The position numbers and the translations under genes are program-made. This document shows positions 1-64,000 of a DNA stretch of 64,000 nucleotides, piece by piece (the stretch's first letter is position 1; every line of letters starts with the position of its first letter). The stretch comes from Aquabacterium sp. Its GTDB lineage: Bacteria > Pseudomonadota > Gammaproteobacteria > Burkholderiales > Burkholderiaceae_C. The stretch covers positions 1 through 64,000 of the forward strand of contig JAHFQM010000009.1 in NCBI GenBank assembly GCA_023266355.1, written 5' to 3'. The notes below the pieces were generated by a model. The model was not told the origin of the DNA. It made no database searches and worked only from the letters and a program-made list of their open reading frames with translations.

Positions 1-118
1 CCCTTCCGGATGAAAGACAGATGAGTTATTCGCACTTCCCATCTTGGTCATTCCAGACCGGTTGCCAAGCTCACCCTTGGCCAGTTCGGGGCGGGGAAGT
101 CCCTTTCATTCGTTAGGC
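1..118 (+). other. attC recombination site (3' part, truncated by window edge)
   Basis: The R' heptamer GTTAGGC is at 112-118. Stem partners are visible: ATGAAAG (10-16) with CTTTCAT (103-109), and ACTTCCC (34-40) with GGGAAGT (94-100). The matching R'' heptamer (expected GCCTAAC) would fall just left of base 1, so this site is nearly complete. Confidence 0.75.
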
Positions 119-169
119 CTTAATCGCATGCGCATCCTTGTACGTCACGGATCGACCCTTAGGAAATTT

Positions 170-1012
170 ATGATTTTTGAGACCAGCGAACGCGATGGTT
201 CGTTAAGTCTGAGTATCCGAAGGGAAGGCCTTAGCTTGTCAAAAACAACTTGGTCTACAAGCCCAGAGAAGCAGGATCCGAAAATAACGGAGTTCGATAC
301 GCCAAAGCCCAAGAACAAGAGGATCACGATTCACCAGTCAGGTCGCGTGAACTATCACGAGAATGGCAATTCGATTTTCATTGCGCCGCTCACAAGAACC
401 ACCCAACTCTTTCCAATCTACGGCTACCGTGTCCCCGCGCTGGAAAAGCTAGATTTTCATAACGAAGCCATTGAGGAAGAAGACGCTGTATTCGATCTGT
501 CTGAGCTGCCAGAAGGCCCGGTCTCCTTTTCTGTTCTCCTCGGACCAGGTGATTTTGTGCCACAAGGACGCGCGATTAAACTGGGGTATGAAGCCGAGGG
601 CTACTCCGTTACGGTACAAGTTGAGCCCGTCACATTTATAGTTCCAGCAGAACTCAGTGAACACTTCACAACATTCACGCCGGAAAGAGGGCTATTCCCA
701 CAGCAGCAAATGGCAGAGGATCAGGCCATGATCGCCTACCATCAAGCTCTGGCAGGTGCGCCTGGAGAAATTCTGTACCAACCAAACGGTGAAGGCGTCA
801 TAAAAATGGTCTTTGCAGTGCCGATGAGAATTGCTCCGCGGTTCAAGATCGAACTTGCTGACCCGGCGCTTCATGTCTCAGATCAAGACGTCCTGAGGGA
901 CAAACGGTCTGAGAAAGTGATGCTCAAGTTCAAGGTTAGGCATAGAAAGTCCAAAAAGATAATTCGACATGCAGTCGAAATAAGCTCGATCGAGTTGGAT
1001 GCTGAACTATGA
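170..1012 (+). CDS. Integron cassette protein of unknown function
   Basis: This 280-residue protein lies between two attC sites, so it is a gene cassette. I chose ATG 170 because AGGA stands 5 nt upstream. ATG 128 (14 residues longer) is the alternative, and its position 10 nt after the attC heptamer matches the next cassette. A start at 44 would fall inside the attC stem and is unlikely. I recognise no family. There is no signal peptide or membrane segment. The N-terminal third is polar with a Lys/Pro-rich stretch, the middle has alternating hydrophobic residues suggesting beta structure, and the C-terminus is strongly basic (KVRHRKSKK). Codon use is more AT-rich than the chromosomal genes to the right, consistent with acquisition. 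Function is unknown. Confidence 0.7.
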   Translation: MIFETSERDGSLSLSIRREGLSLSKTTWSTSPEKQDPKITEFDTPKPKNKRITIHQSGRVNYHENGNSIFIAPLTRTTQLFPIYGYRVPALEKLDFHNEAIEEEDAVFDLSELPEGPVSFSVLLGPGDFVPQGRAIKLGYEAEGYSVTVQVEPVTFIVPAELSEHFTTFTPERGLFPQQQMAEDQAMIAYHQALAGAPGEILYQPNGEGVIKMVFAVPMRIAPRFKIELADPALHVSDQDVLRDKRSEKVMLKFKVRHRKSKKIIRHAVEISSIELDAEL

Positions 1013-1037
1013 AGTCGTCACAGCTAGACGCCGCCGG

Positions 1038-1178
1038 GCCTAACTGGTCGTTCAACGCGGACGCGAGCCTTGCCGGACTTTTGTGGACACTCCAACCTAA
1101 CGGAGAAAATGTGCCATGGGCACCCCTGGACCACAAAAGTCAGGCAAGGCTCGGCGCCGCTTACCTTGGTAGTTAGGC
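1038..1178 (+). other. Complete attC recombination site (141 bp)
   Basis: The site has R'' GCCTAAC (1038-1044) and R' GTTAGGC (1172-1178). Internal stems are GAGCCTTGCC (1065-1074) with GGCAAGGCTC (1143-1152), and ACTTTTGTGG (1077-1086) with CCACAAAAGT (1131-1140). A small hairpin GTGCC-ATG-GGCAC (1111-1123) sits in the terminal loop. The 141 bp length is at the long end of known attC sites. The bottom strand would fold into the hairpin used by integron integrases. Confidence 0.92.
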
Positions 1179-1187
1179 CGTTCATCA

Positions 1188-1541
1188 ATGCCGAAGCACT
1201 ACCTCATTGGCTATGCATCAGTCATATCCGTTGCTATCGTTTTGGGTGTCATGGCCTACGTATTCATTCGTAGAGACAAAACATCGGTTGGGCTTGCGCT
1301 GGGCATTGCATTCGCCACGACGCTAGTCAGTCTTTTCCATGGCGGATGGCTGGCATCCACTTGCGTCACTTCGTATGAAGTCGCCCGTGCTGCCGACAAG
1401 CTATTGACAGCCAACGAGCGCAAGACAATGCGCGGTACGTCCTTCTTTTGCCCTCAGACCTACACTTTCGAGCGAGAAGGCAAGTCAGCGTGCTTGTCCT
1501 CGGACGGCGATGGCCACGTATTTCTCGGCTGTGGCGGATAA
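1188..1541 (+). CDS. Small membrane protein in an integron cassette
   Basis: This 117-residue protein begins at ATG 1188, 10 nt after the attC heptamer, the usual spacing of cassette genes. Two hydrophobic segments (about residues 5-27 and 34-53) predict an N-terminal membrane hairpin. A soluble C-terminal tail follows with four cysteines (STC near 58, FFC near 87, SAC near 102, GCGG at the end). No family is recognised. The stop codon is only 3 nt before another GTTAGGC. Being a membrane protein of unknown function is common among cassettes. Confidence 0.65.
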   Translation: MPKHYLIGYASVISVAIVLGVMAYVFIRRDKTSVGLALGIAFATTLVSLFHGGWLASTCVTSYEVARAADKLLTANERKTMRGTSFFCPQTYTFEREGKSACLSSDGDGHVFLGCGG

Positions 1542-1544
1542 AAA

Positions 1545-1551
1545 GTTAGGC
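1545..1551 (+). other. Isolated attC-type R' heptamer
   Basis: GTTAGGC follows the stop of the preceding cassette ORF by 3 nt. I could not identify a convincing R'' heptamer upstream. A possible CGAGAA/TTCTCG stem (near 1473 and 1523) lies inside the preceding ORF. It may be a degenerate attC, or the attC may overlap the gene. Confidence 0.45.
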
Positions 1552-1591
1552 TTGCCATGAACGCTCAAGAGAACAATCACGCGTCAGGCGC

Positions 1592-1990
1592 ATGTGGCCG
1601 CTTGCCATCCGACGGCCTCACTGGGCGGTCAAGCGGACGCTGGTCTCTCCTCAAACATACGCAGTGAACCTCGAAGCCGCCTTGATCATTGCCCAATTGG
1701 CCGCACCCATGGCGGTCTTCTTTGTGCCCGCGCGGAGGTTGCAGATTGCTGTCGCCATCGTCTTTGGCGTTCAATGCTTGGCTACTTGGTATGGCGGCTG
1801 CATCACATCCACATGGCAATGTCCCAGCTCATGCAAATGGTTCATTGGCACATGCGAACGTGTTGGTGATGGCAACGATGCAGCGCCTTTCGGCATCGCT
1901 CTGCTGACACTGGTTTCGCTGGCTGGGCTTGCCGTAGCCACCTTCATCAAGTGGTCCCATGGTCGGTGGCTACACAGGGCAAACAACTGA
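1592..1990 (+). CDS. Small hypothetical membrane protein at the array edge
   Basis: The ORF has 132 residues with three hydrophobic segments (about 26-46, 50-68 and 97-117) and four cysteines between them (GGC, WQC, SSC, GTC). The start is uncertain: the first 16 codons lie over a degenerate attC half-site (1615-1640), so the true start may be GTG 1664 (VNLEAALII) or ATG 1709. No family is recognised. It could be the last cassette gene or the first resident gene. The following 135 bp (1991-2126) shows no other gene or obvious signal. Confidence 0.45.
   Translation: MWPLAIRRPHWAVKRTLVSPQTYAVNLEAALIIAQLAAPMAVFFVPARRLQIAVAIVFGVQCLATWYGGCITSTWQCPSSCKWFIGTCERVGDGNDAAPFGIALLTLVSLAGLAVATFIKWSHGRWLHRANN
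1615..1640 (+). other. Degenerate 5' half of an attC site
   Basis: These 26 bases match the first 27 bases of the complete attC at 1038 with three substitutions and one 1-bp gap (GCCTCAC replaces GCCTAAC, and GCGGACGC is retained). No matching 3' half with GTTRRRY follows. It looks like a decayed or truncated array end. Confidence 0.5.
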
Positions 1991-2126
1991 GCACACCACA
2001 CGAAAAACTGTGGCGGCGAACGTGCTGCACGTCGCTCGGGTACCTGCATCCCGAACAAGCTGATCTGCACGAGGTGTCCGCTTGGATCATGCATGCAGCC
2101 TTCGTCCACGCCATCATTCCACTCAC

Positions 2127-2906
2127 ATGAAACCCGCCATGACCCGCGCACGTGCCATCCAGCGCGTGAAAGACCGCCTCACGCGGGAGTCCTTCCCACG
2201 CATGCAGATGGCGCTGATCGTGGCCCTCACCGGAGGGTTCGGTCTGCTGGCCTCGTTCACCCTGCTGCACCTCGGCATGGGCGCCATGGCCATCCGCTAC
2301 CCGCTGGCGCTGTCGTTCGCTTACCTGCTCTTCCTGTTCCTCATCTGGCTGTGGCTGCGAACGAATGCCGAGGACCACTCGGATGTGCCAGACCTGTCGG
2401 GCATGGCGCCCAGCCCCAGGTCGCCAGGATGCTCGCCCGGCATCAGGAGCGAGGGCGGCGGTGACTTCGGCGGCGGCGGGGCATCCGGCGCTTTCGATGG
2501 CCCTGGCGATGTCAGCGATGCACCCGTGTCCTCGGCGGTGAAGGACGCCAGTGACGCGGTGAGCGCGGTGGTCGAGGCGGAAGAGTTGGCCATACCGCTG
2601 CTGGCCATCCTGCTGGCCTTTGGCATCGCGTTCGCCTCCCTGTATGTCGTCTACATCGCGCCCGCACTTTTCGCAGAGGTTCTGGTGGACGGCGCGCTGT
2701 CGTACGCGCTGTTCCGGCATCTTCGCGGTCAGGATCCTCGGCACTGGCTGGCCAGCACGGTCCGTCACACCGCGGCGCCATTTGCAGTCACGGCCGTCTT
2801 CCTGGTCGCTGTGGGCGCGGCCATGGCCGCCTACGCGCCGGGGGCCAAGTCCGTGGGACAGGTCATCGAGCACGCCAAGCAACCTTCAAAGGCCGGAGCG
2901 CGCTGA
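2127..2906 (+). CDS. Hypothetical polytopic membrane protein
   Basis: This 259-residue protein starts at ATG 2127 (MKPAMTRARAIQ), preferred over ATG 2082 because the extra 15 residues are low-complexity His/Arg. Hydrophobic segments lie near residues 27-48, 56-77, 152-178 and 218-240, giving about four membrane spans. A Gly/Asp/Ser-rich cytoplasmic or periplasmic loop (GGGDFGGGGASG near 125) separates the two pairs. That glycine-rich pattern is seen in unrelated membrane proteins and does not identify a family. GC content is high, like the chromosome to the right and unlike the cassette genes. Confidence 0.65.
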   Translation: MKPAMTRARAIQRVKDRLTRESFPRMQMALIVALTGGFGLLASFTLLHLGMGAMAIRYPLALSFAYLLFLFLIWLWLRTNAEDHSDVPDLSGMAPSPRSPGCSPGIRSEGGGDFGGGGASGAFDGPGDVSDAPVSSAVKDASDAVSAVVEAEELAIPLLAILLAFGIAFASLYVVYIAPALFAEVLVDGALSYALFRHLRGQDPRHWLASTVRHTAAPFAVTAVFLVAVGAAMAAYAPGAKSVGQVIEHAKQPSKAGAR

Positions 2907-3040
2907 AGCTGCGACTTGCACCATCAGGGAGAACACCTCACGCCCGCCTTTCGGCGCCATCTGAGCGCCATCCGTGCGCCATGTCACACGCTCTCAACCG
3001 TCCCGCATCAACATCGCAAGCCTACAAAAGGGAGCCCCTC

Positions 3041-3736
3041 ATGACCCAATTCAGCGCCATCTTCCTGGGCTTGGCGGCCTTCGCGTGTCAGTCCGTTCAG
3101 GCCATTCCCGTCGAGTACCGCTTCACCGGGGAGCTCACGGGCGACATTTTTTCGCTGACGGTGCGCCAGAGCTTGGCCAACACCCCTTTCCAGTTGTCGA
3201 TTTTCGCGGACACCGACAGCGCTGCGTACCTGGGGCGCATCGCTGGCGCTGGCAGCGCTTACGCCAACAACAGCAGCCATGCCGTGTGGCGCATTGACGG
3301 CCTCGACGCTGCCGTTTCTGCCGATGCGCAGGTGCATGCGATGCCAGGCATCGGGCGCATCGGCTTTGGATGGAACGGCAAGGTGTTCCCCCTCGGCACC
3401 GACAACCCAGCGCAGACACACCTGTATTTCAATGGCAATGAGATTGCCACCGACACCCGCTACGGTCGCCTGTCCAGCACCGTGAGCCCCATCGCCGTGG
3501 GTTTGCAGACGCCGCTGGAAAACCCGCCCAGCATGCTGCCTCAGTACAGCACCTTCCTTTTCCTGGGTGACATGGGTACGCTCACGCTGAAAGGCATGTC
3601 GAACGTCAGTTATGCCGTGGTGGCGGTTCCTGAGCCCTCCAGCCTGGCGCTGTTCCTGGCGGGCTTGGGCGCGGTTGGCGTGGCGGTGGGGCGGCGGCGT
3701 ACCGGCACAGGCGTCTGCGCTCGCACGCCACGCTGA
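3041..3736 (+). CDS. PEP-CTERM sorting-domain protein
   Basis: The protein has 231 residues and starts at ATG 3041 with GGAG 6 nt upstream. It has an N-terminal signal peptide (MTQFSAIFLGLAAF, cleavage near AIPVEYRF). The C-terminus carries the PEP-CTERM signal: VPEP near residue 200, a hydrophobic stretch (SLALFLAGLGAVGVAV), then an Arg cluster (GRRR). In this class the C-terminal signal is recognised by an exosortase and the protein is exported to the surface or exopolymer matrix. No exosortase gene is in the window. The tail after RRR (TGTGVCARTPR) is longer than usual. The central domain is not recognised. Confidence 0.85.
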   Translation: MTQFSAIFLGLAAFACQSVQAIPVEYRFTGELTGDIFSLTVRQSLANTPFQLSIFADTDSAAYLGRIAGAGSAYANNSSHAVWRIDGLDAAVSADAQVHAMPGIGRIGFGWNGKVFPLGTDNPAQTHLYFNGNEIATDTRYGRLSSTVSPIAVGLQTPLENPPSMLPQYSTFLFLGDMGTLTLKGMSNVSYAVVAVPEPSSLALFLAGLGAVGVAVGRRRTGTGVCARTPR

Positions 3737-3752
3737 CGAACGGGGCACGCCC

Positions 3753-4226
3753 ATGTCCAGCGAACCCAACGACCTTGTCAAAGTCTGCGTCGAACTGCCC
3801 CACCACTGGTGGCTCAAGGGCGAGTCGTTCTGGGCGCAGCCGCTCGGCAACGACCGCTACCGGCTGGAGAACGTGCCCTTCTGCGCCTACGACCTGAATT
3901 TCGGGGACGTGGTGCTGGCCACGGCGGACAGCGAAGAGCTCAAGCCAGAAATCCGCGCAGTGGTCGAGCGCAGCGGCCACCAGACCTTGCGCATCAGCTT
4001 TTGCGACCAGCTCAGCCGCGAGGCGCAAGAACCCGTCATCGCGGCACTGCAAGCCCTGGGCGGTGAGCTGGAGCGGGCCAACGGCCAGTTCCTCGCCATC
4101 GACATCCCGCCTGGCGTGAGCGTCGATGCCCTGCGCGATGCCCTCGACGAGCAAGTGGACGCAGGCACCCTGGAATACGAAACCTGCGAAGCTCGCGTGC
4201 CAGGCTCGTTCGACGCCGCGCCTTGA
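3753..4226 (+). CDS. DUF4265-type hypothetical protein
   Basis: This is a 157-residue soluble protein. The start ATG 3753 is 17 nt after the stop of the PEP-CTERM gene. The N-terminal part (VELPHHWWLKGESFWAQPLG, then a YRLENVPFCAYDLNFGDVV segment) and the whole length resemble the DUF4265 family of uncharacterised bacterial proteins. No catalytic motif or signal peptide is seen. The family assignment rests on recognition of the pattern only. Confidence 0.65.
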   Translation: MSSEPNDLVKVCVELPHHWWLKGESFWAQPLGNDRYRLENVPFCAYDLNFGDVVLATADSEELKPEIRAVVERSGHQTLRISFCDQLSREAQEPVIAALQALGGELERANGQFLAIDIPPGVSVDALRDALDEQVDAGTLEYETCEARVPGSFDAAP

Positions 4227-4276
4227 GTCCTGGCGCGCTCCCCAGCCACCCTCGTCAGGCTCCAATGCACTCAGCC

Positions 4277-4708
4277 ATGCCCCTCTCACACCACGGCAAC
4301 TGCCTCTGCGAAGGCGTCCGCTTCAGCATCACGGGGCCGCTGGCACCCATCGAGGTCTGCCATTGCGCGCAATGCCGACGGGCGCAAGGCGGGCCCTTCG
4401 CCACCAACATCCCCGTGGCGACCAGCGCCATCACCTTCCTGGCGGGTGAACATCTGCTGCAGTCACACGCGTCGTCACCAGGCAAGGAGCGGGTGTTCTG
4501 CCGGGTGTGTGGCTCACCGGTGTTCAGCCGCCGGGCCTCGCTGCCTGGCGTGGTGCGCATCCGGGCAGGCTTGCTGCACGAACCGGTGGCCACGCAGTTG
4601 GCCTTCCATGCTTTCACCGCGTCCAAAGCGGGCTGGTGGCACATCTCGGACGACCTGCCGCAACACGCCGACACCGGGCCAGCACAAGTTTGGCGCGCGA
4701 TGCCATGA
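4277..4708 (+). CDS. GFA/CENP-V-fold zinc protein
   Basis: This 143-residue protein is of the glutathione-dependent formaldehyde-activating (GFA, CENP-V) fold. Zinc-binding cysteines are present as GNCLCEGV near the N-terminus, CHCAQCRRAQGG near 30, and FCRVCGSPVF near 75. Despite the family name, most members have unknown substrates. ATG 4277 (MPLSHHGNCLCEG) is preferred. ATG 4265 and a start at 4223 overlapping the previous stop are also in frame. It converges on the autotransporter gene. The 169 bp between them (4709-4877) hold no gene or clear terminator that I can see. Confidence 0.85.
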   Translation: MPLSHHGNCLCEGVRFSITGPLAPIEVCHCAQCRRAQGGPFATNIPVATSAITFLAGEHLLQSHASSPGKERVFCRVCGSPVFSRRASLPGVVRIRAGLLHEPVATQLAFHAFTASKAGWWHISDDLPQHADTGPAQVWRAMP

Positions 4709-4877
4709 ACCTTGCACTTGCTCGCGATCCCAGGCATGCAGGAACCATCGGTTCGCATCCTGTGCCTGTGGACGTCCCGCGAGTCGCCCGTCATGAACAA
4801 CTTGCGACCCGCTGATCTGCCGTGTGATTTCGCCTGGAGGCTGGTCGAGCCGCTCAACAGCACCCGCCCGCCGTCAC

Positions 4878-7577
4878 TCAGAACGCCCAGCGCAAATGTG
4901 CCGAGGCGGTTTGGTTCAGGAAGTGGCTGCGGTATTCCGCGTCGTACCTCAACGTCAGGCTCAGGCGAGACTTCAGCCGCGTGGCAAACCCCACACCAGC
5001 GCGAACAAGCCAAGGACTGGCTTGGGCACCCGTGGTCACAAACGAGGCCCCTGGCGCGCCGGCATAAGCGGCCGTGATTTGATTTTTGCTGTTGATCAGG
5101 TCATATCCAGCACCGAGCACGCCCACCAGGCTCAGGCGATCGGTCACCGGATGGTTGAACTTAGTGTCAACGCCCAGCACCAGCGCCTCGGTCGTGCGCT
5201 TCCCCACGTTCAGGTTGAGGTCACCCGCGCCGGTTTCGCGGTACGCAGCATCACGCACGCTGGTGTAGTCCACGCGCACGGAAGGCGTGAGCACCGTGGC
5301 CGAAAAGTCGAGGTTGTAGCGGCGGCCGACAGCAGCGCCCAGGTGGGCCACATCGCTGTCGTAGCGGGCGTGTGCAGTGCTGCTGTCAAAGGCAATCGCG
5401 CGGTCACCGCGGTTCGTGTGGCGCCCCAGGGACACCTGCGCGCTGACCTCGGTGCGCTCATCCACGGCATAACTGCCGTAGCCAATCAATTGCAGCATGG
5501 TGCTGCTCAGGTTGTGCGCGGCGGCTGCCGTCCCACCTTCGATGCGAAGGTCGGCCTGGCTGATGGCGCCGCCCAGGCGCAGGCCCGGCATCACGTCCGC
5601 ATCGACACCGAGCGCCAAGCCGCTGGTGACCGCGCTGTAGCCGACCACCCCGTCGCGGTCGCCTTGATCGGCGCGGGCATAAAACGGTTTGAGCCACACG
5701 TGCTTGTCTTGCAGCATCACATCGCCCGAGGCCCGGCCTCTGACCGCATCCAGGCGGGTTTGCACAATGCCGCCCACTTGGCCGAGCAAGCCTTGCACGG
5801 CATTGGTTTGACCGCCGCTCAACAGGGGCAAGGTTTGCAACAGCGCCTGGCTGCGCTGTTCGGACGTGAACTGGCCCGCGAACACGCCAGCGAGTTGCGG
5901 GTTGGCGTCAATCACATTGGCTGCGGCGAACGCACGCACCTTGCCTTGCGCACTGGCGGACTCATACAGGGTCTTGTAATCAGGGAACACCAGCTTCCAG
6001 GTGTTGGAGCCGGCCGTGGCTTCCTGCAACTGCCAGCTGTAACCCGCGTAGGTGCCAGCGGTGGTACCCAGGCTGGCCGCAGCCACGCCGGTCAGGACAT
6101 CGCTGTACTCGCGCGCGCCCACGGTCGAGCCGCTGTAGATGCCGAAATGGGTGGTGGTGCCCGGCGTCACGGCCGTGGCGGCCAGCTTGCCGTAGCCAGC
6201 GCTGTTGATGATGATGTTGTAGGTGCCGGGCAATCTGCCGGTGTAGGTCAGTGGCGTGCTGCCGCCCTGGGCATTGGCCAGCAGAGTCATGGCCGTACTG
6301 CCCGCGTAATTGATGCCGAACATGCCTGCGCCGCCGCGGATGGTGCCTGTGTTGATCAGCTCTGCCACGCGCGAGGTGGCCGTCACGTTCACACCATGGC
6401 CGGTGTCCGATGACAGGGTGCCGCTGTTGTTCAGGCTGCTGATGACCGCGGTGCCTTGCAGGTACACGGCGCCGTTGCCGCGGCCAGCAATGCTGCCGCT
6501 GTTGTCCAGGACCAGCGTGCCCGCGCTCATGAAAACACCGGTGTTCATGAGAGAGCTCAGGGCGTTGGTGGTGGCCATCGCGCCCGAGTTCACCAACCTG
6601 TGGTTGCCGGCACTGAGGATGCCGACACCGACATCGCCACCACTGACGACGCCACTGTTGTTCAAATCTGCCACCCCTGAAACCGACACCAGAATGGCCG
6701 CACCAGGCGCCAGACCGCCACGTCCCGTCGAGCTCAAAATGGCCGATTCGATGCGCCCCGTGTTGACCAGCGTGGCAGCCCCGCCCGTCAGGCGCACGGC
6801 ATTCCCGCCATTGGAACTGATGGGCGACGAGGATTTGATCAATCCTGAGTTTGTGAAAGTCGCGCCCCCTGTGTTATTGAAAAACAAGGCCGTGCCTGTG
6901 TCGTTTTGAATCGTTCCGGCATTGCTGCCCTGCAAGGCACCGGCACCGCCGACGTAAAACGCGGCACTGACCTGCGGTGTGGCATTCGCCGTCACAGCCC
7001 CCGTGTTGGTGAACTGCATCTGCCCCGTGCCATTGAAGAAAACACCGCCCGAGCCACCGAATGTGGCGGAACTCGCGATGGTGCCGCTGTTGTTCAAGCT
7101 CAAATTGCTGCCGGAGAGAGAAAGGGCATTCCACCCGGGGCCGCCAGCCCCTGTCAAAGAAATCACGCCCTGGTTGATCACATTGGCAGCGCCCGCGCGG
7201 GACTCAACGGTGCTGTCGCTGGCGCTGGTCGTGATGGTGCCCTGGTTGTTGAGGGTCAAACCTGCCGCTGCACTGATCGCACCACCCCGCGAAGCGTTGA
7301 ATGCGCCGCTCACTTCCAGCCGCCCCGTGGCCGTGTTGACCAGGTTCAGCGCGCCACCGTCGGAGATCAGGTAAGCGTTATCGGCCGCCTTCGTCACAAC
7401 CACGCTGTTGGTACAGGTTTGATTCGTGCCTGTCGTTGCGCAAATTGCAGTTTGGGCTGATGCCGCCTGATGGAAACCCACGGCGCACAGCACAGCCACA
7501 TGGATTGGCGACAATATGGCGGTGAATGGGCAACGTTTTTCGTTTGAAAATTCAAGGGTAAATGCGTTGTTTGCCAC
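4878..7577 (-). CDS. Autotransporter (type Va secretion) with beta-helical passenger
   Basis: This is an 899-residue outer-membrane autotransporter. The start is a GTG at 7577 (VANNAFTLEF). An extended signal peptide ends near the QAASAQ motif (about residue 42). The passenger (about 45-560) is built from short repeats of the type L-x-N-x-G-x-I (LNNQGTI, LNNSGTI, LVNTGRI, LINTGTI), characteristic of right-handed beta-helix passengers. The C-terminal ~280 residues form the autotransporter beta-barrel (KPFYARADQGD, then alternating strands) and end in Phe (HLRWAF), as required for BAM assembly. No protease motif is seen in the passenger, so it is probably an adhesin or surface structure. It is a single-gene unit. 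Confidence 0.92.
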   Translation of the reverse strand: MANNAFTLEFSNEKRCPFTAILSPIHVAVLCAVGFHQAASAQTAICATTGTNQTCTNSVVVTKAADNAYLISDGGALNLVNTATGRLEVSGAFNASRGGAISAAAGLTLNNQGTITTSASDSTVESRAGAANVINQGVISLTGAGGPGWNALSLSGSNLSLNNSGTIASSATFGGSGGVFFNGTGQMQFTNTGAVTANATPQVSAAFYVGGAGALQGSNAGTIQNDTGTALFFNNTGGATFTNSGLIKSSSPISSNGGNAVRLTGGAATLVNTGRIESAILSSTGRGGLAPGAAILVSVSGVADLNNSGVVSGGDVGVGILSAGNHRLVNSGAMATTNALSSLMNTGVFMSAGTLVLDNSGSIAGRGNGAVYLQGTAVISSLNNSGTLSSDTGHGVNVTATSRVAELINTGTIRGGAGMFGINYAGSTAMTLLANAQGGSTPLTYTGRLPGTYNIIINSAGYGKLAATAVTPGTTTHFGIYSGSTVGAREYSDVLTGVAAASLGTTAGTYAGYSWQLQEATAGSNTWKLVFPDYKTLYESASAQGKVRAFAAANVIDANPQLAGVFAGQFTSEQRSQALLQTLPLLSGGQTNAVQGLLGQVGGIVQTRLDAVRGRASGDVMLQDKHVWLKPFYARADQGDRDGVVGYSAVTSGLALGVDADVMPGLRLGGAISQADLRIEGGTAAAAHNLSSTMLQLIGYGSYAVDERTEVSAQVSLGRHTNRGDRAIAFDSSTAHARYDSDVAHLGAAVGRRYNLDFSATVLTPSVRVDYTSVRDAAYRETGAGDLNLNVGKRTTEALVLGVDTKFNHPVTDRLSLVGVLGAGYDLINSKNQITAAYAGAPGASFVTTGAQASPWLVRAGVGFATRLKSRLSLTLRYDAEYRSHFLNQTASAHLRWAF

Positions 7578-7721
7578 GGTGAAATTCTTTCAGTTCCTGC
7601 CTTCAAAACCGGCGGCATTATGCCTTTCCGGCTGTGGCAGCACCTGATTCATTTCGTTGTGAACGTGTTGCGGCATGGGCACTCTGTGCTGTCGCCCACC
7701 GCGATGTCATCGAGGAAAACC

Positions 7722-8609
7722 TCACGGGCATGACTGCGCATACAAACTGCCCCATTGCGCCACCCACCCCGCGCCATGCGTGACCTGCGGCACCACCCGT
7801 ACTTCCGGCCGCGGGCTGGTACGGAAACGCTGCACAAAACCCCGCGCCACGGACTCGGGCAGGTTGTCATCCTGCGCCCCCACCCAATGCACTTGCGGCA
7901 AGCCTTCCAGTTGGTCGGTGCGGTCCGCAGGATTGAGGGAGCCACTCAGCGGGCTGATGCGGTGCAGCGCGGTCCAGGCAGCGTGGTCCAGGTTGCCGGC
8001 CACGGTGATCAGGCGCAGCACATCGTGGCGCTCAGCAGCCAGCAGAGCGGCCACAGCCCCGCCTCCCGAATATCCCACCAAGGTGATGCGGTCGGCCCCC
8101 AAGCGCACTTTGATCTGATCCAGCGCTTGATGGCTTGCCGCAATCACTTCGGCAGCAAACCGATGGCTGGTCCACGCCTGCTGGCGCGCGCAAAATGGCA
8201 TTTGCTGCGACGCCTGCATCAAAAACTGGCAGGGCCGCGCCAAATATGCGGCCTGCCCCCCAGGCTGGGCCAGTGCCAGGCGCAAGGCCAGCGGGTTGAT
8301 GGGTGTGGGGTCGTCCGACGGTGTCTCGGCATTCAACCAAGCCAAGCCATCACCTTCGATGTAAATCGTCACGGCGTGGGCCTGCGTGGCGCCTGCCGCC
8401 CCTCCAGCCGATGCACTCCGCTGCGGCAGGTACGCCATCAAGGGCCCCAGCCCGGTGGAGAGGCTGACCCGCTGCCAGCCCTGCTGCGCGACCAAGGCGT
8501 CGGCCGCGGCCAAGCGCTGGGCCTGTGGCGGGATGCTGGTGCAGGCAGAAAGGGCGAGCGTCACCAGCAACAAGCCTTGCTGTAGCTTGGGTCCCATCAT
8601 CAAATGCAT
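7722..8609 (-). CDS. Putative lipoprotein alpha/beta hydrolase
   Basis: This 295-residue protein has a lipoprotein signal peptide (LLLVTLALSACTS, lipobox cysteine near residue 23). It also has an alpha/beta-hydrolase core: the nucleophile elbow GYSGGG (Gly-x-Ser-x-Gly) near residue 168, an Asp region (WVGAQDD) and a late His (VTHGAGW). It is likely an envelope-anchored serine esterase or lipase-like enzyme with unknown substrate. The start at ATG 8609 has GGAAAG just upstream. ATG 8633 (8 residues earlier) is less likely, and ATGs at 8600 and 8597 also exist. It is divergent from the lipoprotein gene at 8693. Confidence 0.8.
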   Translation of the reverse strand: MHLMMGPKLQQGLLLVTLALSACTSIPPQAQRLAAADALVAQQGWQRVSLSTGLGPLMAYLPQRSASAGGAAGATQAHAVTIYIEGDGLAWLNAETPSDDPTPINPLALRLALAQPGGQAAYLARPCQFLMQASQQMPFCARQQAWTSHRFAAEVIAASHQALDQIKVRLGADRITLVGYSGGGAVAALLAAERHDVLRLITVAGNLDHAAWTALHRISPLSGSLNPADRTDQLEGLPQVHWVGAQDDNLPESVARGFVQRFRTSPRPEVRVVPQVTHGAGWVAQWGSLYAQSCP

Positions 8610-8692
8610 TTCTTTCCCACATGCTTGGCACAAGCCGAACGTCAGACTGACACCCTGATTCTGTCAGCAGGCAGGCAACCCACATCTCTCAT

Positions 8693-9337
8693 ATGACGCC
8701 CACGCAAAGCTGCAACCGCCCATGGGTCACCCGCCTCGGCCTGACCCTTGTCGTCGTCCTTGGCGCCCTGTCGGGCTGTGCATCGACGACCATCGACGTC
8801 ACAGGCCAGGCGCTGCAGGCCCCGCTGTGTGGCCGCGCCTCTGCGGCATCTGCCTCCGCGTCCGTGGCGGTGCTGTGGGGGCCGTTGTGGCGGCCTGACC
8901 AGAAGGAGCCCCCGCTGCGGGAGGCCGCGGCGCTCCAAGGCATCCAGCAGTTCTTTGCCACCCAGCGCTGCCTGACGGACGTGGCCATCCAGCGCATCGC
9001 CATCCCGGCGCAAGCCGAGCGGCTGTCGGATGCGGCGCTGCTGGACATGGCCAAAACGCTCACGCCGCACGCCGACAAGGTCATCCTGATCGTGGTCAGG
9101 GAGCTGGGCCCAAAGCTGCGCATCGGGCTGCCCACGCTGGTGGAAGGCGGCACCGAGGTGGTGGTGGATGTGCGCGTGGTCGATGCCCAACGCCAGGCGC
9201 GCGAGGCCACGGTCCAGATCCACTGGCAAATGGGTGGGCCGTTCTACGTCAAGGGCGTGAAAACGCTGGACCAGGACATGCAAGCGGCCCTCGCCAGCGT
9301 GTTTGTGGCACCCTTCGCCACATCGCATCCGCCCTGA
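8693..9337 (+). CDS. Hypothetical lipoprotein
   Basis: This 214-residue protein has a type II signal peptide: a hydrophobic stretch LTLVVVLGALSG followed by lipobox LSGCAS (Cys near residue 28). The mature part has mixed alpha/beta character without a motif I recognise. Two cysteines in the mature part (PLCG near 45, QRCL near 90) could form a disulfide. The gene lies 8 nt upstream of the DinB gene, so the two may be cotranscribed. Confidence 0.7.
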   Translation: MTPTQSCNRPWVTRLGLTLVVVLGALSGCASTTIDVTGQALQAPLCGRASAASASASVAVLWGPLWRPDQKEPPLREAAALQGIQQFFATQRCLTDVAIQRIAIPAQAERLSDAALLDMAKTLTPHADKVILIVVRELGPKLRIGLPTLVEGGTEVVVDVRVVDAQRQAREATVQIHWQMGGPFYVKGVKTLDQDMQAALASVFVAPFATSHPP

Positions 9338-9344
9338 GGCACCC

Positions 9345-9881
9345 ATGTCGTTCACACCCGCCTTTGCCCACCTGGCCGCCTACAACCAGTGGATGAACCG
9401 CAAGCTCTACAACGCCGCCGCGGTCCTGCCCGACGAGGCCTTGATGCAGCACCGTGGCGCCTTCTTCGGCTCGCTGTTTGGCACGCTCAGCCACCTCGTC
9501 GTGGCCGACACCATCTGGCTGCAACGCCTGGCCCAGCACCCGCCCGGCTTTGCCACCCTGCAGGTCGTGGCGGCGCTGCCCCAGCCCACCGCGCTGGACC
9601 AGTTGCCCTGCACCACCCTGGCCGAGCTGACCGACCTGCGCGCCCTGCTCGACGACACCCTCACCCAGTTCTGCGCAGCCTTGCAGCCGGCGCAACTGAC
9701 CGAGCCCTTCGACTACGCCTCCACCAAAGGCGTGCGCAGCCGCAAGCTGCTGGGCGAGGTGCTGCAGCACATCTTCAACCACCAGACCCACCACCGAGGA
9801 CAGGCCAGCACGCTGTTCTCGCAGATGGGCATCGACATCGGTGCCACCGACCTGCTCCTGCTGCTGCCCAACGTGGCATGA
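9345..9881 (+). CDS. DinB-family metal-dependent protein
   Basis: This 178-residue protein belongs to the DinB/YfiT four-helix-bundle superfamily. The three metal-ligand histidines are in the expected places: LSHLVVAD near residue 48 and HIFNHQTHHRGQ near 143-154. The opening (FAHLAAYNQWMNRKLYNAA) is the typical first helix. Members are nickel- or zinc-dependent thiol transferases or of unknown activity. ATG 9345 is preferred over the ORF start at 9303, which overlaps the upstream gene. The stop overlaps a possible ATG (9878) of the next gene. Confidence 0.88.
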   Translation: MSFTPAFAHLAAYNQWMNRKLYNAAAVLPDEALMQHRGAFFGSLFGTLSHLVVADTIWLQRLAQHPPGFATLQVVAALPQPTALDQLPCTTLAELTDLRALLDDTLTQFCAALQPAQLTEPFDYASTKGVRSRKLLGEVLQHIFNHQTHHRGQASTLFSQMGIDIGATDLLLLLPNVA

Positions 9882-9931
9882 GCGTTGACACGGCCCCCTC
9901 CCCCCACAGCGTCCACACCGGAGCCCCCGCC

Positions 9932-10345
9932 ATGCACATCACCGTCGAAACCACCATCGCCGCGCCCATCGAGGCCGTCTGGCAGGCCTGGACCACGCCC
10001 GCTGACATCGTGCAGTGGAACGCCGCTTCGCCCGACTGGCACACCACGCGGGCCTCGGTGGACCTGCGCGTGGGCGGGGCGTTCTCGTCGCGCATGGAGG
10101 CCAAGGACTGCAGCATGGGCTTCGATTTCGCGGGCACCTACACCCAGGTCGTGCCGCACGAGCTGCTGGTGGCCGACTTCGGTGGCCGCAGCCTGCGGGT
10201 GGCGTTCCTGAGCGGCCCGCAAGGCGTCACGGTGCGCGAGACCTTCGATGCGGAAGACACCCACTCGGAAGAACAGCAGCGCGCGGGCTGGCAGGCCATC
10301 CTGAACAACTTCGCGCAGCATGTCCTGCGCCAGCAAGGCGCTTGA
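9932..10345 (+). CDS. SRPBCC (AHSA1-like) domain protein
   Basis: This 137-residue protein has the START-like helix-grip fold typical of the AHSA1/CalC/YndB subfamily: ETTIAAPIEAVWQAWTTPAD at the start, the WNAASPDW segment, and a C-terminal long helix (GWQAILNNFAQHVL). ATG 9932 agrees with the usual family start. An in-frame ATG at 9878 overlapping the DinB stop would add 18 residues. Such proteins bind hydrophobic ligands or act as small enzymes, and this one's ligand is unknown. Pairing with DinB genes is common in bacteria. Confidence 0.85.
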   Translation: MHITVETTIAAPIEAVWQAWTTPADIVQWNAASPDWHTTRASVDLRVGGAFSSRMEAKDCSMGFDFAGTYTQVVPHELLVADFGGRSLRVAFLSGPQGVTVRETFDAEDTHSEEQQRAGWQAILNNFAQHVLRQQGA

Positions 10346-10356
10346 GGTTCACCGAC

Positions 10357-12246
10357 ATGAGCACTTCCCTCACCCACCTGCTGGGCACCGCCCTGCCCAT
10401 CGTCCAGGCCCCCATGGCGGGCGTGCAAGGCAGTGCTTTGGCACTGGCCGTGTGCCAGGCCGGCGGGCTGGGTTCGCTCCCCGCCGCGGCCCTGAGCCCC
10501 GACGCCCTGCGCGCTGAGCTGACGCTCATGGCCGCGCAAAGCCAGGGCCGGCCGTGGAACGTCAATTTCTTCGCCCATGTGCCACCGGTGCCCGACGCTG
10601 CGCGCGAGGCGGCATGGCGCGCCTCGCTGGCGCCCTGCTACGCCGAGTACGGCATCGACCCCGCCAGCATCGCCGCCGGCCCGGGCCGCAGCCCCTTCAG
10701 CGATGAGATGGCAGACCTGGTGGAGCCGTTCCGCCCACCCGTGGTGAGCTTCCACTTCGGCCTGCCCTCGCCCCAGTTGCTGGCGCGTGTGCGGGCCTGG
10801 GGGGCCAAGGTGCTGTCCAGCGCCACCACCGTCGAAGAGGCGCTGTGGCTGCAGGCCCAGGGGGTGGACGCCATCATCGCGCAAGGCCTGGAGGCCGGCG
10901 GGCACCGCGGCTTCTTTCTCACCCGTGACCTGAGCACGCAGATGGACACCTTCGCCTTGCTGCCGCAGATCGTGCAAGCCGTGAAGCTGCCTGTGATCGC
11001 CGCCGGCGGCATCGTCAATGCCCCGAGCGTGGCCGCGGCCTTCGCGCTGGGTGCGGCGGGCGCGCAAGCGGGCACGGCCTACCTGCTGTGTCCCGAAGCC
11101 ACGACCAGCCCCGTTCACCGCGCCGCGCTGCAAAGCGAGGCCGCCCGCCACACCGCCCTGACCACGCTGTTCACGGGCGGCGCGGCACGCGGCATCGTCA
11201 ACCGGGCCATGCACGAACTCGGCGCGCTCGACAACCAGGCCCCGGCGTTCCCACTGGCCACCTCCGCCATCGCGCCACTGCGCGCAGCGGCCGAGCGCGC
11301 AGGCCGCGGCGACTTCACACCGCTGTGGAGCGGGCAGAACGCGAGCGCATGCCGGGCGGTGTCAGCGGCTGAGGTCACACGGAGCTTGGCGAAAGGGGCG
11401 CCAACCAACACCCGCACCACTCGCACCACCAGCATCACCGCCATCGCCCAGGCCCTGGCCACCGCCCACCGCACCGGCACCGCCTGGCAGCCCACCGGCG
11501 GTTGGCCCGAGCTCAACACGGCCGACGCCTATGCCATCCAGGCTGCCGTGGCGGCGGAGCTGGGCTGGTTCCCCGATGGCCCGCGGGCCTGGAAGGTGGG
11601 CGGCACGGAGGACATCAACGCCGCGCCCTTGCCCGAGGTGCGGCCATCGCCCGCCGCATCACATGTCACCTGGGTGCTGCCGGCGGGGCAGGACGAGGTG
11701 CTGATCGAGGCCGAGCTGGCCTTCCGCCTGGCCTCGGCACCTGTCGCGCCAAACGCCACGGACGCGCTTGCCTGCCTGGGCACGGTGTGCGTGTCGGTCG
11801 AACTCATCGGCACGCGCCTCGCCAATGGCCTGTCGGCCCCAGCGAACTGGAAGCTGGCCGACCAGGGCGTGCACGCGGGTTTGCTCATCGGCGAGGAACA
11901 GCCTGGGGCGCGGTTCACCGCCTTCACACCGGCAGACTGGCAAGCCCAGGCCTGCCACATCCGCGTGCAGGGGGCCGATGGGACTGTGGCAGTGCACGAA
12001 TCCCGCGGCAGCCACCCCGCCATCCTGGCCGGCCTGCACCCCTTGGGCACCCTGCCCTGGCTGGCGCGGCATGCCGAGGCTCAGGCCGCGGTACAGGCCA
12101 CCACACAGACTCTCGCGCACAGCGGTGGCCTGAACGCGGGCGACCTCGTCACCACCGGCGCCTGGCTGGTGGTCAAGGTGCGCCGAGGCGATGTGGTCGA
12201 CGTCGGCTTCGAGGGCCTGCCCGACGTGCGCCTGCACATCGCCTGA
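10357..12246 (+). CDS. Nitronate monooxygenase fused to a 2-keto-4-pentenoate-hydratase-like domain
   Basis: This 629-residue protein looks like two enzymes in one reading frame. Residues 1 to about 345 form a full nitronate monooxygenase (2-nitropropane dioxygenase family) TIM barrel: the N-terminal QAPMAG motif, the GLEAGGHRG FMN/phosphate region, the IAAGGI segment, GAAGAQAGTAYLL, and the usual C-terminal LWSGQNAS. Residues ~356-629 resemble the 2-oxopent-4-enoate hydratase/FAH-like family: WKVGG, EAELAFRL, CVSVELIGTR and KLADQGVHAGLLIGE. A Thr/Arg-rich linker (NTRTTRTT) joins them. No stop or frameshift is seen at the junction. The start at ATG 10357 lies 12 nt after the SRPBCC gene. Coupled oxidation and hydration of a degradation intermediate is inference. 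Confidence 0.85.
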   Translation: MSTSLTHLLGTALPIVQAPMAGVQGSALALAVCQAGGLGSLPAAALSPDALRAELTLMAAQSQGRPWNVNFFAHVPPVPDAAREAAWRASLAPCYAEYGIDPASIAAGPGRSPFSDEMADLVEPFRPPVVSFHFGLPSPQLLARVRAWGAKVLSSATTVEEALWLQAQGVDAIIAQGLEAGGHRGFFLTRDLSTQMDTFALLPQIVQAVKLPVIAAGGIVNAPSVAAAFALGAAGAQAGTAYLLCPEATTSPVHRAALQSEAARHTALTTLFTGGAARGIVNRAMHELGALDNQAPAFPLATSAIAPLRAAAERAGRGDFTPLWSGQNASACRAVSAAEVTRSLAKGAPTNTRTTRTTSITAIAQALATAHRTGTAWQPTGGWPELNTADAYAIQAAVAAELGWFPDGPRAWKVGGTEDINAAPLPEVRPSPAASHVTWVLPAGQDEVLIEAELAFRLASAPVAPNATDALACLGTVCVSVELIGTRLANGLSAPANWKLADQGVHAGLLIGEEQPGARFTAFTPADWQAQACHIRVQGADGTVAVHESRGSHPAILAGLHPLGTLPWLARHAEAQAAVQATTQTLAHSGGLNAGDLVTTGAWLVVKVRRGDVVDVGFEGLPDVRLHIA

Positions 12247-12293
12247 GCGGTTAACCTTCGTTCTCGTTGTTGGAACATCCGGAGCAGTCAGCC

Positions 12294-13091
12294 ATGGACA
12301 TCGGTCAGCATGTGGTTCAGCAGGGCTCGGGCGAGCCCATCGTCCTGGTGCATGGCTCTTACGCCACCACCTCCACCTGGAAGAAGATGGTGGAGCGCCT
12401 TTCGCAGACGCACCACTGCATCGCCATCAAGCTGCCCGGCCATGGCGGCATGCCCGACCCCACGGACTTCGCCTCGCCCAGCATCGAGACCGAACTCGCC
12501 GTGATCGAGGCCGCAGTGCGCCAGTTCACCGACCAGCCCATCCACCTCGTGGGGCATTCGTATGGCGGCGTGGTTGCGCTGGCGCAGGCGTTGAAAGGCT
12601 CTGTGCCTGTGTCACGCCTGACGCTGTTCGAGCCTGTGGCCACCTGGGTGCTCGACGTGGTCGAGGACGAGGCCATGCAAGCCGAACTGGCCGCCTTCCT
12701 GGGCCGCTACCGGCGTGACGCTGCCGCGGGACAGCCCCATGTGTGCGGTCAGGTCATCGACTTCTGGGGCGGTGGCGACCACTTCGCGGCGCTGCCCGCG
12801 CACATCCAGGACGCCATGGGCACGATGGTGGCCAACAACCTGCGCCATTGGGACATCTGCACCGTGCCACGGCACAGCCGCGCCGATCTCGCAGCCCTGA
12901 ACATCCCCACGCACCTGATCTGCGGCACGCGGTCCAACGCGGTGGCCCGCGCCATCGTGGACCACCTGCATGCGGAGTTGCCGCACAGCCAGCGCACCGA
13001 CATCGAAGGCGCCAGCCACGCACTGGTGACCAGCCACCCCGAGGCTTGCTTGGCCGCGCTGCTCGACGAGCGGCTGCTGAGAGCCGCCTGA
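12294..13091 (+). CDS. Alpha/beta hydrolase
   Basis: This 265-residue cytoplasmic hydrolase starts at ATG 12294 with GGAG upstream. It shows the oxyanion-hole motif VLVHGSY near residue 17-23, the nucleophile elbow GHSYGG near 89-94, and a late catalytic His in GASHALV near 246. It is related to non-heme haloperoxidase and epoxide-hydrolase-like esterases; the substrate is unknown. It lies 47 nt downstream of the fused monooxygenase-hydratase gene on the same strand, so the two may act in one degradative pathway (inference). Confidence 0.85.
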   Translation: MDIGQHVVQQGSGEPIVLVHGSYATTSTWKKMVERLSQTHHCIAIKLPGHGGMPDPTDFASPSIETELAVIEAAVRQFTDQPIHLVGHSYGGVVALAQALKGSVPVSRLTLFEPVATWVLDVVEDEAMQAELAAFLGRYRRDAAAGQPHVCGQVIDFWGGGDHFAALPAHIQDAMGTMVANNLRHWDICTVPRHSRADLAALNIPTHLICGTRSNAVARAIVDHLHAELPHSQRTDIEGASHALVTSHPEACLAALLDERLLRAA

Positions 13092-13107
13092 GCCTGCTTT
13101 GGCTGGC

Positions 13108-13130
13108 GCTGGAGGCCTCAGACCTCCAGC
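13108..13130. terminator. Hairpin between convergent genes
   Basis: GCTGGAGG (13108-13115) pairs with CCTCCAGC (13123-13130) around a 7-nt loop, at the meeting point of the plus-strand hydrolase and the minus-strand livF (whose last codons it overlaps). There is no clear T-run on either side, so factor-independent termination is only possible. Confidence 0.35.
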
Positions 13131-13813
13131 CACTCCTTGCGCACGTACTTGTCAGCGCGGAGTTCGTCGGGCGTGCCTTCGAAGACCACTTCGCCGTGGC
13201 CCATCACGTAGCAGCGCTGCGAAATGTCGAGCGCGATGGTGAGCTTCTGCTCGACCAGCAGCACGCCCAGGCCGCGCCGCTTGAGCTCCTTGAGGTACTC
13301 GCCCACCAGCTCCACGATCTTCGGCGCCAGACCTTCGGTCGGCTCGTCGATCATGATCAGGTCGGGGTCGCCCATCAGGGTGCGGCACAGCGTCAGCATC
13401 TGCTGCTCACCGCCCGACATCACGCCGGCCTCGGTGTGCTGGCGCTCCTTGAGCCGCGGGAACATCTGGTACATGTCGTCCAGCGACCAGCGGTTCTTCT
13501 TGGCGCCCCCCTTCTGGCCCAGCAGCAGGTTCTGCTCCACGGTCAGCTTGGGGAAGACGTCGCGGCTCTCAGGCACGTAACCAATGCCGTGGCGGGCGAT
13601 GTCGTAGGGCTTGTGGCCCAGCATCTCTTGGTCGTTCCACTTGACCGAGCCGTGGCCATCGACCAGGCCCATGATGGACTTGATCGTGGTGGAACGGCCC
13701 GAGCCGTTGCGGCCCAGCAGGCTGACGATTTCGCCAGGCTTCACTTCCATGTCCACCCCGTGCAGGATGTGGCTCTTGCCGTAGAAGGCGTGCAGGTTTT
13801 CGATCTTCAGCAT
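13118..13813 (-). CDS. livF: Branched-chain amino-acid-type ABC transporter ATPase LivF
   Basis: This 231-residue ATPase has Walker A (GRNGSGRSTT near 35-44; Arg replaces the usual Lys-preceding residue pattern GxGKST, written here GSGRSTT), the signature MSGGEQQML near 134, and Walker B LIMIDEPTEGL near 157. LivF and LivG form the heterodimeric nucleotide-binding engine. The gene is last in a five-gene minus-strand order: binding protein, livH, livM, livG, livF. Its start lies 4 nt after livG. The Lys-to-Arg change in the P-loop is notable because the lysine normally contacts the ATP phosphates. Confidence 0.9.
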   Translation of the reverse strand: MLKIENLHAFYGKSHILHGVDMEVKPGEIVSLLGRNGSGRSTTIKSIMGLVDGHGSVKWNDQEMLGHKPYDIARHGIGYVPESRDVFPKLTVEQNLLLGQKGGAKKNRWSLDDMYQMFPRLKERQHTEAGVMSGGEQQMLTLCRTLMGDPDLIMIDEPTEGLAPKIVELVGEYLKELKRRGLGVLLVEQKLTIALDISQRCYVMGHGEVVFEGTPDELRADKYVRKEWLEV

Positions 13814-13817
13814 GGTG

Positions 13818-14630
13818 TCAGGCTCCGGCGGCTTCGGCGGCTTGCGCCTCGGCGCGTTGGTTTTCGGCCAGCACCGAGCCCAGGTAGGCTTCCTTGACGC
13901 GGTCGTTGTTGCGCACGTTCTCGGGCGTGTCGAAGGCGATCACCTCGCCATAGACCAGCACCGCGATGCGGTCGGCCAGGCCGAACACCACGCCCATGTC
14001 GTGCTCCACGGTCAGCAGGGTTTTGCCCTCGGTGACGTCGCGGATCATCTTCACAAAGTTGGCGGTCTCGGACTTGCTCATGCCGGCCGTGGGTTCGTCC
14101 AGCAGGATGACGTTGCTGCCACCCGCGATGGTCACGCCCACTTCCACGGCACGCTGTTCGGCGTAGGTGAGGTTGGTGACGTTGGTGTCGCGCTTGCGGC
14201 GCATGCGGATCATGTCCAGCACCTCTTCGGCGCGGCGGTTCACTTCGGTGAGGTTGGTGAGGAAACGCCAGAAGGCATAGCGCTCGCCCATCGACCACAG
14301 CACAGCACAACGGATGTTCTCGAACACCGACAGGCGCGGGAACAGGTTGGAGACCTGGAAGCTGCGGGCCAGGCCACGGCGGTTGACCTCGTAAGGCTTC
14401 ATGCCCTGGATGGCTTCGCCATGCAGCACGATGTCGCCGCTGGTTGGGGCCATGCGGCCGCTGATGAGGTTGAACAGCGTGGACTTGCCGGCACCGTTCG
14501 GGCCGATGAGGGCAACGCGCTCACCGGCCTTCACGGCCAGGTTGGCGCCACGGATGATTTCGGTCTTGCCGAAGGACTTGCGCACATCGCGCAACTCCAG
14601 GGCCAGGCCGTTGGAAGGTGTCTTGCTCAT
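13818..14630 (-). CDS. livG: Branched-chain amino-acid-type ABC transporter ATPase LivG
   Basis: This 270-residue ATPase starts at ATG 14630 with AAGGAA upstream, preferred over the ORF start at 14726 inside livM. Walker A is GPNGAGKSTL near 44-53. The LivG-type insertion (RMAPTSGDIVLHGEAIQGM, then RRGLARSFQV) is present, with the ABC signature region (NLTYAEQRAVEV) and Walker B VILLDEPTAGM. It acts with LivF below the LivHM permease. Its signature is YAEQR rather than LSGGQ, as is common in LivG. Confidence 0.93.
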   Translation of the reverse strand: MSKTPSNGLALELRDVRKSFGKTEIIRGANLAVKAGERVALIGPNGAGKSTLFNLISGRMAPTSGDIVLHGEAIQGMKPYEVNRRGLARSFQVSNLFPRLSVFENIRCAVLWSMGERYAFWRFLTNLTEVNRRAEEVLDMIRMRRKRDTNVTNLTYAEQRAVEVGVTIAGGSNVILLDEPTAGMSKSETANFVKMIRDVTEGKTLLTVEHDMGVVFGLADRIAVLVYGEVIAFDTPENVRNNDRVKEAYLGSVLAENQRAEAQAAEAAGA

Positions 14631-14658
14631 GGGTGTGTTCCTTGCGCGGGTCTGGGTG

Positions 14659-15951
14659 TCACAGGCCTTCACGGCGCTGGATCTCGGCCTCGATGTCCCC
14701 TTGGACCTGGCCCCAATGGCGCACAAACTGGCGTCGGCTCACCTCGAACAGGCCCACACCGGTGGCCAGCAGCAGCATGGCCCCCACCCAGGCATCGGTG
14801 CCGCGGGTGTCCAGCATCACGCCGGCGAAGCTCATCTGCGGGCCCAGGGCCTCGTTGAGCTTGATGTGGTAAATCATCTCGACGATCACAGCCACCGCGA
14901 CCAGCACCGTCAGGGCCGTGCCGGCCAGCGCCAGATAAGACGTCCACAGCCTGCGCAGCATGCCGTAAGCCGCCACACGCACGTTCATCATCAACAGGCT
15001 GGCGATGCCGCCCGGGGCGTACATCACCATCAGCAGGAAGACCAGGCCCAGGTAGAGCAGCCAAGCCTTGGTCAGCTCGGACAGCAGCACCGAGGCCAGC
15101 ACCAACAGCACCGCGCCAATGATGGGGCCAAAGAAAAACAGCGAGCCACCCAGGAAGGTGAACAGCAGGTAGGCGCCTGAGCGCTGCGCACCGACCACCT
15201 CGGCCGTGACGATTTCAAAGTTCACCGCGTACAAGCCACCTGCGATGCCGGCAAAGAAGCCAGCGATCATGAAGGCGAAGTAGCGCACGCGCTGCGTGTC
15301 ATAGCCGATGAACTCGACGCGCTCGGGGTTGTCGCGCACGGCGTTGAGCATGCGGCCCAGCGGCGTCTGCGTGAAGGCGAACATCAGCACCGTGCAGATG
15401 AAGCAGTACACCGCGATCAGGTAGTACACCTCGATCTGCGGGCCGAAGGTGATGCCCAGGAAAGGCGTGCCCACCACGCGGTTGCTCGACACACCGCCTT
15501 CGCCGCCAAAAAACTCCGGCAGCATCAACGACATCGACCACACCAACTCGCCCACGCCCAGCGTGATCATGGCGAAGGTGTTGCCCGACTTCTTCGTGCT
15601 GACCGCACCCAGCAGGACCGCCACCAGCAGGCCGGCGAAGCCACCCACGATGGGCACGAGCATGACCGGGATGGCCCAGTCACCCGCACCCACCTTGTTG
15701 AGCGTGTGGATGGCCGCGAACGAGCCCAGCCCCGAGTACACCGCGTGGCCGAAGGAGAGCATGCCCCCCTGCCCCAGCAGCATGTTGTAGGACAGGCAAA
15801 CGATGACGGCGATGCCCATCTGCGTGAGCATGGTCATGGACAGGCTGCTGGTGAACAGCTTGGGCGCGACCAGCAGGACGACGGCAAACAGCGACCACAG
15901 GATGAAGCGGCCGACGTTGTAGGGACGGAAAGAATAGGTATTGGCGCTCAT
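14659..15951 (-). CDS. livM: Branched-chain amino-acid-type ABC transporter permease LivM
   Basis: This 430-residue permease has the LivM core (GQGGMLSFGHAVYSGLGSF, GRMLNAVRDNPERVEFIGYDTQRVRYFAF) and about nine to ten membrane segments. ATG 15951 is preferred because GAGGAG lies 8 nt upstream. A GTG at 15960 overlaps the livH stop. About 100 C-terminal residues (from RRLWTSYLALAG onward) add one or two extra membrane spans and a soluble tail beyond the usual LivM end, a variant seen in some proteobacterial transporters. Confidence 0.93.
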   Translation of the reverse strand: MSANTYSFRPYNVGRFILWSLFAVVLLVAPKLFTSSLSMTMLTQMGIAVIVCLSYNMLLGQGGMLSFGHAVYSGLGSFAAIHTLNKVGAGDWAIPVMLVPIVGGFAGLLVAVLLGAVSTKKSGNTFAMITLGVGELVWSMSLMLPEFFGGEGGVSSNRVVGTPFLGITFGPQIEVYYLIAVYCFICTVLMFAFTQTPLGRMLNAVRDNPERVEFIGYDTQRVRYFAFMIAGFFAGIAGGLYAVNFEIVTAEVVGAQRSGAYLLFTFLGGSLFFFGPIIGAVLLVLASVLLSELTKAWLLYLGLVFLLMVMYAPGGIASLLMMNVRVAAYGMLRRLWTSYLALAGTALTVLVAVAVIVEMIYHIKLNEALGPQMSFAGVMLDTRGTDAWVGAMLLLATGVGLFEVSRRQFVRHWGQVQGDIEAEIQRREGL

Positions 15952-15956
15952 GGTGC

Positions 15957-16982
15957 TCACTCCTCACGCGTGCCGAGCAGGCCTTTGGGCCTGAAGATCA
16001 GGATCAGCACCAGCAGGAGGTACGGCAGGATCGGCGCCATCTGCGACACCGAGATCTTCAACAGGGGATAGGCCCAGTGCTCAAAGCTCACGGGCGAACC
16101 CAGGCTTTGCATCACGGAGGCCGCGGAAACATCGATCACCACGGCGAAGGTCTGGATCAGGCCGATCAGCAGCGAGGCCAGGAAAGCCCCGGCCAGCGAA
16201 CCCATGCCACCGACCACCACCACCACGAAGATGATGGCGCCCACCGATGCGGCCATGTTGGGCTCGGTCACGAAGGCATTGCCCCCGATCACACCGGCCA
16301 GGCCGGCCAGCGCGCAACCGCCGCCGAACACACCCATCATCACGCGGGGCACGTTGTGGCCCAGGGCCTGCGTGGTGTCCGGGTGCGTGAGCGCCGCCTG
16401 GATGATCAGGCCAATGCGCGTGCGCGTCAGCAGCAGCCACAGCGAGCCGAGCATGAACAGCGCCACCAGGGCCATGAAGCCGCGGTAGATGGGGAACTGC
16501 GTGCAACTGTTGCCAGCGGCCGGGCCGCAAATGGCGGCGTCACCTGCGCCAGCCAGCCAGCTCAGGCCTTGGCCCTTGATGTTGGCCAGGGTGAACAGCG
16601 GGCCGCTGAGCGACTCGGGCACGCGGTAGTCCACGTTGGCCGGGCCCCAGACCAGGCGCACCACCTCCAGCACCACATAAGACAGGCCGAAGGTGACCAA
16701 CAACTCTGGCACATGGCCATACACGTGGACCTTGCGCAGGCTGTAGCGTTCGAAGGCCGCGCCCAGCACACCGACCAGCAAGGGCGCGATGATCAGCGCG
16801 GGGAAGAAGCCGAGGGTGCCTGCCAGCGCATACGCGAAGTAGGCCCCCATCATGTAGAAGCTGGTGTGCGCGAAGTTGAGCACACCCATCATGCTGAAGA
16901 TCAGGGTCAGGCCCGAACTCAGCATGAACAGCAGCAAGCCGTAGCTGATGCCGTTCAGAAAGAAGACGAAAAAGGTTTCCAT
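15957..16982 (-). CDS. livH: Branched-chain amino-acid-type ABC transporter permease LivH
   Basis: This 341-residue permease is of the LivH type. The start METFFVFFLNGISYGLLLFM and the segment LIFSMMGVLNFAHTSFYMMG are diagnostic, and GGMGSLAGAFLASLLIGL near the C-terminal half is the conserved EAA-like region. A loop around residues 155-185 contains two cysteines (ICGP, NSCTQ) and is longer than in E. coli LivH. ATG 16982 is chosen; the upstream ORF extension is Arg/Ala-rich and not family-like. It sits 175 nt downstream of the binding-protein gene. Confidence 0.93.
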   Translation of the reverse strand: METFFVFFLNGISYGLLLFMLSSGLTLIFSMMGVLNFAHTSFYMMGAYFAYALAGTLGFFPALIIAPLLVGVLGAAFERYSLRKVHVYGHVPELLVTFGLSYVVLEVVRLVWGPANVDYRVPESLSGPLFTLANIKGQGLSWLAGAGDAAICGPAAGNSCTQFPIYRGFMALVALFMLGSLWLLLTRTRIGLIIQAALTHPDTTQALGHNVPRVMMGVFGGGCALAGLAGVIGGNAFVTEPNMAASVGAIIFVVVVVGGMGSLAGAFLASLLIGLIQTFAVVIDVSAASVMQSLGSPVSFEHWAYPLLKISVSQMAPILPYLLLVLILIFRPKGLLGTREE

Positions 16983-17157
16983 GTCCGCAAGACGTGAGGC
17001 AGCCACGGGGATCACCCGTGCTGCTGGACCTGCCTCGCACAACGGCAATCAGGCCCATCGCCCGCCTGCCGTGTGGACAGCGCGGGCATTCGGTAAAAAG
17101 CGCAAAAAGACGCGAAGGAGCGGGTCAGGCCCTAAGCCACCACCCGCCCCACCGACA

Positions 17158-18393
17158 TCACGACGGGCGCTTCATCTGGCACGAGGTGGGCGTGCTGGCC
17201 ACGTAGGCGTCGAAAGCCTTGACTGGCACGAAGGTCATGCCCGTGCCTTCGACGTCGTAGCTGTTCTTGGCATCGACCTTGGCCCATTGCGCGATGAACA
17301 GCGGCTGCTGCAGCTGGTGATCGGTCTTGCGCATTTCGACTTCGCCATTGAAGCTCTTGAACTTCATGCCTTCCATCACAGCCGCAACCTTGACCGGGTC
17401 GGTGGACTTGGCCTGGGCCATGCCGTTGGACAGCATCACCAGCGCGGAGTAGGTGGCAGCCGAGTAGAAGTCGTCGTTGAAGCGCTTCTTGAACTCGCCC
17501 ACCAATTGCGCGTTGATGCCGCCCAGGTTGTAGTGGCCGTAGCCCACTTGGTAGACGCGGCCGTCTGCGGCCTTGCCCAGCGCGGTGGGCGTGCCGCCGA
17601 AGTTGGCGTAGTAGGTGTAGAACTTGGCGGTCAGGCCAGCGTCGTTGGCGGCCTTCACCAGCAGCGCCAGGTCGGAACCCCAGTTGCCGGTGATGACGGT
17701 GTCGGCGCCCGAAGCCTTGATCTTGGCCACGTAAGGCGCGAAGTCACGCACCTGGGCCAGGGGGTGCAGGTCGTCGCCCACGATCTGGACGTCGGCACGC
17801 TTGCGCTTGAGGTTTTCCTTGGCGAACTTCGAGACCTGCTGGCCGTGCGCGTAGTTCTGGTTGATCAGGTAGACCTTCTGGATGTCCTTCTGGTCCTTCA
17901 TGAACGTGGTCATGGCCTCCATCTTCATGGAGGTGTCGGCGTCCAGACGGAAGTGCCAGTAGCTGCACTTGCTGTTGGTCAGGTCGGGGTCCACCGCGGC
18001 GTAGTTCAGGAAGACGATTTCCTTGCCTGGGTTGCGCTCGTTGTGCTTGTTGACGGCGTCCACCAGGGCACCGGCAGCGCCAGAACCCAGACCTTGCACG
18101 ATGTAGCGCACGCCTTGGTCAGCGGCCGACTTCAGCGCGTTGAGCGATTCGGCGGGGCTGAGCTTGTTGTCGATGGAGATGATCTCGAACTTCACACCAG
18201 CGGGGTTGTTGGCGTTGAGCTTCTCTGCCACGAACTGGTAGCTCTTGAGCTGGTTCTGGCCAACGCTGGCCATCAGGCCGGACAAAGGATCGATCCATGC
18301 CACCTTGACGGTTTCACCCTTTTGGGCCAACGCTGCGCCAGCGGCCAGAGAACTCATCACCAACACGCTGAGGGCGCGAACGGGAAACTTCAT
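17158..18393 (-). CDS. Periplasmic substrate-binding protein of a Liv-type ABC transporter
   Basis: This 411-residue type I periplasmic binding protein starts at ATG 18393 with AGGAGA upstream. The signal peptide ends at GAALAQ (about residue 23). The mature protein begins VKVAWIDPLSGLMASVGQNQ and has the two-lobed Leu/Ile/Val-binding fold. It feeds the LivHMGF complex encoded downstream. The true ligand cannot be read from the sequence: this subfamily includes binders of amino acids, amides, urea and aromatic acids. The linked acyl-CoA ligase gene suggests an organic acid may be possible (inference). Confidence 0.88.
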   Translation of the reverse strand: MKFPVRALSVLVMSSLAAGAALAQKGETVKVAWIDPLSGLMASVGQNQLKSYQFVAEKLNANNPAGVKFEIISIDNKLSPAESLNALKSAADQGVRYIVQGLGSGAAGALVDAVNKHNERNPGKEIVFLNYAAVDPDLTNSKCSYWHFRLDADTSMKMEAMTTFMKDQKDIQKVYLINQNYAHGQQVSKFAKENLKRKRADVQIVGDDLHPLAQVRDFAPYVAKIKASGADTVITGNWGSDLALLVKAANDAGLTAKFYTYYANFGGTPTALGKAADGRVYQVGYGHYNLGGINAQLVGEFKKRFNDDFYSAATYSALVMLSNGMAQAKSTDPVKVAAVMEGMKFKSFNGEVEMRKTDHQLQQPLFIAQWAKVDAKNSYDVEGTGMTFVPVKAFDAYVASTPTSCQMKRPS

Positions 18394-18442
18394 TGCTTTC
18401 TCCTGTAGGTAAGGTCGATCAAGTACGACTGCACACAATTTA

Positions 18443-18461
18443 CCCCCCGCGCTTGCGGGGG
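18443..18461 (-). other. GC-rich hairpin in the leader of the binding-protein gene
   Basis: CCCCCGC (18444-18450) pairs with GCGGGGG (18455-18461) around loop GCTT, about 55-70 nt upstream of the binding-protein start. It could be a second terminator for the upstream acyl-CoA ligase or a stabilising 5' structure. There is no long T-run. Confidence 0.4.
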
Positions 18462-18598
18462 CGCGTCAGGGATGTCCCGGGGAAATGCACACTGCGCCAG
18501 CCCTGACCAAACAACCCATTGCGTCAGGTCATGACATGCGCTAGGCGTGCACACGTGCGCTGTCACACGCCAGACAAAATCACCTTGAAAGTCGCCAT

Positions 18599-18624
18599 GA
18601 AAAAGGGGTGCGCATGGCACCCCT
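18599..18624 (-). terminator. Rho-independent terminator of the acyl-CoA ligase gene
   Basis: On the minus strand AGGGGTGC (18624-18617) and GCACCCCT (18611-18604) form an 8-bp stem with a 5-nt loop, followed directly by a T-run (18604-18600). It lies 25 nt after the ligase stop codon, so the ligase and the downstream transporter are separate transcription units. Confidence 0.85.
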
Positions 18625-18649
18625 GGTTCGCGTCAGCGCTGTCTGGGCA

Positions 18650-20281
18650 TCAAGCCGTCGGCAGCTTGTGGTCCTTGAAGGTCTCGCGCAGCTTGAGCTT
18701 GTAGATCTTGCCCGTGGCCGTGTGCGGGATCTCATCGACGAACACCACGTCATCGGGCGTCTGCCACGAGGGGATCTTGTCCTTGTAGAAAGCCACCAGT
18801 TCTTCCTTGGTGACCTCGGCGCCGGGCTTCTTGACCACGACCATCAGCGGGCGCTCGTCCCACTTCGGGTGGTGGCAGGAAATGGCGGCCGCCTCGTGCA
18901 CGGCCGGGTGGGCCATCAGCACGTTTTCCAGGTCGATGGAGCTGATCCACTCGCCACCGGACTTGATCACGTCCTTGGAGCGGTCGGTGATCTGCATGTA
19001 ACCGTCGGCGTCGATGGTGGCCACGTCGCCCGTGGGGAACCAGCCGTCGTGCAGCGGCGACTTGTCGATGTTGAAGTAGCCATTGACCACCCAGTGGCCC
19101 TTGACCTCCAGGTCGCCAGCGGACTTGCCGTCCCATGGCAGCACCTTGCCATCGTGATCGACGATGCGCATGTCGATGCCGAACACCGACTTGCCCTGCT
19201 TCTCCAGGATCTTCTGCTTGGCCTCGGTCGGCAGATCCGCGTGCTTGGACTTCAGGCGGCCCAGCGTGCCCAACGGCGACAGCTCGGTCATGCCCCAGGC
19301 GTGGATGACCTCGACGCCATGCTCGTTCTCGAAGGCGCGGATCATGGCCGGCGGGCAGGCGGCGCCGCCGATCACCGTGGCCTTGAAGGTGCTGAACTTC
19401 AGGTTGTTCGTCTTGACGTGGTTGAGCAGGCCCAGCCAGATGGTCGGCACGCCGGCCGACATCGTGACCTTCTCTTCCTCGAACAGGTTGAAGAGCGAGG
19501 CGCCATCGAGGTGGTGGCCCGGGAACACCAGCTTGCAACCCACCATGGCGGCGGCATACGGCAGGCCCCAGGCGTTGACGTGGAACATGGGCACCACGGG
19601 CAGGATGACGTCGGTGGCCTTGATGCACATCGCATCGGGCAGCGCAGCGGCGAAAGCGTGCAACACGGTCGAGCGGTGCGAGTAGATGGCGCCCTTGGGG
19701 TTGCCCGTCGTGCCCGAGGTGTAGCAGATCGAGGCCGCGGTGTTCTCGTCGAACGAGGGCCAGCTGTAGTTGCCGTCTTCGGCGGCGATCAGCTCTTCGT
19801 AGCACAGCAGGTTGGGAATCGACGATTCCTTGGGCATGTGCTCGCGGCCGCACATGACGATCACGTGCTTGACGGAGGGCATCATCGGGGCCAGCTTGTC
19901 CACCAACGGGAAGATGTTGATGTCCACGAAGATGGCTTTGTCCTTCGCATCGCCGACGATCCAGGCGACTTGCTGCGGGAACAGGCGCGGGTTGATGGTG
20001 TGGCAGACGCGCTGCGAGCCGGAGACACCGTAGTAGATCTCCATGTGGCGGTAGCCGTTCCAGGCCAGGGTGCCGACACAGTCACCGGCTTCCAGGCCCA
20101 GGCGGTCCAGGGCCTGAGCGAGCTTGCGCGAGCGCAGCTCGACTTCCGCCCAGGTGGAGCGGTGCATGTCACCTTCCACGCGCTTGGACACGATTTCGAT
20201 GTCGCCGTTGTGCCGCGCAGCGTGCGTCAGCAGGGACGAAATCATCAAGGGCATGTGCATCATGTTGCCCATCAGGCTCAT
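18650..20281 (-). CDS. Medium/long-chain fatty acid-CoA ligase (AMP-forming)
   Basis: This 543-residue adenylate-forming enzyme is close to the AlkK/DmdB-like group (N-terminus [20 protein letters not shown]). Motifs present are the phosphate-binding loop [12 protein letters not shown] near 182-193, the MTELSP region near 325, [16 protein letters not shown] near 405-420, [13 protein letters not shown] near 426-438, and the C-terminal catalytic Lys in ATGKIYK near 527. It activates a carboxylic acid to acyl-CoA, which fits beta-oxidation. A hotdog thioesterase, a TetR regulator and an acid or amino-acid transporter lie nearby. The 214 bp upstream (20282-20495) presumably holds its promoter. 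Confidence 0.92.
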
Positions 20282-20495
20282 GGGGGACCTCCGGAAGACA
20301 GAAAACGCGGGATGGTTCGAACCGACCGGCCGGCGAATTTGAAAACGCTTACAACCAGATCAGACCAAAAATCATAGACGGCTTTGCGGCCTGTCGCGCT
20401 CTCACCCACCGAGGGAAACCCCTTAGGCACAACGCCCACATGGCACGTTCACCCGTCACAAAGTGATGACAGGCGATATCAGATGACGCCGACCA

Positions 20496-20942
20496 TCAGG
20501 CGCCGCTGATCGGCACCAGGGCCTGCAGGGCCGCCACGAAGGCATCGGGCAAGGTGGTGGGGCGGCGGTTGTCGCGGTCCACATAGACGTGCACGAAGTG
20601 CCCGCAGGCCGCGGCCAGGGGCTCGCCCTCTTCGAACAGGCCGATTTCGTAGCGCACGCTGCTCTTGCCGATGTGGGCCACGCGGATGCCGGCGTCCACA
20701 TTGCGCGGGAAGGCCAGGGGCGCGAAGTAGTTGCAGTGCGTCTCGATGACCAGGCCGATGACCTCGCCGGCATGGATGTCCAGCACGCCCGCTTCGATCA
20801 GGTAGCGGTTGACCGCCGTGTCGAAGTAACTGTAGTAGGTCACGTTGTTAACGTGGCCGTAGATGTCGTTGTCCATCCAGCGCGTGGTGATGCGGCTGAA
20901 GTGGGCGTAGGCGTCGCGAGGGAGGGCTTGGGGTCGGCTCAT
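20496..20942 (-). CDS. Hotdog-fold acyl-CoA thioesterase
   Basis: This 148-residue protein is of the 4-hydroxybenzoyl-CoA thioesterase family. The motif RWMDNDIYGHVNN (residues 21-33) contains the catalytic Asp, and the NYFAPLAFPR segment is typical. It hydrolyses acyl-CoA thioesters in the cytoplasm; chain specificity is unknown. It is divergent from the TetR gene, whose putative operator lies in the 170 bp between them, so it may be a target of that regulator. Confidence 0.9.
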   Translation of the reverse strand: MSRPQALPRDAYAHFSRITTRWMDNDIYGHVNNVTYYSYFDTAVNRYLIEAGVLDIHAGEVIGLVIETHCNYFAPLAFPRNVDAGIRVAHIGKSSVRYEIGLFEEGEPLAAACGHFVHVYVDRDNRRPTTLPDAFVAALQALVPISGA

Positions 20943-21051
20943 GGCGCCCGATTATTCATGATGTTGGCGGTGCGCCGCGCCCGGCATGGCACCGCATGGC
21001 CACGATGGCGCAGCCCGCATTGACCAGCCATCGAGGGCAAGGCTACATTAA

Positions 21052-21073
21052 TGACCCGTCGGTCAGTTGACCG
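21052..21073. promoter_or_regulatory. Putative TetR-family operator
   Basis: The segment contains overlapping inverted repeats: TGACC (21052-21056) with GGTCA (21061-21065), and CGGTCA (21060-21065) with TGACCG (21068-21073). GGTC/GACC dyads of this form are typical TetR-family operators. It sits between the divergent thioesterase and TetR genes, 40-65 nt before the regulator start. Confidence 0.6.
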
Positions 21074-21115
21074 GACCGCAGCGCCCAGGCGCCAGCGTTT
21101 GCCCCTGAGTCCACC

Positions 21116-21874
21116 TTGAGCCGCCCTTCCCTGCCCGCATTGCCCTCGCGCCCAGAATCCACGGACGGGGCCGCGAGCGAGACCTCCTCTTGCCCGATCG
21201 GTGCGGCAGTGGGTGCGACGGTCACGGCCATCGCCCAACGCCTGCCCGGCGTGCGCCAGCGCCGCAAGGCCGCCCGGCCGCAAGAGTTGCTGGAAGCCGC
21301 GCTCGGCCTGTTCGTTGAAAAGGGCCTGGCCGCCACCCGCACCGAAGACGTCGCCCGGCTGGCCGGTGTCTCCAAAGGCACGCTCTACCTCTACTACCCC
21401 AGCAAGGACGCGCTGTTCAAGGCGGTCGTGCACACCTACCTGGCCCAGGTGATTGCCGTGGGCACGGAAATGGCCGACCGCTTCGATGGCCCCGCCTCGG
21501 AGTTGCTGCCCTTGCTGGCCCACACCTGGTGGACACAGGTGGGCTCGTCCAAAGCCGCTGCGTTGATGATCCTGATCATGAGCGAGGCCTCGGCCTTCCC
21601 CGACCTGGCCCAGTACTACGTGGACGAGGTCGTGGCGCCCAGCCACGCACTGCTGGCCCGCGTGGTGCAACGCGGCATCGACCGGGGTGAATTCAGGCCC
21701 ATGGACGTCACCTCGGTCGTGCAAGCCCTGATCGCACCGGCCCAGTTCCTGGTGCTTTACCGCCAGTGCACGGCTGTTTGCGCCGCCAACCCGGTGCCGC
21801 TGGACCCCGAGCGTTTCATGCAAACGCAGATCGAACTGCTCTTGCGCGGCCTGGAGGTTCGGCCTCAGGCGTGA
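21116..21874 (+). CDS. TetR-family transcriptional regulator
   Basis: The open frame gives 252 residues from TTG 21116. The first ~45 residues are low-complexity, so the real start may be lower (for example GTG 21209). The DNA-binding domain is clear: ARPQELLEAALGLFVEKGLAATRTEDVARLAGVSKGTLYLYYPSKDALF, residues ~53-100. The ligand domain follows and ends RGLEV. It resembles regulators next to efflux or fatty-acid genes. It probably represses itself and the divergent thioesterase through the GGTCA-type dyad. TolC lies downstream, but the Pcm-like gene between them argues against simple co-regulation. Confidence 0.88.
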   Translation: MSRPSLPALPSRPESTDGAASETSSCPIGAAVGATVTAIAQRLPGVRQRRKAARPQELLEAALGLFVEKGLAATRTEDVARLAGVSKGTLYLYYPSKDALFKAVVHTYLAQVIAVGTEMADRFDGPASELLPLLAHTWWTQVGSSKAAALMILIMSEASAFPDLAQYYVDEVVAPSHALLARVVQRGIDRGEFRPMDVTSVVQALIAPAQFLVLYRQCTAVCAANPVPLDPERFMQTQIELLLRGLEVRPQA

Positions 21875-21985
21875 CGAATACGCCACCGCACCCGCACGAA
21901 CCCCTCCCTGATTCAGGTGGGTGTTCTTAAAATCTCAGTTTTCCCCGCATTCCCTCCCCATATCGTCTCCCGTAGGATGCCCAGC

Positions 21986-22639
21986 ATGAACGTCGAACAA
22001 GCCCGCTTCAACATGATCGAGCAACAGATCCGCCCCTGGGATGTCCTGGACACCTCGGTGCTGGGCCTGTTGTCGGCCGTGCGCCGCGAAGATTTCGTCC
22101 CCGCCGCCCACCAGGCCCAGGCCTTCATGGACCTGGAACTGCCCCTGGGCAACGGCCGCAGCCTGCTGGCCCCGCGCGTCGAAGCCCGCCTCGTCCAGGA
22201 CCTCAACCTCAGCAAGCGCGACACCGTGCTGCTGGTGGGCGCGGCCACCGGCTATGTGGCCGCCCTGCTGGCCCACAAGGCGCAGCGCGTGATCGGCCTG
22301 GAATCGGACGCCGCCCTGGCCACTGTGGCGCGCAACAACCTGCGCAAGGGTGGCGTGAACAACGCCGAAATCGTCCAGGCAGATGGCAGCCAAGGCTTTG
22401 CGGCCCAGGCCCCGTTCGATGCCATCTTGCTGGCTGGCTCGGTGGCCCAGGTGCCCCAGACCTTGCTCGACCAGCTCAAGGTCGGTGGCCGCCTGCTGGC
22501 CATCGTCGGTGACGAGCCGGTGATGCAAGCCACGCTCTTCACCCGCGTGGCCGACGGTCAGTTCAGCCGCCAAGAGCTGTTCGACACCGTCGCCAACCGC
22601 CTGTCCGGCTTCCCCGAGCCGAGCAAATTCCACTTCTGA
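21986..22639 (+). CDS. Protein-L-isoaspartate O-methyltransferase-like protein
   Basis: This 217-residue protein is related to Pcm (MNVEQARFNMIEQQIRPWDV, with the RREDFVP motif). The SAM-binding motif I appears as VLLVGAATGYVAALLA rather than the usual VLEIGTGSGY, and motif II ends QADGSQGF. It resembles the Pcm-like proteins found directly upstream of tolC in many betaproteobacteria, which may not all be active repair enzymes. The start ATG 21986 has AGGA at 21973. It precedes the tolC-like gene by 64 nt, probably in one transcript. Confidence 0.85.
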   Translation: MNVEQARFNMIEQQIRPWDVLDTSVLGLLSAVRREDFVPAAHQAQAFMDLELPLGNGRSLLAPRVEARLVQDLNLSKRDTVLLVGAATGYVAALLAHKAQRVIGLESDAALATVARNNLRKGGVNNAEIVQADGSQGFAAQAPFDAILLAGSVAQVPQTLLDQLKVGGRLLAIVGDEPVMQATLFTRVADGQFSRQELFDTVANRLSGFPEPSKFHF

Positions 22640-22703
22640 CCCCTCCGTCCCGGCATGGCGTGGCCCCCGCCGCGCCGCCCTGCCTCATCCCAAGGATCCC
22701 AAG

Positions 22704-24122
22704 ATGTCCACGCGCGCGCCCCAGTTCCCGAGCTCACTCCGTTCTGTGGTTGCCGCCTGGCGCCCCGTGGTCCGGGCGGTGGCCTGCGCAAGCTTCGGCC
22801 TGGCCCTCACCGCCCTGCCCTTGAGCGCCCGGGCCGAAGGCCTGCTGGAGTTGCTGGACGCGGCCAAGGGCTATGACGCGGCCTACCTGAGCGCGAAGTC
22901 GCAGGCCGAGTCCATCCAATACCAGGCGGCACAAGCGCGGGCATTGCAGCGCCCTTCGCTGAACCTGCAGGCGGGCATCAACCGCAACCACCTGGACTCC
23001 AGCGCGCCCAGCATCATCAACCCCCTGACCGGCGCCCCCGTCAGCTACAGCAGCAACTCCACCAGCCGCAAAGTGGGTCTGGCGGCACGTCAGGCGCTGT
23101 ACAACGCCGGCAACACGGCCAAGATCGACCAGGCCGAACAGTCGCTGCTGGCCGCAGAAGCCGACCTGCAAACCGCCACCAACGACCTGACGGTGCGCAT
23201 CACCCAAGCCTATTTCGACGTGCTGGGCGCGCAAGACGTGCTCACCACCTCGCAGGCCAACAAGGCCGCACTGGCCGAACAACTGGCCGCGGCCAAGCGC
23301 AGCTTCGAAGTCGGCAACTCGACCATCACCGACACCCGCGAGGCCCAGGCACGCCACGACCTGGCCACCGCTCAGGAAATCGCCGCCGCCAACGACCTGC
23401 GCGTCAAGCGCATCGCGCTCGACCAACTCGTCGGCCGCAGCAACGTCACGCCCACCCCCCTGCGCACCCCGGTCAACCTCGACGCGCTGTCGCCCGGCCA
23501 GGTGGAAGACTGGGTCGGGCAATCGGCAGCCTCCCCCAGCGTGCGCAAGGCCGAAGTCGGCCTGCAAGTGGCCACCCTCGAAATCGACAAAGCCCGCGCA
23601 GGCCACCTGCCGACGCTGGACGCCGTGGCCAACGTCGTGCGCAACGACATCGACTCCAGCAACACCAACGCGAAGATTTCCGGTGGCGCCGGCACCAGCA
23701 GCTCGATCGGCCTGGAGCTGAACATGTCGCTGTATGCAGGCGACTCCGTCCAGAACCGCATCCGCGAAGTCCTGCAGCTCAAGGCGAAGGCCGAGCACGA
23801 CGTGGACAACGCACGGCGCTCCGTGACCCTGGGCACCCGCCAGGCCTATTTCGGCGTGCAATCGGGCCTGGCGCAGGTCAAGGCCTACGAGGCCGCAGAA
23901 TCGTCTGCCAAGCTGGCGCTGGAAGCCACGCAACTGGGCTACCGCGTGGGCGTGCGCATCAACAAAGACGTGCTGGACGCACAGACCCAGCTGGCCAGCA
24001 CGCAGAAGGACCTCTACAAGGCCCGCTACGACGTGATCGTCGGCTCGGTCAAGCTGCGCCAAGCCAGTGGCACGCTGAAGGCTGAAGACCTCTCCGAGCT
24101 CAACAAGCTGCTGGCGAACTGA
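22704..24122 (+). CDS. tolC: TolC-family outer-membrane channel protein
   Basis: This 472-residue protein has a signal peptide ending near LSARAEG (residue ~44). It then has two OEP repeats with long amphipathic helices (LLELLDAAKGYDAAYLSAKS and GLAQVKAYEAAESSAKLALE). The repeated KVGLAARQALYNAG and LELNMSLYAGDSVQ segments form beta-barrel strands. TolC trimers span the outer membrane and periplasm for type I secretion and efflux. No inner-membrane partner is encoded beside it. Confidence 0.92.
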   Translation: MSTRAPQFPSSLRSVVAAWRPVVRAVACASFGLALTALPLSARAEGLLELLDAAKGYDAAYLSAKSQAESIQYQAAQARALQRPSLNLQAGINRNHLDSSAPSIINPLTGAPVSYSSNSTSRKVGLAARQALYNAGNTAKIDQAEQSLLAAEADLQTATNDLTVRITQAYFDVLGAQDVLTTSQANKAALAEQLAAAKRSFEVGNSTITDTREAQARHDLATAQEIAAANDLRVKRIALDQLVGRSNVTPTPLRTPVNLDALSPGQVEDWVGQSAASPSVRKAEVGLQVATLEIDKARAGHLPTLDAVANVVRNDIDSSNTNAKISGGAGTSSSIGLELNMSLYAGDSVQNRIREVLQLKAKAEHDVDNARRSVTLGTRQAYFGVQSGLAQVKAYEAAESSAKLALEATQLGYRVGVRINKDVLDAQTQLASTQKDLYKARYDVIVGSVKLRQASGTLKAEDLSELNKLLAN

Positions 24123-24141
24123 AGCCCCGCGTCACGCCGCT

Positions 24142-24687
24142 TCACGGTGAGGGCCGCTCCGGCCCCTGCTGCTCCTGGGCGCGGGCCGACAGGTAGGCGT
24201 AGAGGTCGGCGATGTGGACGGTCACGCTGGGCTCGCCCTGCCAGGCTGGCATCGTCAAGGCGTACTGCCGGCGCTGCAGGAGGTCTTCGAGCAAGGCGTC
24301 CAGGGCCGGATTGGCCCGGGTGTCCTTGGCAACAGGCAGGCCCCAGTCGTAGCGGTAGAGCACCGTGCTGACGAACTGACGCGAACCCATTTCGCGCACC
24401 CTGGGCAGCAAGTTCGGGCCGCCCGCCGAGCCGGTGGCCGCCGCCCCATGGCAACTGGCGCATTTGTCCTGGAAAAGGCGCCACCCGCGATAAACCGACC
24501 CTGGCGGCGTGGCGGCTTTCGCGACCTCCTGGGCGGCTTGCCGGTTTTGCCACTCGATGCTGCAACCCGTCAGGGACAGGGCCAGCAAGGCGGTGGCCGC
24601 CCCCAAGCGGCCCAGGCGAGGCCTCTGCTGGGCCCTCGTCTGGACATGTGCTGCGCGTCTCAGCACCAACGTGGACATCGTGACCAT
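24142..24687 (-). CDS. Lipoprotein cytochrome c
   Basis: This 181-residue protein starts at ATG 24687 with GGGAAGG upstream; the ORF extends further but upstream sequence has no domain. An N-terminal hydrophobic stretch ends in lipobox LSLTGCS (Cys near 42). One heme c motif CASCH is at residues 76-80, and the distal Met is probably the one in LTMPAW. The domain (VYRGWRLFQDKCASCHG, then AWQGEPSVTVHIADLYAYL) is a class I monoheme cytochrome c. It probably carries electrons at the periplasmic face. It is convergent with tolC. Confidence 0.85.
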   Translation of the reverse strand: MVTMSTLVLRRAAHVQTRAQQRPRLGRLGAATALLALSLTGCSIEWQNRQAAQEVAKAATPPGSVYRGWRLFQDKCASCHGAAATGSAGGPNLLPRVREMGSRQFVSTVLYRYDWGLPVAKDTRANPALDALLEDLLQRRQYALTMPAWQGEPSVTVHIADLYAYLSARAQEQQGPERPSP

Positions 24688-25000
24688 GTGCCTTCCCTTT
24701 CGCATGTCGATGGGCATGGTGCATTCTGCGCGCGACGCCTGCCGACTTGGGAAGCGGTGATCGCCCTCCGTTTGTCCGAGATCATGACTTGAGCGGGACA
24801 GGCTGCGCGCTGTGCACACCCCATTGCCCGCGCCATGACGAAATCCGCATCGGTCAGCAACGGGGTCCACTTTCCTGGGTTGTTCCCCGGCCTTGACGGG
24901 GAACGGCGTTTCGTTCCCCGTTGTGTTCCCCGGACGCACACCAGCTGTCAATGGACGACCCCGGACGCAATCGGACGACAAGAAGTGGATTTACCCAGGA
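24688..25000. other. Intergenic region with inverted repeats
   Basis: I see no gene between the cytochrome c start and the tRNA terminator. The segment holds three direct copies of GTTCCCCG (24882, 24913, 24925) and one inverted copy CGGGGAAC (24897-24904). It is flanked by TTTCCTGGGT (24871-24880) and its inverted copy ACCCAGGAAA (24993-25002). A promoter for the cytochrome gene must lie in the left part. Confidence 0.5.
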
Positions 25001-25036
25001 AAAAGGCCTCCGAGCGGATGAACTCGGAGGCCTTTG
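25001..25036 (-). terminator. Strong Rho-independent terminator after tRNA-Thr
   Basis: AAAGGCCTCCGAG (25002-25014) and CTCGGAGGCCTTT (25023-25035) form a perfect 13-bp stem with an 8-nt loop. Read on the minus strand, a T-run follows. It begins about 10 nt beyond the tRNA CCA end. Confidence 0.92.
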
Positions 25037-25044
25037 AAAATGCT

Positions 25045-25120
25045 TGGTGCCGGCTGTCGGATTCGAACTGACGACCTACCGCTTACAAGGCGGGTGCTCT
25101 ACCAACTGAGCTAAGCCGGC
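25045..25120 (-). tRNA. tRNA-Thr (anticodon TGU)
   Basis: The minus strand folds as a full 76-nt tRNA with encoded CCA. The acceptor arm is GCCGGCT at the 5' end (25120) with AGCCGGC at the 3' end. The D arm is GCTC...GAGC, the T loop is GTTCGAATC, and the anticodon loop is CTTGTAA, which gives anticodon TGT (TGU), decoding ACA threonine codons. It lies 39 nt downstream of the sspB stop. Confidence 0.95.
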
Positions 25121-25159
25121 GCAAACTTCAATGCGAGATTCTAGCGTGACTGTCAGCGT

Positions 25160-25789
25160 TCATTTCACGCGACGCAAGGCCGGACGACCGCCACCTGACG
25201 GCGGCTCGGGCGGCGGCGTGTCTGCGTCATCGCTCGTCTGGGCCTGAGCAGGTTTGTCCACCGCCTTGACAGGCGAAGGCCGCTCCTTGGGTGCCTTCTG
25301 GGCCGGCGCCAGACGCAAACCACCGGCAACAGGCGCACCAGCACCCGCACCAGCGCCAGGCGATGGCGCCGCGTCCAACTGCACCTCGGCATCCACCAGG
25401 TGCGCATCGTCACCTGCGGGCGCCGAAGCAGGCGAATCCACGCCCTGACCACCCAATGGCGTGGGCACGGGGAAAGCCATGCCTTGCCCGTTCTCACGCG
25501 CATAGATGGCAATCACGTGGTCCACGGGCACGGAAATGTCGCGTGCCACGCCACCGAAGCGCGCCTTGAACTCGACGAACTCATTGCCCAACTGCAGCTG
25601 GCTCGTGGCCTCGAAACTGACGTTGAGCACGATCTCGTTGTTCTTGACGTACTCCTGCGGCACCTGCACCGAGCGGTCCACGTACACAGCCAGGTACGGC
25701 GTGAAACCATTGTCCGTGCACCAGTCATGCAGGGCACGGATCAGGTACGGCCGTGTGGACGACCCCTGGGAATCTTGTTCGATGGACAT
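25160..25789 (-). CDS. sspB: ClpXP protease specificity-enhancing factor SspB
   Basis: This 209-residue adaptor delivers ssrA-tagged and other substrates to ClpXP. The N-terminal substrate-binding domain (TRPYLIRALHDWCTDNGFTPYLAVYVD, then VPQEYVKNNEIVLNVS) spans about residues 10-115. A flexible Ala/Pro-rich linker follows, then a C-terminal ClpX-binding tail (RPALRRVK). The linker is long compared with E. coli SspB (165 aa). The gene lies 32 nt downstream of sspA. Confidence 0.95.
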   Translation of the reverse strand: MSIEQDSQGSSTRPYLIRALHDWCTDNGFTPYLAVYVDRSVQVPQEYVKNNEIVLNVSFEATSQLQLGNEFVEFKARFGGVARDISVPVDHVIAIYARENGQGMAFPVPTPLGGQGVDSPASAPAGDDAHLVDAEVQLDAAPSPGAGAGAGAPVAGGLRLAPAQKAPKERPSPVKAVDKPAQAQTSDDADTPPPEPPSGGGRPALRRVK

Positions 25790-25821
25790 GCTCGGTCAGG
25801 CGATCAGTCAGGCGAGGAAGG

Positions 25822-26436
25822 TCACTTGCGCATCACCTTCTCGGAAGGCGTCAGTGCCTCGATGTAGGCCGGGCGCGAGAAGATGCGCTCAGCATACTTC
25901 AACAGCGGCAGCGCATTCTTCGACAGCTCGATGCCGTAATAGTCCAGGCGCCACAGCAGCGGCGCGATGGCGACGTCCAGCATGGAGAAGTCGTCGCCCA
26001 GCATGTACTTGTTCTTCAGGAAGATCGGGGCCAGCTGCGTCAGGCGATCGCGGATCTGCGAACGGGCCTTCTCCAGCTGCTTGTCGTTGGCCTTGACGCC
26101 ACCGCGTCCTTCCAGCAGGTTGACGTGGGCAAACAACTCCTTCTCGAAGTTGAGCAGGAACAGGCGCACGCGGGCGCGGGCCACCGGGTCACCGGGCATC
26201 AACTGCGGGTGCGGGAAGCGCTCGTCGATGTACTCGTTGATGATGTGCGATTCGTACAGGATGAGGTCACGCTCGACGAGGATGGGCACCTCGTTGTACG
26301 GGTTCATCAGGGCGATGTCTTCGGGTTTGGCAAAGATATCGACGTCACGGATCTCAAAATCCATGCCCTTTTCGAACAGAACGAAACGGCAACGATGCGA
26401 ATAAGGGCAGGTCGTACCGGAGTAAAGCACCATCAT
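25822..26436 (-). CDS. sspA: Stringent starvation protein A (GST-fold)
   Basis: This 204-residue protein has a thioredoxin-like N-terminal domain (MVLYSGTTCPYSHRCRFVLFEKG) and a GST C-terminal helical domain. The cis-Pro motif EVPILVERD and the acidic ESHIINEYIDERFPHP segment match SspA, an RNA-polymerase-associated stress regulator, rather than catalytic GSTs. In this order (petABC-sspA-sspB) it is conserved in many Burkholderiales. A pair of overlapping hairpins lies between it and petC. Confidence 0.93.
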   Translation of the reverse strand: MMVLYSGTTCPYSHRCRFVLFEKGMDFEIRDVDIFAKPEDIALMNPYNEVPILVERDLILYESHIINEYIDERFPHPQLMPGDPVARARVRLFLLNFEKELFAHVNLLEGRGGVKANDKQLEKARSQIRDRLTQLAPIFLKNKYMLGDDFSMLDVAIAPLLWRLDYYGIELSKNALPLLKYAERIFSRPAYIEALTPSEKVMRK

Positions 26437-26467
26437 GGCGGTGGGCTCCTAAGAAGCTGAAAAGGGA

Positions 26468-26524
26468 TGCGCTTCGCAGCACAAACAACGAAGCGCAGTG
26501 GCCGCACTCAGCATGCCACTGCGC
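26468..26524. promoter_or_regulatory. Two overlapping stem-loops between petC and sspA
   Basis: Stem A is TGCGCTTCG (26468-26476) with CGAAGCGCA (26489-26497). Stem B is GCGCAGTGGC (26493-26502) with GCCACTGCGC (26515-26524). Both are perfect, each has a 12-nt loop, and they share GCGCA, so they are mutually exclusive in one RNA. In the minus-strand transcript stem B comes first and stem A is followed by a short pyrimidine/T stretch. This may be termination or read-through control, or RNA processing, between petC and sspA. Confidence 0.5.
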
Positions 26525-26563
26525 TGTGGGGCCCTCACCGGCTGACCGGCAAGGACCTCGGGA

Positions 26564-27328
26564 TCACTTCACGTCTTTCCAGAACGCCGCATTCAGGCGC
26601 CAGGCGATGAAGGTGAAGATGGCCAGGAAGATCAGCACGCCCGCACCGATGCGGGTGCGCTGGGTTTGCATGGGCTCGCCCATCCACTGCAGATAGGCCA
26701 CCAGGTCAGCGATGTTGCTGTCGAACTCCTGCGGCGACATCTTGCCGGGGGTCAGTTGCTCGAAACCATCGAACTTGTGGATTTTCTTGGCGGGGTCGTG
26801 CGGGTCGGCCTCTTCCACGAACTTGGCAGCGCGCTGGCCTTGCAACTCCCACAGCACGTGCGGCATGCCGACGTTGGGGAAGATCAGGTTGTTCCAACCG
26901 GTCGGACGGGCCTCGTCACGGTAGAAGCTGCGCAGGTAGGTGTAGAGGTAATCGGCACCAGAGCCGCTGGCACCAGCGCGCGAGCGGGCCACCAAGGTCA
27001 GGTCAGGCGGCACAGCACCAAACCATTCCTTGGCGTCCTTGGTGTCCAGAGACACCTTCATCAGCTCGCCCACCTTGTCGGTGGGGAACAGCAGGTTGTC
27101 CTTGATCTGCTGCTCGGTCAGGCCGATGTCCTTCAGGCGGTTGAAGCGCATGAAGGCCGCTGCGTGGCAGTTCAGGCAGTAGTTGACGAAGATCTTGGCG
27201 CCGTTTTGCAGCGCGGCCAGGTCGGTGACACGTTCTTTGGGGAACTTGTCCAGCACCAGGCTTTCGTTGGCATGCACGCCCGACATCAGCGCCAGGGTGG
27301 CCAGCAAAGAGGCAAGGAGTTTTTTCAT
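26564..27328 (-). CDS. petC: Ubiquinol-cytochrome c reductase cytochrome c1
   Basis: This 254-residue subunit has a signal peptide (MKKLLASLLATLALMSGVHA), the heme c motif CLNCH at residues 51-55, the PDLTLVARSRA segment near 110, and a C-terminal membrane anchor (GAGVLIFLAIFTFIAWRL). It transfers electrons from the Rieske center to soluble cytochrome c in the bc1 complex. It is the last gene of petABC, 14 nt after petB. Confidence 0.95.
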   Translation of the reverse strand: MKKLLASLLATLALMSGVHANESLVLDKFPKERVTDLAALQNGAKIFVNYCLNCHAAAFMRFNRLKDIGLTEQQIKDNLLFPTDKVGELMKVSLDTKDAKEWFGAVPPDLTLVARSRAGASGSGADYLYTYLRSFYRDEARPTGWNNLIFPNVGMPHVLWELQGQRAAKFVEEADPHDPAKKIHKFDGFEQLTPGKMSPQEFDSNIADLVAYLQWMGEPMQTQRTRIGAGVLIFLAIFTFIAWRLNAAFWKDVK

Positions 27329-27342
27329 CTTTGTTTCCTGCT

Positions 27343-28746
27343 TCAGTGGGGCTTGAACGTCACGCGATCGGGCACTTGCTTGAAGGTACCGATCTGGCTC
27401 CAGAAAGGCATCAACACGAAGAAGCCGAAGTACAGCAGCGTGCCCACTTGCGACACCACGTTGCCAATTTCCGAGGGGGGTTGCACGCCCAGGTAGCCCA
27501 GGATGCAGAAGTTCACCACGAACACGGCATAGACAATTTTGTGCCAGCCCGGACGGTAGCGGATGGACTTGACCGGGCTCTTGTCGAACCAGGGCAGGCC
27601 GGCCAGGATCACCACAGCGCCACCCATCACGGCCACGCCCCAGAACTTGGCTTCGAAGGTCTTGAGCAGACCGATCACCACGGCAGCGATCACCAGGCCT
27701 GCGACCTTGGTTTTGCCATCGCCCTTGCCCTTGACCAGGTTCAGCACCGCGCCCAGGCCGATGATGATGGCCAGCACGTTGACCATGTCGTCGGTGGTCG
27801 CACGCAGCATCGAATAGAACGGCGTGAAGTACCAGACCGGAGCGATGTGCGGAGGCGTCTTGAACGGGTCGGCCGGGATGAAGTTGTTGTACTCCAGGAA
27901 GTAGCCGCCAAATTCAGGCATGAAGAAGATCACGGCCGTGAAGATGAACAGGAAACCACCCACGCCCAGCAAGTCGTGCACCGAGTAGTAGGGGTGGAAG
28001 GGCACGCCGTCCAGCGGATGACCATTGGCATCCTTGGGGCCTTGCTTGATTTCCACGCCGTCGGGGTTGTTCGAGCCCACTTCGTGCAGCGCAATGATGT
28101 GTGCCACCACCAGGCCCAGCAGGACCAGGGGCACGGCGATCACGTGCAGCGAGAAGAAGCGGTTCAGCGTGGCATCGCCCACGACGTAGTCGCCGCGGAT
28201 CAGGATGGCCAGATCCGGACCGACGAAGGGCACGGCAGCGAACAAGTTGATGATCACCTGGGCGCCCCAGAAGGACATCTGGCCCCAAGGCAGCAGGTAG
28301 CCCATGAAGGCTTCGGCCATCAGGCACAGGAAGATCAGGCAACCGAAGATCCAGACCAGCTCACGCGGGGTGCGGTAAGAGCCGTAGATCAGGCCGCGGT
28401 ACATGTGCAGGTACACGACCACGAAGAAAGCCGAAGCCCCCGTGGAGTGCATGTAGCGGATCAGCCAGCCCCAGGGCACATCGCGCATGATGTACTCGAC
28501 CGAGGCGAACGCCAGGGCGGCGTCCGGCTTGTAGTTCATGACCAGGAAGATGCCGGTCACGATCTGGATCACCAGCACCAGCAGGGCCAGGGAGCCGAAG
28601 AAATACCAGAAGTTGAAGTTCTTCGGTGCGTAGTACTCCGACAGGTGCTCTTTGTAGAGCTTGGACGCCGGGAATCGGTTGTCCACCCAGTTCAGGAGCT
28701 TTTCGCCAGCGCTGGCGCCGGCAGGAGCTTGTTTCATTTCAGCCAT
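27343..28746 (-). CDS. petB: Ubiquinol-cytochrome c reductase cytochrome b
   Basis: This 467-residue polytopic protein carries the two b hemes and the quinone sites. It shows the typical N-terminal NFWYFFGSLALLVLVIQIVTGIFL, the heme-ligand region (MHSTGASAFFVVVYLHMYRG), the second His pair (FFSLHVIAVPLVLLGLVVAHIIALH), and the Qo-site motif PEFGGYF, the betaproteobacterial counterpart region of PEWY. The C-terminal extension beyond helix H is usual for proteobacteria. It is encoded 14 nt downstream of petA. Confidence 0.96.
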   Translation of the reverse strand: MAEMKQAPAGASAGEKLLNWVDNRFPASKLYKEHLSEYYAPKNFNFWYFFGSLALLVLVIQIVTGIFLVMNYKPDAALAFASVEYIMRDVPWGWLIRYMHSTGASAFFVVVYLHMYRGLIYGSYRTPRELVWIFGCLIFLCLMAEAFMGYLLPWGQMSFWGAQVIINLFAAVPFVGPDLAILIRGDYVVGDATLNRFFSLHVIAVPLVLLGLVVAHIIALHEVGSNNPDGVEIKQGPKDANGHPLDGVPFHPYYSVHDLLGVGGFLFIFTAVIFFMPEFGGYFLEYNNFIPADPFKTPPHIAPVWYFTPFYSMLRATTDDMVNVLAIIIGLGAVLNLVKGKGDGKTKVAGLVIAAVVIGLLKTFEAKFWGVAVMGGAVVILAGLPWFDKSPVKSIRYRPGWHKIVYAVFVVNFCILGYLGVQPPSEIGNVVSQVGTLLYFGFFVLMPFWSQIGTFKQVPDRVTFKPH

Positions 28747-28760
28747 CGTGACTTCTCCGG

Positions 28761-29360
28761 TCAGGCCTTCTTGTCTTCACCGATCAGGAGCTTGGTCTCT
28801 GACAGGTACATGTGGGGCGGCACTTCCAGGTTGTCCGGGGCCGGCTTGTTCTTGAAGACGCGGCCTGCCAGGTCGAAGGTCGAACCGTGGCAAGGGCACA
28901 GGAAACCGCCCGGCCAATCGTCCGGCAGGGAAGGCTGGGCACCAGCCTGGAACTTCGATGAGGGGGAGCAACCGAGGTGGGTGCAGATGCCCACGGCGAT
29001 CATGACGTCCGGCTTGATCGAGCGGTGCTCGTTGCGAGCGTACTCGGGGGTCAACTCGGCGGGCTTGCGCTCGGACTTGGGATCGGCCAGCTGGCCGTCG
29101 ATCTTGCTCAGGCCGGAGACTTGCTCGGGCGTGCGCTTGATGATCCAGACGGGCTTGCCGCGCCATTCGACGGTCATCATCTCGCCCGGCTTCAGGGCGC
29201 TGATGTCGGCCTCGACGGCGGCGCCAGCAGCGCGGGCACGTTCGGAAGGCTGGAAGGTCGAAACGAAGGGGATGGCGGTGGCCACGCCGCCTGCACCGCC
29301 GACGGCGCAGGCCATGGTCACCCAGGTCCGACGGCTTTGATCCACTGGCTGATTGCTCAT
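28761..29360 (-). CDS. petA: Ubiquinol-cytochrome c reductase Rieske iron-sulfur subunit
   Basis: This 199-residue subunit starts at ATG 29360 with GAGGA upstream. Its N-terminus has a twin-arginine signal anchor (QSRRTWVTMACAVGG), so it is exported by Tat; tatABC lies 5 kb away. The 2Fe-2S ligands are CTHLGC and CPCHGS in the C-terminal half. It is the first gene of petABC. The 273 bp upstream separates it from the divergent mscL and must hold both promoters. Confidence 0.96.
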   Translation of the reverse strand: MSNQPVDQSRRTWVTMACAVGGAGGVATAIPFVSTFQPSERARAAGAAVEADISALKPGEMMTVEWRGKPVWIIKRTPEQVSGLSKIDGQLADPKSERKPAELTPEYARNEHRSIKPDVMIAVGICTHLGCSPSSKFQAGAQPSLPDDWPGGFLCPCHGSTFDLAGRVFKNKPAPDNLEVPPHMYLSETKLLIGEDKKA

Positions 29361-29633
29361 GGGTATCCTCGAGGACTGGTGATTCGATGACATTGAATGG
29401 GGGTCAACTCGACATTGTAAGGGACACAACCCCCCACTTTGTCGCCCGACGCCACCTTGTGCCAGAAGGCAGTCCGCGCCCGTGGTGCGACATTTCCACC
29501 ACACTGGGGCCAGTTTGACCCAGCCCATGGCTCAGGACTTGCTGGGCGTGTGTCCCAAGTCGTTCTACATTGAGCGTGATTTTTCACGCACCAAGCCGCC
29601 AGATTTTCGCGGCACACCGAACAGGAGCAAGCA

Positions 29634-30053
29634 ATGGGTTTTTTCAGTGAGTTCAAGGAATTTGCCGTCAAGGGCAATGTGGTGGACTTGGCGGTCGGTG
29701 TGATCATCGGTGGCGCTTTCGGCAAGATCGTCGATTCCGTGGTCAACGACTTGATCATGCCGTTGGTCGGCAAGGTGGTTGGCGGGCTGGATTTCAGCAA
29801 CTACTACGTGGCCCTGGCTGGCCAGGCCGCCGGACTGACGCTGGCCGATGCGAAAAAGCAGGGCGCCGTGTTCGCCTACGGCAGCTTCATCACCGTGGCG
29901 TTGAACTTCGCCATCCTGGCGTTCATCATTTTCCTGATGATCAAGCAGATCAACCGCCTCAAGCGCGAAGAGCCGGCCGCGCCCGCCGCACCGGCCGTCA
30001 CGCCGGAAGACATCGTGTTGCTTCGTGAGATTCGTGACAGTTTGAAAAAATGA
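29634..30053 (+). CDS. mscL: Large-conductance mechanosensitive channel MscL
   Basis: This 139-residue protein has the classic N-terminus [30 protein letters not shown] with the pore-forming first helix. The second membrane helix ([23 protein letters not shown]) and a C-terminal cytoplasmic helix ([16 protein letters not shown]) follow. It opens under hypo-osmotic stress to release solutes. It is a single gene, divergent from petABC. Confidence 0.97.
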
Positions 30054-30148
30054 CGCAAGACGGCCGAGGTCCGTCCGATAACCATCGATGAAAGGCAATC
30101 CCTTGTGGACGGCCTCCCCTCCCCGATGCACCTGACTGGACCGGCGCC

Positions 30149-32686
30149 GTGAACGACCCCCGACTCGACCCTGTTTTGCATGCAGCCGCCAGCCGCATCC
30201 AGGCGGCGGTGTCGGCGTCCGTCGAGAAAGCGCTCGTGCAGCTGGGGCCCCTGGCCCTGGCCGCCACGAGCAACCAGGCCCGCCAGCAGCTGATGACCTG
30301 CGAGCGTGAGCTGAAGCTGAAGTCAGGCCGCATCCTGCAAGCCTTCCAGCGCGAGCTGCAGGCGCAGATCGACAAGCACCAAAGCCCCGATGCCACCAGC
30401 GCCCCGGCACCCAAGGGCGAGCTGGACTGGGACGCCCTGTCCCTGGTGGACAACCAGGAAGTCGAGCGCGGCGTGTGGGCCGACCGCCTGGCGCAGACCC
30501 TCACGCAGGATTGCGAAGAGCACCTGAAGTCGCTGTTCGCGCACATCGCCACCCTCCTCAAGGACACAAGCGCCGACAGCAACCCGCTGCGCCCCCAGGC
30601 GGTGGCGAAGGCCCTGCTGGAAGCCCTGGCCAGCGCGGAGTGCGACGAAGACACCTGCCTCACCCTGGCCGGACAGATGGGCCGCGTGCTGGGCCCAGAG
30701 CTCAACATGACCTACGGCCTGATCGTCCAGGACATGCGCCAGCGCGGCATCCAGGCCCAGGGCATGTCGGTGAACCGCAGCCGCGGCACCTCCAGCGGAC
30801 ACGGCGCCTTCAGCCCCTCGGCGGCAGGTGGGCTGCACTCTGATTTCGGGCCACTGGGCAGCAAGCCGGGCGCATTCGCGGCCACCCTGCCCGGCGCCAT
30901 GGGCATGCCCAGCGGCATGGGCGCCCCTCGCAGCAGCGGTTTTGGCCAGGCCGAAGCGCAAGCCCACCAACGTGCGGCCCAGGCCCTCAGCCACATGTTC
31001 GGCATGCACCTGCCCACCTCGCCCATGGGCATGGAGGGCAGCTTCCTGAGCAGCCAGGCCGACGGCCTCGGTCACGGACCGACCGCACAGGCCGCCCGCG
31101 CAGATTTCCAGCATTTGCTGCGCCGCATTGCCGTGCAGTCCGCCTCGGCCTCATGGTTCGGGGATGTCGCCGGCGGGGCCGCGCCTCACGTGGGTGAAGG
31201 TGGCGTGGCTGAGGGCATGGCCACATCGGCAGGCTTTGCAGGCCCCTTGATGGCCCCCAACCTGATCCGGGCACACCGCGAAGAGCTCGTCAAGGCCACC
31301 GGTGGTGCGGCGCTTGACCAGATGGTCATCGACATCGTGGCCGCGCTGTTCGACCAGGTGCTGTCCGACCCGAAGGTGGCGCCGCAGATGGCCCGCCAAA
31401 TCGCCCGCCTGCAGATGCCGGTGCTGCGTGTCGCGCTCGGCGACATGAGCTTCTTCAACACGCGCAAGCACCCGGTGCGGCGCTTCGTGAACCGCGTGGC
31501 GACGCTGTCGGCGTCCTTCGACGATTACGAGCAAGGCCCTGGCCTGGCTTGCCTGGAGCGTGTCACAGCGCTGGTCAACGCCATCGTCGATGGTGACTTC
31601 GACAACATGTCGGTGTACGAGTCCAAGCTCGGTGAGCTGGAGTCCTTCATCGACACGGAAAGCACGCGCGATGCGGCAGAGCACGCGGCCGTCGCCGCCC
31701 TGCTGAGCGGCAAAGAGGCCGATCTGCGGGTGCAACAGCGCTACATGCAGATCCTGCAGCGCGAGCTGGCCGACATCGAACTGCCGGCCTTCGTGCGGGA
31801 CTTCATCACCCAGATCTGGAGCCAGGTCCAGGTGATGGCCTCGGCGCGCGATGGCGCGGCCTCACCGTTTTCTCAGCGCATGAAAAAAGCCGGGCACGAG
31901 CTGGCGCTGAGCGTGCAGCCCAAGGGGCATCCGCAGCTGCGCAAGGCCTTCCTGCTGACGCTGCCGCAGTTGATGCGCGACATCAACGAGGGGCTGGGGC
32001 TGATCCAGTGGCCCGAAGAAGCCAAGCAGGCCTTCTTCGCCCAACTGCTGCCCGCCCACGCCGAGTGCCTGAAAACCGCACCGCACCACGACCTGACGCA
32101 GCGCATGCTGGAGCAGCGCCTCCACAAGGTCGAGCAAATCGCCATCCCGAGCCGCGAAGAAGCGGCCAACGACCCGCTGCCCGCGCCGCTGGCCGACCTC
32201 TCGGCCGTGCCCACGCTGACGGTGGTGGCCGCGCTCAGCCGCGAGGAAGTCCAGCAGGCAGGCTTCGTGCCCGAGGCCGTGGTGGCGCAGGAAGCCAAGC
32301 TCGACATCGACCTGGCGCTGCCCGGCGACCCCGACCCCTCGCTGAGCGAAATCGACATCAACCTGGACGCCCCGCCGCCGCCGGCCGCTGGCGCCCAGCT
32401 TGTGCACCACATCCAGAAGGGCACGGCCTACCAGATGCACATGCAGGGGCAATGGAAGAAAGTGCGCCTGACCTGGATCAGCGAAGGCCGCAACTTCTTC
32501 ATCTTCACGCACGGCCACACGCACAAGCAGACCATCTCGCTGACGGCCCGCACGCTGGCCAAGATGTGCGAAGGCAACCGCTTCAAGGCCTTCGAGCAGT
32601 CCGAGCTGATCGAGCGCGCCACGGTGCGCGCCCGCCGTCAGCTGGCCGCCCTCAGCGCCGACGCGCGCACACGCACGGCCGCCTGA
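30149..32686 (+). CDS. DUF1631 family protein
   Basis: This 845-residue cytoplasmic protein starts at GTG 30149. It matches my recollection of DUF1631, a large betaproteobacterial/gammaproteobacterial family without known function. It has a helical N-terminal region, then a Gly/Met/Ser-rich spacer (about 210-320), a conserved helical core (DQMVIDIVAALFDQVLSDPKVAPQMARQI; FFNTRKHPVRRFVNRVA), and a C-terminal small beta domain (GTAYQMHMQGQWKKVRLTWISEGRNFFIFTHG) that resembles a PilZ-like or adaptor barrel. There is no signal peptide or membrane segment. A cyclic-di-GMP link is speculation. Confidence 0.8.
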   Translation: MNDPRLDPVLHAAASRIQAAVSASVEKALVQLGPLALAATSNQARQQLMTCERELKLKSGRILQAFQRELQAQIDKHQSPDATSAPAPKGELDWDALSLVDNQEVERGVWADRLAQTLTQDCEEHLKSLFAHIATLLKDTSADSNPLRPQAVAKALLEALASAECDEDTCLTLAGQMGRVLGPELNMTYGLIVQDMRQRGIQAQGMSVNRSRGTSSGHGAFSPSAAGGLHSDFGPLGSKPGAFAATLPGAMGMPSGMGAPRSSGFGQAEAQAHQRAAQALSHMFGMHLPTSPMGMEGSFLSSQADGLGHGPTAQAARADFQHLLRRIAVQSASASWFGDVAGGAAPHVGEGGVAEGMATSAGFAGPLMAPNLIRAHREELVKATGGAALDQMVIDIVAALFDQVLSDPKVAPQMARQIARLQMPVLRVALGDMSFFNTRKHPVRRFVNRVATLSASFDDYEQGPGLACLERVTALVNAIVDGDFDNMSVYESKLGELESFIDTESTRDAAEHAAVAALLSGKEADLRVQQRYMQILQRELADIELPAFVRDFITQIWSQVQVMASARDGAASPFSQRMKKAGHELALSVQPKGHPQLRKAFLLTLPQLMRDINEGLGLIQWPEEAKQAFFAQLLPAHAECLKTAPHHDLTQRMLEQRLHKVEQIAIPSREEAANDPLPAPLADLSAVPTLTVVAALSREEVQQAGFVPEAVVAQEAKLDIDLALPGDPDPSLSEIDINLDAPPPPAAGAQLVHHIQKGTAYQMHMQGQWKKVRLTWISEGRNFFIFTHGHTHKQTISLTARTLAKMCEGNRFKAFEQSELIERATVRARRQLAALSADARTRTAA

Positions 32687-32739
32687 ACCTCGGCCAGGAA
32701 ACTCGGCCAGGAACTTCGGCCAAGAAGTGGGCCGGACAC

Positions 32740-33819
32740 TCAGACGCGCACGCCGCGCCCCGACAGCAGCAGACGCGCCATCTCGACCGCCTGGCCGAAG
32801 CTGGACGCATCGGCGCGGCCTGTGCCTGCCAGATCGAAGGCCGTGCCATGGTCAGGGCTGGTGCGCACGAAGGGCAGCCCCAGTGTCACATTCACGCCCT
32901 GGTCCAGGCCCATGTACTTCACAGGGATCAGCCCCTGGTCGTGGTACATCGCGATCACCACATCGAACTCGCCGATGTGCTCGGGGGGTGCGTGGCGAGC
33001 GCGCATGAAGACGGTGTCTGGCGCCCAGGGGCCCGAGGCGTCGATGCCTTCGGCGCGTGCCGCCTCGATGGCCGGGCCGATGATGCGCAGCTCCTCGTCA
33101 CCGAACAAGCCGCTCTCGCCTGCGTGCGGGTTCAAGCCCGCCACGCCAATGCGCGCCCGCGGCTGCCCCCAGAGCTGGGCGCTGCGGTGAGTGATGCGCA
33201 GGGTTTCCAGCACGGCGTCGAAAGTGACCTGCTCGATGGCCTGGCGCAACGACACGTGGATGGTCACCAGCACCGTCTTGAGCTGCGGATTGGCCAGCAT
33301 CATGCGCACCGGCGCGATGGGCTGCCCCGGCGGCGTGCCCTCGGCCTGCAACAGCTCGGTGTGGCCGGGGTAAGGCTCGCCCGCCAGGGCCAAGGCCTCC
33401 TTGTGCAGCGGCGCCGTGACGATGCCCGCGGCCTCACCTGACTGAGCCAAGCGGACCGCGGCACGGATGCACGCCGCTGCGGCCACGCCGGCGCGGCGGT
33501 CCACCCGCCCCCAGGGGGCCTCGATCAGATCGACTGGCAGCCCAGGCGGCGCCCACACGCCCATCTGACCTGGCAGAAGCCCACCGCCATCGGCCCATGC
33601 GGCCAGACGCACCACGGCGGGGCGATGCGCAGCAGACAAGCACGCCACCGCGCGCTGCATGACCTGTGGGCAACCCACCACGGTGGCGGCATGGGCGCCC
33701 TGCCCCCACCAACGCGCGATGATTTCCGGGCCGACACCGCAGGCATCGCCCATGGTCAACGCCAGGCGAGGCGCCCCGGTCACAGGGGTTTCGGCAGCAT
33801 CCACAAGGTGGTCGGACAT
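32740..33819 (-). CDS. pdxA: 4-hydroxythreonine-4-phosphate dehydrogenase PdxA
   Basis: This 359-residue enzyme catalyses an oxidative step of pyridoxal 5'-phosphate synthesis. Conserved features are [15 protein letters not shown] at the N-terminus, [12 protein letters not shown] near 165, PGHTELLQ with metal-ligand His, and the C-terminal [41 protein letters not shown] (metal-binding His and Asp). ATG 33819 is chosen; the upstream ORF extension to 34278 runs antisense to hisI. The product is slightly longer than E. coli PdxA (329 aa). Confidence 0.95.
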
Positions 33820-33939
33820 GGGCAAGCGCAAGGTGCAGAGGTCAATCCAGCAGACGATTCTCCCCCCAATTGGCCGCACCCCACCCGCCGAGGGGTCTGG
33901 CGCACACGGTCCTGGCGCACCGATTGCTACACTGTCGCC

Positions 33940-34329
33940 ATGACTTGGTTGGACGACGTGAAATGGGACGAACGCGGGCTGGTGCCTGCCATCGCCCAGG
34001 AAGAAAGCACCGGTGACGTGCTGATGGTGGCCTGGATGAACCGGGAGGCCCTGGCGCGCACGGCCGAAACCGGCGAGGCCGTGTATTTCAGCCGCTCGCG
34101 ACACAAGCTGTGGCACAAGGGCGAAGAGTCCGGCCACATCCAGAAGGTGCACGCCATCCGCCTGGACTGCGACGCCGACGTCATCCTGCTGCGCGTGACG
34201 CAAACCGGCCACGAACCCGGCATCGCCTGCCACACAGGCCGACACAGTTGCTTCTTCCAGAAGTACGACAATGGGCAATGGGTGACGGTGGACGCCGTCA
34301 TCAAGGACCCGACACAGATCTATTCATGA
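33940..34329 (+). CDS. hisI: Phosphoribosyl-AMP cyclohydrolase HisI
   Basis: This 129-residue enzyme of histidine biosynthesis hydrolyses phosphoribosyl-AMP. Motifs are VLMVAWMN, the [16 protein letters not shown] zinc-site region, and [11 protein letters not shown], with cysteines in [13 protein letters not shown]. It is a monofunctional HisI. Its stop overlaps the hisE start (ATGA). Confidence 0.96.
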
Positions 34330-34715
34330 CCCGCGACGCATCCACACACGACGTGCTGGCCCGAGTGGCCGAGGTGATCGAGTCGCGCAAAGGCGGCGAC
34401 CCAGCCACCAGCTACGTGGCACGCCTGTTCCACAAAGGCACCGACACCATCCTGAAGAAGGTGGGCGAGGAAGCCGTGGAAGCCGTCATGGCCGGCAAGG
34501 ACCTGGCCGCCCAGGCCTCGGCCGAGCACCGCAAAGCGGCGGTGGGCGAGTTTGCCGACCTGTGGTTCCACAGCATGGTGGCGCTGTCGCACCTGGGTCT
34601 CAGCCCTGCCGATGTGGTCAATGAGCTGGCCCGACGCGAAGGTCTGTCGGGTCTGGAAGAATTCGCCTCGCGCACCGCCGCTGCCAGCGGGTCGGGTGCC
34701 CAAGGCAAACCGTGA
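34326..34715 (+). CDS. hisE: Phosphoribosyl-ATP pyrophosphatase HisE
   Basis: This 129-residue protein is a MazG-like all-alpha pyrophosphatase. Motifs are [28 protein letters not shown] and the metal-site [17 protein letters not shown]. The C-terminal tail ([16 protein letters not shown]) is longer than usual. A 14-bp tandem duplication (34705-34718 and 34719-34732) includes the stop codon. It is followed by tatA, the common Burkholderiales order. Confidence 0.96.
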
Positions 34716-34761
34716 TTTGCAAACCGTGATTTTGGGCCTGTGAGCCCGCCTGGAGAGAAAA

Positions 34762-35001
34762 ATGGGATCGTTCAGCATTTGGCACTGGTTGATCGTGCTG
34801 GTCATCGTGGTGATGGTCTTTGGCACCAAGAAGCTCAAGAACGTCGGCAGCGACCTGGGGTCGGCCGTCAAGGGCTTCAAGGACGGCATGAAAGAAGGCG
34901 GCACAACCGCCGACGCATCGCCGGCGCCGCAACAGGTGGTCAATGAAGCCGCCCGCCGTGACGCCAACACCGTGGACGTTGACAGCAAGACCAAGTCCTG
35001 A
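34762..35001 (+). CDS. tatA: Sec-independent protein translocase TatA
   Basis: This 79-residue protein has an N-terminal membrane helix ([18 protein letters not shown]), the FGTKKL hinge, and an amphipathic helix ([15 protein letters not shown]). TatA oligomers form the transport path for folded proteins. GGAGAG precedes the start by 6 nt. First gene of tatABC. Confidence 0.96.
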
Positions 35002-35068
35002 TGCCGTCGATGACGCGCCCTGCCCTGGCGCCATCGAACAGCGCACCGGCCGTGGAGGCTGACCAGCC

Positions 35069-35542
35069 ATGATCGACTTCGGCATCGACAAGCTCGCCCT
35101 GATTGGCGCGGTGGCGCTCATCGTCATCGGGCCGGAGCGCCTGCCGCGCGTGGCCAAGACGGTCGGCGTGCTGCTGGGCAAGGCACAGCGCTATGTGTCA
35201 CAGGTGCAAAGCGAGGTCAACCGCTCCATCGAGCTGGAAGAACTCCAGAAGGTCAAGCAGGGCCTGGAAACGGCCGCGCACGACTTCGGCCACTCGGTGC
35301 AAGCCGGCCTGCACGATGCCCAGTCGGCCCTCAGTGGCACTGCGGCCGACGGTGAAGCCAGCAGCGCCACCAGCTTCTACAACGACCTGCCCGCACCGCC
35401 CTACCATGGCAGCGGCGTGCCCGTGCGCAAGAACTGGCGGCTCAAGCGGGGCGCCACACCGCTGTGGTACAAGCAGCGCCAAGGTGTGCGTCGCCATGTG
35501 CAATCGGGTGCCGCCCGCGTGGCGCGCTTCCGTCCGCGGTGA
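35069..35542 (+). CDS. tatB: Sec-independent protein translocase TatB
   Basis: This 157-residue protein begins with [29 protein letters not shown]: membrane helix, hinge Pro-Glu-Arg and amphipathic helix. It then has a long basic C-terminal tail. TatB with TatC receives twin-arginine signal peptides. It follows tatA by 67 nt, with GGAGG upstream. Confidence 0.95.
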
Positions 35543-35603
35543 CACCCGCATCCGCATCCCTTCCAACCACCGTCCCAGCCGCTTGCCCCTGAGATAGCCC
35601 CAC

Positions 35604-36404
35604 GTGACCGACCCGACCCCCGACCATGGCACAGACCCCAGCCGCCCGGACGGCAGCGAACAGCCCTTCGTCAGCCACTTGGTGGAGTTGCGTGACCGGC
35701 TGATCCGCGCCGTCATCGCCATCGGCGTGGCCTTCATCGCCCTGGCCATCTACCCCTCGCCTTCCGGTCTCTACGACCTGCTGGCCATGCCCCTGATCGA
35801 GCACCTGCCCAAGGGCGCCACGCTGATCGCCACCAACCCGATCTCGCCCTTCATGGTGCCGGTCAAGGTGACGATGCTGGCCGCCTTCATGCTGGCGCTG
35901 CCTGTCGTGCTTTACCAGGTCTGGGCCTTTGTGGCGCCGGGCCTGTATGCCCACGAGAAGCGACTGGTGATGCCCCTGATCATCTCCAGCACGGTGCTGT
36001 TCTTCACGGGCGTGGCGTTTTGCTACTTCTTCGTGTTCGGCAAGGTGTTCACCTTCATCCAGAACTTCGCACCCAAGAGCATCACGGCCGCGCCTGACAT
36101 CGAGGCCTACCTCAGCTTCGTGCTCAACATGTTCATGGCCTTTGGGGCCGCCTTCGAGGTGCCGGTGGTGCTGGTCATCCTCGTGCGCATGGGCATGGTG
36201 ACGGTGGAAAAGCTCCGGGACTTCCGCAGCTACTTCATCGTGATCGCCTTCGTGGTGGCCGCCGTGGTCACGCCACCGGACGTGGTCTCGCAACTCGCGT
36301 TGGCCATCCCGATGTGCCTGCTGTACGAGGTCGGCATCTGGGCGGCGCAGCTGTTCGTCAAGCACACGCAAGCGCCCCAGGAAGACAGCACCGCGGCGCC
36401 CTGA
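35604..36404 (+). CDS. tatC: Sec-independent protein translocase TatC
   Basis: This 266-residue protein has six membrane segments and the diagnostic N-terminal PFVSHLVELRDRLIRA and FVAPGLYAHEKRLVMP motifs. It starts at GTG 35604. It is the signal-peptide receptor of the Tat system. The gene ends 3 bp before the convergent protease gene. Confidence 0.96.
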   Translation: MTDPTPDHGTDPSRPDGSEQPFVSHLVELRDRLIRAVIAIGVAFIALAIYPSPSGLYDLLAMPLIEHLPKGATLIATNPISPFMVPVKVTMLAAFMLALPVVLYQVWAFVAPGLYAHEKRLVMPLIISSTVLFFTGVAFCYFFVFGKVFTFIQNFAPKSITAAPDIEAYLSFVLNMFMAFGAAFEVPVVLVILVRMGMVTVEKLRDFRSYFIVIAFVVAAVVTPPDVVSQLALAIPMCLLYEVGIWAAQLFVKHTQAPQEDSTAAP

Positions 36405-36407
36405 ACA

Positions 36408-37583
<1,176 letters not shown>

Positions 37584-37616
37584 GTGTGGACGTCAATCGC
37601 CGAGAAAGGGCCTGTC

Positions 37617-38366
37617 GTGATCGAAAGAGAAGCTCTGGTATCGCACCTCCAAGCCTTGCTGGAGGTGGACCGTTTCAAGGATTATGGGCCGAATGGCCTG
37701 CAGGTGGAGGGGCGCACGCAGGTCCGCAAGGTCGTCACCGGCGTGACCGCCAGCCTGGCCCTGATCGACGCGGCCATTGCCGCTGGCGCCGATGCCATCC
37801 TCGTGCACCACGGCCTGTTCTGGCGCGGCCAGGACGGCCGGGTGACCGGCTGGATGCGCCAGCGCCTGGGGCGCCTCATCGAGCACAACATCAACCTGCT
37901 GGCCTACCATTTGCCGCTGGACGCGCATGGCTCGCTGGGCAACAACGCGCAATGGGGACAGCGGCTGGGCCTGGTGGCCGATGGCCGCTTCGGGGAGCAG
38001 GACCTGGGCTTCATCGGCCCCACACCAGCCGGGCTCACGCTCGATGGCCTGACGGCGCACATCGCCCAGACCATGGGCCGTGAGCCGGTGGTCGTTCCGG
38101 GCGACGGCCGGGTGCTGCGCCGCGCGGCGTGGTGCAGCGGCGGTGCCCAGGGTTACTTCGAGCAGGCGATTGCCGCTGGCGCCGACCTCTTCCTGACGGG
38201 CGAGATCTCGGAGCCCCAAGCGCATTACGCCCAAGAAACCGGCGTGGCCTTCCTGGCCTGCGGTCACCACGCCAGCGAGCGTTACGGCGTGCAGGCGATC
38301 GGCGACCACCTGGCCGCGCGCATGGGCCTGGCGCACACCTTCATCGACGTGCCCAACCCTGCCTGA
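37617..38366 (+). CDS. Nif3-family dinuclear-metal protein (YbgI-like)
   Basis: This 249-residue protein is of the Nif3/YbgI family, often named GTP cyclohydrolase I type 2, though the activity is uncertain. Metal-binding motifs are LVHHGLFWRG near 60, NLLAYHLPLDAH near 93-104, and GHHASERYG near 222. GTG 37617 (MIEREALVSHL) has GAGAAAGGG 6 nt upstream and matches family starts better than GTG 37584. It is divergent from the protease gene, as often in Burkholderiales. Confidence 0.93.
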   Translation: MIEREALVSHLQALLEVDRFKDYGPNGLQVEGRTQVRKVVTGVTASLALIDAAIAAGADAILVHHGLFWRGQDGRVTGWMRQRLGRLIEHNINLLAYHLPLDAHGSLGNNAQWGQRLGLVADGRFGEQDLGFIGPTPAGLTLDGLTAHIAQTMGREPVVVPGDGRVLRRAAWCSGGAQGYFEQAIAAGADLFLTGEISEPQAHYAQETGVAFLACGHHASERYGVQAIGDHLAARMGLAHTFIDVPNPA

Positions 38367-38459
38367 GCAGGCTTGTCCGGCAGCCATGCGATCCGGTTGA
38401 CAAGGCACCGGCTTGCCGTATTCTTCACGGATCACAACCAAAGCAGGACCCTCGAGACC

Positions 38460-40148
38460 ATGCTGTTCGCGCCCCGACCAGCCTGGGCTGGCACCTGGGT
38501 GTGCGCGGCATGGCTGGCATGCTGCCCACATGCCGTGTCGGCGCCCTTGGCCACCCCCCTTGCCCCACGCACGGCAGCCCCTTGGTCCTGCCACACCCAC
38601 GTCGCCATCGCGGGAGACACGCTCATCGGCCTCGGGGAGCGCTACCTTGCGCACCCGCTGGAGTGGCCCTTGCTGGCACGACTCAACCATGTCGGCAACC
38701 CGCGCCGCATCCCCATCGGCAGCCCGTTGTGCGTGCCGCTGGAACGCATGCGCTCGGCCCCCCGCACCGTTCAGGTGCTTGACGCGGTGGGCGACACCAG
38801 CGCACGCCCTGGCGACACCCTGCAGGCTGGACAGCGCCTGAGCACGGGCGGCAACGGCTACATCACCCTGCAACTGGCCGATGGCTCCGTGATGAAGGTG
38901 CAGTCGGCCACCGAAGCCGTGCTGCAGTCATCCCAGGCCCATGAACCGGCGGGCATCCTGCGCACGGCGTGGCAACTGCTGCGGGGACGCATCGAATCCC
39001 TGGTGACGCGGCAACCCGCGGCCCCCCCGCGCTTTCAGATCCAGACCCCCCAGGCGACGCTGGCTGTGCGTGGCACAGAATTCCGCGTGACGGCACAAAC
39101 AGACCGCACCCTGGCAGAGACGCTGACCGGCGCCGTGGTCGTGCAGCAAGGACCTCGGCAAGCGCTGGTGTCGGCCGGCCAGGGCACCCTGGCCGATGCG
39201 CCATCGGGGCTGACGCCGCCCCGCCCTTTGCCTGCGCCCCCCGACATCGCCAGGGTGCCCACGCTGTTCGAGCGCCCCCTGATCCGCATCGCGCTGCCGC
39301 CCTTGGCACCGGGCCACGGCTACCACGTGCAGGTGGCCGACGATGCCGACTTCCGCCGCGTGCGGGCCGAGGTCGACAGCACCGAGCCCCTGGTGCGGCT
39401 GGCCGATCTGCCCGATGGCGGCTACCACTGGCGGGTGCGCCTCAGCGATGCCTCCGGCCTGGCCGGCGCCGACGCCGTCGGACAAATGCAACTGAAAGCC
39501 CGCCCGGAGCCACCCATCCCGACCGCACCCCTGAGTGGCGCCAAGCAGCGGACACCCGCCATCGCTTTCAGCTGGGCCCAACATCCACGGGCCCACCACT
39601 ACCAGCTGCAAGTGAGCCGCAACGAGGCTTTCACCGACCTGGTGGTGGACCAGACCCACCTGTCCGAGCCACAGTTCAGCCTGTCCCTGCCGCCCGATGA
39701 CTACCTGTGGCGCCTGCGCACGGTGGCCTCGGCAGCAACACCCGGCGCGCCCGGCACCGATCCGGGCCCCTGGGGCGACGCCCAGCGCCTGGCCGTGCGG
39801 GCGCCTCCGGCGTCGCTGCCTGCCCCGACCGTGTCCGACACCGCCTTGCTGTTCCAGCCTCAAGGCGAGCCCGGCCAGCGTTTCGAATTCCAGCTGGCCC
39901 GTGATGCCGCTTTCCACGAGATCCTGGCCGAAGCCAGCGCGCCGGCATCGGCCACCCCGTCCCCCGTCAGCCTGCCACGCCCGGACGAAGGCGGTCGCCT
40001 GTACGTGCGCTACCGCGCCATCGACCCCGACGGCTACATCGGGCCGCACAGCAGTGCGCAGACCATCGAGCTGCCCCCCTGCCTGCGCAGTGGCAGTGGC
40101 GCCTGTGTGCGCAGTGGCAACGGCCAGCCCCTTCAGACACGGCCATGA
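38460..40148 (+). CDS. FecR-domain protein with LysM and FN3-like repeats
   Basis: This 562-residue exported protein has a signal peptide (~1-28), then a LysM domain (HVAIAGDTLIGLGERYLAHPLEWPLL, about 47-95) for peptidoglycan binding. A FecR domain (about 115-215; GDTLQAGQRLSTGGNGYITLQLADGS, TPQATLAVRGTEFRV) follows. At least two FN3-like beta-sandwich repeats of the type YHVQVADDADFRRV / YQLQVSRNEAFTDL / FEFQLARDAAFHEI come last. Its stop overlaps the CHASE2 kinase start (ATGA), so the two are made together, suggesting a sensing partnership. Confidence 0.88.
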   Translation: MLFAPRPAWAGTWVCAAWLACCPHAVSAPLATPLAPRTAAPWSCHTHVAIAGDTLIGLGERYLAHPLEWPLLARLNHVGNPRRIPIGSPLCVPLERMRSAPRTVQVLDAVGDTSARPGDTLQAGQRLSTGGNGYITLQLADGSVMKVQSATEAVLQSSQAHEPAGILRTAWQLLRGRIESLVTRQPAAPPRFQIQTPQATLAVRGTEFRVTAQTDRTLAETLTGAVVVQQGPRQALVSAGQGTLADAPSGLTPPRPLPAPPDIARVPTLFERPLIRIALPPLAPGHGYHVQVADDADFRRVRAEVDSTEPLVRLADLPDGGYHWRVRLSDASGLAGADAVGQMQLKARPEPPIPTAPLSGAKQRTPAIAFSWAQHPRAHHYQLQVSRNEAFTDLVVDQTHLSEPQFSLSLPPDDYLWRLRTVASAATPGAPGTDPGPWGDAQRLAVRAPPASLPAPTVSDTALLFQPQGEPGQRFEFQLARDAAFHEILAEASAPASATPSPVSLPRPDEGGRLYVRYRAIDPDGYIGPHSSAQTIELPPCLRSGSGACVRSGNGQPLQTRP

Positions 40149-42466
40149 GCAAAGCAGCGAGAGGCAGCCGCTGGTTGACGCTCGGCCTGATGGCCGCCAC
40201 CGCCGTCGCCTGCCTCGGGCAATGGACCTTGCCGCTGGACCGCGCCATCCATGACCTGGCGCAGCGCAGCCGTCCGGCCCATGACAGCGACGAGGTCGTC
40301 ATCGTGGCCATCGACGATGCCAGCATCGACGCCGTGGGCCGTTGGCCCTGGCGCCATGGCGTGCATGCGCAGGCCCTGCGGCAGCTCGCCCAGGCGAGGC
40401 CACGCGCCGTGCTGCTGGACCTGTTGCTGGCCGAAGCCGATCCTGACCCGGCGCAAGATGCACAGCTGTCGAGTGCCATGCAGGCGCTGGGCAACGTGGT
40501 GTTGCCTGCAGGGCTGCTGCCGCAGGCCACACGCACCGAACCCTGGCTGAAGCCAGCGCAAGCCCTGGGCGCGCACGCGGTGCTGGCCCACAGCGATGCG
40601 GCACCCGACGCCGACGGCCGGGTGCGCCACGCCGCGCTGTGGGCGGGCAGCGCGGCCAATCAGCTGCCCCACCCTGCCCTGGCCTTGCTGGGCCTGGGCG
40701 GCACCTGGCCCGACTCCGTGCCACGCCAGGCCCCTGGCCCCACCCCTGACGATGCGAGCGAGGGCGGCATGGGCCACCTGAGCGGTTGGTACCGCACCGG
40801 CCTCGTGTCGCCCGACCTGTCACGCACCGGGCGGCCGCGCACCGTGTCCTTCTCCGCGCTGTTGCGGGGTGAGGTGCCCGAGCGCTGGCTGCGCGATCGG
40901 TTCGTCGTCATCGGGGTGACCGCGCAGGGCATGGGCACACGCCTGCCCACGGCCCTCACGCCCCGCGAAGGCATGTCCGGCGCCGAACTCATCGCGCGGG
41001 TGACGCAGGCCCTCGCCCGTGGTTGGCTGATCCAAACCCTGCCGCCAGCCTGGAACGCCGCCCTGTCGGCCACCTGGGTCGGCGCCTTGCTGTGGGCGAT
41101 GCGCAGGCTCACCCCGGGGCGCGCCCTGCTGGCCTGTGCCGCCGTGGCCAGTAGCGCACTGGCGGTGTCCTGGGCACTCCTGGCCTGGCACAGCACCTGG
41201 TGGCCCCCCTTCGCCTTGGTGGCGGCCGTGCTGCTGTGCTACCCCGTGTGGAGCTGGCGCCGCCTTCAGGCCACGGCCCTCGCCCTGGAAAACGAGCTGC
41301 AGACCCTGGCCGCCGAGCCTGGCCTGGGCCCGGTCACACAGCCCGGCGAGCGTGGCACGGTCGACTTCATGCGCCAGCGCACCGATGCCATCCACGAAGC
41401 CAATGCACAGCTGCGCCAGGCCCGCGCACTCCTGGCCCACACACTGGCCGTGCTGCCCGATGCCGTGTGGGTGCTGGACACCCAGGGGCGGATCACGCAA
41501 GCCAATCAGCAGGCGTGCGCCCTGATGCAAACACCCGAGGCCACCGCGATCGGGCGCACGCTGGACGAGGCCCTGGCCGGCTGGACGCCCGCAGATGCTC
41601 CGCAATGGTCGATGCTGCTGCAGCAGGCGGGCCGGCAGCGCCAGCCACTGAGCACCGAGGCCGGCAACGCCATGGGCGGTCAGCGCCTGGTCTCGCTGCT
41701 GTCCACAGAGCAAGGCCACATCGTGTGCGCCACCGACGTGACGGCCTTGCGCCAGGCCGAGTTGCAGCGCACCGAGCTGCTGGGCTTCATCGCCCACGAC
41801 ATCCGTTCGCCACAGGCCTCCCTCATCTCGCTGGTGGAGTTGCACCGCATCGGCGGCAACTTGCCGCTGGAAGAAACGCTGACCCACGTCGATGCCATGG
41901 CGCGCCAGACCTTGGCGCTGTGCGAGGAGCTGCTGCAGGTGATGCGCGCAGAAACCCGCGCCCTCACCCTCGTCAACGGCGACCTGATCGCCTTGGCCGA
42001 AGGGGCCATCGGTGAGATGCAGTTGCAAGCGCAAGCCAAGGACATCACCCTGATCGGCGACTGGGCGCCAGGCACACAGCAGCCGGCACGCTTTGACGAC
42101 TACCTGCTGCACCGCGCCCTGGTGAACCTGCTGAGCAACGCCATCAAGTTCAGCCCCAACGGTGCACAGGTGACGGTTGCGCTGCGCCGACAGGCCGATG
42201 CCCACGTGCTGTCCGTGCGAGACCAGGGCCCCGGCATCCCGGCATCCGAGCTCGGGCGGCTGTTCAAACGCTACGAGCGGGTCGAACAAGGCCGCCCCTC
42301 CCAACTGGCCGCGGGCATCGGGCTGGGCCTGGTCTTCATCGACACCGTGACACGGCGCCACGGCGGACACGTGCACGTGATCAACCAGCCCGGCGTGGGG
42401 GCTTGCTTCGAGCTGTGGCTGCCCGTTCAGGCGCTGGGTGAGGACAGCACCGCCGCGACAGCCTGA
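40145..42466 (+). CDS. CHASE2-domain sensor histidine kinase
   Basis: This 773-residue inner-membrane kinase has an N-terminal membrane helix and a periplasmic CHASE2 domain (VVIVAIDDASIDAVGRWPWRHGVHAQAL, about 50-290), then three membrane helices (about 305-370). A PAS domain (HTLAVLPDAVWVLDTQGRITQAN) follows. The kinase core comprises H-box FIAHDIRSPQ (His551), N-box LLSNAIKF, G1 VRDQGPGIP, F-box LFKRYER and G2 GIGLGLVFI. No response regulator is encoded beside it, so its output partner is elsewhere. Confidence 0.93.
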   Translation: MSKAARGSRWLTLGLMAATAVACLGQWTLPLDRAIHDLAQRSRPAHDSDEVVIVAIDDASIDAVGRWPWRHGVHAQALRQLAQARPRAVLLDLLLAEADPDPAQDAQLSSAMQALGNVVLPAGLLPQATRTEPWLKPAQALGAHAVLAHSDAAPDADGRVRHAALWAGSAANQLPHPALALLGLGGTWPDSVPRQAPGPTPDDASEGGMGHLSGWYRTGLVSPDLSRTGRPRTVSFSALLRGEVPERWLRDRFVVIGVTAQGMGTRLPTALTPREGMSGAELIARVTQALARGWLIQTLPPAWNAALSATWVGALLWAMRRLTPGRALLACAAVASSALAVSWALLAWHSTWWPPFALVAAVLLCYPVWSWRRLQATALALENELQTLAAEPGLGPVTQPGERGTVDFMRQRTDAIHEANAQLRQARALLAHTLAVLPDAVWVLDTQGRITQANQQACALMQTPEATAIGRTLDEALAGWTPADAPQWSMLLQQAGRQRQPLSTEAGNAMGGQRLVSLLSTEQGHIVCATDVTALRQAELQRTELLGFIAHDIRSPQASLISLVELHRIGGNLPLEETLTHVDAMARQTLALCEELLQVMRAETRALTLVNGDLIALAEGAIGEMQLQAQAKDITLIGDWAPGTQQPARFDDYLLHRALVNLLSNAIKFSPNGAQVTVALRRQADAHVLSVRDQGPGIPASELGRLFKRYERVEQGRPSQLAAGIGLGLVFIDTVTRRHGGHVHVINQPGVGACFELWLPVQALGEDSTAATA

Positions 42467-43051
42467 TCAGTGCGCCAGCACCTGTTCCAGCTCGGCGAAG
42501 CTGCGCGAGTGCAGGTCGGGCTCGATGGTCGTGTTCATGGCCATCTCCAGCCGGCGCGCCGAGAACAAACCGCGCAACACCGTGCCGCCGTCCTTGCGCT
42601 GCGTGACCAGCAGGTAGCGCAGGCCGTGCTCCTGCAAGGTCGCGGCGATGTCGCCCAGGTGGGCGGTGCGCACATCGGCCAAATCCACCGTGTCCCACTG
42701 CGTGACCGGGGTCATGATGTCGGCCAGCGTGAGCTCACGGTGCGGCACATGGTGGTGCGAAGCCCGCTGCACCGGGCGCTCGCCCTGGAGATCGTCGGCC
42801 GTGACCATGCCCGCCAGTTCGCCATCGGCGCCTGACACGAACACCATCCGCACGCCGGCGCGCATCATCAGGTGCAAGGTGGCGTCCAGGCCATCGCGGT
42901 GACTGGCGACCACGCAGGGGCTGTGGTGGAGGTCGGTGAGCAGGCTGAGGGCCGGATCGTGGGCCTGGGCGGCGCGCTGCACCTTGGGCAGGCGAGGCGC
43001 CAGCCGGAGGGCCTGGAGAGGCAGGGGCTTGTGGCCATGGCGTTGGGGCAT
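42467..43051 (-). CDS. CBS-domain protein
   Basis: This 194-residue soluble protein has a basic N-terminus and a paired CBS (Bateman) module: the first CBS is CVVASHRDGLDATLHLMMRAGVRMVFV and the second is ADIMTPVTQWDTVDLADVRTAHLGDIAATL. Such modules bind adenosine ligands and regulate other proteins; the partner is unknown. The stop codon directly abuts the convergent kinase stop (42466/42467). The 152 bp before hisF holds only a GCGCATGCGC palindrome (43186-43195). Confidence 0.88.
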   Translation of the reverse strand: MPQRHGHKPLPLQALRLAPRLPKVQRAAQAHDPALSLLTDLHHSPCVVASHRDGLDATLHLMMRAGVRMVFVSGADGELAGMVTADDLQGERPVQRASHHHVPHRELTLADIMTPVTQWDTVDLADVRTAHLGDIAATLQEHGLRYLLVTQRKDGGTVLRGLFSARRLEMAMNTTIEPDLHSRSFAELEQVLAH

Positions 43052-43203
43052 GTCGCACTCCGTTCGCTGTGTTACACGGACACAGATTACGCCTGCGCAA
43101 GGCGGCTGTGCGCCTGCGCCGTGATGCCCCTCACGCCATGGGTGCGATGGAATTCACACTTGCTTCACATGGCCTGAGGTGCCAGGCGCATGCGCGGTGT
43201 GCG

Positions 43204-43983
43204 TCAGAGGCGCACCGGGATGCCCCGAGCGGCCATCACGGCCTTGGCCTGGGCCACGGTGTACTCGCCATAGTGGAAGATGCTGGCCGCCAGCACCGCA
43301 TCGGCGCCGCCTTGCTGCACGCCATCGGCGAGGTGGTCCAGGTTGCCAACACCGCCCGAGGCGATCACGGGCACACCCACGGCATCGCTGACGGCGCGGG
43401 TCAGGGCGAGGTCGAAGCCCGACTTGGTGCCATCGCGGTCCATGCTGGTCAGCAGGATCTCGCCGGCGCCGTGCTCGGCCATCTGCGCGGCCCAGGCCAC
43501 GGCGTCCAGGCCGGTGTTCTTGCGGCCACCGTGGCTGTAGACGTCCCAGCCCGGCCCCTTGGCGACCAGGTCATCGCCCTGGCGCTTCTTCGCGTCGATG
43601 GCCACGACGATGCACTGCGAGCCGTACTTCTCGGACGCATCGCGGATGACCTGCGGGTTGGAGATCGCCGCCGAATTGAAGCTGACCTTGTCCGCGCCGG
43701 CATTGAGCAGGCGGCGCACGTCTTCCACGACGCGCACCCCGCCCCCCACCGTCAGCGGGATGAAGACCTGCGAGGCCACCGCTTCGATGATGTGCAAGAT
43801 CAGGTCGCGGCCATCGCTGGTGGCGGTGATGTCCAGGAAGGTGAGCTCGTCGGCGCCCTGCTCGTTGTAGCGGGCAGCGATTTCCACCGGGTCACCGGCG
43901 TCACGCAGTTCGACGAAATTCACGCCCTTGACGACGCGACCGCCGGTCACGTCCAGGCAGGGGATGATGCGTTTGGCCAGCAC
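43204..43983 (-). CDS. hisF: Imidazole glycerol phosphate synthase cyclase subunit HisF
   Basis: This 259-residue TIM barrel starts [22 protein letters not shown] (catalytic Asp near 11). The second catalytic Asp lies in VVAIDAKKR near 130, with phosphate-binding motifs SGGVG. It uses ammonia from HisH to make IGP and AICAR. It is the last gene of the hisC-B-H-A-F block, 13 nt after hisA. Confidence 0.97.
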
Positions 43984-43996
43984 GTGCGCGTCCGCC

Positions 43997-44743
43997 TCAG
44001 GCTTTGCCGTTGAGTTCGTCGGCGCGTTGTTGCGCTGCGGCGAAATCCAGGTCGCCGGTGTAGATGGCGCGACCGCAGATCACACCTTCCACGCCTTCGG
44101 GCTCGACCGCGCACAGCGCTTCGATGTTGGCGATGTTGGACAGGCCGCCCGAGGCGATCACGGGCACGGTCAGGGCCTGGGCCAGCTTGACGGTGGCTTC
44201 GATGTTCACGCCCGAGAGCATGCCGTCACGGCCGATGTCGGTGTAGATCACGCCTTCAACGCCGTAGTCTTCGAACTTCTTGGCCAGGTCGATGACCTCG
44301 TGGCCGGAGAGCTTGCTCCAGCCGTCGGTGGCGACCTTGCCGTCCTTGGCGTCCAGGCCGACGATGATGTGGCCGCCGAAGGCGGTGCAGGCGTCTTTCA
44401 GGAAGCCAGGGTTCTTGACCGCGGCCGTGCCGATGATCACGTAGCTCAGGCCATCGTCAAGGTAGCGCTCGATGGTGTCGAGGTCGCGGATGCCGCCGCC
44501 GAGTTGCACGGGGATCTCGTCGCCGACTTCCTTGATGATGGCCTTGATGGCCGCCTCGTTGACCGGCTTGCCCGCGAAGGCGCCGTTGAGGTCCACCAGG
44601 TGCAGTCGGCGCGCGCCCGCGTTCAGCCAGCGTCGGGCCATGGCCGCGGGATCTTCACCGAAGGTGGTGGAGTCGTTCATGTCGCCCTGCTTGAGGCGAA
44701 CACATTTGCCGTCTTTCAGGTCAATGGCGGGGATCAGCAGCAT
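43997..44743 (-). CDS. hisA: ProFAR isomerase HisA
   Basis: This 248-residue TIM barrel starts at ATG 44743 with [20 protein letters not shown] (catalytic Asp 8). It also has the second phosphate site (IASGGLSNI) and the other catalytic Asp in YTDIGRDGM. It isomerises ProFAR to PRFAR in histidine synthesis. The 120 bp before it (44744-44863) holds no gene. Confidence 0.97.
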
Positions 44744-44863
44744 GGCTGGAATGCGGGTCGGTGGGTCGGTGGGCAAGGCGTCTGGCGAACCAGGCGCGGG
44801 AGGTTGGCGGCGGTGCCGGCCTGGCCTGTGAGCCCGCGCGGGTCCACAGGTTGCCGGCCCTGC

Positions 44864-45550
44864 TCAAGGCCGCCAGAGCAGGAAGTTGCGGTACAGGGCG
44901 AGGCCGTGTTCGGCACTTTTTTCCGGGTGGAATTGCGTGGCGAAAATGTTATCCCGTGCCACCACACTGGTAAAGCGGACACCGTACTCGGTTTCGCCTG
45001 CGCTGTGTTGGGGATTGTCCACATGTGCGTGGAAGCTGTGCACGAAGTAAAAGTAGCTGTCGTCGGGGATGCCAGCCCACACCGGATGGGGCTGGCCGCC
45101 GTGCAGGTCGGCGTGGCGCGTCTGGCTGACGCGGTTCCAGCCCATCTGCGGCACCTTGTAGCGGCTGCCATCGGGCTGGGTCATGCCGTCGAGGCGGAAT
45201 TTGCGCACCTGCCCGGGGATGAGGCCCAGGCCCGGGGTGTCTTGCTCTTCGGAGTGGTCGAGCAGCATCTGCATGCCCACGCACACGCCCATCAGCGGCT
45301 TGTGCACGGCCGCGTGCAGCACGGCACCGAACAGCTCGCCGGCATGGGCCTCGCGCAACTCGCGCATGCAGTCGCGCATGGCGCCCTGGCCGGGCAGCAC
45401 GACGCGCTCGGCGGCATGCACCACGGTGGGGTCGTTGGTGACGCGGACGTCCACGTTCAGGCCCTGGGCGGCGTGTGCCACCGCCTGCCACACGGAACGC
45501 AGGTTGCCCATGCCGTAGTCGATGACGGCGACGATCGAGTTCTGGCTCAT
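44864..45550 (-). CDS. hisH: Imidazole glycerol phosphate synthase glutaminase HisH
   Basis: This 228-residue class I glutaminase starts at ATG 45550. The catalytic triad Cys is in [10 protein letters not shown], with His/Glu in ATQFHPEKS. It supplies ammonia to HisF. Order hisB-hisH-hisA-hisF is conserved. Confidence 0.96.
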
Positions 45551-45592
45551 GGTTTCACCGCGCGCCACACGGGGCGCGCCAGCTCGTGCAGG

Positions 45593-46216
45593 TCACAGAG
45601 AACCCTTGGTGGACGGGATGACGCCGGCCATGCGGGGGTCGCGCTCCAGGGCGGCACGCAGTGCGCGCGCAAAGGCCTTGAACACGGTTTCGCACTGGTG
45701 GTGGGCGTTGACCCCGCGCAGGTTGTCGATGTGCAGGGTGACGCCAGCGTGGTTGACGAAGCCCTGGAAGAACTCGAAGACCAATTGCGTGTCGAGGCCG
45801 CCGATGCTGCCCGAGGTGAAAGCGATGTGCTGCGTCAGCCCAGGGCGACCGGAGAAATCGACCACCACGCGCGACAGCGCTTCGTCGAGCGGCACGTAGG
45901 CATGGCCATAGCGGCGGATGCCTTTCTTGTCGCCCACGGCTTTGGCGAAAGCCTGGCCCAGGGTGATGCCGACATCTTCCACGGTGTGGTGGCCGTCGAT
46001 GTGCAGGTCGCCCACGGCGTGGATGTCGAGGTCGATCAGCCCATGGCGGGCGATCTGGTCGAGCATGTGGTCGAAGAAGCCGATGCCGGTGTGCAGCTTG
46101 GCCGCGCCCGTGCCATCGAGGTTGATGCGCACGGTGATCTGGGTTTCCGCGGTGTGGCGGGTGACTTCGGCCGTGCGGTCGGCACCAATGGCTTGCGCCG
46201 TGTCGGGGGCGTTCAT
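45593..46216 (-). CDS. hisB: Imidazoleglycerol-phosphate dehydratase HisB
   Basis: This 207-residue monofunctional dehydratase (no phosphatase domain) has metal-site motifs [18 protein letters not shown] and [11 protein letters not shown], and the second repeat [17 protein letters not shown]. Its start overlaps the hisC stop by 4 bp (ATGA). It leads to hisH with a 42-nt gap. Confidence 0.97.
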
Positions 46217-47325
46217 GCTTGAGAGGGGGTCAGGGGTTCGCGCAGGAGGTCGGAAAGCGCCGCGATGAGGGCGTCGTTTTCCGAGGGGGTTCCGACGGTC
46301 AATCGGATGCAGTTTGCCAGCAATTCGTGCAGGCCTGCGACATTTTTGATCAGGATGCCACGTGCCTTGAGCGCCGCGAACACGCCGGCCGCATCGCCCA
46401 CGCGCACCAGGACCATGTTGGCCTGGCTGGGGTAGGCGCGGGCGCCGGGCATGGCGGCCAGCGCGGCCATCAGGCGCTCGCGCTCGGCCTTGATGGTGGC
46501 AGCCTGGCGGTCGAATTCGTCGGCGTGTTCGAGCGCGAACAAGGCCGCCTCGGTGTTGAGCACGCTGATGTTGTAGGGCGGGCGGACCTTGTCCACCTGC
46601 GCGATGAGGTCGGCGCGGCCCATCATGTAGCCCAGGCGGACACCGGCCAGGCCGAACTTCGAGAGGGTGCGCATCAGCAGCACGTGCGGGCGCTGCGCCA
46701 GACGACCGAGGTAGGAGCGGCTGGCGAAGGGCTGGTAGGCCTCGTCGATGACGACCAGGCCACAACCGACCTCGCCCACCGCCTGCACGACCTGCTCGAT
46801 GGCAGCGTCGTCCCAGAGGTTGGCCGTGGGGTTGTTGGGGTAGGCGATGTAGGTGATGGCGGGGCGGTGTTCGCGCACGGCCGCGACCATGGCGGCGGCG
46901 TCCAGCTCAAAATCGGGCGTCAGCGGCACGCCGACGAAGCTCAGGCCGGCCAGTTGCGCCGACATGGCGTACATCACGAAGCCGGGCAGCGGCGCCAGCA
47001 CGGTGGCGCCGGGCTGGGCACAGGCCACCGACAGCAGGCTGATGAGCTCGTCCGAGCCATTGCCCAGCACCAGGCCCATGTCAGCGGGGATGCCAGCGTG
47101 TGTGCGCAGGGCCGCATGCAAATCGTTGATGCGCGTGCCCGGGTAGCGGTTGAGCGCCACCTTGGCCAGCCGCGCGCCCAGGGCATCCTGCAGCGCGGGC
47201 GGCAGGGTGAAGGGGTTCTCCATGGCGTCGAGCTTGACGAAGCCGGCGGCGTCCTGCACGTGGTAGGCGTGCATGGCACGGACGTCAGGGCGGAAAACGC
47301 TCAACAGGCTGGGCTCGGAACTCAT
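46213..47325 (-). CDS. hisC: Histidinol-phosphate aminotransferase HisC
   Basis: This 370-residue fold-type I PLP enzyme has the N-terminal [16 protein letters not shown] region, the [10 protein letters not shown] loop, the PLP-binding Lys in [15 protein letters not shown], and the C-terminal [12 protein letters not shown] 47325 is chosen; ATG 47334 is in frame. Normally it follows hisD, but here a PfkB/GntR insert separates them. Its promoter must lie in the 85 bp before the divergent kinase gene. Confidence 0.96.
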
Positions 47326-47410
47326 GGATGGCATTGGCGCGATGGAGCAGCGATTATCCCATGTCAGACTTGGCGTCGCCGAGCAGCCACAGAGAGACCC
47401 GAGGGGCGCC

Positions 47411-48409
47411 ATGCAAGTTTTCGTCGCAGCGAATTTCCTCCAGGTGACCTGCGCCAGCGTGCCGCAACTGCCGCGTCCCGGCGAGATCGTCCTGGCCAGC
47501 GGCACGCACAGCGAGGCCGGCGGCAAAGGGCTGAATGTGGCCCTGGGCTGCCGACGCCTGGGCGCCGAGGTGCGCGCGCTGCTGGGCATCGGGCGGGACG
47601 CACCGGGCGATGGCTTGGTCGCGCTGCTGCGCGCGCACGGCATCCCCGACACCCACGTGCACCGCTTGGCCGAGACCTCGGGCATGGGCATGGGCTTCAT
47701 CGCGCGTGACGGCCAGAACTGCGGCGCGGTGTTCGCCGGCCCCAACCTGCTGCTGGACGCCGCGCATGCCGAGCTGGCGCAGGCCGACATCGCCGCGTCC
47801 GACTGGGTCTATGGCCAGTTCGAAACCGCCCTGCCTGCTGTGCAGCGCTGCTTCGAACTGGCGCAGGCCGCGGGCGTGCCGACCCTGCTCAACCCCTCGC
47901 CGTGGCAGGCCATCCCCGATGCCCTGCTGGCGCTCACGCAGGTGCTGCTGGTCAACGAGGTCGAGGCCGCCCAGCTGCTGGGCACCGCCCTGCCCGCCGA
48001 CGGTGATCTGACCGCACTGGCGCAGGGCATGCACACCGCTGTGGATGCACTCTGGTCGCGCTGGCCGGGCCGCCTGCTGGTGGTGACCGCTGGCCACCGC
48101 GGCTGCATCGCCTTCGCACCGGGTCGTTTGCCATGGCTGTGCCCGGCCCATGCGGTGGACGCCATCGACACCCTGGGGGCGGGTGACGCGTTCGCCAGCG
48201 GGCTGATCGTGGCGCTGGGTCAGGGCTGGGAGGGCGACAGCGCGGTGCTGGCAACGGCCCTGCGGCAAGCCACCGCCTGTGGCGCGCTGGTGGCGTCGTG
48301 CGCCGGGGTGCTGGACGCCCTGCCCTCGCGGGAAACACTGGCGCAGTTCCGGGTGGCACGCGCCGAACCCGAGGTCAGCACACTGGCAGCGATCAGGCCG
48401 GCATCTTGA
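47411..48409 (+). CDS. PfkB-family sugar kinase (ribokinase-like)
   Basis: This 332-residue kinase has the N-terminal GGKG motif (AGGKGLNVALGCRRLGA) and the catalytic C-terminal signature DTLGAGDAFASGL near 262, with anion-hole GAGD. The substrate is not evident; ribokinase, adenosine kinase or other sugar kinases share these motifs. It is divergent from hisC, and its 3' end overlaps the GntR gene by 17 bp, so the kinase-GntR pair is a separate module. Confidence 0.88.
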   Translation: MQVFVAANFLQVTCASVPQLPRPGEIVLASGTHSEAGGKGLNVALGCRRLGAEVRALLGIGRDAPGDGLVALLRAHGIPDTHVHRLAETSGMGMGFIARDGQNCGAVFAGPNLLLDAAHAELAQADIAASDWVYGQFETALPAVQRCFELAQAAGVPTLLNPSPWQAIPDALLALTQVLLVNEVEAAQLLGTALPADGDLTALAQGMHTAVDALWSRWPGRLLVVTAGHRGCIAFAPGRLPWLCPAHAVDAIDTLGAGDAFASGLIVALGQGWEGDSAVLATALRQATACGALVASCAGVLDALPSRETLAQFRVARAEPEVSTLAAIRPAS

Positions 48410-49178
48410 GCCGGTAGGCGTAGGCGTCGCCACGGAAAGTGCCTTCCACGTACTCGACCAGTTGCTGGTGGGTCGAGTAGGTGTGGCGCTTGAACAGCAG
48501 GCAGGGCCCGGGCTGGTCGAAACCGAAAACGCTGGCTTCCGCCTCGCTGCTCATGACGGCTTCGATGCTCTGGTCGGCATGGCCCATGCGGATGCGGCAG
48601 ACGTCCTGCAGGTAGGCATAGACCGAGCCGTGGGTGTCCCAGCCTTCCAGCGCGGGCGCCAGGGTGAGGTCGTACCAAGCGACCTCGCGCGACATGGGAC
48701 AATCGTCGGCCAGGCGCAGGCGCACCACGCGCAGGAAACTGGCCGTGGAGGGGCGCTTGAACACCGAGGCCATGGTGCGGTCCTGCACGACGGCGCGCTC
48801 CAGCAGGCGGGAGCTTGGCGTCATCCCCAGCTCGCGCATTTCCTGGGTGAAGCCCTTGAGTTGGCGCAGTTCGGGCGACAAGCGCGGCGGCGCATGCACC
48901 ACCGTGCCGCCGCGGCCATGGGTGGACAGCACGCTGAGGCTGCGCAGCTCGTCGTAGCAATGCTTGACCGTGGTGCGGCTGACCTTGAGCCGCTCGGCCA
49001 GCACGCGTTCGGCCGGCAGGTTCTGGCCAGATGCCAGGGCGCCGGCATCGATCAGGGTGCGCAGTTGCTCGGTGAGCTGCAGGTAGAGCGGCCGGGAGCT
49101 GGCTTGGTCCAGGCGCACCCGATCGAAAACGTCGTGGGTGACGGGGTCCGGCGTGAGCGGGTCGGGGCGGGATCGCAT
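48393..49178 (-). CDS. GntR/HutC-family regulator with UTRA domain
   Basis: This 261-residue regulator has an N-terminal winged helix (LYLQLTEQLRTLIDAGALASGQNLPAERVLAERLKVSRTTVKHCYDEL) and a C-terminal UTRA ligand domain (SIEAVMSSEAEASVFGF, CLLFKRHTYSTHQQLVEYVEGTFRGDAYAY). ATG 49178 is preferred over the longer open frame. HutC-type regulators sense sugars, amino acids or their phosphates. It is convergent and overlapping with the PfkB kinase, which may be its metabolic partner. Confidence 0.92.
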   Translation of the reverse strand: MRSRPDPLTPDPVTHDVFDRVRLDQASSRPLYLQLTEQLRTLIDAGALASGQNLPAERVLAERLKVSRTTVKHCYDELRSLSVLSTHGRGGTVVHAPPRLSPELRQLKGFTQEMRELGMTPSSRLLERAVVQDRTMASVFKRPSTASFLRVVRLRLADDCPMSREVAWYDLTLAPALEGWDTHGSVYAYLQDVCRIRMGHADQSIEAVMSSEAEASVFGFDQPGPCLLFKRHTYSTHQQLVEYVEGTFRGDAYAYRLKMPA

Positions 49179-49314
49179 GCGGTGGCAGGACGGCAGGGGG
49201 CAAAACGGCAGGCCATGGTAGCCCAAGCGGCACGGGCGGCATCCCACGTTCTAGGGGGCTGGCATCGGCGCGGTGGCACGCTAGATTATTGGACTCTGAT
49301 TGGTATCTATTTGG

Positions 49315-49653
49315 ATGTCCATGCGCAGTCTTTCACTGATGTTGCATCGCCGCTGCCGGCACGCGGGTGGCCGGACGGCGCTCTGGCTCTCGCTGATGAC
49401 CGCCGCCTCCATCGCGAACGCAACGCCTGGCATCGGCCTGCTCGCTCCAGGTGCTGCACACGCCACCTCGGCCGCCCAAGCCCTTCGGCCGCGCGACATG
49501 GTCAAGACGCCGCCCCTCCCGGCGCGTCGCCCCGTCGCAGATTCCGCATCGCTTGCGCTGCTGCTGGGTGGTCTGGTGGTGCTGTGGCGGGCCGCCGAAC
49601 GCCGCAGCCAGGCGACCACTCGCACGTCACATCCGAGCGACAAAGCCCCTTGA
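49315..49653 (+). CDS. Small secreted protein with PEP-CTERM-like tail
   Basis: This 112-residue product has an Arg-rich N-terminus followed by a hydrophobic signal segment (TALWLSLMTAASIANA). The C-terminus is DSASLALLLGGLVVLWRAAERRS: a hydrophobic stretch followed by Arg, like PEP-CTERM sorting signals but without the Pro-Glu-Pro. The mature part is very short. Starts at 49300 (TTG), 49315 and 49321 are all possible. It is divergent from the GntR gene. Confidence 0.5.
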   Translation: MSMRSLSLMLHRRCRHAGGRTALWLSLMTAASIANATPGIGLLAPGAAHATSAAQALRPRDMVKTPPLPARRPVADSASLALLLGGLVVLWRAAERRSQATTRTSHPSDKAP

Positions 49654-49717
49654 CCCCATGGCTCACCCTGCGCACACCGGCATGCACAGGCCGATCTTGC
49701 GCGATGCCAGGGCTGAT

Positions 49718-51058
49718 TCAGCCGCGCTTGAGGCGGAACTCGGCCGCCTGGGCGTGGGCCTGCAGGCCTTCACCGTAGGCCAGCACCGCGGCCGTTTTGC
49801 CCAACACCTGGGCGCCGGCTTCGCTCACCTCGATGAGGCTGGAGCGCTTCTGGAAATCGTAGACGCCCAGCGGCGACGAGAACCGCGCCGTGCCCGAAGT
49901 GGGCAGCACGTGGTTGGGGCCGGCGCAGTAGTCACCCAGGCTTTCGCTGGTGTAGGCGCCCAGGAAGATGGCGCCGGCGTGCTTGAGCAGCGGCTCCCAG
50001 CGGTGCGGCTCGTTGCTGCTGACTTCCAGGTGCTCCGGCGCGATGCGGTTGCTGATGTCGCAAGCCTCTTCCATGCTGCGCGTCAGGATCAAGGCACCGC
50101 GGCCTTCCAGCGAGGCGCGGATGATGTCGGCGCGGGGCATGGTGGGCAGCAGGCGGTCGATCTCGGCCTGCACCTTCGCGATGTAGGTAGCGTCCGGGCA
50201 CAGCAGGATGCTCTGCGCCAGCTCATCGTGCTCGGCCTGGCTGAACAGGTCCATGGCGACCCAGTCGGGCGGCGTGGAGCCATCGGCCAGCACCAGGATT
50301 TCGCTGGGGCCGGCGATCATGTCGATGCCCACGGTGCCGAAGACGTGCTTCTTGGCACTGGCCACGTAGGCGTTGCCGGGCCCGGTGATTTTGTCGACCT
50401 TCGGGACGGTGGCCGTGCCATAGGCCAGCGCGGCCACGGCCTGGGCGCCACCGATGGTGAAGGCGCGGGTGACGCCGGCCACATGGGCCGCGGCCAGCAC
50501 CAGCGGGTTCTTCTCACCTTTGGGCGTGGGCACCACCATGATGATCTCGGCCACACCCGCCACATGGGCAGGGATGGCGTTCATCAGCACCGACGAGGGG
50601 TAAGCCGCCTTGCCGCCGGGCACGTAGATGCCCACGCGGTCCAGCGGCGTGACCTTCTGACCCAACAAGGTGCCGTCTTCGTCACGGTACTGCCAGCTCA
50701 GGCCACAGGCCTCCTTCTGCCGCTCGTGGTAGGAGCGCACGCGCTGGGCGGCCGATTCGAGCGCCTCGCGCTGCACGGCAGGCAGGCTGTCGAAGGCGGC
50801 TTTCAGTTCAGCTTGGGTGAGCTCCAGTTCGGCCATCGATGCGGCCTGGACGTGGTCAAAGCGGCCCGTGTAGTCGAGCACCGCGGCATCGCCCCGGGTG
50901 CGGACGTCGGCCAGGATGTCGGCCACGCGCTGCTCGATGGCCGAATCCGTCTCGGCCGACCAATGCAGCACCTGCTGGAAGGCGGCCTCGAAGTCGGGCT
51001 GGGCGGTGGCGAGGTGGCGGATGGCGACGGGCTTTGCAGCGGTCATGGCAGCGGTCAT
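49718..51058 (-). CDS. hisD: Histidinol dehydrogenase HisD
   Basis: This 446-residue NAD-dependent zinc enzyme makes histidine from histidinol. Motifs include [18 protein letters not shown], the [13 protein letters not shown] and [11 protein letters not shown] segments, the metal-site QAEHDELAQ, and the C-terminal catalytic His in HVLPTSG. It is 119 nt downstream of hisG. The two residues before AAKP repeat [11 protein letters not shown] 51046 is an alternative start. Confidence 0.97.
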
Positions 51059-51177
51059 GGCGGAAGGATCTCAGAAATCGCGGGCCCGCGGGGCCCTGTG
51101 CCGATCGGATCTGATGATGGAGGCGATAGGGTGAGCGGCAAGGCCCGGGCCGAGGTCAAGGTGACTTCAGGCCAGGG

Positions 51178-53520
<2,343 letters not shown>

Positions 53521-53545
53521 GGGGTGCTCGGTTCGGAAGAAGGCT

Positions 53546-54319
53546 TCAGTGCCTGATTTTGTAGCCCGTTTTCAGCAGGCGCAACGCCACGGCGGCCACG
53601 GCGAGCGTGACGCCCAGGACCGCCGCCAGGCTCAACCAGGGGCTGACGTCGCTCTGGCCGAAAAAGCCGCGGCGGAATCCGTCAATCAGGTAGAAGAAAG
53701 GGTTGAGGCGCGAAACGCCGTGCCAGAAATCGGGCAGGGAATGCACGGAGTAGAACACGCCCGACAGGAAGGTCATGGGCAGGATGACGAAGTTCTGGAA
53801 GGCCGCCATCTGGTCGAACTTGTCGGCCCACAGCCCGGCGATCAGGCCCAGCGAGCCCAGCAGGCAACCGCCCAGCACCGCGAAGGTCAAAGCCCACAGC
53901 GGCTGCGCCATCTGGGGCGCAGCGAACACCACGGTGGCCAGCCAGACGCCCATGCCCACCATCAGGCCGCGCACCAGCGAGGCCCCGACATAGGCCAGGA
54001 ACCAGGCGCGGTGGGACAGCGGCGTCAGCAGCACGAACACGAGGTTGCCCGTGATCTTGCTCTGGATCAGCGAGGACGAACTGTTGGCAAAGGCGTTTTG
54101 CAGCACCGACATCATCACCAGGCCCGGCACCAGGAAGGCCGTGTAGCCCACGCCCGGGTAGACCTGCACGTGGTTCTCCAGCACGTGGCCGAAGATGAGC
54201 AGGTAGAGCACGGCCGTCAGCACGGGCGCGCCGACGGTCTGTGCGGCCACCTTCCAGAAGCGCAGCACTTCCTTGACGAACAGCGGGCGGGCGCCCTGCA
54301 GGGATGCGAGCCAGCTCAT
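53546..54319 (-). CDS. ABC-2-type transporter permease (YadH-like)
   Basis: This 257-residue permease has six hydrophobic segments and the ABC-2 motif (LPMTFLSGVFYSVHSLPDFWHGVSRLNPFFYLIDGFRRGFFG). It pairs with the ATPase encoded directly upstream; the ATPase stop overlaps its ATG. The cargo is unknown. The YadGH-like pair near bolA-murA is a common arrangement. Confidence 0.93.
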   Translation of the reverse strand: MSWLASLQGARPLFVKEVLRFWKVAAQTVGAPVLTAVLYLLIFGHVLENHVQVYPGVGYTAFLVPGLVMMSVLQNAFANSSSSLIQSKITGNLVFVLLTPLSHRAWFLAYVGASLVRGLMVGMGVWLATVVFAAPQMAQPLWALTFAVLGGCLLGSLGLIAGLWADKFDQMAAFQNFVILPMTFLSGVFYSVHSLPDFWHGVSRLNPFFYLIDGFRRGFFGQSDVSPWLSLAAVLGVTLAVAAVALRLLKTGYKIRH

Positions 54320-55287
54320 GCCGACACCCCCTGCGCTGCGGCGGCCGTGCCACCGGCCGGCGCCACAGCAGGCGGCGGTGGCGTCAGGCGGCCCTGCATG
54401 ATGGCCAGGAAAACGTCTTCCAGGTCGGCACGGCCCATCTCCAGGTCCTCGATGGCGCAGCCGGCTTCGCGCAACGCCGCCAGCGTGTGCTCGACCTCGG
54501 CGGCATCGCGTGCCGGCAGTTGCACGATGCGCCCGGTGATGCGGGCATTCGCGGCCAGCGCAGGCGGCAGAGCCGCATCCGTCTTGAAGCGCAGCATGGT
54601 GGAGGCCGTGCCCGCCAGCAGGGCCGAGGTGGTGTCGAGTGCCACCAGCTGCCCCTGCTTGAGCATGCCGATGCGGTGGCACAGGGCCTCGGCCTCTTCC
54701 AGGTAGTGCGTGGTCAGCAGCACGGTGTGGCCGTCCTTGTTGAGCTTGGCGATGAACTGCCACAGCGTTTGACGCAGTTCCACATCGACGCCCGCGGTGG
54801 GCTCGTCCAGCACGATGACCGGCGGACGGTGCACCAGGGCCTGGGCCACGAGCACGCGACGCTTCATGCCACCCGAGAGCTGGCGCATGTTGGCCTCGGC
54901 CTTGTCAGCCAGCCCCAGGTGGGCCAGCAGCTCGTCGATCCAGTCGTCGTTGCGGCGCAGGCCGAAGTAGGCGCTCTGGATGCGCAGGGTCTCGCGCACC
55001 GAGAAGAAGGGGTCGAACACCAGCTCCTGCGGCACCACGCCCAAGGCGCGGCGGGCGGCGGCGTAGTCGCTCACCACATCGTGGCCCTGCACCGTGACGC
55101 GGCCAGACGTGGCGCGGCTGAGGCCCGCCAGGATGCTGATGAGGGTGGTTTTGCCCGCGCCGTTGGGGCCGAGCAAGCCGAAGAACTCGCCCTCGGCGAT
55201 GTCGAAGCTCACGCCCTGCAGGGCACGGACCTCGCGGCCGGCGGAGGCAAAGGTCTTGGTGACCTGCTGGAAGGAGATGGCATTCAT
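54316..55287 (-). CDS. ABC-2-type transporter ATPase (YadG-like)
   Basis: This 323-residue ATPase starts at ATG 55287 (MNAISFQQVTKTF). Walker A is GPNGAGKTTL near 43-52, the ABC signature is LSGGMKRRV near 138, Walker B is VIVLDEPTAGVD near 158, and the H-loop is TTHYLEEA. A C-terminal ~90-residue extension ends in a Pro/Ala-rich tail. Confidence 0.94.
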   Translation of the reverse strand: MNAISFQQVTKTFASAGREVRALQGVSFDIAEGEFFGLLGPNGAGKTTLISILAGLSRATSGRVTVQGHDVVSDYAAARRALGVVPQELVFDPFFSVRETLRIQSAYFGLRRNDDWIDELLAHLGLADKAEANMRQLSGGMKRRVLVAQALVHRPPVIVLDEPTAGVDVELRQTLWQFIAKLNKDGHTVLLTTHYLEEAEALCHRIGMLKQGQLVALDTTSALLAGTASTMLRFKTDAALPPALAANARITGRIVQLPARDAAEVEHTLAALREAGCAIEDLEMGRADLEDVFLAIMQGRLTPPPPAVAPAGGTAAAAQGVSA

Positions 55288-55432
55288 GGAGGACCGCATT
55301 CTAGAGAGGCCGCCTTGCGCGTGCTGACCCCAGGTTTTTCAGGCCCTGTTTTGAGGGGGCTGCCGAGGGCTTGAGCGCATGGAACGGGTAGTAACATGGC
55401 CCGGCTTTGACACACCCACAGGAGACAACAAC

Positions 55433-55690
55433 ATGTCCGATCTGCAAGCCCGCTTCGACCAGGCCCTGGCCGACTCCAAGCTGCTGCCCGCCAAGCCCGA
55501 CAACAGCACCCTGCTGCAGATCTACTCGCTGTTCAAGCAAGGCAGCGTGGGCGATGTGCAGGGCGACCGCCCCGGCATGATGGATTTCGTGGGCCGCGCC
55601 AAGTACGACGCCTGGGCCGGCCTCAAGGGCAAAACCCAGGACGCCGCCAAGCAGGCGTACATCGACCTGATCGAATCGCTGAAGAAGTGA
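55433..55690 (+). CDS. Acyl-CoA-binding protein
   Basis: This 85-residue four-helix protein matches the ACBP family: the N-terminal SDLQARFDQALADSKLLP, the ligand-binding YSLFKQGSVGDVQGDRPGMMDFVGRAKYDAWAGLKG, and the C-terminal helix AYIDLIESL. It binds long-chain acyl-CoA. ACBP is widespread in eukaryotes and found in some proteobacteria. The start has GGAGA 9-13 nt upstream. Confidence 0.95.
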   Translation: MSDLQARFDQALADSKLLPAKPDNSTLLQIYSLFKQGSVGDVQGDRPGMMDFVGRAKYDAWAGLKGKTQDAAKQAYIDLIESLKK

Positions 55691-55718
55691 GCCGACGGAC
55701 TGGGGCGCGGGCAAGGGC

Positions 55719-56036
55719 TCAGGCCTGGCCCTCGGCCCTGTTCTGAGACTTCTCGATCAAACGGCCCAGGCTCTTGGCCACTTCGGCCTCGATCATGGGC
55801 TTGAGCGCCGACATCATCATGCCGAGCTTGATGCTCAGGTCGAACTCGGTGCCCGTCACCTTCATCGTGCCTTTGACGCCCATGCGCTCGAAGGTGATGG
55901 TGTCCTGATCCGCGCCTTGCTGGTGCTGGCAACTCAGGCCCAGCTTGGACGCCGAGGTGTCCACCCACTTCTGGGCCAGTTCACGGGCCTTCTCCAGGCC
56001 CAGGGTGTGCGATTGTTGGAACGTCACGTCGCTCAC
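55719..56036 (-). CDS. Polyhydroxyalkanoic acid system (PHA granule region) protein
   Basis: This 105-residue protein starts at GTG 56036 with AAGGAGA upstream. The sequence SDVTFQQSHTLGLEKARELAQKWV... GTEFDLSIKLGMMMSALKPMIEAEVAKSL matches my recollection of the small polyhydroxyalkanoic-acid-system family (PHA_gran_rgn). It is presumed to act in PHA granule metabolism; molecular role unknown. No phaC is in the window. Confidence 0.82.
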   Translation of the reverse strand: MSDVTFQQSHTLGLEKARELAQKWVDTSASKLGLSCQHQQGADQDTITFERMGVKGTMKVTGTEFDLSIKLGMMMSALKPMIEAEVAKSLGRLIEKSQNRAEGQA

Positions 56037-56210
56037 GGCGGTCTCCTTGCGAACTTGCCAAACTGACTGAATGCCCCCGGGTGAATCCGCGGGCACCGCA
56101 CTGTAAACCGGTCCGTGGCGCCCGCGCGGATGGCGGGGCTCGGGGGTAAGATAAAGCGGCACGCCCTTTTGCACGCTTTCGCCAGCCACGCTCGCCCTGG
56201 CGCAGACACC

Positions 56211-57431
56211 ATGACCGCATCAGCCACTGGTTTGCCCCCCACCGTTCTGCCCGAATTGCTGGACCAGGCCGAGGCCATCCGCGTGCTGCGCCGGGACATC
56301 CATGCCCACCCCGAGCTGTGCTTCGAGGAAGAGCGCACCGCCGACATCGTGGCGCGCACGCTGGCGTCTTTCGGCATCGAGGTGCACCGCGGCCTGGGCA
56401 AGACCGGCGTGGTCGGGGTCATCCAGGGCTTGCGCCCGGGCTCGCGCGCCATCGGCCTGCGTGCCGACATGGACGCCCTGCCCATGACGGAGCACAACAC
56501 CTTCGCCCACGCCAGTCGCCACCACGGCAAGATGCACGCCTGCGGCCACGACGGCCACGTCGCCATGCTGCTGTCCGCGGCCCAGCACCTGGCGGCGCAC
56601 CGCGATTTCGCAGGCACGGTGTATGTGGTGTTCCAGCCCGCAGAAGAAGGCGGCGGAGGTGCGCGGGAGATGGTCCGCGACGGCCTGTTCGAGCGCTTCC
56701 CGATGGACGCCATCTTCGGCATGCACAACTGGCCCGGCATGCCCGTGGGCAGCTTCGCCGTGCGCAACGGGCCGTGCTTTGCGTCCAGCAACGAGTTCCA
56801 CATCACCATCCGCGGCAAGGGTTGCCATGGCGCCATGCCGCACCTGGGCATCGACCCCGTGCCCGTGGCCTGCCAGCTGGTGCAGGCCTACCAGACCATC
56901 CTGACGCGCAATGTGCGGCCGGTGGAGACGGGCGTCATCTCGGTGACCATGATCCAGGCCGGCGAGGCCACCAACGTCATCCCCGAGTCGGTGGTGATGC
57001 AAGGCACGGTGCGCACCTTCACCACCGAGGTGCTGGACCTGATCGAAAACCGCATGCGCGAGATCACCCAGCAGCTGTGCGCCGCGTTTGGCGCCAGCGC
57101 CGATTTCGAATTCAGCCGCAACTACCCGCCCACGGTGAACCACGCCTTCGAGGCCCACTTCGTGCGCGAGGTGATGGCCGAAGTGGTGGGCGCCGAACAG
57201 GTGCACGAGTTCGAGCCCACCATGGGCGCGGAAGACTTCAGCTACTTCCTGCAGGCCAAGCCGGGTGCGTATTTCGTGATCGGCAATGGCGATGGCTCGC
57301 ACCGCGAAGGCGGCCACGGCCTGGGGCCCTGCATGCTGCACAACCCCAGCTACGACTTCAACGACACGCTCATCCCTTTGGGGGCGACGCTGTGGGTCAA
57401 GCTGGTCGAGCGCTGGCTGGCGCGGGCCTGA
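56211..57431 (+). CDS. M20-family amidohydrolase (hippurate hydrolase-like)
   Basis: This 406-residue metallohydrolase has RRDIHAHPELCFEE at the N-terminus. Metal-site motifs are LRADMDALPM near 85, MHACGHDGHVAML near 104-117, FQPAEEGGGGAREM near 142 and GAEDFSYF near 344; a dimerisation domain lies between. It probably cleaves N-acyl amino acids in the cytoplasm. ATG 56211 is preferred; the ORF upstream has no homology. It is divergent from the PHA protein. Confidence 0.94.
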   Translation: MTASATGLPPTVLPELLDQAEAIRVLRRDIHAHPELCFEEERTADIVARTLASFGIEVHRGLGKTGVVGVIQGLRPGSRAIGLRADMDALPMTEHNTFAHASRHHGKMHACGHDGHVAMLLSAAQHLAAHRDFAGTVYVVFQPAEEGGGGAREMVRDGLFERFPMDAIFGMHNWPGMPVGSFAVRNGPCFASSNEFHITIRGKGCHGAMPHLGIDPVPVACQLVQAYQTILTRNVRPVETGVISVTMIQAGEATNVIPESVVMQGTVRTFTTEVLDLIENRMREITQQLCAAFGASADFEFSRNYPPTVNHAFEAHFVREVMAEVVGAEQVHEFEPTMGAEDFSYFLQAKPGAYFVIGNGDGSHREGGHGLGPCMLHNPSYDFNDTLIPLGATLWVKLVERWLARA

Positions 57432-57461
57432 GTCCCCGGCGCCCCGGCTCAATCCAAGGGC

Positions 57462-58175
57462 TCAATCCCAGGCGATGCGGTTCCACTGCAGGGCGCGGCT
57501 GCGCCAGTGTTCCTCGATGCTCTGCACGAAGTCGGGCCGCACGAGCTTGGCACGCTGCAGCAGCCAATCGGCGTCTTCGTGGCGCACCACCACGCCTTCG
57601 AGCGAGCCCTCGCGGTAATGGCTGCGGTGGGTCTGCACCCATTCGGTCAACTCGGGCAGCGAGGTCTGGCCTGAGCTGACGCGCGGCACCTCGCGCAGGC
57701 CCAGCTTCGTGGCCAGCGCATGGCGGCGGCGGGTGCTCCAGAAGCGCTGCTCGGCGCGGTCGTACACATCGAAGGCCAGGAACCAGTCGGGCAAGGCGGC
57801 GTAGTCCAGCGAGTGCTGGGCGGCGCACCATTCACCGAACAGCATCAGCGTGTCGCCCAGGGCATCGAAGAGCTCGCCTTCGCGCACGCTCAGCCACTCG
57901 TCCAGGCGCGTGAACTGGCCGCCATAGGGCTTGTTGAGGTACTGGCCGCGGTTCTGCACGTGCAACACGCCTTCGCTGGAAAACGAGATGCCCATGTTGG
58001 CGCCGTCGAGCTTTTCCTCGACGACCACGGCATGGTGCAGCAAGGCCCGGACCTCGTCGGGCGACAGCACCTTGTCGTCGCGCGGCGTGCCGCTGGCCAG
58101 CCAGGCCAGGTGGGGCGTGTGGGGGAAGCGGAAGAAATCGTGGGCGCTGGAGGGGGTGTTCGTGGCGGTGTTCAT
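57462..58175 (-). CDS. RNA ligase family protein (nucleotidyltransferase)
   Basis: This 237-residue protein has the covalent nucleotidyltransferase motifs in order: motif I EKLDG (Lys55), NRG near 76, motif III FGEWC near 113-117, motif IIIa FLAFDVYD near 132-139, motif IV EGVVVR near 193-198, and motif V RAKLVRPDF (Lys210). It resembles Rnl2-like RNA ligases but almost lacks a C-terminal domain. It probably adenylylates itself and joins RNA ends. It lies 15 nt downstream of a PIN-domain gene on the same strand. Substrate is unknown. Confidence 0.85.
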   Translation of the reverse strand: MNTATNTPSSAHDFFRFPHTPHLAWLASGTPRDDKVLSPDEVRALLHHAVVVEEKLDGANMGISFSSEGVLHVQNRGQYLNKPYGGQFTRLDEWLSVREGELFDALGDTLMLFGEWCAAQHSLDYAALPDWFLAFDVYDRAEQRFWSTRRRHALATKLGLREVPRVSSGQTSLPELTEWVQTHRSHYREGSLEGVVVRHEDADWLLQRAKLVRPDFVQSIEEHWRSRALQWNRIAWD

Positions 58176-58190
58176 GGCAAGGCTCCGGGC

Positions 58191-58742
58191 TCAGCGGCCG
58201 AACTTGTGCAGGTGGAATTGGTGGACCTCGCAGTCGCACAGGAAGTGCACGGCCACGCCGAACTCGGACAGACAGGGCGCCCAGTCCACCCATTTGGAAT
58301 CGGCCGCCTGCAGGATGGGCGGGTGCTGCGGGTGGCTGCAGGCCACGGCCACGAACTTGCGGTCGGCCGGGTCGAAGTCCCAGAGGCGCTCGTCGTGCGG
58401 AAAGTGGCGAAAGCCCCAGACCGGATCGGCTTCCAGGTGCACCAACTCGCAGCGGCTGGCGTCGTTGACGTGGTGCAGCACCCAGCGCACGAAGGCATCG
58501 CCCACGCCCTGCCCGGCTTGCGGGTCGGTCTTGTGGCGGTACTCGTGCAGGATCTCGAAGCCATCGTCCAGCACGATGCGGCCGTGCGCCATGATCTGGC
58601 CCAGCCAGTCGCGGCAGGTCTGCACGCAGGCAGCGGACACCGCCGGGTGCTGGCCGTTGGCCACGAGGATGACGTTGGTGTCCACCACGCACAACTCGGC
58701 GAAGGCCGGCAGGGCATGGGGCGGTGGAACAGGCGGCTTCAT
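58191..58742 (-). CDS. PIN-domain-like ribonuclease protein
   Basis: This 183-residue protein has a PIN-like acidic set: CVVDTNVIL (Asp21), ILHEYRH (Glu67), DFDPADRKFVAVA (Asp124 and Asp127) and AADSKWVDW (Asp148). PIN domains cleave RNA and include VapC toxins, but this one is longer than VapC and has a distinct C-terminus rich in Cys and His. The start ATG 58742 is only 40 nt from the divergent gspA start. The RNA ligase follows in the same operon. Confidence 0.72.
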   Translation of the reverse strand: MKPPVPPPHALPAFAELCVVDTNVILVANGQHPAVSAACVQTCRDWLGQIMAHGRIVLDDGFEILHEYRHKTDPQAGQGVGDAFVRWVLHHVNDASRCELVHLEADPVWGFRHFPHDERLWDFDPADRKFVAVACSHPQHPPILQAADSKWVDWAPCLSEFGVAVHFLCDCEVHQFHLHKFGR

Positions 58743-58782
58743 GACCCGATTCTGCCTCGCGTCGCGGGTATCCTTGGTGCCC

Positions 58783-60633
58783 ATGTACGCCTCGTATTTC
58801 GGACTCAGGCAGGCGCCCTTCTCCATCGCGCCCGACCCGCGCTACCTCTTCATGAGCGAACGCCACCGCGAAGCGCTGGCCCACTTGCTTTATGGCGTGG
58901 GTGGCGGGGGTGGCTTCGTGCTGCTGACGGGCGAGATCGGTGCGGGCAAGACCACCGTGTGCCGCTGCTTCCTGGAGCAGATCCCGCGCCGCTGCAACGT
59001 GGCCTACATCTTCAACCCCAAGCTCAATGCCGCGGAGTTGCTGCAGGCCATCTGCGACGAGTTCCGCATCCCCGTGGCACCCGATGCCTCGGGCCAGGCC
59101 TCGATGAAGGCGCATGTCGATGCGCTCAACGAGTACCTGCTGAAGACGCACGCGGTGGGTCAGAACAACGTCCTCATCATCGACGAGGCGCAGAACCTGT
59201 CCACCGAGGTGCTGGAGCAGCTGCGCCTGCTGACCAACCTGGAGACCAGCGAGCGCAAGCTGCTGCAGATCATCCTCATCGGCCAGCCGGAGTTGCGCCA
59301 GATGCTGGCCCAACCCGAGCTGGAGCAGCTGGCCCAGCGCGTGATCGCGCGCTTCCACCTGGACGCGCTCTCGGAAGACGAGACCGCGCAATACATCCAG
59401 CACCGCCTCGCCACGGCAGGCCTGCGACGCGGCACCCTGTTCGACGGCAAGGCCGTGCGCCGCATCCACCAGATCACCAAGGGCGTGCCCCGCCGCATCA
59501 ACCTGCTGTGCGACCGGGCCTTGCTGGGCGCCTTCGCCGAGAGCAAAGCGCGGGTGGACCGTGCCATCGTGGACAAGGCCGCGGCCGAGGTGTTCGAGGG
59601 GCAGCACTTCGTGGGGCCCTCGTCGGCGCCAGCCACAGTGCCGCACGGCACCGCATCTGGTGGGCCGGCTCATCCAGGCCACACGGCTCGCCAGCGCCGG
59701 ACCTGGCCCGACTGGCCGCGCTGGGCCTGGGCGGGCCTGGGTGGCAGCCTGGTGTTGGCGGTGTCCGGACTGGGCCTGGGTGCATGGATGCACAGGCCGG
59801 GCGCCACCGCGACAGCGACAGAAACCGCAACCACAACCGCAGCGCAGGCACTGATTTCCGCGGCATCAGCTGCATCTGCCGCAGACCCGGCATCACGCAC
59901 CAGCGTGGCCATGGCGGCGGGGGCCACCAGCGGTGTGACCAGCGGCGCGGCGGCGCGGCCAGCAGCTTCATCCGCATCGGCCGCAGAGCTCAGCCCTCAG
60001 GCGCTCGTGCAGCGCGCCAGCCCCCACGAGGCCACGGCTTGGCGGACGCTGGCCCAGCTCTGGCAGGTCAACCTGGGCAATGGCGACCCCTGCACCCAGG
60101 CACGCCGGCAAGACCTGGTGTGCTTCCGCGCCAGCGGCGGGCTGAGCCTGCTGGTGCAGCTGGACCGCCCGGCCCTGCTGACCCTGCAAGACGAGCAAGG
60201 TCGCACACGGCATGCCGTGCTGACGCAGCTCGACACCCGCCAAGCGTGGTTGCAGGTGGGCAGCGAGACCGTGCGCACGCCCTTGAGCACGCTGTCCAGC
60301 ATCTGGCGCGGTGACTTCGCGACGCTCTGGCGCGCACCGGAAGGCTTCCGCAACAAGCTCACGCAAGGGCAAAGTGGCCCGGCCGTCGACTGGCTGGCAA
60401 CCCGTCTGGCGCAGATCGACCACGGCCCCGCAGCCACCACACCCGCCCGGCTGGACACGGCCTTGCAAACCCGGCTGCAGGCCTTCCAGATGGCACAAGG
60501 CCTCAAACCCGATGGCGTGGCCGGTGCCACCACCTTCATGCTGATCAACCGCGCCAGTGGCGTGCCCGAGCCGCGCCTGGTGCAGAGCGCGCCTGCCCCC
60601 GTGGCCGAACGCCCCAGCCCGCAGCGCCGCTGA
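58783..60633 (+). CDS. ExeA/GspA-type ATPase with C-terminal peptidoglycan-binding domain
   Basis: This 616-residue protein starts at ATG 58783 (MYASYFGLRQAPFSIAPDPRYLF, the ExeA signature). The AAA ATPase has Walker A TGEIGAGKTT (residues 49-58), Walker B VLIIDEAQNL near 128, and sensor regions. A membrane helix (about 310-330), an Ala/Thr/Ser-rich linker, and a C-terminal PG-binding domain (QTRLQAFQMAQGLKPDGVAGATT) follow. GspA with GspB places the type II secretin in the wall. Confidence 0.9.
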   Translation: MYASYFGLRQAPFSIAPDPRYLFMSERHREALAHLLYGVGGGGGFVLLTGEIGAGKTTVCRCFLEQIPRRCNVAYIFNPKLNAAELLQAICDEFRIPVAPDASGQASMKAHVDALNEYLLKTHAVGQNNVLIIDEAQNLSTEVLEQLRLLTNLETSERKLLQIILIGQPELRQMLAQPELEQLAQRVIARFHLDALSEDETAQYIQHRLATAGLRRGTLFDGKAVRRIHQITKGVPRRINLLCDRALLGAFAESKARVDRAIVDKAAAEVFEGQHFVGPSSAPATVPHGTASGGPAHPGHTARQRRTWPDWPRWAWAGLGGSLVLAVSGLGLGAWMHRPGATATATETATTTAAQALISAASAASAADPASRTSVAMAAGATSGVTSGAAARPAASSASAAELSPQALVQRASPHEATAWRTLAQLWQVNLGNGDPCTQARRQDLVCFRASGGLSLLVQLDRPALLTLQDEQGRTRHAVLTQLDTRQAWLQVGSETVRTPLSTLSSIWRGDFATLWRAPEGFRNKLTQGQSGPAVDWLATRLAQIDHGPAATTPARLDTALQTRLQAFQMAQGLKPDGVAGATTFMLINRASGVPEPRLVQSAPAPVAERPSPQRR

Positions 60634-60688
60634 ACGGGCAAGCCCCCGCCCCGCCCGCACACCCCAGCCCGACGCCCGAGGTCCGACC

Positions 60689-61447
60689 ATGTCCTACATC
60701 CTGGATGCCCTGAAAAAAGCCGACGCGGAACGCGAGCGCGAGGGCGTACCCAGCCTGCACACCCAGCACGGCCATGCCACCGATGCGTCAGATCGCACCG
60801 GCCCACGGCCTGTCGGCACAGCGGTGGGCCTGCAGTGGGCCGTGGGCGGCGTGGCCGCTGGCTTGGTGCTGTTGGCCGGCGTGTGGTGGCTGAAGTCTCA
60901 GCCCGAGTCGCCCACGGCACCCGCGCCCGATGCCCATGGCACCCCGCCCACCGCCACGGCGCCTGTGTCCCCCACCGCACTGACACAGCCACCGGTGGCT
61001 GTGGCGCCCACGGCATCGCCCACGCCGCCGGCCGTCATGCCTGCGCCCCAGTTTGCTTCACCGCGAGACCCGGGCCATGGGCGCATGGCATCGGGCGAGC
61101 CCGCCGCCGAGCCAGCCCGCCGCACCGCGCCGAACCGGGCGGATGCCAACAAACCGGCCAACACCGTGCCCAGCACATCGGCTTTGCACGTGGACGCGTC
61201 CTTGCGCGACGCCCCGCGCCGCGTGGTGCCCGTCGCCGAATTGCCAGAGGATGTGCGCCGCGAACTGCCGGCCTTGAGCATCGGCGGGGCCATGCACTCG
61301 GACGTGCCGGCCAACCGCATGCTCGTGCTCAATGGCAGCGTCTTCCACGAAGGCGACCAGCCCGCGCCGGGGCTGGTGCTGGAAGAAATCAAGCTGAAAT
61401 CGGCGGTGTTCCGCTTCAAGGAACACCGCTACAGCGTGGCTTACTGA
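60689..61447 (+). CDS. GspB-type type II secretion protein
   Basis: This 252-residue protein begins MSYILDALKKADAERERE, a GspB (ExeB) signature. A membrane helix (about 50-68), a long Pro/Ala-rich periplasmic linker, and the C-terminal GspB domain (LPEDVRRELPALSIGGAMHSDVPANRMLVLNG) follow. It partners GspA, encoded 55 nt upstream. No other gsp genes are in the window. Confidence 0.9.
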   Translation: MSYILDALKKADAEREREGVPSLHTQHGHATDASDRTGPRPVGTAVGLQWAVGGVAAGLVLLAGVWWLKSQPESPTAPAPDAHGTPPTATAPVSPTALTQPPVAVAPTASPTPPAVMPAPQFASPRDPGHGRMASGEPAAEPARRTAPNRADANKPANTVPSTSALHVDASLRDAPRRVVPVAELPEDVRRELPALSIGGAMHSDVPANRMLVLNGSVFHEGDQPAPGLVLEEIKLKSAVFRFKEHRYSVAY

Positions 61448-64000
61448 GCCGGGGCTGGCTCCGCGCAGCGCTTGGCCAGGTGGGCCAGCGCCTCTTCGAC
61501 CTGGTCCACCAGCACCAGGCACAGGTCGCCAGGCTGCAAGCGCTCCAAAGCCGTGTCGATGGCCGTGAACTCGCCACGGATCTCATCGACACGCTGCGCA
61601 CGCTGGGCCTTGCTCAGGCCTTCGCGCAACAAACCCAGCACCTCGCCGTCTTCGCGGCCACGCTGGCAGGCATCCTGGTAGAGGATGAAGTCGTCGAAGG
61701 CTTCGCCCAGGATCGCGGTCTGCTCGCGGATGTCCTCGTCGCGGCGGTCGCCCGCCCCGCTGATGACCACGCTGCGGCGCTTGGCCGCGATGCCATTCAC
61801 CGCGTTGACCAGGGCGCGCATGGCGTCCGGGTTGTGGCCATAGTCGGCGATCACCGTGGCGCCACGGAAGCTCATCACGTTGAAGCGGCCCGGCGCGTTG
61901 TCGGAGTCGCTCACGAAGCTGGCCAGACCCGCGCGGATCACGGCCCAGTCCATGCCGGCGCTCCAAGCCGCACCGATGGACGCCATCACGTTCTCGACCT
62001 GGAAACCGATGCTGCCCTGGCGCGTCAGCGGGATGTCGCGCAACAACAGGCTTTCGCGCCAGTTGCCCTCGGACACCACGATGGCGTCGCCGTCCACGCA
62101 GATGGCGCGCTTGCCTTGTGCACGGTGCGTCGTCAGCACCGGGTTGTGCGGGTCCATCGCGAAATAGATGATGCCGCCCGGGCACTTGGGTGCCATCGCC
62201 ACCACGATCGGGTCGGCCGCGTTCAGCACGGCGAAGCCCGTGGGCGCCACGTTGACGACGATGACGCGCTTGAGCACGGCCAGGTCTTCCACGGTGGTGA
62301 TGTAGTTCAGACCCAGGTGGTCACCCGCGCCGATGTTGGTCACCACGGCCGTGCCGCAGCGGTCGAAGCCCAGGCCTTCGCGCAGGATGCCGCCGCGGGC
62401 GGTCTCGAACACCGCCGCATCGACGTCCGGGTGCATCAGCACATTGCGGGCGCTCTTGGGGCCGGAGCAATCGCCACTGTCGATCTGGCGGCCGTTCACA
62501 TAGACGCCATCGGTGTTGGTCATGCCCACGCGCAGGCCGGAGGTGGCCAGCAGGTGCGCGGTCAGACGCGCGGTGGTCGTCTTGCCATTGGTGCCGGTCA
62601 CGGCCACCACGGGGATGCGGCCATCGTCACCCGGCTTGTAGAGGTTGTTGATGACGGCTTCGCCCACGTTGCGGCCCTTGCCGTAGGACGGCGACAGGTG
62701 CATGCGCAGGCCCGGCGCGGCATTGACCTCGACGATGCCGCCGTTCTGGTCTTCCAGCGGCAGGTGCACGCTCTCGGCCAGCACATCGACGCCGCAGATC
62801 TCCAGACCGATGGTCTGGGCCGCGGCAATGGCACGGGCGGCCACTTCAGGATGGACGTCGTCTGTCACGTCGGTGGCGGTGCCGCCGGTGGACAGGTTGG
62901 CGTTGTTGCGCATGATGACGCGGCGCCCCTTTTCGGGCACGTCATCGGGCTTGAGGCCTTGCACCTGCAGGCGCGCCACGGCGATTTCGTCGAAGCGGAT
63001 CTTGGTCAGCGAGGTGGCATGGCCTTCGCCACGGCGCGGGTCTTCGTTGACCTTGTCCACCAGCTGGCGCACGGTGTGCACGCCATCGCCGATCACGTGC
63101 GGCGGGTCGCGGCGGGCCGCAGCCACCAGGCGATCGCCCACCACCAGCAGGCGGAAGTCGTTGCCCGGCAGGTAGCGCTCGACCATGACCTCGCCATGCT
63201 CGGCCGCGACCTTGTAGGCGATTTCCAGGTGATCGGTGCTGACGATGTTGACCGTCACGCCCTTGCCCTGGTTGCCGTCGCGCGGCTTGACCACCACCGG
63301 CCAGCCGATCTCTTCGGCCACCAGGCAGGCATCGGCAAAGTCGGTGACCGGGCGGCCCGTGGGCACCGGCACGCCGGCCGAGGCCAGCAGGCGCTTGGTC
63401 AGGTCCTTGTCCTGGGCGATGGACTCGGCCACGGCGGAGGTGTTGTCCACCTCGGCGGCCCAGATGCGGCGCTGCTTGCTGCCCCATCCGAACTGCACCA
63501 GCGAGCCCTGCGTCAGGCGGCGGTAGGGGATGCCGCGGACGACGGCCGCGTCCACGATGGAGCCCGTGCTGGGGCCCAGGCGCACGTCCTCATCGAGCTC
63601 ACGCAGCTCGGCCAAGGCGGCCTCGACATCGAAGCTGCCCTTCTGGAGCGCGGCCTCGACCAGGGCCATGGCGTGGTCAAACGCCTTCTTGCCGACCGCC
63701 TCTTCGCTGTACTCGACCACCACCTGGTAGGTGCCGGCTTCCACGGTCTGGGCCGTGCGGCTGAAGGTGACGGGGCAGCCAGCCTGGGCCTGCAGCGCCA
63801 GGGCCACGGTTTCCAGCACATGCGCCACGCTGATCTGACCGGGGCGGCCATCGGGGCGCAAGGGCCCCATGCTGGGGAAGAGCTCGCGCACGCGGCCCTC
63901 GAAGCCAGGCAGACCGTCGATGCTGCACTCTGACGCGGGGCAGCTCACGACGGCCTCGATGGCGGTGTGGCGGCTCCAGAGGTTGGGGCCACGCAGGGCA
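61441..64000 (-). CDS. cphA: Cyanophycin synthetase CphA (5' end outside window)
   Basis: The frame is open past the right edge. Visible are at least 850 residues starting ...LRGPNLWSRHTAIEA, which is the CphA N-terminus, so only a few codons are missing. The ATP-grasp domain (WPVVVKPRDGNQGKGVTVN) adds Asp, and the Mur-ligase-like domain (VVAVTGTNGKTTTARL, then VENVMASIGAAW) adds Arg to form cyanophycin. The TAA stop overlaps the convergent gspB stop by 7 bp. Cyanophycin stores nitrogen; the companion gene may lie right of the window. Confidence 0.95.
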   Translation of the reverse strand, partial: ALRGPNLWSRHTAIEAVVSCPASECSIDGLPGFEGRVRELFPSMGPLRPDGRPGQISVAHVLETVALALQAQAGCPVTFSRTAQTVEAGTYQVVVEYSEEAVGKKAFDHAMALVEAALQKGSFDVEAALAELRELDEDVRLGPSTGSIVDAAVVRGIPYRRLTQGSLVQFGWGSKQRRIWAAEVDNTSAVAESIAQDKDLTKRLLASAGVPVPTGRPVTDFADACLVAEEIGWPVVVKPRDGNQGKGVTVNIVSTDHLEIAYKVAAEHGEVMVERYLPGNDFRLLVVGDRLVAAARRDPPHVIGDGVHTVRQLVDKVNEDPRRGEGHATSLTKIRFDEIAVARLQVQGLKPDDVPEKGRRVIMRNNANLSTGGTATDVTDDVHPEVAARAIAAAQTIGLEICGVDVLAESVHLPLEDQNGGIVEVNAAPGLRMHLSPSYGKGRNVGEAVINNLYKPGDDGRIPVVAVTGTNGKTTTARLTAHLLATSGLRVGMTNTDGVYVNGRQIDSGDCSGPKSARNVLMHPDVDAAVFETARGGILREGLGFDRCGTAVVTNIGAGDHLGLNYITTVEDLAVLKRVIVVNVAPTGFAVLNAADPIVVAMAPKCPGGIIYFAMDPHNPVLTTHRAQGKRAICVDGDAIVVSEGNWRESLLLRDIPLTRQGSIGFQVENVMASIGAAWSAGMDWAVIRAGLASFVSDSDNAPGRFNVMSFRGATVIADYGHNPDAMRALVNAVNGIAAKRRSVVISGAGDRRDEDIREQTAILGEAFDDFILYQDACQRGREDGEVLGLLREGLSKAQRAQRVDEIRGEFTAIDTALERLQPGDLCLVLVDQVEEALAHLAKRCAEPAPAQ

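Follow-up and report, generated by a model that had tools for sequence, protein, structure and literature searches.

A PIN-fold protein and an RNA ligase encoded side by side in Aquabacterium represent the ATPase-less version of what is usually a three-gene ATPase-PIN-ligase cassette

Introduction

Defences of the abortive type are commonly regarded as irreversible, with an effector that destroys something vital so that growth ceases or the cell is lost. Several described systems are close to the locus examined here, and the accounts of them given below are drawn from portions of the cited papers. PADLOC lists HEC-03 as a candidate system composed of HEC-03A and HEC-03B; several HECs, HEC-06 among them, showed antiviral activity, and HEC-03 is not named in the portion of that report used here (PMC12988326). 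The anticodon nuclease PrrC is encoded between hsdS and hsdR of EcoprrI and leaves 5'-OH and 2',3'-cyclic phosphate ends that must first be healed, with the repair kit of Pnk and Rnl1 being provided by phage T4 (PMC3014915). PrrC is a single protein with a HEPN nuclease, whereas the PARIS system (AriA-AriB) combines an OLD/ABC-type ATPase with a metal-dependent RNase, and AriB leaves 5'-phosphate and 3'-OH ends (PMC12409363). WonAB, an ATPase and nuclease system that resembles PD-T4-4, shuts down translation; rRNA or tRNA was suggested as the target by those who described it (PMC12137116). The term RNA ligase is absent from PMC12137116 and PMC9519451. As far as the partial accounts used here go, the Pnkp-Rnl-Hen1 and RtcB-RtcA repair systems also join an RNA ligase with partner proteins that deal with cut RNA.

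Here we describe two adjacent genes in a 64,000-nucleotide stretch of DNA from Aquabacterium sp. (hereafter, the window). An earlier note on this DNA had proposed that a PIN-domain nuclease and an RNA ligase form an RNA damage/repair, tRNA-editing, or phage-defence module. The pairing of a cutting with a sealing enzyme stood, and of the proposed fields of action damage/repair or phage defence is still likely, but the ATPase that is the usual third gene had been missed. The note had also known of no described system with this pairing, which proved partly correct: ATPase plus PIN is already known as the HEC-03 candidate, whereas the ligase and the ATPase-less pair lie outside that listing. A literature search with preprints outside its scope retrieved no ligase as a third gene of HEC-03, no exchange between cassettes, and no ATPase-less pair; an earlier published mention of the ligase in these cassettes is possible.

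The locus and its relatives differ from each of the other systems as well. The PrrC-like feature is an ATPase-linked RNase between hsdS and hsdR, found in one relative (see below), but the predicted RNase is a separate PIN protein and not a fusion of HEPN and ABC ATPase, and the ligase is part of the presumed host operon. PARIS has the same type of ATPase with a metal-dependent RNase, but its effector is a Toprim and not a PIN protein, and the part of the source used here does not mention a ligase component (PMC12409363). PD-T4-4 and WonAB also pair an ATPase with a nuclease, but theirs has predicted PD-(D/E)xK residues. VapBC shares the PIN fold and acidic site, but the partner in the present family is an RNA ligase, usually plus an ATPase. 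In contrast to Pnkp-Rnl-Hen1 and RtcB-RtcA, the partner of the ligase is a predicted nuclease, and no kinase, phosphatase, methylase, or cyclase adjoins the window pair.

Results

Features of the two genes

The PIN gene at 58191-58742 and the ligase gene that follows it after 15 nt, as put forward in the earlier note, were both found as ORFs on the minus strand. Our self-written gene finder missed the PIN gene, a likely cause being an alternative start that overlaps its neighbour.

58191..58742, minus strand: PIN-fold predicted nuclease gene, 183 aa, PADLOC HEC-03A-like
58680..58682, minus strand: codon of PIN Asp21, after strand 1 of the model; D in 61/62 rows
58542..58544, minus strand: codon of PIN Glu67; E in 62/62 rows
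58371..58373, minus strand: codon of PIN Asp124, with Asp127 three codons further on; both D in 62/62 rows
58299..58301, minus strand: codon of PIN Asp148; D in 58/62 and E in 4/62 rows
58176..58190, minus strand: gap of 15 nt from PIN stop to ligase start
57462..58175, minus strand: gene for a minimal RNA ligase of the ATP type (PF09414), 237 aa
58011..58013, minus strand: codon of ligase Lys55 in motif I (EKLDG); K in 63/63 rows; the lysine expected to be adenylylated

A profile search with the window PIN yielded no Pfam family even at E 10, and neither PHROGs nor NCBIfam gave a match at E 1; the Pfam PIN_3 model was touched by two of its relatives with scores below the model's cut-off. The protein matched PADLOC HEC-03A (E 2.9e-20). 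A PDB sequence search gave no credible match for the PIN protein, and Foldseek with its AlphaFold2 model (pLDDT 94.1, pTM 0.89, built from 62 sequences) returned nothing under E 0.001. With VIA-align, 18 of the first 22 rows for the model were titled VapC, VapBC, FitAB, addiction module, or toxin-antitoxin complex, and the other 4 were hypothetical proteins; the best match was VapC21 (5sv2; Z 9.7, rmsd 3.0 over 124 residues). Rows 23 and 26 were the unrelated-looking cyclodehydratase RohQ, with Z 7.9 and 7.7. The acidic set proposed from the sequence (Asp21, Glu67, Asp124/127, Asp148) is conserved in the 62-row alignment, in which D59 is a further invariant acid (62/62), and the predicted structure supports the PIN fold. 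Position 21 is Gly in 1/62 rows; this is L060, a PIN of a three-gene locus, and the substitution counts against the explanation that we favor below. The modeled structure and conserved residues place the window protein in the PIN superfamily as a predicted nuclease with a VapC-like fold and a conserved acidic site. No VapB-like gene adjoins it among ORFs of >=70 aa, the size range listed.

The ligase is about as long as the nucleotidyltransferase (catalytic) domain alone. It matched PF09414 with E 2.6e-34 and 119.3 bits against a curated cut-off of 27, and K55, D57, G58, E115, E193, G194, and K210 were invariant in 63/63 alignment rows, so the nucleotidyltransferase motifs that had been read from the sequence are well supported. 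Adenylylation of the motif I lysine is established ligase chemistry, and ATP-type RNA ligases join a 5'-phosphate to a 3'-OH with need of neither kinase nor phosphatase. The window protein is a member of the ATP-dependent RNA ligase family, with end joining predicted from that membership. Its model (pLDDT 89.7) was nearest to a Naegleria RNA ligase (Z 17.4), followed by T4 Rnl2 (16.1) and T4 Rnl1 (14.2), and a PDB sequence search gave weak matches (best E 0.00067). As the closest structures are those of nick-sealing ligases, the PIN cut is predicted to fall within paired RNA or close to it. The ligase gene of a Lelliottia relative had no DNA match in E. coli.

The PIN protein was absent from the 50,697 phage records searched, and ligase relatives of 27-31% identity occurred in 9 phage records. 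A viral contig (L092:4998-5663) carries a ligase alone with 45% identity; with such an enzyme a phage could reverse RNA cleavage inflicted on it by its host. More distant ligases (∼31-34% identity) are encoded on plasmids of Pseudomonas, Variovorax, and Bosea (L113-L115) with an AAA ATPase gene downstream, a different arrangement that perhaps joins a ligase to a kinase.

Pairing of the PIN and ligase genes

Relatives were collected by searching a named-genome collection with a six-ligase profile, and the best 80 of at least 566 were used. The PIN gene lies immediately upstream of the ligase in 77 of these best 80 loci, four of the 77 (L017, L024, L053, and L066) being cut by a contig end; the three without PIN are L035, L039, and L079, the last a ligase alone. 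Spacing was measured with starts chosen by rule, which left 68 loci after 9/77 had been dropped for an N-terminal ligase motif pattern that was not matched. It was <=30 nt in 66/68, and the genes overlap by 4 nt in 24/68. One of the 77, in Polaromonas sp. P2-4 (L059:5487-5995), has a cassette that is complete except that its PIN gene is split into two ORFs.

An independent count used 398 genomes sampled from the phylum and not seeded by this pair. The PIN gene was detected in 15/398 (E 1e-10) and the ligase in 16/398 (E 1e-20). Eleven of the 16 ligase matches were full-length with E < 1e-60, one (G323) was partial and lacked a PIN gene, and the remaining four were weaker and partial (E 1e-35 to 1e-38), a split that was set after viewing the list. 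All 11 close full-length ligases were in PIN-containing genomes and, by their coordinates, adjoined PIN; if the two genes were distributed independently, P would be 1.6e-18, in a count that includes the window's own genome. The conservation of the neighbourhood that the earlier note had proposed to examine is thus seen in both samples, and the pairing of PIN with ligase is not by chance.

The three-gene cassette

An OLD/ABC-type ATPase of ∼460 aa is encoded directly upstream of PIN in 62 of the same best 80 of at least 566 loci. Three of these ATPases were scanned; the match to HEC-03B had E 8.6e-129 for L006, AriA models were matched more weakly, and the Pfam content is AAA_15/AAA_21 plus DUF3696. 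Even the divergent PINs of the ATPase cassettes match HEC-03A. The family thus resembles HEC-03 in that the window PIN corresponds to HEC-03A and the ATPase of its relatives to HEC-03B. It differs in its ligase, since no PADLOC-DB 2.0.0 model matched either of two ligases scanned, and in the window genome, where HEC-03B is missing; for that reason the window pair is not filed as HEC-03.

Ten of the 18/80 loci without the ATPase form one branch with the window pair (L010-L019, with L017 cut by a contig end; hereafter, the window branch). The others are L071 and L077, the contig-end loci L024, L053, and L066, and the 3 without PIN. Within this family, which mostly occurs as ATPase-PIN-ligase, the window pair represents an ATPase-less branch. 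A second ATPase-less PIN-ligase pair, with a PIN of type B, was observed in two gammaproteobacteria (L071:1675-2960 and L077:5423-6708); both copies are chromosomal and share a common site.

Viewed from the ATPase side, the HEC-03B model (E 1e-40) identified 14/398 phylum genomes, in which PIN was adjacent in 14/14 and the ligase in 10/14. These values indicate that ATPase and PIN are the core and the ligase is a frequent third gene. ATPase-PIN loci without an adjacent ligase (4/14 sampled loci, L006, L007, and an Acinetobacter plasmid locus) show that the cassette can do without the ligase. We considered whether the proline-rich C-terminal tail of many ATPase-linked PINs, which has no counterpart in the window branch, might be an ATPase contact; this idea was rejected because the tail also is missing in a group of ATPase-linked PINs (L029, L030, L041, L059, L061, L065, L068, L070, L072, L073, and L091). 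At the cut-offs used, only positions 86 and 98 distinguish window-branch PINs from those of type A.

Spread and genomic setting

Within the taxonomic family, PIN was found in 9/299 genomes, own included, with the ligase beside it in 7/9; within the class, the ligase was found in 8/369 genomes, a count that holds the window's own, one partial match, and two very weak ones. The cassette occurs on plasmids of Aeromonas, Azotobacter, Tistrella, and Rhodococcus, where PIN is annotated as hypothetical, and 12/72,556 plasmid records contain PIN.

Neighbours of L020-L089 were counted by BLAST clusters, with family models run on few of them. An HNH-type gene is common to 15/70 loci (14 downstream of the ligase, 1 upstream), a large methylase gene lies upstream in 13/70, and HsdM in 5/70. 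At L036:614-10009 the three genes are inserted in a type I restriction locus in the order hsdM-hsdS-ATPase-PIN-ligase-hsdR; L049, which is cut by a contig end, probably has the same arrangement, as judged from N-terminal sequence. The window pair lies outside any type I restriction locus.

A PADLOC scan (1e-20) covered 100/320 flank genes of three-gene loci and 60/74 of window-type loci. The former matched 111 models, those listed including type I specificity subunits, JetA, Dsr1, PDC, and RtcR; the latter matched 19, with mad3 in 5/60 and one member each for the others (helicase-like models). We claim no enrichment because matches were counted per model and not per protein, and the result is mixed in that window-type flanks also match some PADLOC models. 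Three QueC genes in the three-gene flanks come from flanking sequence that the related loci L020, L022, and L025 have in common, and the RlaP and RtcR families each were found in 2/100 sampled three-gene flank genes. The patchiness, plasmids, and restriction neighbours fit accessory conflict genes, and from this genomic context we infer a defence role for the cassette.

Phylogeny and gene exchange

The trees are quick maximum-likelihood trees; that of the ligase is unrooted, its sole outgroup-like row being the long phage row L092. On the PIN tree, each of two ATPase types required 3 changes, versus 29 and 24 for shuffled types; ATPase and PIN evolve as a unit. On the ligase tree, 25 and 18 changes were required versus 31.0 and 24.5 for shuffled types, with at least 8 and at least 6 forced by starred branches and 33/90 inner branches open.

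Two single loci place the ligase in other company. At L035:4002-8950 a large methylase-like gene is followed by PD-T4-4_A and PD-T4-4_B and then by a ligase gene of this kind, with an HNH gene and a gene that we take to be DUF3800-like further downstream. At L039:2422-4586, a type I restriction locus without PIN, the ligase follows genes for the MqsR toxin, the MqsA antitoxin, and a SecB-like chaperone. MqsR is an RNase of another kind and may leave ends that such a ligase could not join alone. Because its tree follows the ATPase type far less and these two loci, single cases each, contain it, the ligase seems to move among cassettes with a nuclease effector.

The ATPase-less ligases form one clade (97*) of 14 rows, in each of which a PIN ORF precedes the ligase, that of L017 being cut by the contig end. 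Together with a sister group that has the ATPase in 10/11 rows, the clade again is a starred branch (96*). The window branch needs 2 changes on the PIN tree, and its single origin is possible in that this tree is compatible with it. From the unrooted ligase tree, the ATPase may have been lost in the window branch rather than never gained.

The site of the window branch

The pair is bordered by two genes that mark its site and lie outside the system:

58783..60633, plus strand: divergent flanking gene, presumably ExeA/GspA-like
56232..57431, plus strand: flanking gene on the other side, which we take to be an M20-type amidohydrolase

On the PIN side, the ExeA-like neighbour was present in 8/9 loci with the upstream part available (L016 lacks it, and L017 is cut). 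On the ligase side, the M20-type neighbour was present in 9/10 of L010-L019 (all but L016), some with extra genes between. In the same genus, 8/13 genomes, own included, contain HEC-03A, six as the ATPase-less pair and two with the ATPase. Among those that do not, G159 has the two neighbours ∼60 nt apart and empty between, and G303 has a different gene between them; G241, G306, and G307 have the site neighbours on different contigs and were excluded from the site comparison.

The window genome has a single ligase of this kind. A search of it with the L059 ATPase (E 0.001, run with no positive control) detected no ATPase, and the HEC-03B model at E 1e-40, which found 14 other genomes, gave no match. 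Active-site residues are intact in 10/10 PIN rows of the window branch and likewise in the ligase rows. For the ten rows, the median dN/dS was 0.23 for PIN (42/45 pairs usable) and 0.11 for the ligase (43/45), and both genes are under purifying selection.

Discussion

We give about even odds to the following explanation. The three-gene form would be an ATPase-licensed RNase effector that carries its own resealing ligase, and the window pair would be its domesticated descendant. In the three-gene form, the ATPase would act as a sensor that silences PIN until it detects infection or the breakdown of a neighbouring restriction system, and the released PIN would act as an RNase against translation RNA. 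PIN enzymes are metal-dependent nucleases. Their cuts are expected to carry 5'-phosphate and 3'-OH, by two-metal chemistry as for AriB, a Toprim enzyme (PMC12409363, in part). Since these expected ends are those joined by an ATP-type RNA ligase, the ligase could reseal leaked or past cuts; with such matching chemistry, PIN and ligase would by themselves suffice to cut and to reseal, in contrast to PrrC, whose cuts must be healed before they can be joined. The ligase would thereby provide a built-in brake and recovery tool for the cassette. In the window, the ATPase would have been lost and the pair fixed in the chromosome, where a slow cutting rate, a host factor, or the ligase may restrain PIN, and where the two proteins would be a cut-and-reseal duo acting on a host RNA. 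This explanation draws on the gene order, the trees, the genomic setting, and the structural models described above; against it stand the ATPase-PIN loci that have no ligase, the ends that MqsR may leave at L039, the Gly21 of L060, the mixed flank scan, and the unrooted tree on which loss of the ATPase depends.

Two other explanations are unlikely to about the same degree. In one, the pair is a stand-alone toxin with an enzymatic antidote, a VapC-like PIN whose antitoxin is replaced by the ligase as it reseals the cut RNA, and its purpose is its own persistence and not defence. The VapC-like fold of the model fits this proposal, as do the tight gene spacing, the lack of a VapB-like small gene by the window PIN among ORFs of >=70 aa, and the fact that ATPase-less branches occur twice, once with a type A PIN (L010-L019) and once with a type B PIN (L071/L077). 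However, the window branch is mostly at one site, and G159 and G303 have that site without the pair, a loss that an addictive module would resist; moreover, PIN occurs without the ligase in some ATPase loci. In the other explanation, the proteins maintain RNA, with PIN trimming or excising damaged RNA and the ligase joining it, no defence role, and the ATPase forms being derived. Purifying selection and the common chromosomal site of the window branch agree with such a function, and the type B pairs are likewise chromosomal; the RlaP and RtcR genes in the three-gene flanks can be read the same way. The patchy spread, plasmid carriage, and nearby restriction genes argue against it, as does the grouping of the ATPase-less ligases as one clade beside a mostly ATPase-bearing sister group.

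Quite unlikely is a reading in which the ligase counters the phage rather than PIN, as a separate tool in the cassette for mending host RNAs that phage or other defence RNases have cleaved. The ligase does swap cassettes, following PD-T4-4 and MqsRA-SecB at one locus each, but in the window branch it keeps with PIN alone, and the 4-nt overlaps of the two genes point to joint action of their products. We hold it equally doubtful that the window branch has become a sensor-free programmed machine, derived from a defence cassette able to reverse its own damage, in which a specific host RNA is opened by PIN and then rejoined or circularised by the ligase; if true, bacteria would have a step of RNA splicing or switching that is carried out by proteins. 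That the window pair is what is left, in decay and without present function, of a defence cassette whose ATPase was lost, as might be suggested by the missing ATPase, the faster evolution of PIN than of the ligase, and the empty site in G159 of the same genus, is very improbable given the retained active sites, the low dN/dS values, and the single ligase clade with a PIN ORF before each member.

Returning to the ATPase-licensed effector with its own ligase, if this explanation is true, a ligase in the same operon, matched to the ends expected from the nuclease and passed between different ATPase-nuclease cassettes, would make such a defence reversible and would explain how a leaky RNase is tolerated. 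The PrrC story would be reversed, in that there the phage supplies the repair enzymes and here the host carries one. The ATPase-less branch is a small two-protein system for direct study of cutting and sealing. These results suggest that certain bacterial defences may come with a means of mending the very RNA that they cleave.
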